DNA of 64,000 nt, from contig NZ_BBRD01000002.1 in NCBI RefSeq assembly GCF_000975095.1, forward strand, positions 124,001 through 188,000, read 5' to 3'. The first letter of the stretch is position 1, and the number at the start of each line of letters is the position of its first letter. The notes beneath the pieces were generated by a model that worked only from the letters and a program-made list of their open reading frames with translations, had not been told where the DNA came from and searched no databases. Origin of the DNA: Demequina aestuarii (GTDB lineage Bacteria; Actinomycetota; Actinomycetes; Actinomycetales; Demequinaceae). Of this stretch, positions 1 to 64,000 are shown piece by piece. The translations under genes were made by a program, and so were the position numbers.

Positions 1-2
1 GA

Positions 3-146
3 CTGGTGGTGATCTGGGTCCCCATCGTCGTGGTCCTGGCCGTCAGGCTGGCGTCACTCAAGTTCGGCTGGGGCGTGCCCACGATCGGGGGCAAACCGGT
101 GGATCTCACCGCCCATGACGACGAGGACGCCGACGCCCGGCGCTAG
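3..146 (+). CDS. C-terminal fragment of a membrane protein (5' end outside window)
   Basis: The open frame enters from the left edge and stops at TAG 144-146, leaving 47 residues. The visible part is one hydrophobic segment (LVVIWVPIVVVLAV), a short basic stretch and an acidic tail ending in DDEDADARR. This fits the last membrane helix and cytoplasmic tail of an integral membrane protein. Too little is present to name a family. It converges on purC, whose stop lies 13 bases downstream on the other strand. Confidence 0.6.
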   Translation: MVVIWVPIVVVLAVRLASLKFGWGVPTIGGKPVDLTAHDDEDADARR

Positions 147-159
147 TGCACTCGGCCTC

Positions 160-1056
160 CTAGGACGTGGCGAGGCGGTCGTAGGCCTCGAGGTACCGCT
201 GGCGCGTGCGCTCGACGACATGGTCGGGCAGCGCGGGCGGCGGGGTGTTGCTCCCCTTGTCCCACCCGGACTCAGGCGACGTGAGCCAGTCGCGCACGAA
301 CTGCTTGTCGAAGCTGGGCTGCGCTCGGCCCGGCTCCCAGGTGTCCGCGGGCCAGAAGCGACTCGAGTCGGGGGTGAGCACCTCGTCGCCGAGCACGACC
401 CTGCCGTCCGCGTCCCGGCCGAACTCCACCTTGGTGTCCGCGAGGATGATGCCCTTCGCCGCCGCGATCTCGTGGGCGCGGGTGTAGATCGCGAGGGTCA
501 GGTCACGCAGCTTCTCCGCGTCGTCGCGGCCGATGCTCGCGATCACGGTCTCGAAGCTCACGTTCTCGTCATGCTCCCCCACCTGGGCCTTGGTGGCCGG
601 CGTGAAGATCGGCGCCGGCAGGCGCGAGCCGTCCACGAGCCCCTCGGGCAACGCGATGCCGCACACGGTGCCGCTCTCGCGGTACTCGGCGAGGCCGGAC
701 CCGGTGAGGTACCCCCGAGCGACGCACTCCACGGGGAACATGTCGAGCCGTCGGCACACCATCGCGCGTCCCTCCACCTCGTCCGGCACCGGGGCCTCGA
801 CGGTGTGGTCGGGCACGATGTCGCCCATCTGGTCGAACCACCACAGGCTCAGCGACGTCAGCACACCGCCCTTGCCGGGGATCTCAGTGGGCAGCACCCA
901 GTCGTAGGCGCTGATGCGGTCACTCGCCACCACCAGCACCACGTCACCGCGCGGGTGCGGCTCGACGGGCTCGTAGAGGTCGCGCACCTTTCCCGAGTAG
1001 ACGTGACGCCAGCCCGCGAGCTCCGGAGCGGTCGGCGGCACCACGTGGCCGGGCAT
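160..1056 (-). CDS. purC: Phosphoribosylaminoimidazole-succinocarboxamide synthase
   Basis: PurC joins aspartate to CAIR using ATP to give SAICAR, a step of de novo purine synthesis in the cytoplasm. The 298-residue product has the normal family length. The N-terminal SGKVRDLY motif (residues 21-28) is the nucleotide-binding loop, and [15 protein letters not shown] in the middle is the conserved SAICAR synthetase block. The ATG at 1056 shares one base with the purD stop (TGATG), so the two are translationally coupled. A reading frame extends about 60 residues further upstream, but that part only overlaps purD out of frame and looks non-native. Confidence 0.95.
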
Positions 1057-2330
1057 CAGGCGCCGGCCGCTTCGCCGACGGAGGCCGCGAGCGCGATGTC
1101 CGTGCGGTGGTGCGAGCCGGGAAGGCCGATGCGGTCGAGGGCGCCGTAGGCCGTCGCCCTGGCATCGGCGAGCGTGGCGCCCGTCCCCACGACGGAGAGC
1201 ACACGGCCGCCCGAGGCGACCAGCGCACCGTTGTCGTCCCACGACGTGCCCGCGTGAAGCACGTGGGCACCGTCGACGTCATCGGCAGCCTCCGCGCCGG
1301 TGATGGGGTCGCCGCTGCGGACCTGCTCGGGGTAGCCGTGCGCGGCGAGCACCACCGTCACAGCGGCCTCGTCGCGCCACTCGAGCGGGGGGAGCTCGGC
1401 GAGCCGTCCCTCGGCGGCCGCGAGCAGCACCCCGCCGAGTGGGGTCGCGAGCCGCGCGAGCACGGACTGGGTCTCCGGGTCGCCGAACCTGGCGTTGAAC
1501 TCGACCACCCGCATGCCGGCTGAGGTCATGGCGAGGCCGCAGTACAACACTCCCTGGAACGGGGTGCCACGGCGGGCCATCTCGTCGACGGTGGGCTGAG
1601 CGACGGTGCGGACCACGTCGTCGACCAGTCCCGGAGGGGCCCACGGCAGGGGTGAATACGCGCCCATGCCGCCGGTGTTGAGGCCCTCGTCGCCGTTGTA
1701 CGCGCGCTTGAAGTCCTGAGCGGGCTGCAGCGGCACCACCGTGGAGCCGTCGCACAGGCAGAAGAGCGACACCTCGGGGCCATCGAGGAAGTCCTCGACC
1801 ACGATCACGCCGCCCGCATCCAGGATCGCAGCGCCGTGCGCGGTGGCGGCGGTCAGATCCTCGGTGACCACGACACCCTTGCCCGCCGCCAGGCCGTCAT
1901 CCTTGACCACGTAGGGGGCGCCGAAGTCTCCCAGCGCCGCGGCGAGCTCGGCGCTCGTGCGGCACACGCGCGGCTCCGCTGTGGGGACGTGCGCGGCGGC
2001 CATGATCTCCTTGGCGAACGCCTTCGAGCCCTCGAGCATCGCGGCCTCCGCCGAGGGGCCGAAGCATGGGATGCCCACCTCCCGCACCGCGTCGGCGACA
2101 CCCGCCACGAGGGGCGCCTCAGGGCCGACGATGACGAGGTCCGCCCGCACATTCACCGCGAGCGTGGCGATCGCGTCGCCGTCGTTCGGGTCCTGCGAGT
2201 GCAGCGTCGCGAGCTGCCCGATGCCGGGGTTGCCCGGAACGGCATGCAGCTCCTCGACGTGCGGATCCAAGTGGAGGGAGCGGGCGAGCGCGTGCTCACG
2301 GGCTCCTGAGCCGACGATCAGTACCTTCAC
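1056..2330 (-). CDS. purD: Phosphoribosylamine-glycine ligase (GARS)
   Basis: PurD ligates glycine to phosphoribosylamine with ATP to form GAR in purine synthesis. The 424-residue protein has the N-terminal [15 protein letters not shown] motif, the ATP-grasp loop [13 protein letters not shown] and the family signature [10 protein letters not shown] near residue 285. I chose GTG 2330 because the product then begins with the family motif and a TAGACT hexamer lies 7 bases upstream, typical of leaderless starts in this window. An in-frame ATG at 2366, preceded by GGGGTG, would add 12 residues and overlap a possible small upstream gene. Confidence 0.93.
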
Positions 2331-2358
2331 GCGAGCGAGTCTAGCGACGGGCGCCACC

Positions 2359-2508
2359 TTAGCCATCGATCACCCCGATGAACAGGCACGCCTCGTCGAC
2401 GACGTGCGCCGAGACCGGGCCGGCACCGAGCGGGTCGGGGAACAGCCCTCCGTCGTGCTCGTCGAGGCGAACGTCGTCGCCGATCACGAGCACGCCGGTG
2501 ACCACCAC
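2359..2508 (-). CDS. Possible small protein between purA and purD
   Basis: A short frame ending at TAA 2361-2359 reads VVVTGVLVIGDDVRLDEHD, then a Gly/Pro-rich stretch, and ends ACLFIGVIDG. Nearly every codon ends in G or C, as in true genes here. It has 49 residues from GTG 2508; the open frame continues upstream through SKVGARIAA to CTG 2538, 8 bases after a TACTCT hexamer, so the start is unclear. I do not recognise a family. Its stop overlaps the alternative ATG 2366 of purD, which would suggest coupling. It may instead be a chance frame. Confidence 0.4.
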   Translation of the reverse strand: MVVTGVLVIGDDVRLDEHDGGLFPDPLGAGPVSAHVVDEACLFIGVIDG

Positions 2509-2558
2509 TGCCGCGATCCTCGCGCCGACCTTGCTCAGGGGGCGCCAGAGTAGCGAGC

Positions 2559-2623
2559 GCGTCCTGGGAGTGCCTGAGTGCCCACTACCGGCCGATGCGG
2601 GCCCTCAGGCACTCCCAGGACGC
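2559..2623. terminator. 20-bp perfect inverted repeat downstream of purA
   Basis: Arms 2559-2578 and 2604-2623 are perfectly complementary over 20 bp around a 25-base loop. It starts 17 bases after the purA stop, so it could end purA transcription, but no T tract follows on that strand. The loop contains one copy of the over-represented GGCCGATGC motif (2590-2598). Confidence 0.6.
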
Positions 2624-2639
2624 AAGCGTGGACTGGAGG

Positions 2640-3938
2640 CTACTCGTCGCGCGCGTGCAGCAGGTCGTGGTTGACGATGATCTCGTCGCGCCCCGGCCCC
2701 ACCCCGATCGCGCTGATGCGGCAGTTCGACACCTTCTCCAGCGCGAGCACGTAGTCCTGGGCCGTCTGCGGCAGATCAGCGAAGTCGCGCGCGCCCGAGA
2801 TGTCCTCGGTCCAGCCAGGCAGGTACTCGTAGACCGGCGTCGCGGCGGCGAACGCGGCCTGATCCTGCGGCAGCTCCTCGTAGCGCACGCCGTCCACGTC
2901 GTACGCGACGCACACGGGGATCTGCTCCAGGCCGGTCAGCACATCCAGCTTGGTGAGGACGAAGTCGGTCAGGCCGTTGATGCGGGCCGAGTAGCGCGCG
3001 ATGACCGCGTCGTACCACCCGCATCGGCGCGGACGCCCTGTGGTGGTGCCGAACTCATGGCCCACCTGGGCCAGGTGCTCGCCATCCGCGTCGAACAGTT
3101 CGGTGGGCATCGGCCCCTCGCCCACTCGCGTCGTGTAGGCCTTGACGATGCCGATCACGGAGTCGATGCGCGTGGGCCCTACGCCGGAGCCGGTCGAGGC
3201 GCCGCCGGCCGTCGCGTTCGAGCTGGTGACGAAGGGGTACGTGCCGTGGTCGACGTCGAGCATGGTCGCCTGGCCGCCCTCGAACAGCACGGTCTCCCCG
3301 CGGTCGAGCGCCTGGTTCAGCACCAGCGAAGTGTCGGTGACCATGGGCGCAAGACGCTCGCGATACTGCAGCAGTTCGTCCGCGACCTCATCCACCGTGA
3401 TCGCACGGCGGTTGTACACCTTCACGAGCAGGTGGTTCTTCTGCTCGAGCGCGCCCTCGATCTTGTCGCGCAGCAGCTGCTCGTCGAAGAGATCGCCCAT
3501 GCGGATGCCGAGCCGGTTGATCTTGTCCGCGTATGCCGGGCCGATGCCGCGGCCCGTGGTGCCGATCTTGCGCTTGCCCAAGAAGCGCTCGGTGACGTTG
3601 TCGAGGGTGCGCGCGTACGGCGCGATGATGTGCGCGGCGTTCGAGATCAACAGCTTCGAGGGGTCGACGCCGCGCTCGATGAGGGCGTCGATCTCGCTGA
3701 ACAGCACCGAGATGTCCACCACCACGCCGTTGCCGATCACGGGCGTCACGCCTGGCGTGAGGATGCCGGATGGCAGCAGATGCAGGGCGAACTTCTGGTC
3801 GCCGATCACCACCGTGTGACCGGCGTTGTTGCCGCCGTTGAACTTCACCACGTAGTCGACGCGACTTCCCAGCACGTCCGTGGCCTTGCCTTTGCCCTCG
3901 TCGCCCCACTGGGCTCCGACGATCACTACTCCGGGCAC
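2640..3938 (-). CDS. purA: Adenylosuccinate synthetase
   Basis: PurA uses GTP to join aspartate to IMP, giving adenylosuccinate, the first committed step to AMP. The 432-residue protein has the P-loop-like WGDEGKGK motif (residues 11-18, Asp13 being the catalytic base) and His41 in NNAGHTVV, at the same numbers as in E. coli PurA. The C-terminal region carries the usual nucleotide-binding segment LTKLDVLTG. Start is GTG 3938, with GGGGAGGG four bases upstream as a strong ribosome-binding site. The partner purB lies 44 kb away at 47 kb. Confidence 0.97.
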
Positions 3939-4002
3939 GTGGCCCTCCCCTCACCCCGGAACTCAGCCGGGGGCTTGGTACATCTCGAGACTTACGTAGT
4001 GA

Positions 4003-4032
4003 AGCCCCGGGCGTCTGACGACTCCCGGGGCT
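4003..4032 (-). terminator. Hairpin downstream of fba
   Basis: AGCCCCGGG (4003-4011) pairs with CCCGGGGCT (4024-4032) around a 12-base loop. It lies 18 bases past the fba stop and between fba and purA, so it probably ends the fba transcript. There is no long T run. Confidence 0.65.
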
Positions 4033-4050
4033 CCACCTGACGCGATTCGG

Positions 4051-5070
<1,020 letters not shown>

Positions 5071-5160
5071 GCGTAACTCCTGAAGTTGTGCGGACTGAAC
5101 CGCCATCCATTCTGTCAGATTTCAGGCCCGCACGACATGGGCCCGGGGTCCTGGGGGTCT

Positions 5161-5823
5161 TCAGGCCGCGGGCTCCGTGAGGATCACGCGCGCCGCGGGC
5201 AGTCCCAGCGTGAGCGGCGTGCCCGCAATGGCGAGGTCGACGGTGCCTGCGACCGAGCGCTGCGCCACCACCTCGACCACCGCGCCGATGTCGATCCCGA
5301 CCTCTCGAAGGTGGCGCAGCAGCTCAGGGTCGTCGTCCGACACTCGCGCCACGCGCACGCGCTCTCCCTCAGCGACGGACGCCAGATCCGTCTGCTCTTC
5401 GGCGGGAAGCATGCCGTCAGCCGTGGGGATCGGGTCGCCGTGGGGATCGTGCGTAGGTTCCCCGAGGCGGATCGCGAGGCGTTCCACGAACTCGTCCGAC
5501 ACGGCGTGCTCCAGCACCTCCGCCTCGTCGTGCACCTCGTCCCACTCGTACCCGAGGTAGTCGACCAGGAACGTCTCGATGAGCCGATGCTTGCGCACCG
5601 TCGCGAGCGCGATGGTGCGGCCCGCATCGGTCAGATCGACGCTTCCGTAGCGCTCGTGCGTGAGCAGTCCCCGAGCCGTGAGCTTGCGGACGATCTCGGA
5701 CACGGATGACGGAGACAGGCCGAGCCGTGCCGAGAGCGCGGAGACCGTGACGGGAGCGTCCGACCACTCGCCGGCGTTCCAGACGGCCTTGAGGTAGTCC
5801 TCAATAGTGGTCTCCGTGGCCAT
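5161..5823 (-). CDS. mntR: DtxR/MntR-family metal-dependent repressor, probably manganese-responsive
   Basis: A 220-residue iron/manganese-dependent repressor. An N-terminal winged helix (residues 5-65) is followed by the dimerisation domain with the shared ligands His79, Glu83 and His98 at DtxR numbering, and a C-terminal SH3-like FeoA domain (about 145-220). The selective site reads AEVLEH, giving Glu102, Glu105 and His106, and the N-terminal ligand position is Asp9 in IEDYLKAVW. DtxR/IdeR has Cys102 and Met10 there, whereas MntR has acidic residues, so I infer manganese sensing. Start ATG 5823 follows GAGAGGG. No metal transporter is adjacent. Confidence 0.85.
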   Translation of the reverse strand: MATETTIEDYLKAVWNAGEWSDAPVTVSALSARLGLSPSSVSEIVRKLTARGLLTHERYGSVDLTDAGRTIALATVRKHRLIETFLVDYLGYEWDEVHDEAEVLEHAVSDEFVERLAIRLGEPTHDPHGDPIPTADGMLPAEEQTDLASVAEGERVRVARVSDDDPELLRHLREVGIDIGAVVEVVAQRSVAGTVDLAIAGTPLTLGLPAARVILTEPAA

Positions 5824-5878
5824 GGTTCCCTCTCCGTCAGCCTTCGCCCTCGAGCATAGTGACGGTGGCGGTGCGCGC

Positions 5879-6529
5879 TCAGCCGTGTCCCGCGTCCACG
5901 TCACCATGCTGACGTATCCACGTGTGCATCGCGATGGCGGCCGCCGCGCCTGCGTTGATCGACCGGGTCGACCCGTACTGGCCGATCGCGAGCGTCGCCT
6001 CCGCCGCCTCGCGCATCGGCCCGGAGAGCCCCGTCGACTCCTGGCCGAACACCAGCACGCATCCGCGCGGCAGCGCGGCGGTCTCGAGCGGAACCGAGCC
6101 CGGCAGGTTGTCGATGCCGATCACCGGCAGGTGCTCTGCCTCCGCCCACGCGACGAACTCCTCCACGCTGCCGTGGTGGCGCACGTGCTGATAGCGGTCG
6201 GTCACCATGGCGCCGCGGCGGTTCCAGCGCCGACGCCCGACGATGTGCACCTCCTTGGCGAGGAAGGCGTTCGCGGTGCGGACCACGGAACCGATGTTGA
6301 AGTCGTGCTGCCAGTTCTCGATCGCCACGTGGAACGGATGCCGCCGCTCATCGAGGTCCGCGACGATGGCGTCGTGCCGCCAGTATCGATAGGCGTCCAC
6401 CACGTTGCGACGGTCGCCGTCGCGCAGCAGCTCGGGGTCGAACCTGGGGTCGGTCGGCCACGCGGGCTGTCCCCCGGGATAGGGGCCCACGCCGTGCTCG
6501 GGCGCAAGGTCCCCCGGCTGCTCGGTCAC
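5879..6529 (-). CDS. SpoU/TrmH-family RNA 2'-O-methyltransferase
   Basis: A 216-residue SPOUT methyltransferase that transfers a methyl group from SAM to a ribose 2'-OH in tRNA or rRNA. All three trefoil-knot motifs are present: NIGSVVRTANAF (motif 1, with the catalytic Arg), VLVFGQESTGLS (motif 2) and RSINAGAAAAIAMH (motif 3). The N terminus carries an extra 40 or so residues rich in Pro and Asp before the domain. Start GTG 6529 is 7 bases after TAGCCT, a leaderless pattern. The substrate RNA position cannot be told from sequence. Confidence 0.85.
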   Translation of the reverse strand: MTEQPGDLAPEHGVGPYPGGQPAWPTDPRFDPELLRDGDRRNVVDAYRYWRHDAIVADLDERRHPFHVAIENWQHDFNIGSVVRTANAFLAKEVHIVGRRRWNRRGAMVTDRYQHVRHHGSVEEFVAWAEAEHLPVIGIDNLPGSVPLETAALPRGCVLVFGQESTGLSGPMREAAEATLAIGQYGSTRSINAGAAAAIAMHTWIRQHGDVDAGHG

Positions 6530-6538
6530 CTCGCCAGG

Positions 6539-7177
6539 CTAGTGGTCAGGAACCCAGGCGACGACGCCCTCGTCCTGGGTGCCCCACCGGTCCCACACGA
6601 ACGGGGGGATCCCAGCGCGCACGGCCTCCAGGGTCTGAAGCGCCTGGCTGATCCAGCCGACCTCGAGCACCGGCACCATGCTCGCGGCGACGAGAGTGCC
6701 GTTCTCGATGGTGATGCAGCCCACGTCATCGGGGGCGTCGAGCAGGGCCGCGACCACCGCGGGGGTGAGAACGGCGTGCGCGTAGTCGGGGTCATCGGCG
6801 CCCACCCTCCACCGCTCGTTGAATGCATGCGACTCCACCATCACGTCGTGCACGCCGCTCTGGAGGGCCTCGGCTCCCAGAAAGGCCGCGAGGGCCCCAT
6901 CCGGCGAGAGCGCGATCTGCGGAGTGATCTGCGGGAGCGGCACGGACGCCACCCGCCAGCGACGGACGTGCTCATCCGATCTGCCCGGCCGGAGAACCAG
7001 TTCCAGCGTGAACGCCACGAAGGCCCCTGCTGGGCGGGACCCCGTGACCACGTCGGACACGCGCTGAGCGTCCCCCATTCCGAAGGGCGGAGCCGTGATG
7101 CCCAAGAGCCGTGGGTCGCCGAGGGGCCGGTAGCTCCACCCCAGCGCGGCAGCGTCCCGCGCGAGGATCGCTCTCAT
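6539..7177 (-). CDS. Unknown protein, paralogue of the 302-residue protein upstream of lemA
   Basis: A 212-residue soluble protein with no clear membrane segment. Its middle (ESHAFNERWRVGADDPDYAHAVLTP) matches the block ESHEFNRRWRVLCDDVRYGHAVIDP in the protein at 7846-8754, followed by a similar ENGTLVAA / EGGAVYVW strand. The two are therefore distant paralogues sharing a C-terminal domain. It starts 10 bases after lemA and is probably co-transcribed with it. The family name and function are unknown to me. Confidence 0.75.
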   Translation of the reverse strand: MRAILARDAAALGWSYRPLGDPRLLGITAPPFGMGDAQRVSDVVTGSRPAGAFVAFTLELVLRPGRSDEHVRRWRVASVPLPQITPQIALSPDGALAAFLGAEALQSGVHDVMVESHAFNERWRVGADDPDYAHAVLTPAVVAALLDAPDDVGCITIENGTLVAASMVPVLEVGWISQALQTLEAVRAGIPPFVWDRWGTQDEGVVAWVPDH

Positions 7178-7187
7178 GGAGGTCGAG

Positions 7188-7748
7188 TCAGAACTGGACG
7201 TCCGGCGCCTGGCGCGCTGCCGGGTCCTCGGTCTCGAAGTACTCCTCGCGGGTGAAGGAGAACATGCCGGCGACGACGTTGACGGGGAAGGTCTCGATCT
7301 TGGTGTTGAGAGCGCGGACGTTCGCGTTGTAGAACCGTCGCGCGGCAGCGACTCGGTCCTCCGTGTTGGTGAGCTCCTGCTGGAGCTGCATGAAGTTCTG
7401 GTCCGCCTTCAGGTCCGGGTACGCCTCCGCGACCGCGAACAATCGGCCGAGCGCCTGAGTCAGCACGTTCTCCTGCTGCGCCTGCTCTGCGGGCGTCGAG
7501 CCAGGAGCGGCGGCGACGGTACGCGCCTGCGTGACGGCCTCGAGGGTCTCGCGCTCGTGCTTCGCGTAGCCCTTGACCGTCTCGACGAGGTTGGGAATCA
7601 GATCGTGGCGGCGCTGCAGTTCGACGTCGATCTGACGCCAGGCCTCTTGGAGGAGATTCCTGAGCCTCACGAGGGCGTTGTACTGCGCGATCGCCCAGAT
7701 CACGATGATGACGATGATCGCGCCTAAGGCCGCGAAGAACCACTCCAT
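7188..7748 (-). CDS. lemA: LemA family protein
   Basis: A 186-residue LemA protein: one N-terminal membrane helix (residues 3-22), then a long helical domain with the signatures YNALVRLRN, WRQIDVELQRRHDLIPNLV and RFYNANVRALNTKIETFP. LemA proteins are membrane-anchored coiled-coil proteins of unclear function, often next to TPM-domain or unknown membrane proteins. ATG 7748 was chosen because it begins the membrane helix and has GGGGGTG upstream. A TAGGCT hexamer at 7798-7803 would start transcription about 45 bases earlier. It sits between two related unknown genes. Confidence 0.92.
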   Translation of the reverse strand: MEWFFAALGAIIVIIVIWAIAQYNALVRLRNLLQEAWRQIDVELQRRHDLIPNLVETVKGYAKHERETLEAVTQARTVAAAPGSTPAEQAQQENVLTQALGRLFAVAEAYPDLKADQNFMQLQQELTNTEDRVAAARRFYNANVRALNTKIETFPVNVVAGMFSFTREEYFETEDPAARQAPDVQF

Positions 7749-7845
7749 GCGAGACACCCCCGTGATCGGTGGCGGGACACCCCCGCCGGGCACGTCGAGC
7801 CTATCGACGTTGTCCGGCGGGCACTAGCCGCCCCGCGGCACGGAC

Positions 7846-8754
7846 TCAGCGCTGCTGCTGCCAGTCCTCGATGCCGTCGCCGTCCGCGTCCACGCCGATG
7901 CCCGTGTATCGGCGAGACGTCAACGCACCGGGCTCGAGAGCCCAGGCCGGACCGGTCAGCGGTCGCGTGGCGGCGTCGCCGTGTCGCACGTGGTGACCCC
8001 GCTCCGTGTACTCGCGAATCACGTGCGCGGGGATCCGGCGAGCGATGCCCGACACCACGCTGAGCCGCCGCGCCAGCCCGTCTGCGCCCTGACGGCCGGC
8101 CTGCCACACGTAGACCGCGCCTCCCTCGATCCGCACCGGGAGCCCCTCCACGTCCGAGTAGAGAAGTCGCTCGATCATGCGCGGGTCAATCACTGCATGG
8201 CCGTACCTGACGTCATCGCACAGCACCCGCCAGCGCCGGTTGAACTCGTGAGACTCGACGTCGATGTCCCGTCCGCCGAGCAGCGTCGCGACGGTCGCGG
8301 GGAGGTCCTGAGGCACGATGTCGAGGCGAGGCAGGGCAATCGGGAGCTCGGCGAGGGTGACCTGGTACGCCTGCACCGTGGGCGGGGAGTCGCGGTCCGG
8401 CCGCACCTCGAACACCTGGGCGAAGGTCGCACACCGCTGCCCGTTGAACGTGCCGCGGACCACCGCCTCCTGCCGGCGGGAAGTGCCCTCCGCGAACGGG
8501 AAGGAAGCGAATCGGGAGTCGTACTCGAAGGCCCTCGCGAGGTACTCCCACCCGTGGGACGCGGCGAACTCCTGGTACTCGTCGTGCAGGTGACGCGCAC
8601 GGACGACGTCGTAGATCGACCACATCGCGCCGCCCACCACGACGAGCGCGGCCAGGGCGAGGATCCAGGTGGCGGCATCGCCGACCAGGATCACTCCGCC
8701 GGCGATCATCGCGATGACGATCCCGGTCCAGCGCCCATGGAGGTGGCGGATCAT
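7846..8754 (-). CDS. Membrane-anchored unknown protein with shared domain and acidic DxDxDG tail
   Basis: A 302-residue protein with two membrane helices (about residues 10-26 and 29-48), a soluble domain and a C-terminal tail. Residues about 165-215 contain ESHEFNRRWRVLCDDVRYGHAVIDP, shared with the downstream protein at 6539-7177. The end reads GVDADGDGIEDWQQQ, resembling a single EF-hand-like calcium loop. Start ATG 8754 lies 6 bases after TAGGGT, so the mRNA is probably leaderless. Together with lemA and the 6539 gene it forms a three-gene group. No function is assigned. Confidence 0.78.
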   Translation of the reverse strand: MIRHLHGRWTGIVIAMIAGGVILVGDAATWILALAALVVVGGAMWSIYDVVRARHLHDEYQEFAASHGWEYLARAFEYDSRFASFPFAEGTSRRQEAVVRGTFNGQRCATFAQVFEVRPDRDSPPTVQAYQVTLAELPIALPRLDIVPQDLPATVATLLGGRDIDVESHEFNRRWRVLCDDVRYGHAVIDPRMIERLLYSDVEGLPVRIEGGAVYVWQAGRQGADGLARRLSVVSGIARRIPAHVIREYTERGHHVRHGDAATRPLTGPAWALEPGALTSRRYTGIGVDADGDGIEDWQQQR

Positions 8755-8800
8755 GGCGACACCCTACTCGCGGCCAGCGGGCACGGGAAGGCGCCGAGAA

Positions 8801-9367
8801 TCAGGACAGGCCGAGGTCCTCCAGGCCGAAGAGCGACAGGTACGGCAGGCCCTCTGCTTCGATGCGCTCTCGCGCCCCCGTGTCGCGGTCGACGATCACC
8901 GCGACCGCGGCGACGGTCGCTCCCGCCTCCCGGATCGCCTCGACGGCGGTCAGCACCGAGCCGCCTGTGGTCGAGGTGTCCTCGACGGCCACGACGGTGC
9001 GGCCAGCGATGTCGGGCCCCTCGATGCGGCGCTGAAGTCCGTGCGCCTTGTTCTCCTTGCGCACGACGAACGCGTCCAGGTCGAGGCCCCGCGAGGCTGC
9101 GGCGTGGAGCAGGGCGGTCGCGACTGGGTCGGCGCCCAGGGTGAGGCCACCGACGGCGTCGATGTCTGCCGGGCCGAACCCGGCCACCTCGAGATGATCG
9201 AGCAGCACGTGCCCGACGAGCGGCGCCGCACGGTGATGCAGAGTGATGCGACGCAGATCGACGTAATAGTCGGCCTCCTTGCCGGAGGCGAGCGTGATGT
9301 GGCCGTGCACCACGGCGAGGTCGGTGATGAGGTCGCGCAGCTGCTCGCGCGGAGTGCCAGTGGTCAT
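8801..9367 (-). CDS. pyrE: Orotate phosphoribosyltransferase
   Basis: PyrE transfers the ribosyl 5-phosphate of PRPP to orotate, giving OMP in pyrimidine synthesis. The 188-residue protein has the orotate-site region SGKEADYYVDLRR, the basic catalytic loop RKENKAHGLQRRIEG and the PRPP-binding motif VVAVEDTSTTGGS. Length matches short actinobacterial PyrE. ATG 9367 lies 6 bases after TACCCT, consistent with leaderless transcription. No other pyr genes are nearby. Confidence 0.95.
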   Translation of the reverse strand: MTTGTPREQLRDLITDLAVVHGHITLASGKEADYYVDLRRITLHHRAAPLVGHVLLDHLEVAGFGPADIDAVGGLTLGADPVATALLHAAASRGLDLDAFVVRKENKAHGLQRRIEGPDIAGRTVVAVEDTSTTGGSVLTAVEAIREAGATVAAVAVIVDRDTGARERIEAEGLPYLSLFGLEDLGLS

Positions 9368-9427
9368 GCGGTCAGGGTACCGGCGACGCTGGGGTGCGGC
9401 CGATGCGCCGGCAGGGTCGAGGGCGGC

Positions 9428-10192
9428 TCAGCCGCGGCGCAGCGAACCCGAGCGGCGAGTGGCGGACTTGGGAAGCATGCGCAGCAGCCCCACTCCGGCG
9501 GAGTAGCGCAGGCTCGGGGTGACCACGACGGCTTTGCGGCGCACGCCCGCGAGCGCGGCCTCGACCACCGCTTCCGACGTGATCCACGCCGCATCGGGGT
9601 ACTCGCTCTTCATGTATTCGAGGTCCGGGCCGTCGTGGAACTCCGTGCGCACCAATCCGGGCACCACCGCCGTGGCGGACACTCCCGTGCCGTGCAGTTG
9701 ACCGGCGAGCGCCTCGGTGAAGTCGCGCACCCAGCGCTTGTGCGCCGCATAGGTGCTGTTCGCCAGATGCGCGGCGACGGAGGAGACGTTGAGAATCGCG
9801 CCGTGGCCGCGTGCGGTCATGGCCTTCGCCGCGACCTGCGACAGTCGCAGCGGCGCCGTCACCATCACGTCCAGCGCCGCCTTCTCCTCGTCCCAGGCGG
9901 TGGACAGAATGCCGCGGCCGAGCCCATAGCCGGCGTTGTTGACGAGCAGGCTCACGGGGGCGTCCTCGTCGGCGAGCCGTGCGGCGACGGCCTCCAGTCC
10001 GTCCTCCGTGGCGAGGTCCGCGACGAGCACCTCGGCATGGACGCCGGCGGCGCCCCGGATGGTGTCGGCGAGCTCGGAGAGTCGGTCTCGGTCGCGAGCC
10101 ACGAGAACGACGTCGTGTCGCGCCGTGGCCAGCTGCCAGGCGAACTCCTCGCCCAGCCCCCTGCTCGCGCCGGTGATCAGTGCGGTAGCCAT
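9428..10192 (-). CDS. Short-chain dehydrogenase/reductase
   Basis: A 254-residue classical SDR that should oxidise or reduce a small alcohol/ketone with NAD(P). Visible motifs are TGASRGLG (cofactor loop), LLVNNAGYG and the catalytic Ser139-region NVSSVAAH followed by YAAHK (YxxxK). The Arg after TGAS and the VARDRDR segment favour NADP. The tail is basic (KSATRRSGSLRRG). ATG 10192 was preferred over one 7 codons upstream because TACGCT lies exactly 7 bases before it. The gene diverges from exonuclease III. The substrate is unknown. Confidence 0.85.
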   Translation of the reverse strand: MATALITGASRGLGEEFAWQLATARHDVVLVARDRDRLSELADTIRGAAGVHAEVLVADLATEDGLEAVAARLADEDAPVSLLVNNAGYGLGRGILSTAWDEEKAALDVMVTAPLRLSQVAAKAMTARGHGAILNVSSVAAHLANSTYAAHKRWVRDFTEALAGQLHGTGVSATAVVPGLVRTEFHDGPDLEYMKSEYPDAAWITSEAVVEAALAGVRRKAVVVTPSLRYSAGVGLLRMLPKSATRRSGSLRRG

Positions 10193-10281
10193 GCCTCCCA
10201 GCGTACGCCGCACGCAGACCAGGGAATCGCGGTGCCGCGCCGTCCGCGCATCGGCCGCATCGCTCCCGGTAGCGTGGGGCC

Positions 10282-11073
10282 ATGCGCCTCGCCACCTGGA
10301 ATGTGAACTCCGTCCGCGCCCGTGCCGACCGCGTCGTGGACTGGCTTCAGCGCTCGGATACCGACGTGCTGGCGATGCAGGAGATCAAGTGCAAGCCCGC
10401 GCAGTTCCCGCTCGCGGCGTTCGAGGCCGCCGGCTATGAGGTCGCTCTCCACGGTCTCAACCAGTGGAACGGCGTGGCGATCGCTTCTCGCGTGGGCCTG
10501 TCCGATGTCGAGACGCAGTTTCCGGGCCAGCCCGCATTCGGCAAGCCGGGCGTCGAACCGCTGGTCGAGGCGCGAGCGATCGGCGCCACGGCAGGCGGCG
10601 TGCGTGTCTGGAGCCTGTACGTCCCCAACGGCCGCGGCCTCACCGACCCGCACTATGCGTACAAGCTGGAGTTCCTGAACGCGCTGCGCGAAGCCGCCGC
10701 CGAGTGGAAGGACCGACCGACCGCCCTCGCAGGTGACTGGAACGTCGCGCCGAGCTCCGAGGACATCTGGTCGGAGGAGGACGCGGACGCCGCGACCCAC
10801 GTGTCGGAGGCCGCCCGCGAGGCCTTCTCCTCGTTCGCCGACGCCGGGTACGTCGAACTGTCACGGCGCTACCTGCCCGAACCGCACACCTACACCTTCT
10901 GGGACTATCAGCAGCTGCGGTTCCCGCGCGGCGAGGGCATGCGTATCGACTTCATCTACGGGTCGCAGCCGCTCGCAGATCTCACCACCGGCGTGTCGAT
11001 CGTGCGCGACGAGCGCAAGGGCAAGGGCGCCTCCGATCACGTGCCGGTCGTCGCAGAGATCGACGCGCCGTGA
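10282..11073 (+). CDS. xthA: Exodeoxyribonuclease III (AP endonuclease)
   Basis: A 263-residue enzyme of the ExoIII branch of the EEP family; it cuts DNA at abasic sites and removes 3' blocks in base-excision repair. Conserved blocks are RLATWNVNSVRAR, the metal-binding Glu in LAMQEIKC, LYVPNGRG, the DWN motif in LAGDWNVAP, MRIDFIYGS and the terminal catalytic SDHVPVV. ATG 10282 is 6 bases after TAGCGT, a leaderless arrangement. The stop overlaps the GTG start of the next gene (GTGA), so the two are coupled. Confidence 0.94.
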   Translation: MRLATWNVNSVRARADRVVDWLQRSDTDVLAMQEIKCKPAQFPLAAFEAAGYEVALHGLNQWNGVAIASRVGLSDVETQFPGQPAFGKPGVEPLVEARAIGATAGGVRVWSLYVPNGRGLTDPHYAYKLEFLNALREAAAEWKDRPTALAGDWNVAPSSEDIWSEEDADAATHVSEAAREAFSSFADAGYVELSRRYLPEPHTYTFWDYQQLRFPRGEGMRIDFIYGSQPLADLTTGVSIVRDERKGKGASDHVPVVAEIDAP

Positions 11074-11714
11074 GCGGCGACTTCGCACCGCCTCCAGGGC
11101 CCAGTCACGCCCCCGAGCCCACGTCCCCGCGGGGCGGAGCGCCCGCATCGGCCGATGCGCAGGGCAGCCCCCGCCCACGCAGCCTGCTGCGCTCGGGCAA
11201 GGGCGTGGCCGTCGCCGCCTGGATCGCGATCGGCGCGGGACTCGCACTCCTGGTCGGGATCTCGTGGTCGGCGGCGCTCGCATGGTCCGATCGCGAGCTC
11301 ACCGCAGCCGAGATCGGCGCCACGGGCGACCTGCACCCGCTGCAGATGGTGCCGGGCATGTGCCTCGACGGGGTGGGAGATGATGGCGCGGTCGGCGGCG
11401 CCGCCGTCGTGCCGTGCGACGCGCCGCACGGGGCCGAAGTGTTCACATCCGTGACGTTCTCCGTCGCGAGGTTTCCCGGTCATGACCAGATCGAGGCAGA
11501 GGCGCTCACGCTGTGCGGAGACCGCATCGATGGCCTGGTGCCGGAAGGCTCGTCATGGGTCGCCTGGGCGCCGTCGGAGTCCTCCTGGGCGCGGGGCGAC
11601 CGTGTCGCGTTATGCATCGCGGTGTTCGACTCTCCCCGCGACGAGCCGCTCAGCCCCGCAGGCATCGACGCTGTGGATGTCGACGAGCCCGTCAACGACG
11701 GTCAGGACGCCTGA
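11070..11714 (+). CDS. Membrane protein with septum-formation-like domain
   Basis: A 214-residue protein: a Pro/Ala/Ser-rich cytoplasmic start, a single membrane helix (about residues 47-69) and an extracellular domain. That domain has the cysteine pattern GMCLDG, VVPCDAPHGAEVF, LTLCGD and VALCIAVF typical of the septum-formation domain found in actinobacterial surface proteins. The CxxxH-like PCDAPHGAEV block is the strongest clue. Its GTG overlaps the xthA stop by four bases. Direct evidence of a role in division is lacking. Confidence 0.75.
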   Translation: MSGDFAPPPGPSHAPEPTSPRGGAPASADAQGSPRPRSLLRSGKGVAVAAWIAIGAGLALLVGISWSAALAWSDRELTAAEIGATGDLHPLQMVPGMCLDGVGDDGAVGGAAVVPCDAPHGAEVFTSVTFSVARFPGHDQIEAEALTLCGDRIDGLVPEGSSWVAWAPSESSWARGDRVALCIAVFDSPRDEPLSPAGIDAVDVDEPVNDGQDA

Positions 11715-11757
11715 GCGGTTCCGCACGGCCCGGTCACTCGGAGGTGCGCGCGCCTGA

Positions 11758-12354
11758 TCACGCCGCCGTGATGCGGCCCGACAGCGGGGCGGGCTGGCGA
11801 GGGGCGGGCTGGCGAGCGGAGATCGCGGCGTGGACCGCGGTGTCACCCACGGCCGCCAGCCACTCGAGCAGGTTGGCAGGCGCGGCCGGGTTCCCCGCGA
11901 TAGTCGCGCGGATCTCCGGATGGCAATAGGCGATGCTCGCCAGCTCTTGGGGACTCGCGCTGGGGTTCGCGGCGCGGGCCCGCAGGAGTCCGTGTGACCG
12001 CTCCTCGCGAGCGTCCCCTGGGTCGAGGGGCGGCACGAAGGCCGGAGAGCGACGCACGTGCCCCAACGACGGTGGCTCGCCGGGGAGCCGGCGGGATCGG
12101 GAGATCGCATCACGTGCCAACACGCCGAGGATGATGACCGGGACGACCGGCACGACCCACACCAGAGGCGGGTAGCGGACGTCCTCGATCCTGGCCAGGA
12201 GTGCGGCGGACCCGACGAACGCTGCGGCGCCGATGGCAAACGTCGCGCGTGACATCGAGGTGAGTTCCACCCCTGGTAGGAGCGAGGACGCCACGATGGC
12301 CAAGAACAGGAAAGCAGTGATGACTAGGACGAACTCCTCCGCCGACCAGTACAT
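11758..12354 (-). CDS. Membrane protein with variant leucine-rich-repeat domain
   Basis: A 198-residue protein with three membrane helices (roughly residues 7-26, 33-52 and 60-80), a basic linker, and a C-terminal domain beginning RARAANPSASPQELASIAY that resembles the helical variant leucine-rich repeat common in actinobacteria (repeated NPxxxxxLLxxLA-type units such as NPAAPANLLEWLAA). ATG 12354 follows GGGAGGAAA at five bases and is preferred over longer upstream readings. The C terminus repeats RQPAPRQPAP. It converges on the septum-formation gene. Function unknown. Confidence 0.7.
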   Translation of the reverse strand: MYWSAEEFVLVITAFLFLAIVASSLLPGVELTSMSRATFAIGAAAFVGSAALLARIEDVRYPPLVWVVPVVPVIILGVLARDAISRSRRLPGEPPSLGHVRRSPAFVPPLDPGDAREERSHGLLRARAANPSASPQELASIAYCHPEIRATIAGNPAAPANLLEWLAAVGDTAVHAAISARQPAPRQPAPLSGRITAA

Positions 12355-12561
12355 CGCTTTCCTCCCGGGCCGAGTGGCAGGAAGAGCGCAAACTCTCCCG
12401 ACCTCGTCACCGAGCCTGGCATCGACGAACCGGCACCGGTATCCCCGTTTATGGGGGGTCAAGGTGAACATCAGGTAAACAACCACCGCGCGGCGACGGC
12501 GCCTCACGCCCCGACACGGCGCTATCGTGGGCACGTCGCACGGCAATGAGGGGAGCGTGAG

Positions 12562-13194
12562 ATGGAGGCGCAGCGTCGCATCGCGCTCGTGGAGGACCAC
12601 GCCCTCATCGCACGCGGCTTCTCCGATCTGGTGGCACAGGCTCCCGACCTCGACCTGGTCGCCGCCGTGGGTTCCGTCGCCGAGCTGTGCGGGATCGACC
12701 CGCCCCCCACGCTCGTCGTCCTCGATCTCAGACTCGCGGATGGCTCCCACCCCGCCGCCAACATCGCGACCATCCACGCGCTGGGCGCCTACGTCCTCAT
12801 TCACACGGGCGGCGAGGATCGGGCTCTCGTGCAGGCCGCGGCGCGATCCGGTGCGCTCGGGCTCGTGCGCAAGTCCTCCGACCCCGAGACCCTGTTGACG
12901 GCGATCCGGCGCGCCGTCCGGGGCGAGGCGGTCTTCAACACGGATTGGGCCTCCGCGATCGACTCCGATGCGGATCTGGCGAACGCCAGACTCTCAGACC
13001 GCGAGCAGGCGGTGCTGAGCATGTACGCGTCCGGGGAGACCGCCGCGTCCGTCGCAGCCGAGCTCGGCATCACTCGCGACACCGTCACCGACTACGTCAA
13101 GTCCATCCGCCGCAAGTACGGCAGCGTGGGGCGAGAAGCGACGTCCCGCGTGGACCTGTACCGGCGTGCCGTCGAGGACGGCATCCTCGAGTGA
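12562..13194 (+). CDS. NarL/FixJ-type response regulator
   Basis: A 210-residue two-component regulator. The receiver domain (residues 5-120) has the acidic pocket Glu11/Asp12, phospho-acceptor Asp55 in VVLDLRLADG, switch Thr82 and Lys104. A LuxR-type helix-turn-helix fills the C terminus (about 143-205, LSDREQAVLSMYASGETAASVA). It is followed immediately by its kinase, whose GTG overlaps the stop (GTGA). GAGGGGAG precedes the ATG, and a TATCGT hexamer about 35 bases upstream is a candidate -10. The signal and target genes are unknown. Confidence 0.92.
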   Translation: MEAQRRIALVEDHALIARGFSDLVAQAPDLDLVAAVGSVAELCGIDPPPTLVVLDLRLADGSHPAANIATIHALGAYVLIHTGGEDRALVQAAARSGALGLVRKSSDPETLLTAIRRAVRGEAVFNTDWASAIDSDADLANARLSDREQAVLSMYASGETAASVAAELGITRDTVTDYVKSIRRKYGSVGREATSRVDLYRRAVEDGILE

Positions 13195-14363
13195 ACCCCG
13201 AGGCCCACTCCGCCCGGGAGCGCATGGAGCGCGTGGTCTACACCGCGTCCGGCGTCGGCGCGATCGTGTTCGGAGCGCTGCTGGCGTCCGGCCCCAGTGG
13301 ATTCATCCAGCAGCGCACACAGCTCACGCCGTGGTTCTGGTCCGCGTCTCTGACGTTCGCCGTGCTGGTCCCGATGTCTCTCATCCTCGTCACCCGCGTC
13401 TCCGTGGCGGCGGCGCGAATCGTGGCCCGCACCGCGGTGATCGGGTTCGTGGCATCGCAGCTGCTCTGGGTCCCGGCCATGACGGTGCCCACCCTCGCGG
13501 ATTCCGGCGATCCGTGGCTGCAGGGCATCAACGCCCTGCCGTCGACCCTGGCGGTGGTCGCCTGGCGCACTCGCTGGGCATGGTCGGTTCCCCTCATGCA
13601 GGGGCCGATCGTGGCGATCGTGCAGATCCAGGCAAGCTCGTCTCCCGCCCTCGACGCGGTGCTCAACGGCCTCGGCGCGACGCTGTTCTGCTCGATCCTC
13701 GCTGGCACCGCGAAGGCGGTGGTGCGCGCCGCCGACCTTCAGGACGACGCAGCCGAGCGCGCGCGTGCGCAGGCATCGATCGATGCGCGACGCCGCACGA
13801 GGGAGCGCGAGCTGGGACGCATCGACGCCATCGTCCACGACGACATCATGTCCGTGCTGGTCACCGCGTCCCGGCCCGACGCCCCACCCACGCTCGCCGT
13901 GCAGGCGAAGCGCGCCCTCGACGCCGTCACCGAAATCGCGTCTCCCGAGCGCGATGCGCCCACGGACTACACACCGAGCGAGGTCGTCGCGCTGCTGCGC
14001 GCCACGGCCAGCGAGGTGGTTCCCGAGCTCGACCTCGATTACGAGCTTCGCGGCGGCGCCAGCGTCCCCGGCGCGGCCGTCGCGGGGCTCGCGGAGGCGC
14101 TCGCGGAGGCGCTGCGCAACGCCACCAGGCACGCAGGAGAGGGTGCCACCATCCGCGCCACGGCGGCGGTGGACGATGACGCCGTGGTGGTCACGGTCGA
14201 GGACGACGGCCGCGGCTTCGATCCCCAGACCGTGCCCCCAGCACGGTTGGGAATCCGAGTGAGCATCGAGGACCGCATGTCCGCCGTCCCCGGCGGGGCG
14301 GCCTCGATCGCGTCGCGGCCAGGCAGCGGCACATGGGTCACTCTGATGTGGACGCGCCCATGA
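13191..14363 (+). CDS. Sensor histidine kinase, DesK/NarX type
   Basis: A 390-residue kinase with about five membrane helices (residues 15-170), a coiled linker, and a HisKA_3-like helix with His216 in DAIVHDDIMSVL. The ATPase domain shows the N box EALRNATRHA, the G1 box VEDDGRGFD, GIRVSIEDRM and the final GSGTWVTL. It should phosphorylate the response regulator encoded just upstream. GTG 13191 overlaps the regulator stop; its own stop overlaps the start of the next gene (ATGA), so all three are one operon. Confidence 0.9.
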   Translation: MNPEAHSARERMERVVYTASGVGAIVFGALLASGPSGFIQQRTQLTPWFWSASLTFAVLVPMSLILVTRVSVAAARIVARTAVIGFVASQLLWVPAMTVPTLADSGDPWLQGINALPSTLAVVAWRTRWAWSVPLMQGPIVAIVQIQASSSPALDAVLNGLGATLFCSILAGTAKAVVRAADLQDDAAERARAQASIDARRRTRERELGRIDAIVHDDIMSVLVTASRPDAPPTLAVQAKRALDAVTEIASPERDAPTDYTPSEVVALLRATASEVVPELDLDYELRGGASVPGAAVAGLAEALAEALRNATRHAGEGATIRATAAVDDDAVVVTVEDDGRGFDPQTVPPARLGIRVSIEDRMSAVPGGAASIASRPGSGTWVTLMWTRP

Positions 14364-15427
14364 CCGCCACCAAGCCGCAGACGCCACTCGAGCGCTCCGA
14401 CGTCAGCAAGCTGCTGTTCCTCGACACCACACCGGCACGGTTTCTGGTGGTGCTGTTCGTCGTGTCGAACGCGGTGTTCACCGTCACGACCGCCCATGTC
14501 CTCGCTCACCCCAGTGCCGCGTACGTCGCGATGCTGATCGTGAGTGCCACGGCAGTGCTGCTGGTGCGCACGCACCCCGATCCGTTCCCCGCTCGCGACA
14601 CCGCGGTCGTGATCGCGGCGGTGGTGATCTCGAGCGTGATGATGGCCTACGCGCTGCCCGATGAGGGGGACCTCGGACGAGCAACGTGGCACCTGGGCTC
14701 CAACACGTGGCTGCTGTTCTTCGTCGCCGTGCGACGCCGCGCATGGTTCGCATGGCTCGGCATGGCTCTCATGGCCGCCATCACCGCCGCCTGGGGCGCA
14801 TCCGCGGGCCGCGGAGCCTTGACCGGCATCACCATGCTCGACACCCACATCGGCATCCTGCTGGTGGGCACGCTGTTCGCGCTCATCCTGCGCCGCACGT
14901 CGGCCCGGATCAATGCGCTCAACGAGAGGTCGGTGTCCTCCGCCGCCGACGCTGCGGCCACGGACGCGGCCCGGCAGGTGCGCCGCGCCCGCGTCACCGA
15001 GCTCGCGGAGGTGGCCGTGCCACTCCTCGAGCGGATCGCGGCGGGGAAGGCCGCCGATGATGACCTGCGGAAAGAGTTCTCGCTCACCGAGGCGCTGCTG
15101 CGCGACAGCGTGCGCGGCCGCTCGCTGGCCGTGCCCGCCGTGGTGGACGCCGCCACCCAGGCTCGCCGACGTGGGGTGGAGGTGACGATCCTCGATGACC
15201 GCGGCTCCGCCCCCAGCGACGGCGCATCGCTGAGCCGCCTCGTCGACGCGATCGTGATCAGCGTGACGCGCGCCCACGGCGGTCAGGTGACGGTCCGACT
15301 CCTGCCCGAGGGCAGGCCGACCGCCTTGACGATCGTGGCGGCGGATGGCGACGAGGTGGACCGAGTGACGCTCGCCGAGGATGGCTTCCCCATCGCGTCA
15401 CTCGGCGGCGACGGGCGAGGGCACTGA
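14360..15427 (+). CDS. Membrane protein resembling a degenerate histidine kinase
   Basis: A 355-residue protein with five or six membrane helices (residues about 25-185) and a soluble C-terminal half organised like the kinase just upstream. The segment SRLVDAIVISVTRAHGGQVTVRLL sits where the N box of an ATPase domain would be, but the key Asn is replaced, and there is no GxG-rich G box or phospho-His. I infer a catalytically dead partner that may tune the two-component system. It overlaps the kinase stop by four bases and abuts the SHOCT gene stop with no gap. Confidence 0.7.
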   Translation: MTATKPQTPLERSDVSKLLFLDTTPARFLVVLFVVSNAVFTVTTAHVLAHPSAAYVAMLIVSATAVLLVRTHPDPFPARDTAVVIAAVVISSVMMAYALPDEGDLGRATWHLGSNTWLLFFVAVRRRAWFAWLGMALMAAITAAWGASAGRGALTGITMLDTHIGILLVGTLFALILRRTSARINALNERSVSSAADAAATDAARQVRRARVTELAEVAVPLLERIAAGKAADDDLRKEFSLTEALLRDSVRGRSLAVPAVVDAATQARRRGVEVTILDDRGSAPSDGASLSRLVDAIVISVTRAHGGQVTVRLLPEGRPTALTIVAADGDEVDRVTLAEDGFPIASLGGDGRGH

Positions 15428-15820
15428 CTACCGCAGCGCCTTGGCCTTGAGCGCCTCGTACTCGGGCGGAGTGATCGCTCCGGCGTCGAGCAGCTCCTTG
15501 GCCGCACGGATCTGACCAGCAGGCCCTCCAGCCTCGTCGATCAGACCCTTGGTGTAGTCGACCTGCGCCTCGCGGATCGCGTGTGCCGCCGCGACGTCAC
15601 GCTGCGCCATCCCCTTGCCACGCGCCAGCAGGTAGACGATGCTGCCGAGCACCGGCACCACCACGATGAAGATCAGCCAGCCGGCCTTTCCCCACCCGCT
15701 CAGGTCGTGATCGCGGAACACGTCCATGATGATCCTGATCACGATCACGAAGAACGTGATCATCACCATGATCCACAGGGTGAACAGCAAGATCGACACG
15801 AAGTTCTCGAAGAAATCCAT
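15428..15820 (-). CDS. PLDc_N/SHOCT-domain membrane protein
   Basis: A 130-residue protein with two membrane helices (about residues 8-32 and 45-65, the second in the WGKAGWLIFIVVVPVLGSIVYLLARG block of the phospholipase D N-terminal family) and a C-terminal SHOCT domain (about 100-130, IRAAKELLDAGAITPPEYEALKAKAL cut short here to AAKELLDAGAITPPEYEALK). Such proteins are widespread and of unknown role. ATG 15820 has AAGGGGG five bases upstream. TATAGT on the minus strand near 15883-15888 is a likely -10 element. Confidence 0.85.
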   Translation of the reverse strand: MDFFENFVSILLFTLWIMVMITFFVIVIRIIMDVFRDHDLSGWGKAGWLIFIVVVPVLGSIVYLLARGKGMAQRDVAAAHAIREAQVDYTKGLIDEAGGPAGQIRAAKELLDAGAITPPEYEALKAKALR

Positions 15821-15931
15821 GGCAGCCCCCTTGGCCGATGTCGGCGCCGGGACGGTCCGGCGGGCCGAGGTCAGCGCCGATGACTATACGGTAGCGACCA
15901 GCGACGATGCGCGCGCGGCGAGAATCGATCG

Positions 15932-17566
15932 CTACCCGAGCACGAGAGCTCGGAGCGTCGTCAGCGGCACCATGCCGTGGCGCAGCACCTGATCGTGGAA
16001 CTCCCGGATGTCGAACTCCGATGCAGGTTCGGCCTCTCGCCTGATCGCCTGGATCTCGCGGCGCCCGATCATGTACGCGAGCGCCTGGCCGGGAAGTCCG
16101 ATGTAGCGATCCACCTCTGCGGTGATCTGGTGAATGCTCAGCGGGCAGTGGGCGGCCATGTAGTCGATCGCCTCTTGGCGCGTCCACCGGAGCGCGTGCA
16201 GCCCCGTGTCGACCACCAGGCGGCAGGCGCGCAGCGAGTCCGCGGCCAGCATGCCCACGCGGGAGAGGTCCGACGTGTAGAGCCCCATCTCGTCGGCGAG
16301 CCGTTCGGTGTACAGGCCCCAGCCCTCGAGGTATGCCGTCACGTTCAGGTGTCGCAGCACGGGATGCAGCGTGGTGGACTCGGTGTGCAGCGCGAACTGC
16401 AGGTGGTGACCCGGAATCGACTCGTGGTAGGTGATCGCCTCGAGTTCGTAGGTCGACCACGCGCTTGGATCGGCCGCGTTGAAGAAGAACTCGCCCGGCT
16501 TGGAGCCATCGGCCGACGGCGCCGAGTAGAACGCCACGGGCCCCGAGGTGATGGCGACCGCGACGCATTCGGAGCGCGGGAGGTGCGCGAACCACTCCGG
16601 CGCGGCCTCGTTGGCGCGCTCGAGTGCGCGCGTGGCGTCCCGAACGATGTCCTCTCCCGAGCGGTAGTGCATCTCCTCATCGTCACGCAGGCGCGCGTAG
16701 ATCTCCGCGTTGTCGGTGGTCCCGAGCAGCGGCCCGGCGAGCTCGCGATACTCCTCCTCGAGCGCGGTCACCACCTCGAGGCCCAGCTGGTGAACCTCGG
16801 CCGGTTCCAGCGGCAGAGTCGTGTGCGCCCACACCAGGTCGCGATAGTGCTCGAGGCCGCCCTCGAGATGGACCAGTCCGGGGTGGTCGTCGTCGCGACC
16901 GCGCTCGGCCAGCGCTCGCAGCGCCTCGACATAGCGGCGCAGCGCTGGCCGCACCTCCTCCTCGACGATGCCCGCCAGCCGACGCGACCAGCCATCCGGG
17001 TCGCTGGACTCGACGGGAGGCGCCTGAGCCGTCAGCGCGTCGCCCGCGGCCACCGGGGTGGCCATGTATGCGTCGAGCGCATCGGCCGATGCGCTGAGGT
17101 GGCGGGTGAGCGCCACGCGCCCATCGAGCGCCGCCGCCTGCAGCGCGGCTACCAGGTCGTCCACGAGAGGGGCGAGGCCGCTCATCTTGCGCAGGTACTG
17201 CTCACCGTGCTCGTCGGTGCGCAGCGGGAAGCGGCTGATGAAGACCATGGCGAGGGGGATGAGGCCCATCGCGGGGTTGACCGCCTGCAGTTCGGCATCC
17301 CACGTGAGCTGATGCGCCTTCGACCTCGCGGTGAAGGCGATCGAGTCCCGAAGAGCCAGCTGCATCGGGTCTCGCTCGTCGATCTCCAGCGCGTCGGCGC
17401 GGTCACCGAACTCGCGCAGTCGCTCCTGTCTGTCCGTCACCGCGTCGGGCGCCACGGCCTCCCAGTGCTCGAGCTGTTCCAGCGAGCAGTCCCAGAGGTG
17501 TCGGTTGATGTCAGTGGTCTGCCGGTACGCGTAGTACTCGTCTGCGAGGGTGAGGAGAGCGCTCAT
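15932..17566 (-). CDS. DUF885 family protein (putative zinc metallopeptidase)
   Basis: A 544-residue protein of the DUF885 family, thought to be zinc-dependent peptidases. The key motif is AITYHESIPGHHLQ (HExxxxHH), followed by EGWGLYTERLADEMGLY, the usual downstream block. No signal peptide or membrane helix is visible, so it is probably cytoplasmic. ATG 17566 was chosen because TAGAGT lies 7 bases upstream and the frame upstream of it lacks family character. Substrates are unknown. Confidence 0.85.
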   Translation of the reverse strand: MSALLTLADEYYAYRQTTDINRHLWDCSLEQLEHWEAVAPDAVTDRQERLREFGDRADALEIDERDPMQLALRDSIAFTARSKAHQLTWDAELQAVNPAMGLIPLAMVFISRFPLRTDEHGEQYLRKMSGLAPLVDDLVAALQAAALDGRVALTRHLSASADALDAYMATPVAAGDALTAQAPPVESSDPDGWSRRLAGIVEEEVRPALRRYVEALRALAERGRDDDHPGLVHLEGGLEHYRDLVWAHTTLPLEPAEVHQLGLEVVTALEEEYRELAGPLLGTTDNAEIYARLRDDEEMHYRSGEDIVRDATRALERANEAAPEWFAHLPRSECVAVAITSGPVAFYSAPSADGSKPGEFFFNAADPSAWSTYELEAITYHESIPGHHLQFALHTESTTLHPVLRHLNVTAYLEGWGLYTERLADEMGLYTSDLSRVGMLAADSLRACRLVVDTGLHALRWTRQEAIDYMAAHCPLSIHQITAEVDRYIGLPGQALAYMIGRREIQAIRREAEPASEFDIREFHDQVLRHGMVPLTTLRALVLG

Positions 17567-17620
17567 GCCGACGACTCTAATAGCGACGCGGGCCCGGTGC
17601 GTCAGGGCCACCAACGACGA

Positions 17621-17650
17621 AAGCTCCTGCCGCAGGAGCGGCAGGAGCTT
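17621..17650 (-). terminator. Terminator of tRNA-Arg
   Basis: An 11-bp perfect stem (AAGCTCCTGCC at 17621-17631 with its complement at 17640-17650) with an 8-base loop. On the minus strand it follows tRNA-Arg by 11 bases, and the transcript continues TTTCGTCGTT, a weak U-rich tail. It is one of the best rho-independent terminator candidates in the window. Confidence 0.75.
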
Positions 17651-17661
17651 GAGTCATGAAG

Positions 17662-17734
17662 CGCGCCCGGAGGGATTCGAACCCCCAACCTTCTGATCCG
17701 TAGTCAGATGCTCTATCCGTTGAGCTACGGGCGC
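17662..17734 (-). tRNA. tRNA-Arg (anticodon ACG)
   Basis: The minus strand folds as a cloverleaf: acceptor GCGCCCG pairs with CGGGCGC, the D arm has GCTC/GAGC, the anticodon stem TCTGA/TCAGA encloses loop CTACGGA with anticodon ACG, and the T arm contains GGTTCGAATCC. Discriminator base is G and CCA is not encoded. ACG would be read as ICG after deamination. A TATACT hexamer at 17758-17763 on the same strand is a likely -10 element. Confidence 0.95.
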
Positions 17735-17812
17735 ACGGCCGCGCGGGCCGAGTCACGAGTATACAGCCTCGCCGAGCGCCGCCCGTCCGTGGGTGATCGC
17801 TCGTTCTCGTGG

Positions 17813-17899
17813 CGGAGACGGTGGGATTTGAACCCACGGATGGGTTACCCCATCACATCCTTAGCAGGGATGCACTTTCGGCCGCTCAGTCACGTCTCC
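17813..17899 (-). tRNA. tRNA-Ser (anticodon GCT)
   Basis: An 87-base class II tRNA on the minus strand. Acceptor GGAGACG pairs with CGTCTCC, the anticodon stem CATCC/GGATG encloses CTGCTAA with anticodon GCT, the long variable arm is GATGGGGTAACCCATC and the T loop is GGTTCAAATCC. CCA is not encoded. It lies 78 bases upstream of tRNA-Arg on the same strand. Confidence 0.95.
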
Positions 17900-17973
17900 C
17901 GATTGGTCCTGGACAGCGTACCGGTCGCACGGCACGTGGAGCAAAGCGGCCGATGCGGGAGGAGAGTCGGCCC

Positions 17974-18864
17974 CTACTCGTGGCTGAGCAGACGTTCAGC
18001 CAGGCTCTGCACGACCAGCGAAGCCGTGCCGGCACGAGTGACCAGCAGCACATCGCGGGTCATCTCAACTGCCAGCGGACGCTCGACGACACCGTCGTGC
18101 GCACGCGACTCACCGGTGCGCGGCACGCAGGCGATGGCGAGCCCTGCGTGCACCAGCGCAATCTGGGTGGCGTGGTCGGCCACGAAGTGACGCACATCGA
18201 TGTCCACGCCGTGACGCCGCATCTCCTGATCGATTGCGCGGTGCGCGTCGGAGCCGGCCGCACAGGTCGCCCACCGCTCGCCGGCGAGTTCCCGCGGCTC
18301 GATGCTGCCCCGTGCAGCAAGTCGATGCGAAGCAGGGAGAGAGATCGTCACCGCCTCGCGGCTGAGTCGTCGAACCTGAACGGACGCCGGAAGAGACGTC
18401 GGTGCAGTGCTCCACGATTCGGCCAGGACGACATCGACACGGCCAGCCACCAGAGACGCCACGTGAGCCGAGGTCTCTCCGTCCTCGACGGTGACTCGCA
18501 CCCGTGGGTACTCCTCTTCAAAGATGGGAAGTCGAGCACTCAGCACCGTTCGAATCACAGAGGCGATGGCGGCCACGCGGACCTCGCCGGTCAACGTCCC
18601 GCCTCGGTGCAGCTCGTTCTCAGCGCTCTGCATGAGCCCTCTCATGCGACGGGCATAGTCCGCGAGCAGCTTGCCCTCGTCGGTGAGGCGTATGCCACGG
18701 CCGGCCGGCACAACGATCGAGACGCCTGCCTCCGCCTCGATCCGGCGCAGCTGTTGCGATATCGCCGGGCCCGTCAGGTGCAGCACCACCGCAGCTTCGC
18801 CGACCGAGCCCGTGCGAGCGACGGCGTCGAGGACTCGCAGCCGGTCCCAGTTCATTCTCATCAC
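17974..18864 (-). CDS. LysR-family transcriptional regulator
   Basis: A 296-residue LysR-type regulator: an N-terminal winged helix-turn-helix (LRVLDAVARTGSVGEAAVVLHLTGPAISQQLR region, residues 9-40) and a two-lobed substrate-binding domain (about 90-290) beginning TGEVRVAAIAS. It diverges from an EamA transporter, and the 69-base gap holds two TTGATC copies, the second within a perfect TTGATCAA. By analogy with other LysR pairs it probably controls the transporter. GTG 18864 is listed; ATG codons at 18861 and 18855 are equally plausible starts. Confidence 0.9.
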   Translation of the reverse strand: MMRMNWDRLRVLDAVARTGSVGEAAVVLHLTGPAISQQLRRIEAEAGVSIVVPAGRGIRLTDEGKLLADYARRMRGLMQSAENELHRGGTLTGEVRVAAIASVIRTVLSARLPIFEEEYPRVRVTVEDGETSAHVASLVAGRVDVVLAESWSTAPTSLPASVQVRRLSREAVTISLPASHRLAARGSIEPRELAGERWATCAAGSDAHRAIDQEMRRHGVDIDVRHFVADHATQIALVHAGLAIACVPRTGESRAHDGVVERPLAVEMTRDVLLVTRAGTASLVVQSLAERLLSHE

Positions 18865-18884
18865 ACATACCTATCATTACTGGG

Positions 18885-18910
18885 TTGATCTGCGAACTAG
18901 TGTTGATCAA
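18885..18910. promoter_or_regulatory. Candidate LysR operator with TTGATC repeats
   Basis: TTGATC at 18885-18890 and the palindrome TTGATCAA at 18903-18910 lie 18 bases apart, nearly two helical turns, in the divergent region. The EamA -10 element TAGCAT is at 18922-18927, so a bound regulator would sit just upstream of that promoter. Regulation is inferred from position only. Confidence 0.4.
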
Positions 18911-18933
18911 TAGTCACCGCCTAGCATCGCCCG

Positions 18934-19848
18934 GTGCCTGCAATCGACCGCCCCGCCTCGACGCCTGGGCCCGCTGTCAGCGGGGTCGCCATCGTGATGG
19001 GCGCACTCTGCCTGTCGTTCACTGCGATCGTGGTGAAGGTGGCAGGCGTTGACGCCGCGACCACAGCCGTCCTGCGATGCGCGCTGGCGCTTGTGCCGCT
19101 GCTTCCACTTGCCCTTCGCGAACGCCGCCGTCGAGGCGCGCTGTCGGTCCGTGGCATGTGGTGGGCCCTCGCCGCTGGGGCGGCGCTCGGCCTCGACTAC
19201 GCGGCATGGACGGCATCGATCTATCACGTGGGCGCCGGAATGAGCACGGTGCTGATCAACGTGCAGGTGATCGTCCTCCCTCTGCTGGCCTTCGCCGTCG
19301 ACCGGGAGCAGGTGCCCCGCCGCTTCCTCGCCATGACTCCCGTCATGCTCGGGGGAATCGCACTAGTGGGCGGCGTGGCGGGCGGCCCCACGACGGTGAC
19401 GAGCGTGACGGGCACCACTCTGGGCGTCGCCGCCGGCGTGGGATACGCGATCTATCTCTTCCTCACGCGACGCACATCGCGGGTCGAGCCTCGTCGGGCA
19501 ATCCAACAACTCACCTGGGCCACCGTGGCCGCGACCGTCGCCGCCGCCGTCGTCGCTCCGCTGTCAGGTGGAGTCAGCGTCTCGGGAATCAGCCCTCGAC
19601 AGTGGTGGCTGCTGGCGACGCTCGCGGGCGTGGGGCAAGTGCTGTCATGGCTGCTGATCCACTACGGGAGTGCTCGGCTGACAGCCGCGCGGACATCCGC
19701 GCTCCTGCTCACACAACCGATCCTCGCCGTCGCCCTTGCGGCAGTGATTCTGGGCGAACACCCCACAGCACTCCAGCTTGCAGGCGTGGTCCTCGTCCTC
19801 TGCTGCGTCGCGGTCGTGACCGACGTGTGGCGCACGAGGCGACCATGA
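18934..19848 (+). CDS. EamA/DMT-family transporter
   Basis: A 304-residue inner-membrane protein with ten predicted helices in two EamA repeats (about residues 15-135 and 155-298), the usual drug/metabolite transporter size. These proteins often export amino acids or metabolites. GTG 18934 lies 6 bases after TAGCAT, a leaderless pattern. The divergent LysR gene is the likely regulator. The substrate cannot be read from sequence. Confidence 0.9.
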   Translation: MPAIDRPASTPGPAVSGVAIVMGALCLSFTAIVVKVAGVDAATTAVLRCALALVPLLPLALRERRRRGALSVRGMWWALAAGAALGLDYAAWTASIYHVGAGMSTVLINVQVIVLPLLAFAVDREQVPRRFLAMTPVMLGGIALVGGVAGGPTTVTSVTGTTLGVAAGVGYAIYLFLTRRTSRVEPRRAIQQLTWATVAATVAAAVVAPLSGGVSVSGISPRQWWLLATLAGVGQVLSWLLIHYGSARLTAARTSALLLTQPILAVALAAVILGEHPTALQLAGVVLVLCCVAVVTDVWRTRRP

Positions 19849-19906
19849 CTGCCGGACAGGAGTTCCATAAGCCTGCTAGCCGACAGTGAGTGCCTGACAG
19901 GTGGAG

Positions 19907-19994
19907 CGGAGAGTGCGGGATTCGAACCCGCGGAGGCGGGTTACGCCTCAACAGTTTTCAAGACTGTCACCTTCGGCCGCTCGGTCAACTCTCC
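19907..19994 (-). tRNA. tRNA-Ser (anticodon TGA)
   Basis: An 88-base class II tRNA on the minus strand. Acceptor GGAGAGT pairs with ACTCTCC, the anticodon stem ACAGT/ACTGT encloses CTTGAAA with anticodon TGA, the variable arm is GAGGCGTAACCCGCCTC-like and the T loop is GGTTCGAATCC. CCA is not encoded. It sits between the EamA transporter and a PIN-domain gene. Confidence 0.95.
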
Positions 19995-20004
19995 TCGGCG
20001 CGCG

Positions 20005-20436
20005 TTACGCGCCAGCGGTGCCATTGTGCCAGCCCTGAGGCAGTCCGGGTGAGACCACCGCCAGCTCGTACAGCTCGGCGGCCTGGGCGAACTCGGCGTC
20101 GTACGTCGCGACGGTGTCGATCGCGGGGTGAGCCACAGCGGCGCCCAGGTGGAGCGCAGCAAACGGCTTCAGCACTGCGGCCGCGTGCGTCGACACGGAC
20201 ACGTTCTCGTCAGAGAAACGGATCACCGGGATGGTGCGCCGCACCTGATCGACGATGTCGTAGGCGTGGCCCTTGGTCTCGCGCGGGAACAGCTCCGCGG
20301 CCTGACGCAGTTCGGTGAGCCCCAACTGGGTCATCGCGACGTCGTCGATGCGCGGCACCGCCCAGGCGTTCCATTCATCGAAGAACTTCACACCCGGCAG
20401 GAACCTGCAGAGCGCAGAGCCGTCGAGGTAGATCAC
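20005..20436 (-). CDS. PIN-domain protein (VapC-like ribonuclease), no antitoxin seen
   Basis: A 143-residue PIN-domain protein. Conserved acidic positions are Asp in VIYLDGSAL, Glu in LGLTELRQA, and the late Asp residues in HPAIDTVATYDAEF, which form the metal site of these RNases. Start GTG 20436 is 7 bases after TAGTCT, so it is probably leaderless. VapC toxins usually follow a small antitoxin gene, but the 88 bases upstream hold only a hairpin. It may be a solitary or housekeeping PIN protein, or use a distant antitoxin. Confidence 0.8.
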   Translation of the reverse strand: MIYLDGSALCRFLPGVKFFDEWNAWAVPRIDDVAMTQLGLTELRQAAELFPRETKGHAYDIVDQVRRTIPVIRFSDENVSVSTHAAAVLKPFAALHLGAAVAHPAIDTVATYDAEFAQAAELYELAVVSPGLPQGWHNGTAGA

Positions 20437-20476
20437 AGCGTCCAGACTATCCCCGTGCCGCCTGCGCGGACTGCCA

Positions 20477-20510
20477 GCCGATGCGCACGCGCCGTTGCGC
20501 ACGCATCGGC
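20477..20510 (-). terminator. Hairpin at the end of the conservon operon
   Basis: GCCGATGCG (20477-20485) pairs with CGCATCGGC (20502-20510) around a 16-base loop. It lies 15 bases past the GTPase stop on that strand. The right arm is part of a GCATCGGCC motif copy. No T tract follows. Confidence 0.6.
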
Positions 20511-20524
20511 CGTCTGGGTGGGGA

Positions 20525-21124
20525 CTACTTCGAGAGCTGGCGCATGGCGAGCTGGACCACCGCGATCAGCGCCTGCTTGGTCGCAGCCTTCTCGCGGGCA
20601 TCCGTGTACATGATGGGTGTTCCCTCGGGGATGCCGAGCGCCTCACGGACATCCTCGAGCGTGTGCCGAGCGACGCCGTCGAAGCAGTTGACGCACACCA
20701 CGAACGGCACGCCGCGGCCCTCGAAGTAGTCGACGGCCGGGAAGCACTGGTCGAGGCGCTCAGTGTCGACGAGCACCACGGCACCGATGGCACCGCGCAC
20801 CAGGTCGTCCCACATGAACAGGAACCGGTCCTGGCCAGGAGTGCCGAACAGGTACAGCCACAGCGAGCCGGGCAGCGCGATGCGCCCGAAGTCCATGGCG
20901 ACCGTGGTGGTCGTCTTGCGGTCGGTCACGCCTCCGGCATCGTCGATGCCGATGGACTTCTCCGTCATCGCCGCCTCAGTGTTGAGGGGGTCGATATCGG
21001 AGATGGAACCGATGAACGTGGTCTTGCCCACCGCGAAGCCGCCAGCGATGACGATCTTGACGACGGTGGGGGCGGTGGGAGACGCGGGGTTTGCGACCGC
21101 CGCGTCAGAGGGCTGCGATGCCAT
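20525..21124 (-). CDS. Conservon small GTPase (CvnD-like)
   Basis: A 199-residue Ras/MglA-like GTPase of the conservon type. Motifs: G1 GGFAVGKTT, the FGTPGQDRF switch II region (G3, with Pro in place of the Ala or Ser of other small GTPases) and the G4-like CVNCFDG. Conservon GTPases work with a membrane kinase, a roadblock protein and a DUF742 protein in G-protein-like signalling at the membrane. ATG 21124 follows GGAGAG and overlaps the DUF742 gene by 20 bases. It is the last gene of the four. Confidence 0.92.
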   Translation of the reverse strand: MASQPSDAAVANPASPTAPTVVKIVIAGGFAVGKTTFIGSISDIDPLNTEAAMTEKSIGIDDAGGVTDRKTTTTVAMDFGRIALPGSLWLYLFGTPGQDRFLFMWDDLVRGAIGAVVLVDTERLDQCFPAVDYFEGRGVPFVVCVNCFDGVARHTLEDVREALGIPEGTPIMYTDAREKAATKQALIAVVQLAMRQLSK

Positions 21125-21500
21125 CAAGGACACTCTCCAGAAGGCTCAGGGATAGGCCACCGGACTCGTCGTGGGTCGACTTGTCATCGGCCGTTCCGCC
21201 GGTGTAGATCGTCAGATAGTTGTCTTCAGCAAGATCCGTCACCAGCACGCGGACCACTCCGAGCGGAAGCCGGGTGTGGGCCGAGAGCTCGGCGATGGAT
21301 TGATATTGACCTGCAGCGAGCTGCAGGATCTTCTTCTTCTCGGGGGTCAGCCCCTTCAAAGTCTGTGGGTCGGAGCGGGCTTCGACGAGCGCCTCCATGG
21401 GGAGGGTCGTGCTCGCCGCGCTCACACGGCCGCCCGTGACGGCGTACGGACGGACCGCGTAGGTCTCCTCGTCGCCCAGCGGCGTCATCGAGTCTGTCAT
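21105..21500 (-). CDS. DUF742 protein of the conservon (CvnC-like)
   Basis: A 131-residue DUF742 protein: VRPYAVTGGR near the N terminus, a winged-helix-like middle (SIAELSAHTRLPLGVVRVLVTDL) and a short tail ending in LLESVLDGI. In streptomycete conservons the corresponding protein sits between the roadblock protein and the GTPase, exactly as here. It lies 15 bases after the roadblock gene and overlaps the GTPase start. Biochemical role is not well known. Confidence 0.9.
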   Translation of the reverse strand: MTDSMTPLGDEETYAVRPYAVTGGRVSAASTTLPMEALVEARSDPQTLKGLTPEKKKILQLAAGQYQSIAELSAHTRLPLGVVRVLVTDLAEDNYLTIYTGGTADDKSTHDESGGLSLSLLESVLDGIAAL

Positions 21501-21515
21501 CGCGGCCGTCCCTCC

Positions 21516-21956
21516 TTAGGAACGCAGGTGACCGTCTGTCGGCAGGTTCTGGCGCATCTCGGTGATGAGCTGCGGCGTGAGGGCGTTCTCGGTGCGCGAG
21601 ACGAGCAGGGTCATCTCGTAGCCGACCAGGCCGACGTCGCACGTCGAGTCTGCAGCGACCGCGAGCACCGAGCCGTTGGAGACGCTCATGAGGAACAGGA
21701 AGAGCTCGTCCATCTCGATGATCGACTGGCGCACCTCGCCTGCCTGGAGCTGACGTGCGGCGCCACGAGTGAGGCTCGCCATCCCGGACACGACGGCGGC
21801 GAGAGTGTCGCCTCCCGTGCGGTCGAGGTTCTTGGACATCGCCATGAGCAGTCCATCCGCGCTCACCACCAGCGTGTGTCGCGTCCCGGGGACTGTCTGG
21901 ACGAAATTGTCCAGCAGCCATCCGAAGTTGGTGGCCTCGGTGCTGAGCTCGGTCAC
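21516..21956 (-). CDS. Roadblock/LC7-domain protein of the conservon (CvnB-like)
   Basis: A 146-residue roadblock/LC7 protein, a small dimeric fold that regulates GTPases such as MglA. The core runs NFVQTVPGTRHTLVVSADG through a MAMSKNLD strand to the SVLAVAADSTCDVGLVGYEM block. GTG 21956 was chosen because AAGGAG lies five bases before it. It follows the large kinase by 73 bases and precedes the DUF742 gene by 15. Confidence 0.92.
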   Translation of the reverse strand: MTELSTEATNFGWLLDNFVQTVPGTRHTLVVSADGLLMAMSKNLDRTGGDTLAAVVSGMASLTRGAARQLQAGEVRQSIIEMDELFLFLMSVSNGSVLAVAADSTCDVGLVGYEMTLLVSRTENALTPQLITEMRQNLPTDGHLRS

Positions 21957-22029
21957 TGCGTCTCCTTGCATTGGCCGCTCCGGGGACGGAGCGAGTTCTC
22001 GATGGTGGGGATGGTACTCGCGAAGGCTC

Positions 22030-25000
22030 TCATGAGTCGGAGGCCTCCGCAGGCTCGGTCTGGCGCTCGAAGGCCGCAACGTCGTCGCGCGCCCTCTTCG
22101 TGCCCGAGTAGAAGGAACTGAAGCGACTGCGTACCGCATCGGCATCCCGGTCCGCGGGCGCCAGCGAGGCGTCCTCCTGGATCGGAGTGACCTCGACCGG
22201 GTCCGCATTGGTGGGACGGCGACGCTGCAGGCCCGCACGGGTCTTCTCGACCTTGGGCCGCTCCGCCGCGAGCGAGCTCAGCTCTGAGAACACCGCACTG
22301 GTGAGATCCGCGCCGCCCATGTCATCGCCGCCATTGTCAGGCTGGATCACCGGCTGGTAGGTGGTGGCGCCTTCGGGCTCGGCCGCCTGGAGAGCACTGG
22401 CTCCCGCAGCCTCCCATCCGGACGCCTTCGCGAGCTCGTCAGGGCTGTACGCCGTGGCGCTGGAGTCCGAGGGCGGCTCGGCCGAGTTCACGGTCTGAGA
22501 CGCGTCCCAGGCGTTGGCCTCGGGGCTCGCTCCGACATCGGGCTGGAACGACTGCGGTGCGGCAGACGGGGGCTCAGCGGGGACGGTGGGCTCGGCTCGC
22601 TCCCACGGTGCGGGTGCCTCCGGCTGAGGCGCGGACTGCAGCCACGGTGCGGACGCGGACGGCTCCGGCTGGGCGGCCTCGGGAGCCGGCGAGGAGGCCT
22701 CGGGCGCGAACGATGTCGGCGCGGGCTCCCACGGGGCGGGGGCGGAAGCGCTGCTCGGCGCCTCGCTCTCGGGGGCCGATGCGGGTTCGGGGGCCGACTG
22801 CCACGACGACGGCTGCACCACGGGCTCCGTCATCGGCAGGTACCCGCCCGGTGCCGGGGTCGACGGCGCGCTGGACGCGGATCGAGCGGCGTCCGTGGCC
22901 GCCCACGGCGCAGCGGGAGCGCCAGCGCTCGCGGCCGTGCCCGGTTCCGCGGCGGAGTCGCCGCGGCGGCCCCTGCCGAACAGCCGTGAGAAGAATCCCG
23001 GGCGCTGCTCGGTCTCATCGTCGACGGCGCTCTGAATCAGCTCATCGAGGCTGGGGTTTCGCTCGGACTCGGACGCGGGCTCGCCGCCCCACGCCGCGGC
23101 GGGAGCGTCGCTCGGAACGGCGCCTTCGACGGGCGACGCGGCCTGCGGCTCTCGGGGCGCATCCGCCACAGGAGCGTCATGGTCGATGGGTGCCTGCGGG
23201 CTCGCCATGAATCCGGGAGCAAACGCCGCGTCCTCAGCAGGCGCGTCGCCCTGCGTGGGCTCCGCGAGCCACGGCTGATCGGCGGCGCTCGGGGCGGAGG
23301 GCGTGTCGTACGCGCCGGGCGCCTCGTACGGAGCGGGAGCGTCGTGCACGCCAGGGGCGTCGTAGGCGCCGGGGGCTTCGTGCGCCACGGGTGCGTCATA
23401 CGGCGTGGGCGCGAACGGGTCAGCAGCGTCGGCGTGGTCCGTGCTCGGCGCGTCATAGGGGGACCCGGCGTGAGGAAGCTCGTCATCGACGAGCGAGACC
23501 TGCTCGACGCCACCATAGGGAGCGGGCTCGTACGACGGCGCGGGGGCCTGGTACTCATCCTCATCCGCCTCGAGAGACGGCACGACGAACGGTCCCGGGT
23601 CGACGGCCGGGGCCGGTGCACCAGCCTCCTCGGGCGCGTCGTCGTACTCGAACACCGGGGTGTCGACAGGAGTCGGCTCAGGGGTGGCGGCGGGGGACGG
23701 CGTGACATCCACCTTGGGCATGCGGAAGACGGGCAGCGACTCGGCCGCATTCGGCGCGGACGGAGCGTCCACGCTCGCGATGGTGTCGTGCGAGTCCGGG
23801 ACGTCGGGCTCGAAGGCGGGTGCGGCGGCACTCTCGGCCTCGACGTCCGCCGGCCCTCGGTCGCGGCGTGAGAAGAACGCGGCGGCCCCTGCGGCGCCGG
23901 CGACCTCGGCCGTGTCGGCGTGAGGCGCGGAGTCGGCGGTGTGGCCCGCGTCGGGGGCGACGGCATGATCGGTCGCGAGCTCATCGGGCTCGAGCTCGGG
24001 GGCGGGCATCGGCTCGCGTTTGGGCAGCTCTGGCCCGAACGAGGCCTGGGGAGACGTAGCCGCCTCCTGCTCGGTCTCGCGACGAGAGCGGAAGCCGCGG
24101 AACATCGAGGAGCGCTGCTCCGGCGACTGCGGGGTGACCTCTGTCGGCGAGATGGCGGGCGTGAACCCGCCCGCCTGCTCCGCCTCGAGAGCAGACAGCT
24201 GGGCATCGGTCGCCCGGGCGGGCAGACCCACGATGGACGCCCGTTCCCGCTGGGCGTCCGCGGGCGACGGGGCCTCGCGGCGACGGCGTGCCGGGAGCCC
24301 CGACGCCGCAGCACCGCTCGTCAGGTCCTCGGGGTTGGTCGCCTCCGCCACGGGCGCGCTGGCCGCGTCGGCGGCGATGAGAGCGTCGATCGAGTCGCGC
24401 TCGGGCTCGCCGGTGCTCCCGCGTCCCGCGAGGCTGACGCCTTCCTCGACCGCCGTCGGCGTGTACGCGTCGACCCGTGCTCCCTCGCGCTCAGGAAGGC
24501 GCGTGGTCTCGGTGATCTCCTCCGCCTCGTCGTGGGTGACGAGGGCGGTCGGGGCGTGCAGATTCTGGTCGACGGCGGTGGACGACAGGTGGTGCGGCGC
24601 GGGGGCCTCCTCCTTCGCGAACAGTGCCCGCGGCATGGTGACCGTCGCGAGCGTGCCTGCGCCTTCCTCAGACTTCAGCTCCACTCGAGCACCCACGCGG
24701 CGCGCGATGCGCCCGACCACGAACAGTCCCAGTCGCTGGGCACCGAGGATCTCCGATGCCGCGGTGGAGGCGACGCGCGCGTTCGCGGCATCGAGTTCCT
24801 TCTCGGTCATGCCGATGCCGGAGTCCTCGATCTCCACCACGTACTCATCGCCGCGCTCGAAGGTGCGGACCACGACGGCGCTGCCGGGGTCGGAGAACAC
24901 CGTCGCGTTCTCGAGCAGCTCCGCGAACAGGTGCGCCGCCGTCAGGGCGGAGTGGCCAAGCATGGCGGGGTCGGCGTCAAGTTCGAGCTGGACTCGCTCG

Positions 25001-26883
25001 TACAGCTCGATCTCGGACGATGCGGTGCGGACCACGTCGGACAGCGGCATGGGGCGACGCAGTCGGCGTCCGGTGTCGATGCCTGCGAGCACCAGCAGCG
25101 ACTCGGAGTTCCGTCGCATTCGCGTCGCGAGGTGGTCGAGGGCGAACAGCTTGGTGAGAGTCTCCTGGTTGTCCTCGGAGCGCTCCATCTCGTCGATCGA
25201 GGACAGCTGACGGTTCAGCAGCACCTGGTCGCGGCGAGCGACATTGACGAACATCTCGGAGATCGAACCACGCAGCGCGGCCTGCTCGCCGGCGATCGCG
25301 AGGGTCGCTGCGTTGACGCCGTTGAACGCCTCGGCCAGTCGTCCCACCTCGTCGCGGGACTCCACGGGGATCTGCACCTCGGAGACGTCGACGGTCTCAC
25401 CGGGGATCGCGACGCGCTCCACCAGTCGAGGCAGTTCCTGCCGCACCGCGGTGGCGGTCGTGGTCAGGCGTCGCAGCGGTCCGATGATGCGACGCGCGAT
25501 CACGAGCGCGATCACGAGCGACACGATGATGACCGCGACGATCGCGACGATCGTGACGATCGTCGACAGCAGCGCATTCTGCGCGTTGCTCGAGGCACCG
25601 GACTCCACACGCGACCACATGTCCTCGCGGAGAGGCTCGTAGACACGGAGCTCATCCGCCACCACGCCGCTCCAGTCGGCCGTGCGAGCGGTGAACAGCG
25701 AGGAGTCCAGGCCAGTGAGCACCTGGGTACGAACGGAGGCGAACGTGGTCGCCTGGTCCGTGTCAGAGCCGAAGGGGGGGACCTCATCGGCCCCCGAGAT
25801 GCCTGCGGACGCATCCTGCGCCTCCGCGAGCGCGATGTCAGTCGCGGTCGCCATGGTGCGCGCCTGCGCGGCCTCGCCAGGGAGGAACCGTCCCGCCCGG
25901 ATGAGTCGCTGGAACACGACCTCTTCGTGCTTGACGTTCTCGACCAGGGTGTCGAGGTCACCGTACGCCTGCACGGTCGACACGAGTTCACGGTCGGCCA
26001 TCGCGACGGCCACGTCGTCGGACGAGGACACGATGGTCTCGATGATGCCGGTGTAGAAAGCCGTCAGCGACACGGGGCCCGTCCCCAGCGACCGCGCGTC
26101 AGCGCGGATCTCGGGCATGGACGCGACCGCGTCCTCCCCTTCGAGGAGCGCTGCGACCACCTGAGTGTTCTCCTCGCTGCCGCCGAGCGCGGCGGCCGAA
26201 CCGCGCAGTGCCTCGACGCCTGCGTCGACGCTGGCGGCTGCAGCCTCCATCGGCTCCACGTAGGCGAGGGGCTCGGTGAACAGGCTCGTCGCGAACTCGC
26301 TCTCGACATTGAGGCGGAACGCCAGCGCTGAGAGCAGCGTCGACAGGCCCAGGTCCTCGGAGAGCGACTCGTCGAGCGCGTTGACGCCTTCCACTGCGGC
26401 GGCATAGCCGGCCTGCATCGACGCGATCGCGTCCTCGGCGGGGAACACTGCCCAGCCGCCGGACTCCTCTGTCGCCGGGGCGATCTGGAGCGCGCGCTCG
26501 GCAGTCATGTACGAGGTGCCGTCGCGTCCGATCGCCGCGTTCAGCTGCGCGCGGATCGCCTCAGGGTCCTCGGCGCCCGATTCGGTGATGGCCGTGTCGA
26601 GGCTGGTGAGCGCGGTGTCGGTGAACCCGTACGCCTCGTTGAGCTTGCTCTCCGTGTCCTGCGCCACGTGGACGAAGTTCGCGGTCGCAGCACGCTCGTC
26701 CTGGAGGTCGGCTCTCAGGGTGCGGGCGCGGTCGAGCGTGTCGATGAGCGCTTCGGCATTGCGTGCCGAACTCAGGTCCTGCAGGGAGCCGAAACCGATG
26801 AACCCGGCCGCCAACACCAGCACCAGAATGGGCACCGCGACTACCGCGAGGAGTTTCCCGCGGATACCTAGCCTCTGGAGCAT
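22030..26883 (-). CDS. Conservon sensor histidine kinase (CvnA-like) with an ~850-residue disordered tail
   Basis: A 1617-residue membrane kinase heading the conservon. Order: membrane helix (12-33), an extracytoplasmic nitrate/nitrite-sensing-type helical domain (about 40-435), membrane helix (441-464), HAMP linker, a DHLATRMRRNSESL box, and an ATPase domain with HLFAELLENATVFSDP near 653, EIEDSGIGMT and GAQRLGLFVVGRIA. After about residue 760 the protein is Pro/Ala/Glu-rich and looks disordered. It holds a run of YDAP/YEAP/HDAP units encoded at about 23290-23470 and ends in a conserved-type TRAGLQRRRP and FSSFYSGTKRARD segment. ATG 26883 has GGGAGAGAG upstream. Confidence 0.9.
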   Translation of the reverse strand: MLQRLGIRGKLLAVVAVPILVLVLAAGFIGFGSLQDLSSARNAEALIDTLDRARTLRADLQDERAATANFVHVAQDTESKLNEAYGFTDTALTSLDTAITESGAEDPEAIRAQLNAAIGRDGTSYMTAERALQIAPATEESGGWAVFPAEDAIASMQAGYAAAVEGVNALDESLSEDLGLSTLLSALAFRLNVESEFATSLFTEPLAYVEPMEAAAASVDAGVEALRGSAAALGGSEENTQVVAALLEGEDAVASMPEIRADARSLGTGPVSLTAFYTGIIETIVSSSDDVAVAMADRELVSTVQAYGDLDTLVENVKHEEVVFQRLIRAGRFLPGEAAQARTMATATDIALAEAQDASAGISGADEVPPFGSDTDQATTFASVRTQVLTGLDSSLFTARTADWSGVVADELRVYEPLREDMWSRVESGASSNAQNALLSTIVTIVAIVAVIIVSLVIALVIARRIIGPLRRLTTTATAVRQELPRLVERVAIPGETVDVSEVQIPVESRDEVGRLAEAFNGVNAATLAIAGEQAALRGSISEMFVNVARRDQVLLNRQLSSIDEMERSEDNQETLTKLFALDHLATRMRRNSESLLVLAGIDTGRRLRRPMPLSDVVRTASSEIELYERVQLELDADPAMLGHSALTAAHLFAELLENATVFSDPGSAVVVRTFERGDEYVVEIEDSGIGMTEKELDAANARVASTAASEILGAQRLGLFVVGRIARRVGARVELKSEEGAGTLATVTMPRALFAKEEAPAPHHLSSTAVDQNLHAPTALVTHDEAEEITETTRLPEREGARVDAYTPTAVEEGVSLAGRGSTGEPERDSIDALIAADAASAPVAEATNPEDLTSGAAASGLPARRRREAPSPADAQRERASIVGLPARATDAQLSALEAEQAGGFTPAISPTEVTPQSPEQRSSMFRGFRSRRETEQEAATSPQASFGPELPKREPMPAPELEPDELATDHAVAPDAGHTADSAPHADTAEVAGAAGAAAFFSRRDRGPADVEAESAAAPAFEPDVPDSHDTIASVDAPSAPNAAESLPVFRMPKVDVTPSPAATPEPTPVDTPVFEYDDAPEEAGAPAPAVDPGPFVVPSLEADEDEYQAPAPSYEPAPYGGVEQVSLVDDELPHAGSPYDAPSTDHADAADPFAPTPYDAPVAHEAPGAYDAPGVHDAPAPYEAPGAYDTPSAPSAADQPWLAEPTQGDAPAEDAAFAPGFMASPQAPIDHDAPVADAPREPQAASPVEGAVPSDAPAAAWGGEPASESERNPSLDELIQSAVDDETEQRPGFFSRLFGRGRRGDSAAEPGTAASAGAPAAPWAATDAARSASSAPSTPAPGGYLPMTEPVVQPSSWQSAPEPASAPESEAPSSASAPAPWEPAPTSFAPEASSPAPEAAQPEPSASAPWLQSAPQPEAPAPWERAEPTVPAEPPSAAPQSFQPDVGASPEANAWDASQTVNSAEPPSDSSATAYSPDELAKASGWEAAGASALQAAEPEGATTYQPVIQPDNGGDDMGGADLTSAVFSELSSLAAERPKVEKTRAGLQRRRPTNADPVEVTPIQEDASLAPADRDADAVRSRFSSFYSGTKRARDDVAAFERQTEPAEASDS

Positions 26884-26932
26884 CTACTCTCTCCCTCATG
26901 AGCCGCCACGACTGTGGCTTCCGAACGCCGGA

Positions 26933-26948
26933 CACGCTACACAGCGTG
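26933..26948. repeat. Palindrome upstream of the conservon kinase
   Basis: CACGCT-ACAC-AGCGTG forms a 6-bp inverted repeat 50 bases before the kinase ATG. It covers a TAGCGT hexamer on the minus strand that could be the -10 element, so it may be an operator. No regulator is known. Confidence 0.35.
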
Positions 26949-27059
26949 AGGACTCCACAGTTATCGGCCGCCCCGCCGAGAACCTGTAATCCTAGGACTC
27001 GCTATGGACAGAGACGCTACAGCGGCCCGACTATGACGTGAAGAAACGGGGGTAATGGT

Positions 27060-28025
27060 GTGAGAATCGCCACTTCGCACGGATTCGGCGGACCAGAGGT
27101 GCTCACGATCGGGGAGGCTCCCTCCCCGCAGGTGGGGACTCACGACATCCTGATCCAGGTGCGTGCCGCAGGCGTCAACCGAGCAGACCTCCTGCAGCGC
27201 GAAGGCCGCTACCCGTCACCCCCGGGCGCTCCGCCGTGGCCGGGGCTCGAGGTCGCCGGAGTGGTGGCCGAGATCGGGGACGCGGTCACTCGCTGGCAGG
27301 TCGGAGACGAGGTGTGCGCGCTGCTGCCGGGAGGAGGCTACGCGGACCAGGTCGCCGTCGACGCCGACCTCGCGCTCCCCGTCCCAGATGGACTGACCAT
27401 GGTGGAGGCGGCCGGACTCGTCGAAGCCGCCTGCACCGTGTGGTCCAACCTTCACGAGGCCGATGCGCGGGCTGGCGAGCGCGTGCTCGTGCACGGCGGC
27501 TCTGGCGGAGTGGGCCACATCGCGATTCAGATCGCCGCGGCGCTGGACATGGAGGTGTGGGCGACCGCGGGCGGTCCGGAGCGAGCCGCGCGGTGCGCCG
27601 CTCTCGGCGCCCGTGCGATCGACTATCGCGCCGACGACTTCACGACGGTGATGACGAACGCCGGTGGCGCAGACGTGATCCTCGACGTCGTCGGCGGCGC
27701 GTACCTCGCGCGCAACCTCGAGGCGCTCGCGACAGGGGGCAGGCTCGTCGTGATCGGGATGCAGCGCGGCGCGCGCGCGGAGCTCGACCTGGGCCGACTG
27801 CTCATGATGCGGGCGCGCATCATCGGCACCACGCTCCGGTCGCGACCGCTCGCGGAGCGCCAGGCGATCGTCGCGGCAGTGCGAGAGCACGTGTGGCCCC
27901 TCGTGCCGGGCCAGGTGCGGCCGATCATCCACGTCACCGAGCCGCTCGAGAGCGCCGCCGACGCGCATCGGGCGCTCGACAGCGGTGACGTGTTCGGCAA
28001 GGTCGTGCTGACGACCGACCCCTGA
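27060..28025 (+). CDS. NAD(P)H:quinone oxidoreductase-like MDR protein
   Basis: A 321-residue medium-chain reductase of the quinone oxidoreductase branch. It has the GroES-like N-terminal fold with VRAAGVNRADLLQREG, the Rossmann motif VLVHGGSGGVGHIAIQIA and the terminal GKVVLTTDP. The catalytic zinc ligands of alcohol dehydrogenases are absent, as expected for NADPH-dependent quinone reductases. It reads away from the conservon kinase. Start GTG 27060 follows GGGGGTAATG. Substrate unknown. Confidence 0.87.
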   Translation: MRIATSHGFGGPEVLTIGEAPSPQVGTHDILIQVRAAGVNRADLLQREGRYPSPPGAPPWPGLEVAGVVAEIGDAVTRWQVGDEVCALLPGGGYADQVAVDADLALPVPDGLTMVEAAGLVEAACTVWSNLHEADARAGERVLVHGGSGGVGHIAIQIAAALDMEVWATAGGPERAARCAALGARAIDYRADDFTTVMTNAGGADVILDVVGGAYLARNLEALATGGRLVVIGMQRGARAELDLGRLLMMRARIIGTTLRSRPLAERQAIVAAVREHVWPLVPGQVRPIIHVTEPLESAADAHRALDSGDVFGKVVLTTDP

Positions 28026-28082
28026 TACCCGACCGCGCTCGTCGATGGGCCGGCTGGCCCGGCGACGCCGGTGCGGATCGGG

Positions 28083-29315
28083 TCAGTGCAGGTTGCCCGC
28101 CGCAAGCGAGGCCGCGAGCGCCGGTGAGGCCGGCAGGCGCGGGATGAGGGTGGCCTGGAGGGCGTGGTAGATGTCCGCCTTGCCTTCCCACACCGTGCGC
28201 GATACGCGGTTGTCGGTCCCCAGCTCGTGCCACCACGAGCCGCCTTCCCGGTCCAGGTGGTGCTCGCCGACGTAGTCCCACCAGCGCTGGTACTGCTCCG
28301 CATAGGCGGGCAGGCGCGTCACCTGCCACAGGACGGCGGCCGCGCCGATCGCCTCGGCCGCGACCCAGTGCATGCGCTCACGGACCACGGGGCGGCCCTC
28401 CCAGTCCACGGTGTAGACGAAGCCGGTGGCGCCGTCGACGCTCCAGCCCTCGCGCACCCCTGCGTCGTAGAGGGCGCAGGCATCCTCGCGCATCCACTCC
28501 GGGTGGGCGAGCCCGGACTGTTGGAGCGACGCCGCCAGCTGCAGCGTGAGTCTCGCCCACTCGAACCAGTGACCGATGGTCGCGCCATAGGGCCGGAAGG
28601 GGTGCGCGGGCGAGTCCTCGTTGTACGACAGCACCGGCTCCCAGTGGGCGTCGAAGTGCTCGGGCAGGCGCCAGTCGTTGCCGCGGGCGTAGACGTGAAC
28701 GGCGCGCTCGGCGATGCGCAGGGCGCGCTGCAGCAGTTCCTTGTCCCCGGTGACGTCCGCAGCAGCGAGGTATGCCTCGAGCGTGTGCATGTTCGCGTTG
28801 ATGCCGCGGTAGTCCTCCTCGCCGGACCAATCCCGCGCGAAGGCCTCCCGGCTCATGCCGGCCTCGTCGTCCCAGAAGTGCTCGGTGTGGATCGCGATCG
28901 CCTCGTCGAGCAGCTCACGGGCCTCGGGGCGCCCGGCTGCCGTCGCCGATGCGGCGGCGAGGATCACGAACGCGTGGCCGTACGCCTCCTTCGCGGTATT
29001 GGTGGGGCCGTCCGGACCCACCGCGGCGAACCAGCCGCCGTGCTCGTGGTCGCGCAGCCGACCACGCAGCGCGTCGAGGCCGTGATCGACGAGCGCGGTC
29101 GCACCCGGTCTCCCCATGAGCGTCGCGAGCGCGAAACTGTGAGTCATGCGGCACGTGATCCATAGCTCCACGTCGTGGCTCTCGACGAGTTCGCCCGCCT
29201 CATCAAGCCAGCCGAACCCTCCACTGGGATCCGCGCTGCCGGCACCGAATTCCAGGAGGCGGTCGGCCTCCGCCTCGAGCCAACGATGGTGGGCAGGGGT
29301 TGTGAGCCACGTCAT
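28083..29315 (-). CDS. AGE-family epimerase/isomerase
   Basis: A 410-residue (alpha/alpha)6-barrel protein of the N-acylglucosamine 2-epimerase family, which interconverts sugars such as mannose/fructose or GlcNAc/ManNAc. Family landmarks include the early Arg in WITCRMTHSFAL, the KEAYGHAFVILAAA block, the NANMHTLEA block, and His residues in GATIGHWFEWARL and RMHWVAAEAIGAA. The pattern looks closer to the mannose/sulfoquinovose isomerase branch than to GlcNAc epimerases, but this is tentative. ATG 29315 is 6 bases after TAGGCT. Confidence 0.85.
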   Translation of the reverse strand: MTWLTTPAHHRWLEAEADRLLEFGAGSADPSGGFGWLDEAGELVESHDVELWITCRMTHSFALATLMGRPGATALVDHGLDALRGRLRDHEHGGWFAAVGPDGPTNTAKEAYGHAFVILAAASATAAGRPEARELLDEAIAIHTEHFWDDEAGMSREAFARDWSGEEDYRGINANMHTLEAYLAAADVTGDKELLQRALRIAERAVHVYARGNDWRLPEHFDAHWEPVLSYNEDSPAHPFRPYGATIGHWFEWARLTLQLAASLQQSGLAHPEWMREDACALYDAGVREGWSVDGATGFVYTVDWEGRPVVRERMHWVAAEAIGAAAVLWQVTRLPAYAEQYQRWWDYVGEHHLDREGGSWWHELGTDNRVSRTVWEGKADIYHALQATLIPRLPASPALAASLAAGNLH

Positions 29316-29395
29316 GACACGAGCCTAGGGGGTCGTGCAGTTCAGGAGGGAGTGCCGCGTCGGAGCGGGAGCGGTCCGCCTGGAATCGATGGCGG

Positions 29396-30256
29396 CTAGA
29401 GAACCGCGAGTCGGTCCGGGTCGATGAGTCGTTCCAGGAGCGGCAGGATGCCGTCCTCCTCGACCGAGCCCAACACCTCATTGGCGACATCGCGCACGTG
29501 TTCTGGCGCGGTCGCCATCGCAGCGGAGTGCCCGGCCCACCGGAGCATCTCAGTGTCGTTGTTGCCGTCGCCGGCCGCGACGGTGTGATCCGGGTAGACC
29601 CCCAGCTGCCGTCGCAGCGCCTCGAGCGCCGAGGCCTTCGACACGTTGGGCGGGGTCAGATCGAGCCACGCGGAGTACCCCACCGCGTACGTGACGTCGG
29701 AGAGCCCGATGCGGTGGACGAGGTCGTCGAAGTGGCTCACATCCACGCCGGGGGCGCGGATCACGACCCGGGTCGCCTCTCCGTGCGCCAGGTCGTCGAA
29801 GTCGTCGACCACCCGCTGGCGGCCCACGAGCTCGCCCATCGGGAACTCGCGGTTGACGCGGAAGCCGACGCCGAGGTCTTCGACCGCGAAGAAGGCGTCG
29901 GGCATCTCCTCCCGGATCAGCTCGAGAGCGGCGCGGGGGTCGAAGGTGACCGTCTCGACGATGTCATAGCCGCCAGGGCTCGCGGGATTGAGACGGATGG
30001 TCACGGCGCCGTTCGAGCACACCGCCCAGCCACGCCGGATGCCGAGCGCCTGCGCGACGGGCATGGTGCCGATGATGTTGCGCCCGGTCGCGAGGATCAC
30101 GTGGTTGCGGCACATGCGCACCTGCTCCACCGCGCGGACCACGGCCGGAGTGATGTCGCCGCCCCAGTGCATCAGCGTGCCGTCGATGTCGAGCCCGACC
30201 AGTCGCCACGCGTCGTTGTCGAGAGGGGGTCGAAGCTGGTCGGGGGTCTGGCTCAT
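29396..30256 (-). CDS. Cof-type HAD phosphatase
   Basis: A 286-residue HAD hydrolase with a C2 cap. Motif I is VGLDIDGTL (nucleophile and acid Asp), motif II lies in VILATGR, and the motif III/IV region is NVSKASALEALRR ... VAAGDGNNDTEML. Such enzymes remove phosphate from small metabolites such as sugar phosphates or flavin precursors. ATG 30256 is 6 bases after TAGGCT. It lies in tandem downstream of serS. Substrate unknown. Confidence 0.88.
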   Translation of the reverse strand: MSQTPDQLRPPLDNDAWRLVGLDIDGTLMHWGGDITPAVVRAVEQVRMCRNHVILATGRNIIGTMPVAQALGIRRGWAVCSNGAVTIRLNPASPGGYDIVETVTFDPRAALELIREEMPDAFFAVEDLGVGFRVNREFPMGELVGRQRVVDDFDDLAHGEATRVVIRAPGVDVSHFDDLVHRIGLSDVTYAVGYSAWLDLTPPNVSKASALEALRRQLGVYPDHTVAAGDGNNDTEMLRWAGHSAAMATAPEHVRDVANEVLGSVEEDGILPLLERLIDPDRLAVL

Positions 30257-30362
30257 GCGACGAGCCTACGACGGGCACCCAACGCCGAAGTGAACGCGCG
30301 CCCGCTCAGGCCCGAGCACGGCGCGGCCGATGCGCGGTTCGGGTCGGGCCGAGCGGCCGGGG

Positions 30363-31634
30363 TCAGGCGACGGGCTCCAGGCGCTTGAGGCCACCCAGAT
30401 AGGGGCGCAGGATCTCGGGGACGTGAACGCTGCCATCGGCCTGCTGGTGGTTCTCGAGCAGCGCCACGATCCACCGCGTGGTGCCGATGGTGCCGTTGAT
30501 GGTCGCGACGGGCGTGGTGCCGTTGTCCCCACGTTCGCGGATCGCGAGCCGGCGCGCCTGGTACGTCGTGCAGTTCGACGTGGACGTGACCTCCATCCAG
30601 CGCTCCTGGCTGGGGAGCCATGCCTCGCAGTCGAACTTGCGCGCCGCCGAGGACCCCAGGTCGCCGGCGGCGGTGTCGATCAGTCGGTACGGGAGCTCGA
30701 GAGCCTGCAGCATGCGCTCCTGGATCTCCAGGAATCGCGCGTGCTCCGCCGCGGCATCGGCCGCCGTGACGTAGCTGAACATCTCCACCTTGTGGAACTG
30801 GTGCACGCGGATGATGCCGCGGGTGTCGCGGCCGGCGGAGCCAGCCTCGCGGCGGTAGCACGCGCTCCAGCCGGCGTAGCGGAGCGGACCGCTGGACAGG
30901 TCGAGGATCTCGTCGGTGTGATAGCCCGCGAGCGCCACCTCAGAGGTTCCCGTGAGGTACAGGTCGTCGCGTTCGAGGTAGTAGATCTCGTCCGCGTGGG
31001 CCCCCAGGAATCCGGTGCCGGCCATGGTCTCAGGGCGCACCAGCGTGGGCGTGATCATGGGCGTGAAGCCCGCGTCCTGAGCGATCCCCATGGCGGCATT
31101 GAGGATCGCGAGCTCGAGCCGCGCGCCGACGCCGGTGAGGAAGTAGAAGCGGGCGCCGGAGACCTTCGCGCCGCGCTCCATGTCGATCGCGCGCAGCCTC
31201 TCGCCAATCGCGAGGTGATCCTGCACCTCGACGCCCTCGGCGCCGAAGTCGCGAGGCTCGCCCTCCTGGCGCAGCACCGTGAAGTCGTCCTCGCCGCCGC
31301 TGGGCACTCCGGGCTCGGGGATGTTGCCCAGTGACCGGGCGAGCTCGACGGCCCGGGCGGCGGCCGCATCGGCGCTCGCCTGAAGCTCCTTGACCTGGCC
31401 GGCAAGCTGCTTGGTGCGGACCAGCAGCTGCTGCTTCGCGTCGCCAGACGCCTGGGCGACCTCCTTGCCGAGCGCCTTCTGCTCGGCGCGGCGGGCCTCG
31501 AAGTCCGCGAGGGCGGCGCGGTGGGTCGCGTCCGCGTCGAGCACCTGGTCGACCACGGTCGGGTCCGCCCCGCGAGAACGCTGGGATTCCCTCACGACGT
31601 CGGGTTCGGCACGCAGCAGCTTGAGGTCGATCAT
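30363..31634 (-). CDS. serS: Seryl-tRNA synthetase
   Basis: SerRS charges tRNA-Ser. The 423-residue class II enzyme has an N-terminal antiparallel coiled coil (about residues 25-105), then motif 1, motif 2 around [22 protein letters not shown] (here [14 protein letters not shown]) and motif 3 ending in the Arg of [14 protein letters not shown]. Start ATG 31634 lies 7 bases after TAGACT and diverges from a lipid kinase; the two starts are only 37 bases apart. Two tRNA-Ser genes lie elsewhere in the window. Confidence 0.97.
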
Positions 31635-31671
31635 GCCCGCGAGTCTAGCCGCGGGAGCGTAGGCTCAGCCC

Positions 31672-32898
31672 ATGCTCGGCACCATCCTCGGGTCCGTGGC
31701 TCTGGGCATCAGCCTGGTCGCTCTCGTCATGGCGATCACCCTGGTCAGGAGCCTCGGCGCACGCGACCCCCTCGCAGTTCCCCGCATGTGGCGGCGCGTC
31801 CTGATGGTGCGCTCGACCATCCCGGGCAACTCGGGGCGCTTCACGGCCGACTCCCCCGACAAGCCCTCGATCGCCTTCATCGCGAATCCCACCAAGGAGG
31901 GCGTGCAGGAGATGCACGAGCGTGCGCTGCGCGCCTGCTCGATCCGCTACCTCCCACAGCCGATGTGGTTCCACACCACGGAGGAGGACCCGGGCTACGG
32001 CATGGCGAGGGACGCGATCGCGGCGGGCGCCGATGTGGTGGTCGCCGTGGGAGGCGACGGCACCGTGCGCGCGGTCGCCGAGGCCTGCGCCGGGACGAGC
32101 GCGACGATGGGCATCCTGCCGCTCGGCACCGGCAACCTGTTCGCCCGCAACCTCGACTTCCCCGTGGGTGACACTCCGGCACTGCTGCGGGCCGTCCTCG
32201 ACGGGGACGATCTCACGGTGGACGTGGGCTACCTCGACATCGAGCGGGCGTTCTCCGGTCATGGCGAGGACGGCCGCTACCTGTTCCTGGTGATGGCGGG
32301 CGCGGGCATGGACGCGGAGATGGTCGCGAGCACCAACCCCACCCTCAAGCGACGTCTGGGCTGGCTGGCGTACTTCTTCGCCGCGCTGCGCCACCTCCAC
32401 GACAAGCGCATGACGGCGTCGGTCTCGATCGACGGCGCCGAGCCCATCCAGAACGAGATGCGCACCGTCCTGGTCGCCAACGCGGGACGCCTGCCGGGCG
32501 GCCTTCAGCTGATCCCCGACGCCTCCATCACCGACGGACAGCTCGACATCGCCACGCTCGATGCGCGAGCCGGCATCGTCGGCTGGACGGACCTGTTCGG
32601 CTCAGTGATCGCCCAGGGAGCCGGTATCAAGCAGTCGGAGCTCCTGCGGGCATGGCGGGTCTCGCGCATCGACCACGCGCGGGGCGAGAAGGTGGAGATC
32701 GACATGGACGCCCCCTATCGCGTGCAGGTCGACGGAGAGTCGCTGGGACGGGCGAAGAGGGTGACGGCTTTCGTCGAGCACGGCGCGCTCACGGTGCGCG
32801 TGCCCATCGACGAGACACGCGGGGCCAGGGAACCGAAGGGCGCTCAGGAGGCCAAGGAGTTCATCGACGCCGTCGACGCGACGACCGGGGACCGCTAG
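31672..32898 (+). CDS. Diacylglycerol kinase-like lipid kinase
   Basis: A 408-residue protein with an N-terminal membrane helix (about residues 3-25) and a DAGK catalytic domain from about residue 63. Key blocks are FIANPTKEG, the nucleotide site VVAVGGDGTVRAVAE and LPLGTGNLFARNL. The C-terminal half supplies the lipid-binding beta domain with QVDGESLG. It should phosphorylate diacylglycerol or a related lipid at the membrane. ATG 31672 is 6 bases after TAGGCT. Exact lipid unknown. Confidence 0.88.
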   Translation: MLGTILGSVALGISLVALVMAITLVRSLGARDPLAVPRMWRRVLMVRSTIPGNSGRFTADSPDKPSIAFIANPTKEGVQEMHERALRACSIRYLPQPMWFHTTEEDPGYGMARDAIAAGADVVVAVGGDGTVRAVAEACAGTSATMGILPLGTGNLFARNLDFPVGDTPALLRAVLDGDDLTVDVGYLDIERAFSGHGEDGRYLFLVMAGAGMDAEMVASTNPTLKRRLGWLAYFFAALRHLHDKRMTASVSIDGAEPIQNEMRTVLVANAGRLPGGLQLIPDASITDGQLDIATLDARAGIVGWTDLFGSVIAQGAGIKQSELLRAWRVSRIDHARGEKVEIDMDAPYRVQVDGESLGRAKRVTAFVEHGALTVRVPIDETRGAREPKGAQEAKEFIDAVDATTGDR

Positions 32899-32919
32899 GC
32901 GGCTCCGCTCGCTCGCCGC

Positions 32920-33873
32920 TCAGGCGTGGCGACCGAGCCTCAGTTCGTCCACCCACGCACGCGCAGAGGCGAAATCGGCGTCGGCCGTTCCCGTGGCGAT
33001 GGGCGTGACCTCACGATGCACCGCCGGGTACGACCCCAGGTAGCGGACCACCGGGCAGGTGCGACGCAGCCCGATGAGAGCCTCCGCCATGCGCTGCTCC
33101 TCGATGTGGCCCAAGGCGTCGATGGAGAACGAGTACTCGCCCGGGCGATCGCCGATGGGCCGCGACTCGATGCGGGACAGATTGACCCCCCGCACCGCGA
33201 ACTGCTCGAGCATCTCCAGCAGTGCGCCGGACCTGTCGGTGGGGAGGTGCACCACGAGCGTGGTCTTGTCGGCACCGGTGGGTGCCGGCGGCTCCTGGGG
33301 GCGGCCCACCCGCACGAACCGGGTGGCCGCATTGGCGTTGTCCGCGATCCTGTCCGCGAGCACCTCGAGGCCGAGCGCCGCACCGGTCCCCGGCGGTGCC
33401 AGAGCCGCATCGAATCCCACCTGGTCTGCGGGCACGGACGAGTCGGCAAGCAGGCGTGCGGCGGCCGCGTTCGACGACGAGGCGACGAAGGCCGCCTCGG
33501 GGAGGGTCGCATGCGCCCACCGACGCACCTGCGCCCAGCCGTGCGAGTGCGCGCTCACGCGCCTGATCCGCGAGACCCGCACGCCGGGGCGCACCAGCAG
33601 CTCGAACGCCACGGGCAGCACGGTCTCGCCCAGGATCACCAGCGGCGACCCCTCCGCGAGCGTGTCGAGCGTCGCGGTGACGCCGCCCTCGACGGTGTTC
33701 TCGATGGCCACGACCGCGTAGTCCGCCTCGCCGTCACGCACGGCGGCGATCGCCGTCGGCACGTCGATCACAGGCAGGTACCGAGCCTGATCGGCCGGGA
33801 CCATCATGCGCAGTGCGGCCTCGGTGAAGGTTCCCTCGGGCCCCAGGTACGCGTAGCGAGGAGCGTCGCTCAC
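32920..33873 (-). CDS. pheA: Prephenate dehydratase
   Basis: PheA converts prephenate to phenylpyruvate in phenylalanine synthesis. The 317-residue monofunctional enzyme begins YAYLGPEGTFTEAAL, has ENTVEGGVTATLD, and the catalytic T-R-F block NAATRFVRVG. The ACT regulatory domain contains the feedback-site motif LSRIESRPIG. GTG 33873 overlaps the stop of the upstream GT2-like gene (GTGA), so they are coupled. A HisC-like aminotransferase that could finish phenylalanine lies at 43.6 kb. Confidence 0.95.
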   Translation of the reverse strand: MSDAPRYAYLGPEGTFTEAALRMMVPADQARYLPVIDVPTAIAAVRDGEADYAVVAIENTVEGGVTATLDTLAEGSPLVILGETVLPVAFELLVRPGVRVSRIRRVSAHSHGWAQVRRWAHATLPEAAFVASSSNAAAARLLADSSVPADQVGFDAALAPPGTGAALGLEVLADRIADNANAATRFVRVGRPQEPPAPTGADKTTLVVHLPTDRSGALLEMLEQFAVRGVNLSRIESRPIGDRPGEYSFSIDALGHIEEQRMAEALIGLRRTCPVVRYLGSYPAVHREVTPIATGTADADFASARAWVDELRLGRHA

Positions 33874-34838
33874 TGGCTCTCCTCCGCGGACGTCGAGCGC
33901 GCATCGGGCGCACTGGCGGTGTCGTTCGCGGAGAGGGCGCGCGTCCGGCGCCGTCCCACGGCGTCACGCGTTCCTGCGAGCGAACCTCGGACACGGCGGG
34001 CGGTCACGGCCATCATGACGTCACGGTACTGGCTGGCTCGAGCGGGTGCCGACCGTCCGGTCGCAGCCTGCGCCTTGTGCCGCACCTCGCACTCGACCTC
34101 GGTCACGGTCAGACCCGCACGGAGCACGTCGATGGTCATGCCCACCTCGAGCCCGCCACCGTGGGCGAGCGGGATGGCGGCCTCGAGCGCCTCGCGTGTG
34201 AGGCAGCGGATGGGCCCGAGTGGCTCCGTGGGCACCCAGCCCGATGCGCGCTCGACGGCGCGTCTGGCCGCCTTCGCCGAGGCGCTCGGCGCCTTGCCCG
34301 GGGCCTCGGTCAGCGCGATAGCAAGGTCCGCGACGTGCTCTGTCACGGCGGGCACGAGCGGTGCGGCGCCGATCGCGTGCTGACCCAGTCCGCCGGGGAG
34401 GAGCAGGATCGCGCGAGCGTGCCGACCGGGCTCGTCGCGCATCGCGATCACGGAGGCGCCGGTCTCCACCGATGCCGTGCGGCCGCGGTGATGCGAGTGA
34501 CGCACCACGACGGCGCCGGCCTTGCGGGCGAGCTCCTGAGTGTTGTCTCCCGAGGCGTCGTCCACCACGAGCACCAGGTCGACTCCGGGGATGGCGCGCG
34601 CGGCACGCACCGTCGCCGCGATGCGGCGCGCCTCGTTGTGGGCGACGATCAGCGCCGCGGCTCCGCGCAGATCCGCCGGCTCCTTGACGGAGCGGCGGCG
34701 CCGCGCAGTGGAGGTGAGAGGGCGCTTGCGAGCAGGAGCGGGCGCCCGCTCGGCGACCTCGCCGACCGGGCTCGTCTCAGCAGTCGCGTCCCCGTCGACC
34801 GCCGAGGGGGACGCGCTGTCCTTGCGCTTCGCGGCCAC
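33870..34838 (-). CDS. GT2-like glycosyltransferase lacking the usual acidic DxD-type motif
   Basis: A 322-residue protein with a basic, disordered N terminus and a GT-A core: ALIVAHNEARRIAATV, then VVDDASGDNTQELA. Where related enzymes have a strand ending in an Asp-rich metal site (LLxDAD), this protein reads AILLLPGGLGQHAIG, with no acidic residue. The fold seems intact, so it could be inactive or a regulatory homologue. The C-terminal 60 residues are basic then acidic. GTG 34838 is 6 bases after TAGGCT. It is coupled to pheA. Confidence 0.75.
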   Translation of the reverse strand: MAAKRKDSASPSAVDGDATAETSPVGEVAERAPAPARKRPLTSTARRRRSVKEPADLRGAAALIVAHNEARRIAATVRAARAIPGVDLVLVVDDASGDNTQELARKAGAVVVRHSHHRGRTASVETGASVIAMRDEPGRHARAILLLPGGLGQHAIGAAPLVPAVTEHVADLAIALTEAPGKAPSASAKAARRAVERASGWVPTEPLGPIRCLTREALEAAIPLAHGGGLEVGMTIDVLRAGLTVTEVECEVRHKAQAATGRSAPARASQYRDVMMAVTARRVRGSLAGTRDAVGRRRTRALSANDTASAPDARSTSAEESQ

Positions 34839-34965
34839 GCGCCAAGCCTAGCGCCCTACCCGGGTGGTTTTGTCAGACGTTTGCGGAACCGTAAACGTCT
34901 CGTGACCCTGCAGGGCGCACCTCCCCGATTGCCGGACGGCCCGCCATGGTGGGAGAGTGGGTCAC

Positions 34966-36644
<1,679 letters not shown>

Positions 36645-36645
<1 letters not shown>

Positions 36646-36671
36646 CCCCGCGCCGTTCCCGTCGGCGGGGC
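36645..36671 (+). terminator. Hairpin at the end of pgm
   Basis: GCCCCGC (36645-36651) pairs with GCGGGGC (36665-36671) around a 13-base loop. The left arm starts at the last base of the pgm stop codon. It is GC-only, with no T tract. Confidence 0.55.
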
Positions 36672-36822
36672 GGACTCTCGATCCACCGGCCGTGGGTGGG
36701 GCGCGCACACCGCGCAGGACGGCCGCCAAGGTCCGGACGGGTTCGACTGGCTCTCGCCTGCCTCGCCGAGGCCGCGTCCGTGCGGTGTCGGCGGGTCGGT
36801 GCGGAGCGCTAGCGTGAGCCGC

Positions 36823-37959
36823 ATGGCAACCCTCTCCGCCCCCACCGTGCTGTCGGCAGACGACGTGCGCGCCCTGCGCATGCGCGCGCTGCTGCTGGGC
36901 GGCGACCATCCCCACCAGTCAGTCGGTGAGGTCGTCACGTGGATGGGGGCCATGCAGGCGCAGGACCTCGCGAGCGGCATGTGGTCGCTCGGGATCCGGC
37001 TGCCGGGTCGCACCGAGGACGACATCACCCAGGCGCTCGAGAACCGCGAGGCACTGCGCACGTGGCCGATGCGCGGCACCGTCCACCTGGTGCCCTCGCG
37101 AGACGCCCGGTGGATGCTCGATCTCATGTCTGCCAGGCCGCTTGCCGGCGCCGCCGGACGGCGGGAGTATCTGGGGATCACGGAGGACACCGTCGAGCGC
37201 TCCAACGCCGCTCTCGAGGGCGCACTCCGAGGAGGGCGCCGCCTCTCGCGGTCGGAGTGCCTCCAGGCCGTGGCCGATGCGGGCATCGCGACCCCCGGCC
37301 AGGTGGGCTACCACCTGCTCTGGTACGCGTCACAGGTGGGCATCACCTGCGTCACCCCCAGCCGCGAGACGGCAGGCGGGGGCAAGGAGCAGACCTTCGC
37401 GCTGCTCGACGAGTGGGCGCCCGATCAGATCACGCTCGAGCACGACGAGGCTCTCGCCACGATCGCGCTGCGGTACTTCCGCGGCCGCGGCCCCGCCACC
37501 GTGAAGGACTTCTCCCGGTGGACCGGCCTGGGGGTCCGGGACTGTCGTGCCGGCATCGCCGCCGCGAAGAAGTCGCTGCGCATCGTGGAGACCGAGTCCG
37601 GGTCGATGATCGCGGCGGCCGAGGCCCTCGACGCTGGCGTGCCACCGTCGGCAGGCGGACACGTGGTGCCGCCCGGCTTCGACGAGTACATGCTCGGCTA
37701 CGGGGACCGCGAGGCGATGCTCCGTCCCGAGGAGCTGCAGGCCGTCGTGCCCGGCCGCAACGGGGTCTTCCGCGCCACCCTGGTGCGCGAGGGCCGCGTC
37801 GTGGGCACATGGAAGCGCACGCTGCGCACCCGCACCTGCGTAGTGGAGGCCGCACCGCTGGAACCCCTGGACGCTCCGAGCCGGTCCGCGTTCGAGCGGG
37901 AGTTCGCGCGCTACGGCGAGTTCCTCGGTCGGGACGTGCAGGTCACGTGGGGCGAGTGA
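36823..37959 (+). CDS. AlkZ/YcaQ-like winged-helix protein (putative DNA glycosylase)
   Basis: A 378-residue protein of the HTH_42 superfamily, which includes the AlkZ and YcaQ glycosylases that remove bulky or crosslinked alkylated bases. Near residue 45 it has WMGAMQAQDLASGMWS, with a QAQ triplet at the position of the catalytic Q-x-Q/D motif; Q-x-Q is described for AlkZ-like members. It also has the conserved WPMRGTVHLV block and an IVETESGS strand. ATG 36823 is 7 bases after TAGCGT. Actual glycosylase activity is inferred. Confidence 0.75.
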   Translation: MATLSAPTVLSADDVRALRMRALLLGGDHPHQSVGEVVTWMGAMQAQDLASGMWSLGIRLPGRTEDDITQALENREALRTWPMRGTVHLVPSRDARWMLDLMSARPLAGAAGRREYLGITEDTVERSNAALEGALRGGRRLSRSECLQAVADAGIATPGQVGYHLLWYASQVGITCVTPSRETAGGGKEQTFALLDEWAPDQITLEHDEALATIALRYFRGRGPATVKDFSRWTGLGVRDCRAGIAAAKKSLRIVETESGSMIAAAEALDAGVPPSAGGHVVPPGFDEYMLGYGDREAMLRPEELQAVVPGRNGVFRATLVREGRVVGTWKRTLRTRTCVVEAAPLEPLDAPSRSAFEREFARYGEFLGRDVQVTWGE

Positions 37960-38103
37960 TCAGCCGGTGAACTGGCTGATGGCCATGATCGCGATCGCGT
38001 CGATCCCCACCACACCGGCGAGAGCGAGCACGCCGAGCACCACCGCGGCGAGTCCCAGCCTGCCATTCGACGCCAGCCCTCGTCGCGCGGCTGTCCAGTT
38101 CAC
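37960..38103 (-). CDS. Possible 47-residue single-helix membrane protein
   Basis: A short minus-strand frame from GTG 38103 to TGA 37960 encodes 47 residues: a basic start (VNWTAARRGLASNGR), one hydrophobic helix (LGLAAVVLGVLALAGVVGI) and the tail MAISQFTG. Codons are GC3-rich as in true genes. It lies about 80 bases after the E2 stop on the same strand, and its stop abuts that of the AlkZ-like gene. No family is recognised, and it could be a chance frame. Confidence 0.4.
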   Translation of the reverse strand: MNWTAARRGLASNGRLGLAAVVLGVLALAGVVGIDAIAIMAISQFTG

Positions 38104-38184
38104 GCGCGCGATCGACGCCAATGCCCTCGATGCCGGGCAGTGGCGTCACTGGCGCCCCCTCACCTGGCGACGCCAGCGTAGCGA

Positions 38185-39645
38185 CTAGCCCCAGACGAGA
38201 CCCTGAGCGGGATCGTTCATCACGCGTCCCACGTCGGAGAGCAGGCGCGCGCCGAGGCCGCCGTCCACAAGACGGTGGTCGAAGCTGAGCGCCAACTGAG
38301 TGACCCAGCGGATCTGGATCTCGCCTTCGTGGACCCACGGCTGCTGCCGCACCGCGCCGAACGCCAGGATCGCGGCCTCGCCGGGATTGAGGATCGGCGT
38401 GCCGGTGTCGATGCCGAGAGCCCCCACGTTGGTGATCGTGATGGTGCCGTCCGACATCGAGCTGGGCGAGAGCTTGCCGGCGCGCGCCTCGGCCGTAAGG
38501 TGCTGCAGCTCGAGCGCGAGCTCGTGCAGCGGGAGGCGGTGGGCGTCCTTGATGTTGGGCACCACGAGTCCGCGAGGCGTGGACGCCGCGATGCCGAGGT
38601 TCACGTAGTGCTTGTAGACGATCTCCTGCGCGGCGTCGTCCCAGGAGGCATTGACCTCGGGGTGACGGCGCACCGCGAGCAGCAGCGCCTTGGCCACGAT
38701 GAGCAGGGGGGTGACCCGCACATCGGCGAAGTCCTTGTCCTGCTTGAGCCGGCTCACCAGGTTCATGGTCTCCGTGACGTCGACCGTCTGGAACTCGGTC
38801 ACATGCGGGGCGGTGAAGGCGGACTGCACCATGGCCTCGGCCGTGCGCTTGCGCACCGACTTCACGGGGACGCGCGTGGTGCGGCCATCCGACTGAGTGG
38901 TGCCGGCGGCGAGCCACGGCTGGTCGTCGCCCGGATAGGTGGCGAGAGTCTGCGCTGACGTGGCCTTGACCTGCTGCTCGACGTCCTCGCGCGTGACCAT
39001 GCCGCCCGGGCCAGAGGGGGTGATGGTCGTGAGGTCCACGCCCAGGTCGCGTGCCAGCTTGCGGACCGGCGGCTTCGCGAGCACGGGGTAGTCGCCCAAG
39101 TCCTGGGCGCCGCCCACGGGTTCGACCGACTCGTCTTTGCGGGGCCTGCGATGAGCGGACCCGGCCTTCACGCCATAGCCGACCAGCACCGCACCGGAGC
39201 CCTCGTCGGAACTCTCTGCCGCCCCCGCATCGGCCGCATCGGGGGTACTGGTCTCAGGCGCGCCAGACCGCGAAGCGGTCGAGGCGGCGTCGACCGAGAG
39301 GTCCTCGCGAGCGGAGCGAGCAGACTGGACCGGTTCGGCCGATGGCGACTCGGACGCGGACTCATCCGCGGAGGGAGCCTCCGAAGGCGCCTCCCCATTC
39401 GGATCCACGTCCACCTCGAGGATGGCGACGCCGACCTCGACGGTCTCGCCCTCCTGCACCAGCAGCCGCGAGACCACGCCCTCGAACGGGCACGGCAGCT
39501 CGACCAGCGACTTGGCGGTCTCGATCTCGACGATGGGCTGGTTGACCTCGACGACGTCGCCGGGCGCCACCATCCAGGTGACGATGTCGGCCTCCGTCAG
39601 GCCCTCGCCTGCGTCCGGCATCGCGAACTGCTCAAAAGTCGGCAT
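38185..39645 (-). CDS. 2-oxoacid dehydrogenase E2 (dihydrolipoamide acyltransferase)
   Basis: A 486-residue acyltransferase, third gene of a dehydrogenase operon. An N-terminal lipoyl domain (residues 5-80) carries the lipoyl Lys in EIETAKSLVELP. An acidic Ser/Ala-rich linker follows, then the E1/E3-binding domain (PPVRKLARDLGVDLTTITPSG) and the catalytic domain ending SFDHRLVDGGLG with the active-site His and Asp. ATG 39645 has GAGGAG six bases upstream. Heterotetrameric E1 partners favour branched-chain 2-oxoacids over pyruvate. No E3 gene is present here. Confidence 0.92.
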   Translation of the reverse strand: MPTFEQFAMPDAGEGLTEADIVTWMVAPGDVVEVNQPIVEIETAKSLVELPCPFEGVVSRLLVQEGETVEVGVAILEVDVDPNGEAPSEAPSADESASESPSAEPVQSARSAREDLSVDAASTASRSGAPETSTPDAADAGAAESSDEGSGAVLVGYGVKAGSAHRRPRKDESVEPVGGAQDLGDYPVLAKPPVRKLARDLGVDLTTITPSGPGGMVTREDVEQQVKATSAQTLATYPGDDQPWLAAGTTQSDGRTTRVPVKSVRKRTAEAMVQSAFTAPHVTEFQTVDVTETMNLVSRLKQDKDFADVRVTPLLIVAKALLLAVRRHPEVNASWDDAAQEIVYKHYVNLGIAASTPRGLVVPNIKDAHRLPLHELALELQHLTAEARAGKLSPSSMSDGTITITNVGALGIDTGTPILNPGEAAILAFGAVRQQPWVHEGEIQIRWVTQLALSFDHRLVDGGLGARLLSDVGRVMNDPAQGLVWG

Positions 39646-39655
39646 GCGGGGCTCC

Positions 39656-40672
39656 TCAGTGCGCCATCACTCGATCGACGGCGTCAAGCACGCGATCGAG
39701 GCTCGGCAGGTAGTCGTGCTCGAACTTGGCTCCAGGGTAGGGCGTGTGGAAGCCTCCCACGCGGAGCACGGGCGCGTGAAGGTGGAAGAAGGCCTGCTCC
39801 GTCACGCGCGCCGACAGCTCCGCGCCCGAGCCGAACGACGTGGGGGCCTCGTGGACCACCACCACTCGACCCGTGCGCTTGGCGGAGTTCACCACGGTGT
39901 CGGAGTCGAGGGGGGAGATGGACCGCAGGTCGATGACCTCGACGTCCGTGCCCTCCTCCCGCGCGACCTCGGCCGCCTGGAGCGCGAGCCGCACGGTCGG
40001 TCCGTACGCCACGAGCGTCACATCGGCGCCTTCGCGGGCCACTCGCGCCTTGGCCATCTCGGCGGTCGCGAGCGCCTCGCCCTCCGGCTGATCGAGCTGG
40101 GCGGCGACGCGTGACGTCTCGACGTCGCCCTTGTCCCAGTACCTCGCCTTGGGCTCGAAGAACATCACCGGGTCCGGGCACGCGATGGACTGCTGAATGA
40201 GGTCGTAGGCGTCCTGGGGCGTCGCGGGAGACACCAGGCGCAGGCCGGCGGTGTGCGCGAACAGCGCCTCGGGGCTCTCCGAGTGGTGCTCGACCGCGCC
40301 GATGCCGCCGGCGAAGGGCACGCGGATCACGATCGGCAGCGTGATGGTGCCCCGCGAGCGGTAGTGCATCTTCGCCAGCTGGGTGGTGATCTGGTCATAC
40401 GCCGGGAAGATGAACCCGTCGAACTGGATCTCGATGACGCTGCGGTAGTCCCGCATCGCCATGCCGATCGCGGTGCCGACGATGCCGGACTCCGCGAGCG
40501 GCGAGTCCATGACCCGCGCGTCGCCGAAGTCCTTGTGGAGACCATCGGTCACGCGGAACACTCCGCCCAGCGCGCCGATGTCCTCACCCATGAGGAGCAC
40601 CTTGGGGTCGCGCTCCATCGCCGCCCGCAGGCCTGCGTTGATGGCACCGGCCATCGTCATCCGCTCGGTCAT
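39656..40672 (-). CDS. 2-oxoacid dehydrogenase E1 beta subunit
   Basis: A 338-residue E1 beta subunit that, with E1 alpha, decarboxylates a 2-oxoacid on thiamine diphosphate. The start MTMAGAINAGLRAAMERDP and LLMGEDIGALGGVFRVT block (Glu contacting TPP) are typical, as are the EIQFDGFIFPAYDQI region and the C-terminal VVVHEAPTSFGSGAELSA segment. Its ATG overlaps the E1 alpha stop (ATGA) and E2 follows after 10 bases, so the three are one transcript. Confidence 0.93.
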   Translation of the reverse strand: MTERMTMAGAINAGLRAAMERDPKVLLMGEDIGALGGVFRVTDGLHKDFGDARVMDSPLAESGIVGTAIGMAMRDYRSVIEIQFDGFIFPAYDQITTQLAKMHYRSRGTITLPIVIRVPFAGGIGAVEHHSESPEALFAHTAGLRLVSPATPQDAYDLIQQSIACPDPVMFFEPKARYWDKGDVETSRVAAQLDQPEGEALATAEMAKARVAREGADVTLVAYGPTVRLALQAAEVAREEGTDVEVIDLRSISPLDSDTVVNSAKRTGRVVVVHEAPTSFGSGAELSARVTEQAFFHLHAPVLRVGGFHTPYPGAKFEHDYLPSLDRVLDAVDRVMAH

Positions 40673-41817
40673 CGGTGCGCCTTCCCCTCAGCCGCGGTCT
40701 CGCCGTCGGCGAACGATGCCTCGTAGCGCTCGAACCATGCGCGCTCCGCTTCGACGGTGGCGTGCGGAAGGGCGTACACATCGTCGAACATGGTGAGAAG
40801 CGGCTCGCGCTCCCACGACCGCACTGCGGTGCGGGCTCGCTCGCACAACGCCTTGGCCTCGGCTTCGACCTCGGCGCGGAACTCGTCCGACAGCTCGCCC
40901 CTGGCGGTCAGGTACGTCTCGAGGCGCGCGATGGGGTCGCGTTCCGCCCAATACGACTCCTGGGCCTTGGACCGGTAGCGCGAGGGGTCGTCGGACGTGG
41001 TGTGCGCGCCCATGCGGTACGTGAAGGCCTCGATGAAGACGGGGCCGCCGCCGGAACGCGCGTGGCGCACCGCCCACTGGGTCACGGCGTGGCACGCGAT
41101 CACGTCGTTGCCGTCGACGCGGACGGTGGGGATGCCAAAGCCCTTGCCGCGGTCCGCGAGGGGAACCCGCGACTGCCGGGTGGCGGGCTCGGAGATCGCG
41201 AACTGATTGTTCTGCACAAAGAACACGACCGGCGCGTTGTAGACGGAGGCGAACGTCAGCGCCTCGCTCACGTCGCCCTGCGACGTGGCGCCATCACCGA
41301 AGTAGCAGACGGCGGCACCGTCCCGGTCAGGATCGCCGCTGGCGACCAGCCCGTCGCGGTCGAGGGCCATCGCGTAGCCCGTGGCGTGCAGAGCGTGGGA
41401 GCCGATGACGAGCGTGTAGAGGTGGAAGCTGTGGTCCTTGGGGTTCCACGCGCCGTGCTGAAGACCGCGGAAGATCTTCAGCACATCGACCAGGTCGACG
41501 TCGCGGGTCAGGGCCACGCCATGCTCGCGGTAGCTGGGGAACACGAAGTCGGGCTCGCGGAGCGCGTGGCCGGAGCCGATCTGCGCACCCTCCTGACCCA
41601 GGGACTGCACCCACAGACCGAGCTCGCCTTGACGCTGCAGGCTGGTGGCCTCCAGGTCGAAGGCACGCAGCACCGTCATATCGCGCCAGAAGGCGCGCAG
41701 GTCGTCCGCGCTCAGGTGCGCCGCATACGGAGAGAAGGTCTCGTTCTCGACCGCCTCGCCCGTGTGCGTGAGCAACTGGACGAGACCGTCAGAAGAGAGA
41801 GGTCCGACTGCGTCCAC
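40669..41817 (-). CDS. 2-oxoacid dehydrogenase E1 alpha subunit
   Basis: A 382-residue E1 alpha subunit. The TPP-binding motif is CYFGDGATSQGDVSEALTFA extending to NNQFAISEP, and the phosphorylation-loop-like region reads TYRMGAHTTSDDPSRYR. PSYREHGVAL and GSHALHATGYAMAL are further family blocks. GTG 41817 was chosen because GGGAG lies five bases upstream; the open frame extends to TTG 41880 but passes through the promoter. Heterotetrameric E1 in actinobacteria usually serves branched-chain 2-oxoacids, which I favour over pyruvate. Confidence 0.92.
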   Translation of the reverse strand: MDAVGPLSSDGLVQLLTHTGEAVENETFSPYAAHLSADDLRAFWRDMTVLRAFDLEATSLQRQGELGLWVQSLGQEGAQIGSGHALREPDFVFPSYREHGVALTRDVDLVDVLKIFRGLQHGAWNPKDHSFHLYTLVIGSHALHATGYAMALDRDGLVASGDPDRDGAAVCYFGDGATSQGDVSEALTFASVYNAPVVFFVQNNQFAISEPATRQSRVPLADRGKGFGIPTVRVDGNDVIACHAVTQWAVRHARSGGGPVFIEAFTYRMGAHTTSDDPSRYRSKAQESYWAERDPIARLETYLTARGELSDEFRAEVEAEAKALCERARTAVRSWEREPLLTMFDDVYALPHATVEAERAWFERYEASFADGETAAEGKAHR

Positions 41818-41873
41818 CGAGGCTCCCAAGGGTCGTGCGACGCGGGACACGACAGCGCCCCGCCTGGCTAACT

Positions 41874-41908
41874 TACGCAAGCGTAGGCTACGGTCGCGTA
41901 GGTTTCAA
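41874..41908 (-). promoter_or_regulatory. Promoter and palindromic operator of the E1/E2 operon
   Basis: On the minus strand TTGAAA (41908-41903), a 17-base spacer and TACGCT (41885-41880) form a good -35/-10 promoter. Two overlapping palindromes cover it: TACGC-AA-GCGTA (41874-41885) over the -10, and CGTAG-G-CTACG (41882-41892), with another CGTAGG at 41897-41902. This arrangement suggests a repressor that responds to branched-chain compounds; the regulator is not in the window. Confidence 0.5.
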
Positions 41909-41912
41909 CCGG

Positions 41913-42674
41913 TCAGTTCTTGGAGGCCTGGTACGCCGCGACCACTTCGTCCGGGTCGCCGTCCATCTTGAGGTTGCCGTGGTCGATCCAGATCACGCGG
42001 GAGCACGTGTCCAGGATGGACCGCATCGAGTGGCTCACCAGGAACACGGATCCGGCCTGCTGCCGCAACTCGCGGATGCGCTGCTCGCTCTTGGCCTTGA
42101 ACTCCTTGTCGCCCACCGCGAGCGCCTCGTCGACCAACAGGATCTGGTGGTCGCGCGACACCGCGATCGAGAACCGCAGCCTCGCCGCCATGCCGGACGA
42201 GTACGTCTTCATGGGCAGATCGATGAACTCTTCGAGGCCGGAGAACTCGACGATCTCCTCGTACGCCTCGCGCGCCTCCGCGGGTGTGTGGCCCAGAGCG
42301 AGCGAGCCGATGATGACGTTGCGCGCGCCGGAGAGATCCGGGATCAGCGCCGCATTGACGCCCAGGAGCGCGGGTCGCGCCGAGGCATAGACCGAGCCCT
42401 TGCTGGGCGTGTGCAGGCCGGCGATGGCACGCATCAGGGTCGACTTGCCGGAGCCGTTGTGGCCCACGACGCCGATGCTCTCGCCCTCGTACGCCGTGAA
42501 CGTCACGCCCTTGAGCGCGTGGACGATCCGCACGCCACGCTGTCGCCGCAGGAGCTGGCGATTGTTAGCCGCCGCCTTGCCGGACGCGAACGTCTTGTAG
42601 TTGACGTGGACGTCGTCCACCACGACGGTGGGGCGGTTCTTGTTGATGGTCACCGATGAGCCTGCGTCAGTCAC
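41913..42674 (-). CDS. Polysaccharide/teichoic-acid ABC exporter ATPase (Wzt/TagH type)
   Basis: A 253-residue ATPase for export of a cell-surface glycan or teichoic acid. Walker A is GHNGSGKST, the signature reads YSSGMAARLRFSIAVS, Walker B is ILLVDEALAVGD and the H-loop is LVSHSM. The ALGVNAALIPDLSGARN block is typical of this subfamily. It lacks the long C-terminal carbohydrate-binding domain of larger Wzt proteins. Its start overlaps the permease stop by 8 bases. Confidence 0.92.
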   Translation of the reverse strand: MTDAGSSVTINKNRPTVVVDDVHVNYKTFASGKAAANNRQLLRRQRGVRIVHALKGVTFTAYEGESIGVVGHNGSGKSTLMRAIAGLHTPSKGSVYASARPALLGVNAALIPDLSGARNVIIGSLALGHTPAEAREAYEEIVEFSGLEEFIDLPMKTYSSGMAARLRFSIAVSRDHQILLVDEALAVGDKEFKAKSEQRIRELRQQAGSVFLVSHSMRSILDTCSRVIWIDHGNLKMDGDPDEVVAAYQASKN

Positions 42675-43524
42675 GTCCGTACCTCTCCTCAGCGCGCCAG
42701 AAGTACACGACGCCGATCGCGAACGTCACGAATGCTGCTCCCGTCGCGACCCACCAGATCAGCGGCGACACCACGTTGCCCTCCACCATGTAGCCGCGCA
42801 CCAGCGCGATGTAGTCGTGCACGGGGTTGAGCTGCGCGAGCCTCAGCAGCTCGGGATCGTCCTTGAGGACGAGCTCGAGCGAGTAGAAGATGCCGCTGGA
42901 GTAGAACAGCACCCGGGTGATGAGCGGGATGAACTGCGTCACGTCGCGCATGTGAACCGTCAGTCGTGCGGAGATGAGCGCGACGCCGAGGTTGAAGAGC
43001 GTCATGAGAGCCATGATCGGCACGATCATCAGCCAGCCCCAGGTGAGCGGCTCGCCGAAGAAGAGCAGGATCGCACCCATCACGATCAGCATGGGGACGA
43101 GCTCGACCACCTGCTGCAGCACGGAAGAGATCGGCAGCAGCATCCGCGGGAAGCTCAGGCTGCGGACCAGAGAGCTATTGCCAATGATCGCGCGGGCACC
43201 GGAGCCGAACGACTTGGAGAAGTACTCGAAGATGAAGACGCCGGACACGAGGAACGGGATGAAGTTCTCGGGCCTCGAGTCGCTGGGCATGATCACGCCG
43301 AAGATCAGCCCGAACAGCGCCGCATTGAGGATGGGCTTGAGCACGATCCAGCCCATGCCCAGCCGGTTGTCGCTCATCGACGCCTGGACCTTGTAGCGCG
43401 CCATCGTGAAGGCGAAGGCGCGACGCCGCCAGAGTTCGGCGACATACTCCGTGAACGGGGGCCGGGCGCCGACGCGCTCCAGGCCGTGCTCGCGCGCGTA
43501 CGCATCGAGGTCAGTTGACGACAC
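42667..43524 (-). CDS. Polysaccharide/teichoic-acid ABC exporter permease (Wzm/TagG type)
   Basis: A 285-residue ABC-2-type permease with six membrane helices. The amphipathic N terminus has LWRRRAFAFTMARYKVQAS, and the segment LGMGWIVLKPILNAALFGLIFG marks the first helix of this family. The C-terminal LNPVHDYIALVRGYM block before the last helix is also typical. GTG 43524 was chosen because GGGAGAAGA precedes it. A TATGTT hexamer at 43578-43583 on the same strand is a candidate -10. The exported polymer is unknown. Confidence 0.92.
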   Translation of the reverse strand: MSSTDLDAYAREHGLERVGARPPFTEYVAELWRRRAFAFTMARYKVQASMSDNRLGMGWIVLKPILNAALFGLIFGVIMPSDSRPENFIPFLVSGVFIFEYFSKSFGSGARAIIGNSSLVRSLSFPRMLLPISSVLQQVVELVPMLIVMGAILLFFGEPLTWGWLMIVPIMALMTLFNLGVALISARLTVHMRDVTQFIPLITRVLFYSSGIFYSLELVLKDDPELLRLAQLNPVHDYIALVRGYMVEGNVVSPLIWWVATGAAFVTFAIGVVYFWRAEERYGRD

Positions 43525-43633
43525 TCTTCTCCCAAGGAAAGGCACGCGGATCGCGCGCGGCGGCGCTCACGAGTGCGAACATAGGCGCAACCAAATTACC
43601 AGCCGCCCGCGATGTCACGTGCACGTCGGCCGC

Positions 43634-44701
43634 TCACAGGCTCGCGAGACCGGCCAAGAACGCGTCGTTCTCCTGGCGGGTGCCGATCGTCACGCGTATC
43701 CCCTCTCCCGCGAACGGTCGCACGAGGATCGCCGGCTCCAGGGCCGCGAGCGCCTGAGCGATGGCGGTGGTGCGCTCACCTGCAGGGAGCCACACGAAGT
43801 TGCCCTGCGCGTCTGGCACCTCCCAGCCGGACTCACGGAGCGCATCGGCCACGCGGGCGCGCTCGGCGACCACCGTCTCCACGCGCTCCATCAGCTCGTC
43901 GCGCGCGTCGAGCGACACGAGGGCCGCGACCTGGGCCGGGGCGGAGACGGAGAACGGCGTGACGCAGGACTTCACCGGGGCAATGAGCCCCTCGGCACCC
44001 GCGACGTAGCCCACCCGTAGTGCCGCCAGGCCGTACGCCTTGGAGAAGGTGCGCGCGATGAGCAGGTTCGGGTGGCGCCTCAGGGCCGCCAGCCCGTCCA
44101 CCGCATCGGCATCGCGCACGAACTCCACGTATGCCTGGTCGAGCACCACCAGCACGCGCCGAGGCACCGCAGCCATGAGGCGCTCGAACTCCTCGAGCCG
44201 CACGGCCGGGCCGGTGGGGTTGTTCGGCGAGCACAGCACCAGCACCCGAGTCGCGTCAGTGACGGCGGCCGCCATCGCGTCCAGGTCGTGGCGCGCGTCG
44301 GCGGCGAGCGGTACCGTCACCGCCGTCGCGCCCGTGATCGCCGTGAGGATCGGGTACGCCTCGAAGCTCCGCCACGGGAAGATCACCTCGTCACCGGGGC
44401 CCGTGTAGGCCTGCAGCACGTGCTGCAGGGCGGCGACGGATCCGCCTCCGACCGCCACGGACGCCGCGTCGAGCCCCAGGTGAGCGCCGATGCGGTCATG
44501 CAGCTCGACCGCGAACATGTCGGGGTAGCGGTGCGCCGCCTCGCCTGCCGCGGCGATGGCCGCGGCCACCATCGGCAGAGGGCGGTACGGAGTCTCGTTG
44601 GACGAGAGCTTGACGGGCGGCAGTCGATCCGCGTCACCACGGGCTCCAGGGATGTACGTGGGGAGCGACGAGACGGCCGGCCGAGGGCGGGGGAGATCCA
44701 T
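43634..44701 (-). CDS. HisC-like aminotransferase (histidinol-phosphate or aromatic)
   Basis: A 355-residue class I/II PLP aminotransferase. It has KLSSNETPYRPLP at the N terminus, CSPNNPTGPAV for PLP, Asp in VVLDQAYVEF and the Schiff-base Lys in TFSKAYGLAALRVGY. The sequence could be histidinol-phosphate aminotransferase or the related aromatic aminotransferase; no his operon is present, so an aromatic role with pheA 10 kb away is possible. It diverges from a holin-like gene 35 bases away. Confidence 0.88.
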   Translation of the reverse strand: MDLPRPRPAVSSLPTYIPGARGDADRLPPVKLSSNETPYRPLPMVAAAIAAAGEAAHRYPDMFAVELHDRIGAHLGLDAASVAVGGGSVAALQHVLQAYTGPGDEVIFPWRSFEAYPILTAITGATAVTVPLAADARHDLDAMAAAVTDATRVLVLCSPNNPTGPAVRLEEFERLMAAVPRRVLVVLDQAYVEFVRDADAVDGLAALRRHPNLLIARTFSKAYGLAALRVGYVAGAEGLIAPVKSCVTPFSVSAPAQVAALVSLDARDELMERVETVVAERARVADALRESGWEVPDAQGNFVWLPAGERTTAIAQALAALEPAILVRPFAGEGIRVTIGTRQENDAFLAGLASL

Positions 44702-44736
44702 GTGACCAGCATGGCAGGTGTGCCAGACTCGTTGCC

Positions 44737-45123
44737 ATGAATTTGTTAGCCCGGGTCGCAGCCACCGCGATCGCCGTCTGGATCACGTCGCTGCTGCCCC
44801 TGGATGTGGAGGTCTCCGGAGGAGAGGCCGAGTGGTGGACTCGCGCCCTCGTGTACCTGGGGATCGGCGCCGTGATCGTGCTGCTCAACCAGATCATCAA
44901 GCCCGTTCTGTCGGTACTCGCGCTGCCCATCACGATCCTCACCCTGGGCCTGTTCGCCCTGGTGATCAGTTGGTTCATCCTGTGGCTCACCGCGTGGATC
45001 TCCGAGCAGGTGGACTTCATGACGCTGTCCATCGGAGGCTTCTGGCAGACGCTGTTCGCGGCGCTGGTGATCAGCATCGTCACCGCGATCATGAGCGCCA
45101 TCCTGGGAGCCCGCCGGGACTGA
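44737..45123 (+). CDS. Phage-holin-4-family membrane protein
   Basis: A 128-residue protein with four membrane helices, matching the phage_holin_4_2 family. The IKPVLSVLALPITILTLGLFALVISW block is the family core (e.g. KPVLSVLALPITILTLGLF). These proteins are common chromosomal genes in actinobacteria and not proof of a prophage; no phage genes surround it. Its 3' end overlaps the convergent hydrolase gene by 35 bases. Cellular role unknown. Confidence 0.85.
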   Translation: MNLLARVAATAIAVWITSLLPLDVEVSGGEAEWWTRALVYLGIGAVIVLLNQIIKPVLSVLALPITILTLGLFALVISWFILWLTAWISEQVDFMTLSIGGFWQTLFAALVISIVTAIMSAILGARRD

Positions 45124-46684
45124 CCCCCCGGCTCTCGGCCGTCCGAGGCCGCCGCTCGGGTGGCGGCGAGCCGACCCGCTCCGTGAAGGTGGGGGCGAAC
45201 TCCCGGCTCGTGGCGGTGCCGCCACCCACGAATCGGGCGGCGCTCGCCCGCCACGCGGTCATCGAGGCGTGGCTCGACGCATCGGCCGCCTGACCCGCCG
45301 CGACGTACGAGGACACAGCGTGGGCACCGATCAGCCCCGTTCCCGCCCGCGCCACCGCCGGGTCGGCCGCCGCACGCAGGTCCGCGACGACGGTCGTGAT
45401 GTGGGGCGCATCGGGAGTGGCCCGCCCGTCGAGCTGATGCACCACCTCCTGCTCGCTCGACAGGTGCAGGTACTGGACGTCGTCACGGTGAGGAATGCGG
45501 TCCGTGGGTGATCCGGCCGCCACCACGTGCGTCACCCAGAACTCATCGCTCGTGTCGGCGGCGAGGGTGGCGGCCACGATTCCTCCCTGGCTGTGGCCCA
45601 CGAGCATCACCGGCTCGTGGGGCAGCACTCCCGCCGCCCGCATCGCGTCGCGTACGAACCGCGCGGTGTCGGTGTCACCACCGGTCACCGCCACCGCGTT
45701 GGTGCGGTTATCGAAGGGCGAGGCGGCGGTCACGGAGAAGTCCTGCGTGCCCGGGATCCGGACCACGTGGGAGCGGGAGCCGTCCGGATGCGCGATCGTC
45801 TCGACGGCGACCATTCCATCGCCGCCCACCTGCAACGGGTCGATCCCGGCGATCAGGTCCGCCACTCCCGTCGGGGCCGCGCGCCTGGACGTGCTGCCGA
45901 TGCGCGGCACCGCTCCGGAGTAGACCGGCTCCTTCCCGATGCGCTCCAACAGACCCAGCACCGCGGCCAGCGAGCCCGCGGTCACCTCGTAGCCCGTCGG
46001 AGCGGGGTCGCGGGGAGCGTCGAACGCCTGAAGAAGCGGCCCGACTGACCTTCCGTTGAGGTAGCCGGTCGTGGGCGGAGGGCGATCCGGCAGCAGGGCC
46101 GCCGCCACCGCCTCCGCTCCGTCGGCGCTCATCGCCAGGCCCATCGCTCCGGCCCCCCACGCCAGGCCGGCCCGCTGCCCGGTGGCGGTCAGCGCGTCGC
46201 CGATGCGCCGGCTCCCACGAGCGGCGGCGCCCACGGCCATCGCGCTGACCGCCGCCAGCGCGCCGTACTGCACCCGCGCCGGGAACATGGCCGTCTGCAC
46301 CAGGTCGCCTCCTGCGCGTCGCCACCATTCGCCGCGGCCGATGCGCTGGCGTGCGGCCGCCTCGGCCTCCTCATAGGCACGCGCCACGGCAGCCAGCCGC
46401 GCCGCAGCATCGGCGATCTCACCCGCGACCGCGACCGCGCCGCCCGTGCCGTGCAGGGCGTCGCCCACCCCCGCATCGGCGCTCACGAGGGCGCCCCGCA
46501 GGGACGGAACCGCATCAGGCAGCGCCCGCTCGAGCCAGTAGACAGCCATCCGCAGCTGGCGTGCCGCCTCGTCCACCTCCACCGCGGCGTGATCGAGCGT
46601 CGCGCTGGCGTACGCGATGTCCTCGGTGAGGGCGACGTGTCCACCCGCTCCGCCGCCGACGGCGATGGGTGGCGGCTCCGTCAT
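45089..46684 (-). CDS. Alpha/beta hydrolase with N-terminal helical (WXG100-like) domain
   Basis: A 531-residue protein. The first 120 or so residues form Ala-rich helices like the ESX/WXG100 helical proteins; the middle has small hydrophobic stretches (about 135-200); the C-terminal 230 residues are an alpha/beta hydrolase with nucleophile motif VGHSQGG. The overall layout resembles actinobacterial surface-associated esterases of the DUF-type hydrolases linked to type VII secretion. Its ATG overlaps the upstream small helical protein by four bases. Substrate unknown. Confidence 0.75.
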   Translation of the reverse strand: MTEPPPIAVGGGAGGHVALTEDIAYASATLDHAAVEVDEAARQLRMAVYWLERALPDAVPSLRGALVSADAGVGDALHGTGGAVAVAGEIADAAARLAAVARAYEEAEAAARQRIGRGEWWRRAGGDLVQTAMFPARVQYGALAAVSAMAVGAAARGSRRIGDALTATGQRAGLAWGAGAMGLAMSADGAEAVAAALLPDRPPPTTGYLNGRSVGPLLQAFDAPRDPAPTGYEVTAGSLAAVLGLLERIGKEPVYSGAVPRIGSTSRRAAPTGVADLIAGIDPLQVGGDGMVAVETIAHPDGSRSHVVRIPGTQDFSVTAASPFDNRTNAVAVTGGDTDTARFVRDAMRAAGVLPHEPVMLVGHSQGGIVAATLAADTSDEFWVTHVVAAGSPTDRIPHRDDVQYLHLSSEQEVVHQLDGRATPDAPHITTVVADLRAAADPAVARAGTGLIGAHAVSSYVAAGQAADASSHASMTAWRASAARFVGGGTATSREFAPTFTERVGSPPPERRPRTAESRGVSPGGLPGWRS

Positions 46685-46959
46685 GACTGGCCGTGCACCC
46701 AGGCGAGGGTGCGAGCGCGGTGCCAGTCATCGCGGCAGCCGTCGACCGTGACCATGAGCCGACGCACCCGCACCTCCACCTCCGCCAGCTCCGAGCGGTA
46801 CTGCGCCGCCGCGACCGACACCCAGTCGACGTCACGCGCGTGAGCCAGAGACGCGAGCGCGCGGCTCAGAGCGGCGTAGGCCTCATCCAAGGGGTGAAGG
46901 GGCAGCAGGAGCGGGGGTGGCGGTGCGGTGCCTCCCCACGTGACGGCGAGCTTGGTCAT
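46681..46959 (-). CDS. Small helical protein coupled to the hydrolase (WXG-like)
   Basis: A 92-residue, mostly helical protein: an N-terminal Pro/Leu-rich segment (GGTAPPPPLLLPLHPLDEA), then two predicted helices with ALSRALASLAHARDVDWVSVAA and the WHRARTLAWVHGQS end. Size and helix-turn-helix layout fit a WXG100-like partner of the downstream hydrolase, though there is no clear WxG motif (a DW is present). Its stop overlaps the hydrolase ATG (ATGA). Confidence 0.65.
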   Translation of the reverse strand: MTKLAVTWGGTAPPPPLLLPLHPLDEAYAALSRALASLAHARDVDWVSVAAAQYRSELAEVEVRVRRLMVTVDGCRDDWHRARTLAWVHGQS

Positions 46960-47054
46960 GGCACGACGCTAGGGACGCGATCCGGGCCGCCGTCCCGCCG
47001 GCCGCCATGCGCTGTGGACAGCGGCCGGGCCCGCGCGGGTGTGCGCGTGGAACA

Positions 47055-56137: not shown

Positions 56138-56165
56138 TGACGTGTGAACCGCATCCGGTATGTTG
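56138..56165 (+). promoter_or_regulatory. Candidate promoter of the lipoprotein-exporter operon
   Basis: TTGACG (56138-56143) and TATGTT (56160-56165) with a 16-base spacer form a consensus-like promoter. It lies in the 227-base region between the divergent I36-like and lipoprotein genes and would give a leader of about 105 bases. A control region shared with the divergent gene is possible. Confidence 0.5.
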
Positions 56166-56276
56166 GCAATGCGAGCGTGCCGACGTTGATCAACGACTCA
56201 GGACGTTGGCCTTTGCTGCGACGCCTGGGATCGCCTCTCGTTGCCGCGAGAAGGCGTTCTACGTGAAAAGAGGCGT

Positions 56277-57203
56277 GTGAAGGGGTGCCAGTTGCGTGGA
56301 TTCGATGACTCTGGTCCTGGGCCATCCAGCCGTCGCCAAGGTTGGAGGGTGGCCTTCAGCCTATTGTGCTGTGCGCTCGTCGGTTGCGGGCCGCAGCCCT
56401 CATCTGACCCAATGCCATCGGGTGCTGCGTCGCCTTCAGGTTTCGAGAAGCATGCTCTGCCACTCGACGACTACATGATCTCCCCGTTCGAGTGGGATCT
56501 CGCGAACTATGCGGAGAACCTGCTCGTCGAGCAATGCATGAACGGGCAAGGCTTCGATTGGCCGGTGCCTCGGCGCGATGTCAGTTCGCTCAAGCCCTCC
56601 GCTGTTCGATCCGATGGTGGTCGCAAACTCTTCGATGTCGACATTGCAGCCGCGTACGGCTACCGGTCACCCGACTGGCTGCCTCCCGATGTCGTTGCCG
56701 CGGAGCAAGAGTTCTCATCGCTGGTGCTGACTCCCGAGAAGCAAGCCGCAGTGGATCGATGCATCACCCAGGACGCGAGAGACGAACTTCCCTTGCCGGC
56801 GAACTACACCCAACTCGCCGTCGACCTGGCAAGCGAAGCCCTTGCCACTGCACTCGAAAGTACCGAGGTGGAGGACGCTGCGGCGGCGTGGCGTGAATGC
56901 ATGGGGCCGCTGGGGATCCCAGATCTCCCGGAATCGCCCCTCGCCATGCCAACAGACGCGCTCATGGATGAATGGGGCATGGATCAGCCAGGCGCGCAGG
57001 CCAGCGCAGACCAGATCTCGATCGCGGTTGCGGATGCGGAGTGTCGTGCCAGCAGCGGGTACGACGCCACTTTGTACAACGCGGAGCTACGGCTCCAAAC
57101 TGTGGCGCTCACCAACAACTCCGACGAGCTGGTAGCGGAGCAGGCGGAAGGCGACGCTTACGTAGCCCGTGCAATGTCCAAGCTCGCGGAGATCGGCGGC
57201 TAG
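56277..57203 (+). CDS. Lipoprotein of unknown function, first gene of the exporter operon
   Basis: A 308-residue lipoprotein. After a basic start, a hydrophobic signal ends in the lipobox LVGC with Cys37. The mature part is acidic and contains recurring Cys motifs: EQCMNGQGF, VDRCITQDA, WRECMGPLGI and DAECRASSGY. I do not recognise a family. GTG 56277 follows AGAGG. Sampled GC is about 57%, lower than the chromosome. It precedes the adaptor gene by 6 bases, so it is likely part of one exporter complex or its target. Confidence 0.7.
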   Translation: MKGCQLRGFDDSGPGPSSRRQGWRVAFSLLCCALVGCGPQPSSDPMPSGAASPSGFEKHALPLDDYMISPFEWDLANYAENLLVEQCMNGQGFDWPVPRRDVSSLKPSAVRSDGGRKLFDVDIAAAYGYRSPDWLPPDVVAAEQEFSSLVLTPEKQAAVDRCITQDARDELPLPANYTQLAVDLASEALATALESTEVEDAAAAWRECMGPLGIPDLPESPLAMPTDALMDEWGMDQPGAQASADQISIAVADAECRASSGYDATLYNAELRLQTVALTNNSDELVAEQAEGDAYVARAMSKLAEIGG

Positions 57204-57209
57204 CCCCGT

Positions 57210-58397
57210 ATGCCCGCTCGTTGGAGACGAACCGCGCACAGCCGTGACGCCGCACGTCACGGACGCGTGACGGTTGTACTCTCTGTGCTCGGCATTCTCG
57301 CCGTGTTCGGTGCGGGTTGGCTCTTGGCAAGCATTGTCCAATCGCCGTCGCAACGCGCGGCAGCGGCGACAGCGCCCTCACCGCTTCCCGTGGTGGCTGA
57401 GGTTCAATACGGTGACCTTGCCGATGAGACGACGGCCGAAGCCGCCATCACGCGACAATCGTCAGTAACTCATGTGCTGCGCGGCCCCGCAGGCAGCGCG
57501 AACGCATTTGTCACCGCATTGTCTGTTGAGCCGGGCAGTTCGGTCGGTCCGATGGAGACGCTCGCCGCCGCCAACGACCGTCCGATCTTCGCGATCCGCG
57601 GAGCGGTGCCCGCCTACCGGGATCTCACTGAGGGGGATCACGGCTCAGATGTCATACAGCTGCAGGAGGCGTTGCGTCTCGCGGGGTACGTGATCCCCGA
57701 CGGTGAGTGGGGAGACTTCGGCGCGGCCACGAGAAGTGCGGTGCTGCAAGCGTACGACGCGGCCCGCTTCTGGCCGATGACCCGCCGGGACGGCGGCGAT
57801 GTCCCTACGCGACCCACGGACATCACCGCTGAGGACCTGATTGTTGTTCCATCGACCGAAATCCTCACGTTTGACCTGACGTTTCCGATCACCATCGACA
57901 GCACTCCCGCAATCGGGGACTCGCTGGACGGGGAGTCGTCGATCACGGCTTCAAGTGGTGACTTGGCAGCCGTCGCAACGTTGCCGGACGGGATGCTCGC
58001 CAGAGTGCAAGTGGGATCCGCTGGCGTCCTGGGGGCGTACACGCCGACACCGGTCGCCGTGGAGGTTGTCTCCATCGACGACGGAGATCCGGACAACGGC
58101 GTGGCCGGCTCGGTACTCCTTGAGGCAACGGATGGAGCCACGATCAGTGAAGACTGGTACGGCACCGAGGTGGTAGTTGCGATCACGATCGAGACAGTCG
58201 CATCGAACTCCCTGATCGTGCCGGTGCGTGCTATCTCCACCGACGCGATGGGGACCTCCACCGTACAAAGAGTGGCGACCTCCGGAGATCTCACAACCTC
58301 GGTCGAGGTCTCGGTGACAGGCGAGCTGAGTGGTCTGGCGGCCATTCAACCAGTGGCGGGCTCGCTTGAAGCGGGAGACCGCGTTGTCGTCGAGTAG
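57210..58397 (+). CDS. Peptidoglycan-binding-domain periplasmic adaptor-like protein
   Basis: A 395-residue protein with one N-terminal membrane helix (about residues 22-42) and a large extracellular part. Around residues 138-175 it contains a PG_binding_1 domain (EGDHGSDVIQLQEALRLAGY). The flanking beta-rich regions resemble membrane-fusion/adaptor proteins of MacA/HlyD type. In Gram-positive bacteria such proteins accompany MacB-like ABC transporters for antimicrobial-peptide export or resistance. Its stop overlaps the ABC gene by 14 bases. Confidence 0.78.
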   Translation: MPARWRRTAHSRDAARHGRVTVVLSVLGILAVFGAGWLLASIVQSPSQRAAAATAPSPLPVVAEVQYGDLADETTAEAAITRQSSVTHVLRGPAGSANAFVTALSVEPGSSVGPMETLAAANDRPIFAIRGAVPAYRDLTEGDHGSDVIQLQEALRLAGYVIPDGEWGDFGAATRSAVLQAYDAARFWPMTRRDGGDVPTRPTDITAEDLIVVPSTEILTFDLTFPITIDSTPAIGDSLDGESSITASSGDLAAVATLPDGMLARVQVGSAGVLGAYTPTPVAVEVVSIDDGDPDNGVAGSVLLEATDGATISEDWYGTEVVVAITIETVASNSLIVPVRAISTDAMGTSTVQRVATSGDLTTSVEVSVTGELSGLAAIQPVAGSLEAGDRVVVE

Positions 58398-60321
58398 TGC
58401 GGCACTACTGCAACTGCGCGATGCCCACGTCATCTACGACGGAGCCATGCCGGTGCATGCGCTTCGTGGCGTCAGCCTCGACGTGTTTCCGGGCGAACTC
58501 CTGGCTATCGAGGGCCCGTCCGGGGGCGGCAAGAGCACCCTCCTCAATGTCCTCGGCCTCTTGCAAACCACCACTGAAGGCACCTACGTCGTCGACGGCA
58601 TCAACGCCACCTCTCTTCCCGACCCCGCTCGCACCCGGCTTCGGTCTCAGACCTGCTCGTTCGTCTTCCAGAGCTTTCATATGCTTGCCGGCCGCCCCGC
58701 GCGAGACGGGGTGTCGATCGCCTTGTCCTACTCGGGTCTGCCGTCCGACCAGGTTGCGTCGCGGGTCGAGAAGGCACTTGAGACAGTCGGCTTGGACGGT
58801 TTCGGGAATCAGAACGCGAGCACCTTGTCGGGCGGGCAACAACAGCGCGTCGCGATAGCCCGGGCACTTGCGACAGGAGCCCCCGTACTCATCGCGGACG
58901 AGCCCACCGGAAACCTTGACTCCGAGAACGCATCACAGGTTCTCTCCGCACTGTGCGAACTGCGGGACGCAGGTGTCGCCGTCGTGATCGCGACCCACGA
59001 AGCCTCAGTGGCGGACAAGGCGGATCGGCGCGTCCGAGTTCTTGATGGCGAGATCGTGGGCGATCCGGCACCTCCCGATGGAGTGCTCGCCGCCGCCGTC
59101 AGGAGTGAGAACGCGGCGCGGGAGCTGAAGCCAACGAGGCGCACCGCTCGGGACGTCGTCGCCGACGCAGTTGCATCGCTGAGGTCGCGGCCGTCTCGAA
59201 CGGCGGGCCTCGTCAGCGCGGTCGCAGTCGCCGTCGGACTCGTCGTAGGAACCCTTGGGTTCGGAACCACGGCACGTGCTCAGGTGAGCGATGCCTTTGA
59301 CGCACGTGCGAACCGATACGTCACTGTCGAGAAGGATGCCGTCGACCTCACCGTGCAGACTGACACCAGCGGCTGGAACTCTCCAGACCCTGTCGAGGCC
59401 GTCTCGGCGCTCACTCACATCGCTGGCGTCGACTCGGCAGCGATTCTCGTCGATGGAGACCAGACGCCCGTGGCGGCGCGCCCCGACAAGACGGCGATCT
59501 CACTCCCCGCATACCGAGCGGACGGCGACTTCCAAGAGGCCACCGACAGCGAGATCCAGTGGGCCGCTGGCTACGCCGGCGACGCGGGCCGCGTCGCGAT
59601 CGTGGGTGTCAATGCGGCCTCGAACCTCGACTTGAGCCCGGTGGACAGTTGGCCGGTCATATGGCTCGATGGTTCGCCTTGCGTCGTCGTGGGGCTAATC
59701 GAGAGTTCACCGCGCGTGCCGCTGCTGACAGGCTCGATAGTCGTCCTCGAGGATGATGACTCGTCGACGGGGCTGGCTCTGGACACTCAAGCAGCAACGT
59801 TTCTCCTCACGGTAGGCCCGGGAGCCGCAAGCCAGGTGGCCTCGCAGGCGAGACTTGCGATCCACCCGCAAGACCCCGCCGCGCTTCGTGTGTCTGTTCC
59901 CCAGGATCCTCGGGATCTGCGCCAGGAGATCGAGGGAAGCGTCGCGACCTCGCTCGCCGTACTGTCACTCGTCGCGATCGCGGCAGCCGTGCTTGCCCTA
60001 GCGAATGCGATGAACTTGACGGTGTCGTGGCGTCGCAGCGAGTTCGGACTCCGGCGGGCGCTCGGTGCATCACCCGGCGACCTCTTCCGACTCGTTCTCG
60101 TCGAATCGACGCTCGTGGGGGTCGCCGGTGGCTTCCTCGGGATGCTCGCTGGTTATCTCGTGATTCTCTGCATCACAATCGCCAACCGATGGACACCTGT
60201 GGTTGAGCCGTCTCTCGTTCCGCTCGCCGTGGCAGGCGGAGTCTGCGTCGGAGCATTGGCTGGAGTAGTCGCCGCTCTCCAGGCCTCACGAATAGACCCC
60301 GCGCTTTCGCTCCGGATGTGA
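58384..60321 (+). CDS. MacB-like ABC transporter: ATPase fused to FtsX-type permease
   Basis: A 645-residue fusion. The ATPase is N-terminal: Walker A GPSGGGKST (about residue 44), Q-loop FQSFHMLAGR, signature LSGGQQQRVA (148), Walker B VLIADEPTGNLDS (168-180) and H-loop ATHE. A membrane helix (about 276-296), an extracellular domain, and three C-terminal helices (524 onward) give MacB topology. The start is uncertain: TTG 58384 has CGGGAGA upstream, but GTG 58330 also fits. With the adaptor and lipoprotein it forms an exporter or mechanotransmission unit. Confidence 0.87.
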   Translation: MSSSSAALLQLRDAHVIYDGAMPVHALRGVSLDVFPGELLAIEGPSGGGKSTLLNVLGLLQTTTEGTYVVDGINATSLPDPARTRLRSQTCSFVFQSFHMLAGRPARDGVSIALSYSGLPSDQVASRVEKALETVGLDGFGNQNASTLSGGQQQRVAIARALATGAPVLIADEPTGNLDSENASQVLSALCELRDAGVAVVIATHEASVADKADRRVRVLDGEIVGDPAPPDGVLAAAVRSENAARELKPTRRTARDVVADAVASLRSRPSRTAGLVSAVAVAVGLVVGTLGFGTTARAQVSDAFDARANRYVTVEKDAVDLTVQTDTSGWNSPDPVEAVSALTHIAGVDSAAILVDGDQTPVAARPDKTAISLPAYRADGDFQEATDSEIQWAAGYAGDAGRVAIVGVNAASNLDLSPVDSWPVIWLDGSPCVVVGLIESSPRVPLLTGSIVVLEDDDSSTGLALDTQAATFLLTVGPGAASQVASQARLAIHPQDPAALRVSVPQDPRDLRQEIEGSVATSLAVLSLVAIAAAVLALANAMNLTVSWRRSEFGLRRALGASPGDLFRLVLVESTLVGVAGGFLGMLAGYLVILCITIANRWTPVVEPSLVPLAVAGGVCVGALAGVVAALQASRIDPALSLRM

Positions 60322-60505
60322 GCGCCGAACTCGACGGGCCCGACGGAACGTCTCGGTAGACCCGCATGCCGTGTCTCAGTCTGGCCCGAGTTCCGCAACG
60401 ATGGTGCCCCACGGTGATCGGTGGTGGCTGGTGGGGGAGGGCGCGGACGTTGCCGTCGATCCCGGGCTCGGCGGTGGTCAGGTGCCCGGCGATGTTCACG
60501 GTGAC

Positions 60506-60601
60506 GGTCAGGCCATCCTGGCCTTCGGCATCGAAGCGCGTGACCCACGTGTGGACGCGCCTGCGGCAGATCCCCATTGCGTTCGCACCGTGCGCTTCGG
60601 G
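60506..60601 (-). pseudogene. Remnant of a transposase helix-turn-helix
   Basis: The minus strand encodes PEAHGANAMGICRRRVHTWV followed by TRFDAEGQDGLT, which resembles the N-terminal helix-turn-helix of IS481/IS630-type transposases (RRxVxxWxxRFxxEGxxGL). A stop precedes it and homology fades after DGLT, so it is a decayed piece. Together with the IS3 remnant at 54.9 kb it flanks the island. Confidence 0.5.
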
Positions 60602-60754
60602 TCATGCCCGACGGTGCCTGTCATCTCCCAGTCGCCTGCTGCGCTCAGCTCCTGCACGTCCGCGCCCGCCACGCTGCAGATAGTCATCCCGACCACTTCC
60701 GCGCGCCGCTCGCCTCCTGCGTTGTCCTCGTGCCCACGGCACCCTGACGCAGAA

Positions 60755-60793
60755 GGGCCCGGCCCCGCCGCCCATGGCAGCAGGACCGGGCCC
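60755..60793 (-). terminator. Hairpin after the aztD-like gene
   Basis: GGGCCCGG (60755-60762) pairs with CCGGGCCC (60786-60793) around a 23-base loop. It lies 21 bases past the gene stop on the minus strand. The stem is GC-only, without a T tract. Confidence 0.55.
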
Positions 60794-60814
60794 GAGCAAA
60801 CGGATCGCGCCCGA

Positions 60815-62137
60815 TCAGCCGGTGACGCCCACGATCTCGTTCATCTCCACGCCGACCTCAGCGGACTTCCACACCTCGCCGCCCACGTAGTCGACCGCGT
60901 GGATGGCGCCGTTCGCCGGGTCGGTCACGTAGGCCATGCCTTCGAGCACGGTCAGCGCCGGGTGCGCGGTCTGCCACTCCTCGGGCACCGCCCACGCGTC
61001 GATCACGTCGATACTGCGCACCACCTCGCCGGTGGCCGGGTCGATGACGCGCAGGGCGCCGTCGGTTCCCAGGGCGAGCGCCTCGCCCTCCGCCCCGCGA
61101 GCGAGACCGCGCCACGTGTACTGCGCGTCGGCCCCATCGAACGGGTCGATCACGGTGATGGACTCGCTCTCCACGTCGATCAGCGTCGCCTGCGTGAGGC
61201 CGATGCCGCCCTCGGGGTCCGTCTTGTAGTCGCCGAGCACGATGTCGGAGCCATCGAACGAGAACGCGTTGCCGATGCGCCCAAAGGCGTCGGGCGCCGC
61301 GATCTTGTGCGCGTGGTCGCCATGGAACACGAGGGCGCCGTCGTGGCAGCCCGTCATCATGTACTCGTCGCCCGAGGCGCCGGTGAAGGCGGTCTCTCCG
61401 TGCAGGCCCGGGCACTGGTCGCTGGAGACGATGACCTGGTCATCGGCGTCCAGAATGGCGACGCTGCTCACGCCGTCGTCCTCCGTGCCCTCGGTGACGA
61501 GCATGCTGCCGTCGGCCGCCGCTGCTGCGACGCCGTGGTGCGCCGCGCCGGTGGCGTACTCACGCGACACGTGCACGTCGCCGTGCTCCACCATCTCGGT
61601 CCACTCGCCGGTCTCGACCACGGTCACGTCACCGGTGCCGTCATCGAACAGCGACGTCAGTCCGTCGTGGACCACCACGTGCGCCGGCAGCTCCGCTTCG
61701 ACGAGCACCTCATGGAGGACGGGGTCCGCCGTGTAGTAGTGCGCGTGGTCCCCGTGCGCCTCGCTCCAGGTGCCGGCGTCCAGGACCGCCCAGCCTCCGT
61801 TGGTGGCGACGGCGACGTGCCTTCCGTCACCCGCGGCGTTGATGCGGTTGAAGCCATCGAGCTCGAGGTCCGCGACCAGTTCGAGGGTGGCGGCGTCGAT
61901 GACCGCGACCCCGCCGTCGTAGGCCACGGTCAGTCGGGGCGTGGCGGAGGACTGCTGCGTGGCGGCGCCCTCGCCGTCGTGGTGGTCATCGTGCGCGCCC
62001 TGAGTCGCTCCCGGGGCGGCGCTGGAGCTGGCCGATGAGGTGGCATCGGACTCCGCCGCGCATGCGGACAGGAGCAGCGCGAGCGCGGCGCCCCCTGCCA
62101 ACGTGGCCGCTCGCGCGGTGTGTGCTGTCGTGCTCAT
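60815..62137 (-). CDS. aztD: AztD-like zinc metallochaperone lipoprotein
   Basis: A 440-residue exported protein with a lipobox ending LLLSAC (Cys26). A His/Asp-rich segment (GAHDDHHDGEG) follows, and the rest forms repeated beta-strands of a propeller, with His clusters in HGDHAHYY, HGDVHV and FHGDHAHK. AztD delivers zinc to the AztC solute-binding protein of the AztABC importer. Those importer genes are not in this window. A Zur-like palindrome and a TAGAGT hexamer lie about 100 bases upstream, so low zinc should induce it. Confidence 0.85.
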   Translation of the reverse strand: MSTTAHTARAATLAGGAALALLLSACAAESDATSSASSSAAPGATQGAHDDHHDGEGAATQQSSATPRLTVAYDGGVAVIDAATLELVADLELDGFNRINAAGDGRHVAVATNGGWAVLDAGTWSEAHGDHAHYYTADPVLHEVLVEAELPAHVVVHDGLTSLFDDGTGDVTVVETGEWTEMVEHGDVHVSREYATGAAHHGVAAAAADGSMLVTEGTEDDGVSSVAILDADDQVIVSSDQCPGLHGETAFTGASGDEYMMTGCHDGALVFHGDHAHKIAAPDAFGRIGNAFSFDGSDIVLGDYKTDPEGGIGLTQATLIDVESESITVIDPFDGADAQYTWRGLARGAEGEALALGTDGALRVIDPATGEVVRSIDVIDAWAVPEEWQTAHPALTVLEGMAYVTDPANGAIHAVDYVGGEVWKSAEVGVEMNEIVGVTG

Positions 62138-62243
62138 GGAGAACCTGGCCCCTGCGGGGGCCGACCTTTCGTGTGGGGGATCGTGGCCGGCGGCGACCGC
62201 CGGGAGAGCGCTGCGACGCGCCCATCGGTGACTCTAGCGTTAG

Positions 62244-62260
62244 TTGATAATGATTACCAA
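62244..62260. promoter_or_regulatory. Zur-like operator between aztD and the ccdA-like gene
   Basis: TTGATAATGATTACCAA is a 17-base near-palindrome; seven of eight symmetrical position pairs match and only one pair fails. It closely resembles actinobacterial Zur/Fur boxes (TGAAAATGATTTTCA type). On the minus strand TTGGTA, an 18-base spacer and TAGAGT (62236-62231) form a promoter for aztD with the box over the -35. Confidence 0.75.
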
Positions 62261-62361
62261 TCGTATATGGGGTGAGGTGCGCACCCGTCCGCGGCCGCCG
62301 TCGCACCGAATCGACTGCAGGCGCGCTCCGCCGCCCTACACTCACCCCAAGAGGAGGGGCC

Positions 62362-63348
62362 ATGCTCGACGCCACCGTCGCCGCCTACGTGCTGCTGCTT
62401 GGCGCGGTCGCCGCCTTCAACCCGTGCGGATTCGCCCTGCTCCCGGCCTACCTCACCGTCATCGTCACGGGCAGCGCCGATGCGGGCGTCACCCGCGCGG
62501 TCGCCCTCCGCCGCGCAGTCGGCTTCGGCCTCGCGATGACCCTGGGCTTCATGGTGGTGTTCACCGGATTCGGCCTGCTCTTCGGCGCCGTGAGTCTGGG
62601 GCTCCAAGGGTCGGTGCTGCCCTACGTCTCCTACGTGACCGTCGCAATCGGCGCCGTGCTTGTCTGGCTCGGCCTCGTCATGCTGCGCGGCGGTCAGCTG
62701 CGCGGTCCAGGCCTCCGCATCACCGGCCACGCGCCGCGTCGAGCGTTCTGGTCGCAGGTGGGCTACGGGGCATCGTTCGCGGTCGCATCCCTCAGCTGCA
62801 CCATCGGGCTGTTCCTCGCGGTGGTCGCGCACGCGCTCGCCGCGACCGGCCCGGTCGCAGCCGTCGCTCCGTTCTTCATCTACGGCGCGGGGATGGGGGC
62901 GTCCGTGCTCGCGATCTCGATGGTGGCCGCCGTCGCGGGCTCCGCTGCAGCCTCTACGATGCGGCGTCACACTCCGCTCCTCATGCGCGTCGGTGGCGGG
63001 CTCATGGTGGTGGCCGGGCTCTACGTGCTCGTGTTCGGCCTTGCAGAGGTGCTGCTCCAGTACGGCATCGACACGCTGAACCCCGTGCTCACCACCACCG
63101 CTCAATGGCAGTCCGGGGTATCGGCGTGGATCGAGTCGTGGGGGACGGCCGTGCTCGTGATCTTCGTCGCGATCGTCGCTGCTGCGGCAGGGGCGATCCT
63201 GGTCGCGGCCCGGCGCGGGGGCACGAGCGGCCGCGCGCGGGTCAGCGTCGACGGCGAGGGGGACCGGCCGCCACGCGGTTCGGCTCCGGGTTTCACCGTC
63301 GCCGATCCCGCCACGCTCGAGTCCGTACGCCGCGCGAGTCGTGGCTGA
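62362..63348 (+). CDS. CcdA-family cytochrome c biogenesis/thiol-disulfide membrane protein
   Basis: A 328-residue protein with six or seven membrane helices and a redox cysteine pair: Cys22 in FNPCGFALLPAY and Cys146 in SLSCTIGLFLA. CcdA/DsbD family members pass reducing power across the membrane to cytochrome c maturation or thiol proteins outside. ATG 62362 has AAGAGGAGGGG just upstream, a very strong ribosome-binding site. It diverges from aztD across the Zur-like box, so zinc control is possible. The C-terminal 45 residues are basic and disordered. Confidence 0.88.
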   Translation: MLDATVAAYVLLLGAVAAFNPCGFALLPAYLTVIVTGSADAGVTRAVALRRAVGFGLAMTLGFMVVFTGFGLLFGAVSLGLQGSVLPYVSYVTVAIGAVLVWLGLVMLRGGQLRGPGLRITGHAPRRAFWSQVGYGASFAVASLSCTIGLFLAVVAHALAATGPVAAVAPFFIYGAGMGASVLAISMVAAVAGSAAASTMRRHTPLLMRVGGGLMVVAGLYVLVFGLAEVLLQYGIDTLNPVLTTTAQWQSGVSAWIESWGTAVLVIFVAIVAAAAGAILVAARRGGTSGRARVSVDGEGDRPPRGSAPGFTVADPATLESVRRASRG

Positions 63349-63378
63349 CCCGCGCACCCGCACGGCGTGACCATGTCT

Positions 63379-63408
63379 CGGCTCGCCCCGACAATGGCGG
63401 GGGAGCCG
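63379..63408. terminator. Bidirectional hairpin between the ccdA-like gene and the receptor
   Basis: CGGCTC-(G)-CCCC (63379-63389) pairs with GGGG-GAGCCG (63399-63408), ten pairs with one bulged G and a nine-base loop. It lies between two convergent genes and can serve both. Confidence 0.6.
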
Positions 63409-63412
63409 TCAC

Positions 63413-64000
63413 TCAGACGCGGAAGCGACCCACCAGATCGTCGAGCTGCATCGCGTTGTGCGCGAGTTCGTCCGCCGAGGAGCGGATCTGCGTGATGCTG
63501 CCGACGGTGCTCTCCGCGCTCGTGGCGATGGAGCGCACGTTGTCAGCAATGGTGGTCGCCCCCACAGCAGCGTCCGCGACGTTGGTCGCCACCGCTTTCG
63601 TGGTGACGCTCTGCTCCTCGACAGCACCGGCGATGCTGCCCTGGTGGTCGTTGACCTGACCGATGACCTGCGAGGTGGTCGCAATCGCCGTGACCGCCAC
63701 GTCGACGTCGGACTGGATCTGTGCGATCTGGGTCGTGATTCCCTCGGTCGCCTTGGCGGTCTCCTGCGCGAGCTCCTTGACCTCTCCCGCGACCACGGCG
63801 AAGCCCTTGCCCGCCTCGCCGGCTCGCGCAGCCTCAATGGTCGCATTCAGGGCCAAGAGGTTCGTCTGCTGGGCGATGGTGTTGATGAGAGCGACGACGC
63901 TCCCAATGGCGGCCGACGACTCGCCGAGACGGCTGATCATCGCATTCGCCTCATCGGTGTTGGTGACCGCGGTGCGTCCAGCGCTGCTCGCCTCTGCGGC
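63413..64000 (-). CDS. Methyl-accepting chemotaxis protein, C-terminal part (truncated by window edge)
   Basis: About 195 residues of the cytoplasmic signalling domain of a chemotaxis receptor; the sensor and membrane parts lie beyond the right edge. The hairpin tip [20 protein letters not shown], followed by [20 protein letters not shown], is the binding site for CheA and CheW. Heptad-rich helices follow to the end [10 protein letters not shown]. The frame is open to base 64000. It suggests a chemotactic organism, but no che genes are in the window. Confidence 0.92.

Follow-up and report, generated by a model that had tools for sequence, protein, structure and literature searches.

Does a low-complexity tail that makes up more than half of a sensor kinase serve a function, and if so, which? 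The question is posed by a kinase gene in the window, meaning the whole 64-kb stretch of Demequina DNA analyzed here.

Organization of the locus

The locus is an ordinary four-gene conservon, an actinobacterial G-protein system. Four minus-strand genes encoding a kinase, a roadblock protein, a DUF742 protein, and a small GTPase lie in the order cvnA-B-C-D. The first-pass annotation had assigned this classical order and a kinase length of 1617 residues; open reading frames and Pfam matches bear out the former, and the codon count the latter.

22030..26883, minus strand: cvnA-type sensor kinase, 1617 aa (open reading frame, 1617 codons before the stop)
21516..21956, minus strand: cvnB, roadblock/LC7 protein (PF03259, Robl_LC7, E 2.3e-22)
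21105..21500, minus strand: cvnC, DUF742 protein (PF05331, E 1.4e-26)
20525..21124, minus strand: cvnD, Ras/MglA-like GTPase (P-loop GGFAVGKTTF by eye, with family matches)

The kinase start, MLQRLGIRGK, is conserved in an alignment of 33 kinases. Translation of cvnB probably begins at GTG 21956 and that of cvnD probably at ATG 21124, overlapping the end of cvnC in a frame open from 21133. PF03029 is the best GTPase-family match of the cvnD product, and small-GTPase models match it weakly. The conserved Trp of the CvnB segment GWLLDNF accounts for 96% of its column among 141 aligned homologues. The genome yielded a single DUF742 gene and therefore holds one conservon. The sole genomic match to the tail end was the tail end itself. 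No GAF protein was detected among the four flanking open reading frames scanned, nor a cognate response regulator among eight proteins scanned.

The described conservons (S. coelicolor cvn1-13, mycobacterial mfp) likewise combine, in A-B-C-D order, a NIT-HAMP-ATPase kinase, a roadblock protein, a DUF742 protein, and a Ras/MglA-like GTPase. We know of no tailed kinase partner of the MglA/MglB pair of Myxococcus and Thermus, with which the locus also shares features: CvnB matches Robl_LC7 and, weakly, PDB MglB chains, and CvnD is MglA-like by literature. MglA/MglB control polarity and motility, not gene expression, according to the excerpted text of PMC13343842.

Kinase core and phosphoacceptor position

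The kinase is laid out as NIT-HAMP-DHp-ATPase, followed by an 862-residue tail. It has the HAMP and HATPase architecture of a CvnA, presumably with transmembrane segments, in which NIT is variable, with NIT, HAMP, and HATPase_c all scoring above cut-off.

25669..26250, minus strand: NIT extracellular sensing domain, aa 212-405 (PF08376, E 1.8e-11)
25321..25503, minus strand: HAMP, aa 461-521 (PF00672, E 4.5e-8)
25081..25263, minus strand: DHp-like helical hairpin, aa 541-601 (helices in structure prediction)
24628..24939, minus strand: HATPase_c, aa 649-752, N-box and G1 residues kept (PF02518, E 3.4e-13)

The ATP-binding features of a classical histidine kinase are present, N-box Asn and G1 Asp each occurring in 178 of 178 kinases. 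The first DHp helix has Asn557 instead of the phosphoacceptor His, at the site that, judged from published domain limits, probably matches the phospho-accepting His183 of S. coelicolor CvnA8. Asn occupies this putative phosphoacceptor position in 37/37 Demequina-group kinases, and His584 of the hairpin is conserved. That Asn557 is a peculiarity of Demequina was ruled out because 127 of 178 kinases lack His there (51 have it). The membrane kinase may not signal through that His; if the Asn truly represents loss of the phosphoacceptor, many kinases in the family would signal some other way.

DivL of Caulobacter, which carries Tyr in place of His, is a weak sequence match to the kinase core (E 0.008). 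The likeness is functional rather than one of kinship as a system, as DivL has neither a conservon nor a comparable tail; it is a repurposed histidine kinase, its fold put to another use (PMC4211667, excerpt). CvnA8 belongs to the same kinase family as the window kinase and keeps the ATP-binding residues. As described in the part of PMC13343842 available, it autophosphorylates at H183, is accompanied by an accessory GAF protein (CvnF8), and is without an extracellular sensor, whereas the window kinase carries NIT and, at the presumed equivalent site, Asn557. The same 2026 text gives the target of CvnA8 phosphorylation as unknown.

Length and composition of the tail

22033..24618, minus strand: mostly disordered tail, aa 756-1617 (composition and AlphaFold2)
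23170..23457, minus strand: species-specific YDAP/HDAP/YEAP units (7 units vs 0-2 in 36 relatives)

The tail takes up 862 of 1617 residues (53%) with high proportions of Ala (21%), Pro (14%), and Glu (10%), in agreement with the first-pass description of low-complexity Pro/Ala/Glu sequence filling more than half of the protein. AlphaFold2 assigns pLDDT below 50 to 595 of the 862 residues. The supposition that conservon kinases usually carry shorter tails holds against a sample of the wider class and fails against relatives: tails have a median length of 831 aa among 32 Demequina-group kinases (L036 was omitted from the tail-length table and kept in other counts) and of 749 aa among 16 members of family f9 from the same order, one of which reaches 1039 aa. 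The comparison of tail lengths and end motifs proposed with the annotation showed that a long tail with its end is normal in the Demequina group. Among 38 loci, 33 unbroken genes have both tail and end element, three are broken inside the tail with the end still encoded, and two are cut by a contig end. No close relative without the tail or end segment was found among these 38, so the tailless relatives with an unconserved terminus that would have spoken against the annotation did not turn up.

Compared with described conservons, the window kinase is distinguished by its 862-aa tail, kinase-proximal LPxR copies, a distal element L-Q-R-R lacking Pro, and Asn in place of the presumed phospho-accepting His. 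These differences are common to its genus and partly to family f9.

The seven or so YDAP/HDAP/YEAP units reported earlier were counted as exactly seven [YH][DE]AP units (aa 1143-1189 and 1235), compared with a mean of 0.14 and a maximum of 3 in 20,000 shuffled tails. They lie inside a fast-evolving spacer and are not a family feature. The repeat was rejected as a functional unit because 28 of 36 relatives have none.

Conserved islands in the tail

An alignment of 33 kinases revealed six short conserved islands. When the tail was modelled with AlphaFold2, 10 of 11 helices fell within them.

24349..24471, minus strand: island 1, aa 805-845, ending IDALIAADAA (alignment; loosest of the six)
24073..24312, minus strand: island 2, aa 858-937, two GLPxR copies and SSMFRGFRSRR (alignment)
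23059..24063, minus strand: spacer 1, aa 941-1275, fast-evolving (dN/dS 0.49-0.62)
22954..23058, minus strand: island 3, aa 1276-1310, amphipathic, GFFSRLFGRGRR (alignment)
22378..22452, minus strand: island 4, aa 1478-1502, SPDELAKASGWEAAGASALQAAE (alignment)
22216..22308, minus strand: island 5, aa 1526-1556, AVFSELSSLAAERPKVEKTRAGLQRRR, distal LPxR-type element (alignment)
22075..22155, minus strand: island 6, aa 1577-1603, RDADAVRSRFSSFYSGTKRARDD, terminal helix element (alignment)

In codon comparisons of the window kinase with three species, dN/dS was 0.32-0.41 for island 1, 0.13-0.18 for island 2, 0.05-0.14 for island 5, and 0.016 and 0.057 for island 6, for which the third species pair was saturated. 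Islands 5 and 6 evolve no faster than the catalytic core. The selection on the terminus proposed in the first-pass annotation is thus upheld, with 0.016-0.14 in the two end islands, where one value was saturated, compared with 0.46-0.67 for the spacers overall, and the segments TRAGLQRRRP and RSRFSSFY do lie at the kinase end where it had placed them. Helices are predicted in island 1 (832-841/842), island 4 (pLDDT blocks 84, 90, 73), and the region of island 6 (1581-1609, pLDDT blocks 68-78). Island 3 has the top hydrophobic moment of 852 11-aa tail windows and ranks third among 18-aa windows. Structure prediction did not show the kinase touching island 1 or island 2 (pTM 0.45). Copies of [GAS][LM]PxR number 2.79 per tail in the 33 Demequina-group kinases, compared with 0.10 in shuffles.

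End elements and their association with cvnB

Across the sampled kinases, the family-wide kinase end consists of an LPxR-type element followed by a terminal helix, R-x-x-Phi-x-x-[FLY]-x-x-G-x3-[GA]-R. An LPxR motif in the C-terminal extension was already published in 2014 (Wuichet; PMC4316618, excerpt), and described conservons have this element in common with the window kinase, where it takes an altered form (GLPxR at 862 and 886, LQRR at 1552). In the window-side set, 63/64 kinases have a distal L-x-[RKQ]-R, and 68/77 other kinases with cvnB have LPx[RK]. We found no description of the terminal helix in the literature, and the available portion of a 2026 preprint describes the longer C-terminal region of actinobacterial MfpE kinases as not notably conserved (PMC13015309). 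On sequence grounds, the helix appears to be a second, family-wide end element whose presence tracks that of the roadblock gene. By eye, the end elements recur in kinases of other families, including one locus (L137) that is most likely a mycobacterial mfp conservon.

A profile built from window-side kinases alone missed 14/68 test and 3/67 training kinases with cvnB; it was too narrow for distant kinases and was therefore replaced by a looser pattern (shuffle control 58/3100). The end pattern was matched by 137 of 144 scoreable kinases with adjoining cvnB and by 12 of 32 without. The seven non-matching kinases with cvnB comprise four visible variants and three broken genes that still encode the end element. 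A stricter pattern matched 124/136 with and 4/19 without cvnB (shuffles 6/3100). Many loci were picked for short ORFs, a choice that favors orphan kinases and pulls down the median tail length outside the group; the short-ORF kinases with cvnB all carry the end element. Kinases cut by a contig end were dropped, as were L219 (masked letters in the tail), L119, L120, and L139 (duplicates or cut), L040-L048 (distant non-conservon hits), and L049-L078 (short duplicate genome copies).

For trees, near-duplicates were removed and the Demequina group was thinned to 8 or 4 rows. The element was set by hand to present in seven kinases: the visible variants L007, L008, L129, and L196, and three broken genes in which it is still found encoded, namely L023 with a frame shift, L035 with a single in-frame stop, and L037 with several breaks, of which one falls within the element. 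The tree implies six losses of the end element, five forced by well-supported branches, and all six fall in lineages without cvnB. After phylogeny, 5-7 independent contrasts remain, none opposite (p 0.0625-0.125). The confinement of losses to cvnB-less lineages suggests that the end element is coupled to the roadblock/GTPase module, at p 0.06-0.13. In orphan kinases, loss tends to take almost the entire tail rather than the motif alone. Three orphans from a single lineage (L195, L197, L198) retain both tail and motif at loci where no B, C, or D gene was found, and two cvnC-only lineages keep a form of the element (L150-153, L207, L210, L211; L146, L208).

Proposed role of the tail and alternatives

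We propose, with a probability of about one half, that the tail forms a flexible tether with multiple sites, which would hold GTPase regulators at the membrane kinase. The end elements would dock CvnB or a CvnB-D/CvnC assembly, keeping the GTPase and its regulators on a long leash, while the extra LPxR copies and other kinase-proximal islands may add binding sites or anchor the chain. Since the ATP site is kept while the usual His appears as Asn, the signal would more likely be relayed through an ATP-dependent shift in conformation or accessibility than through classical phosphotransfer at this site. Excerpted reports state that CvnA9 binds CvnB9 and CvnC9 (PMC8510531) and that in MfpD, a CvnB, a conserved Trp is exposed to solvent on the face pointing away from the GTPase (PMC13015309). 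A bolder version, which we consider rather improbable, makes the clade's kinases ATP-driven, His-less receptors that expose or hide helical docking motifs, the terminal helix capturing the roadblock regulator much as a eukaryotic receptor tail recruits a G-protein regulator. For the question of how kinase and GTPase communicate, the end element offers a short peptide with named candidate partners, and the putative docking segments suggest where hand-over may take place.

The partner contacted first could instead be the DUF742 protein, with CvnB reached only via CvnC. A linear distance regression over 74 conservons points this way, as the end block follows CvnC (beta 0.38; 1/39 kinase-core control segments as high) and not CvnB (-0.05), and CvnC9 too is bound by CvnA9 (PMC8510531, excerpt). 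However, the rank version lacks this signal (0.097, with 69% of 39 controls at least equal) and makes no partner stand out, cvnC-only kinases lost the element in three clades (the second kinase of L144; L155, L202, and L203; L159-161), and L133 keeps it with cvnB and with neither cvnC nor cvnD beside the kinase, so we regard this order of contact as unlikely. Unlikely to a similar degree is that the islands are mainly amphipathic segments anchoring the tail along the inner membrane or envelope, with partners binding the kinase domain and the end helix as another anchor. In its favour, FSRLFGRGRRG has the top hydrophobic moment noted above with a net charge of +4, islands hold 33 of the 49 tail Lys/Arg, and, judged by eye, further families of the order also have basic segments of the LFG/FFG and LFSxFRxRR kind; there may be a resemblance to the membrane-targeting end of MinD. 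Yet island 4 is acidic (net -3), LPxR is not amphipathic, and anchoring leaves unexplained both the presence of the element with cvnB in every scoreable case and its six losses without cvnB.

Tethering is also to be set against a catalytic reading, in which the LPxR-type Arg would act on CvnD as an arginine finger in trans and the tail would deliver this residue rather than serve as a scaffold. Wuichet and Sogaard-Andersen considered such a role with caution in 2014 (PMC4316618, excerpt), and both the published motif and the retention of a basic distal element at the frequencies given above are consistent with it. We judge it improbable: it is silent on the terminal helix, which six kinases with cvnB (L133, L156, L169, L173, L183, L185) keep without a cvnD adjoining in the locus. 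Least credible of all is that the tail grew as functionless low-complexity sequence, for the most part neutrally, and that its few conserved residues are remnants. The spacer rates, lineage-specific repeats seen by eye, and the modest constraint on island 1 and, in one pair, island 3 (0.45), which are not much tighter than the spacers, would fit such growth; against it, islands 2, 5, and 6 evolve at core-like or lower rates, and tail and end element are kept in 33/33 unbroken Demequina-group genes.

Conservon and genome context

The conservon comprises four consecutive ORFs on the minus strand, with the codon of one kinase residue discussed below listed alongside:

26883..22030, minus strand: kinase (CvnA), ORF of 1617 aa
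25213-25215: codon of kinase Asn557, in the place of the inferred phospho-accepting His
about 21956..21516, minus strand: roadblock protein (CvnB), ORF after the kinase; Robl_LC7 above the Pfam cut-off
21500..21105, minus strand: DUF742 protein (CvnC), ORF; DUF742 above the Pfam cut-off
about 21124..20525, minus strand: Ras-like GTPase (CvnD); PF03029 is the best match, small-GTPase models are weak

NIT, HAMP and HATPase_c domains are found in the kinase above Pfam cut-offs. A search of the 2.79 Mb genome found one DUF742 gene; within reach of that search, this conservon is therefore the only one. Demequina species are the closest named relatives, the kinase core being 90% identical to that of D. 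activiva. A PIN-like ORF under the Pfam cut-off lies directly downstream of cvnD (20005-20502, minus strand). An ORF of the N-acylglucosamine 2-epimerase family, for which D-mannose isomerase is the nearest NCBIfam model (below cut-off), occupies 28083-29315 on the same strand.

Tail length and repeats

The long, repeat-bearing kinase tail described in the first-pass annotation is real: 862 residues follow the ATPase domain and include seven [YH][DE]AP units (1143-1189 and 1235), compared with a mean of 0.14 and a maximum of 3 in 20,000 shuffled tails. Its unusual length is shared across the genus and neighbouring groups and is no peculiarity of this genome. Among 38 close loci (L002-L039, the Demequina group; most labelled Demequina or Demequinaceae, two with wider names only), 36 contain the end of the kinase within their contig, and in 33 the long-tailed kinase is unbroken. 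Tails span 630-946 aa (median 831) in 32 of these; L036 (tail 770) was omitted from the length table. The gene is broken within the tail by a frame shift in L023, one in-frame stop in L035 and several breaks in L037, with the terminal helix motif (the end element) still encoded past the breaks, split over two frames in L037. In L023 (10393-12132; complete genome of D. sediminis), the frame breaks ~470 aa past the core and later conserved segments are encoded in another frame; the break is either real or a sequencing error.

YDAP units are absent from 28 of 36 relatives, with one unit in six and two units in two. As they are peculiar to the window species, and different repeats occupy the same stretch in other lineages (judged by eye), the repeats are filler.

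Conserved islands of the tail

When the window kinase was aligned with 32 relatives (33 kinases in all), six conserved islands stood out in the tail; these were compared by codon with L002, L008 and L007.

Tail islands and dN/dS against three relatives (values are rough because silent sites are near saturation)
Island 1, 805-845: 0.32-0.41, loosely held
Island 2, 858-937: 0.13-0.18
Island 3, 1276-1310: 0.14-0.45, pair-dependent
Island 4, 1478-1502: 0.04 and 0.22, pair-dependent; one pair saturated
Island 5, 1526-1556: 0.05-0.14
Island 6, 1577-1603: 0.016 and 0.057; third pair saturated at silent sites
Tail spacers: 0.46-0.67
DHp plus ATPase: 0.13-0.18

The earlier suspicion of selection on the terminus was right. 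AlphaFold2, run with the tail alignment, gave pLDDT below 50 for 595 of 862 tail residues and predicted 11 helices of at least four residues, ten beginning inside islands. The sole inter-island helix is five residues long (851-855, between islands 1 and 2). Block pLDDT values are 84, 90 and 73 for helix 1481-1501 and 68-78 for helix 1581-1609, which extends six residues beyond island 6. In a model including the kinase domain, islands 1 and 2 do not pack with confidence (pTM 0.45).

LPxR-type and terminal elements

Wuichet and Sogaard-Andersen (2014, PMC4316618) described conservon kinases as having an extended C-terminus that carries an LPxR motif. We compared kinases gathered from other families of the same order and class. 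LPx[RK] occurs in the last 170 residues of 68/77 cvnB-bearing kinases outside a window-side set of 64 (33 Demequina group, 16 from family f9, a long-tailed family of the same order, and 15 others among L087-L111). In the window-side kinases, the last 150 residues hold a distal L-x-[RKQ]-R in 63/64 and LPx[RK] in 11/64. Their proximal tails carry [GAS][LM]PxR copies, averaging 2.79 in the Demequina group (shuffles 0.10) and 2.62 in f9 (0.12), with two in the window kinase.

A second element, R-x-x-Phi-x-x-[FLY]-x-x-G-x3-[GA]-R, lies C-terminal to the LPxR-type element and corresponds to island 6. It is also carried by the kinase of locus L137, which is most likely a mycobacterial mfp conservon, since an ORF reading as a pentapeptide-repeat protein follows its GTPase gene. 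PMC13015309 reports no notable conservation in the longer C-terminal region of MfpE from actinobacteria, and a description of the terminal element was not found in the portions of open-access main text searched. Two testable points emerge: a defined end element and a possible lack of the phosphoacceptor.

End element and neighbouring genes

Kinases were scored for [LMFWI]..[FLYMH]..[GA]...[GA][RQGE] in the last 110 residues (shuffle rate 58/3100). The pattern is present in 129/136 kinases with adjacent cvnB in the first set and 8/8 scoreable ones in the second (137/144; masked L219 is not scoreable), against 8/19 and 4/13 (12/32) without cvnB. A stricter pattern gave 124/136 and 4/19 in the first set. 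The seven misses with cvnB are visible variants (L007, L008, L129, L196) and three broken genes. Kinases keeping the element without cvnB have cvnC only (L150-153, L207, L210, L211), cvnC only opposite a full conservon (L146, L208), or long tails with none of cvnB, cvnC and cvnD found in the locus sequence examined (L195, L197, L198). The L198 kinase is followed by a short membrane-protein-like ORF and a LacI-like regulator (by eye).

A tree built from 128 kinase cores places six losses of the element, five of them forced by well-supported branches, and all six fall in lineages that lack cvnB. When cvnB is examined by paired contrasts, 4-5 of 7 agree, the rest are neutral and none is opposite; with p of 0.0625-0.125, the association after phylogeny is suggestive only. 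The element is kept where cvnB alone adjoins the kinase (L133) and where B and C are present with no GTPase found adjacent (L156, L169, L173, L183, L185), and is lost in three clades having cvnC alone. This gene-content pattern points to the roadblock protein as partner. A distance-matrix test did not bear this out: its linear form fitted CvnC best, while none of the partners stood out in its rank form. CvnB remains our first candidate for the partner.

A two-gene arrangement of CvnA-like kinase and downstream DUF742 gene, often with a very short tail, recurs in several lineages (L144, L150-L153, L155, L159-L161, L202, L203, L207, L210, L211).

Residue 557 and the phosphoacceptor

The first DHp helix carries Asn at position 557 in all 37 Demequina-group rows, window included, and in 15/16 f9 kinases. 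Among all 178 kinases, 51 have His at this position and the others have one of ten residues (N, E, Q, S, A, D, G, T, Y, R). The His557 rows placed on trees fall in one clade, which includes kinases without the His. All 178 kinases keep Asn in the N-box and Asp in G1, and 173 of them have His584 (LDH).

Autophosphorylation of CvnA8 requires H183, within a DHp of V168-L228, according to PMC13343842. Judged from spacing within these published DHp limits, H183 would fall at or beside residue 557 rather than 584. The paper also describes H183 as highly conserved, a property that would match His584 better and counts against placement at 557. If that placement is right, the acceptor His is missing in 127/178 kinases, including that of the window.

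Proposed mechanism

We infer that the tail may act as a tether with several putative docking sites, by which regulators of the GTPase would be kept at the membrane kinase. Binding of CvnA9 to both CvnB9 and CvnC9 has been reported (Komatsu et al. 2006, cited through PMC8510531). The end helix and the L-x-R-R element would dock CvnB or a CvnB complex, for which a conserved CvnB Trp is a candidate site. This Trp makes up 96% of its alignment column in 141 homologues, and its equivalent in MfpD is described as exposed (PMC13015309). Output may proceed by ATP-dependent shape change instead of His phosphotransfer.
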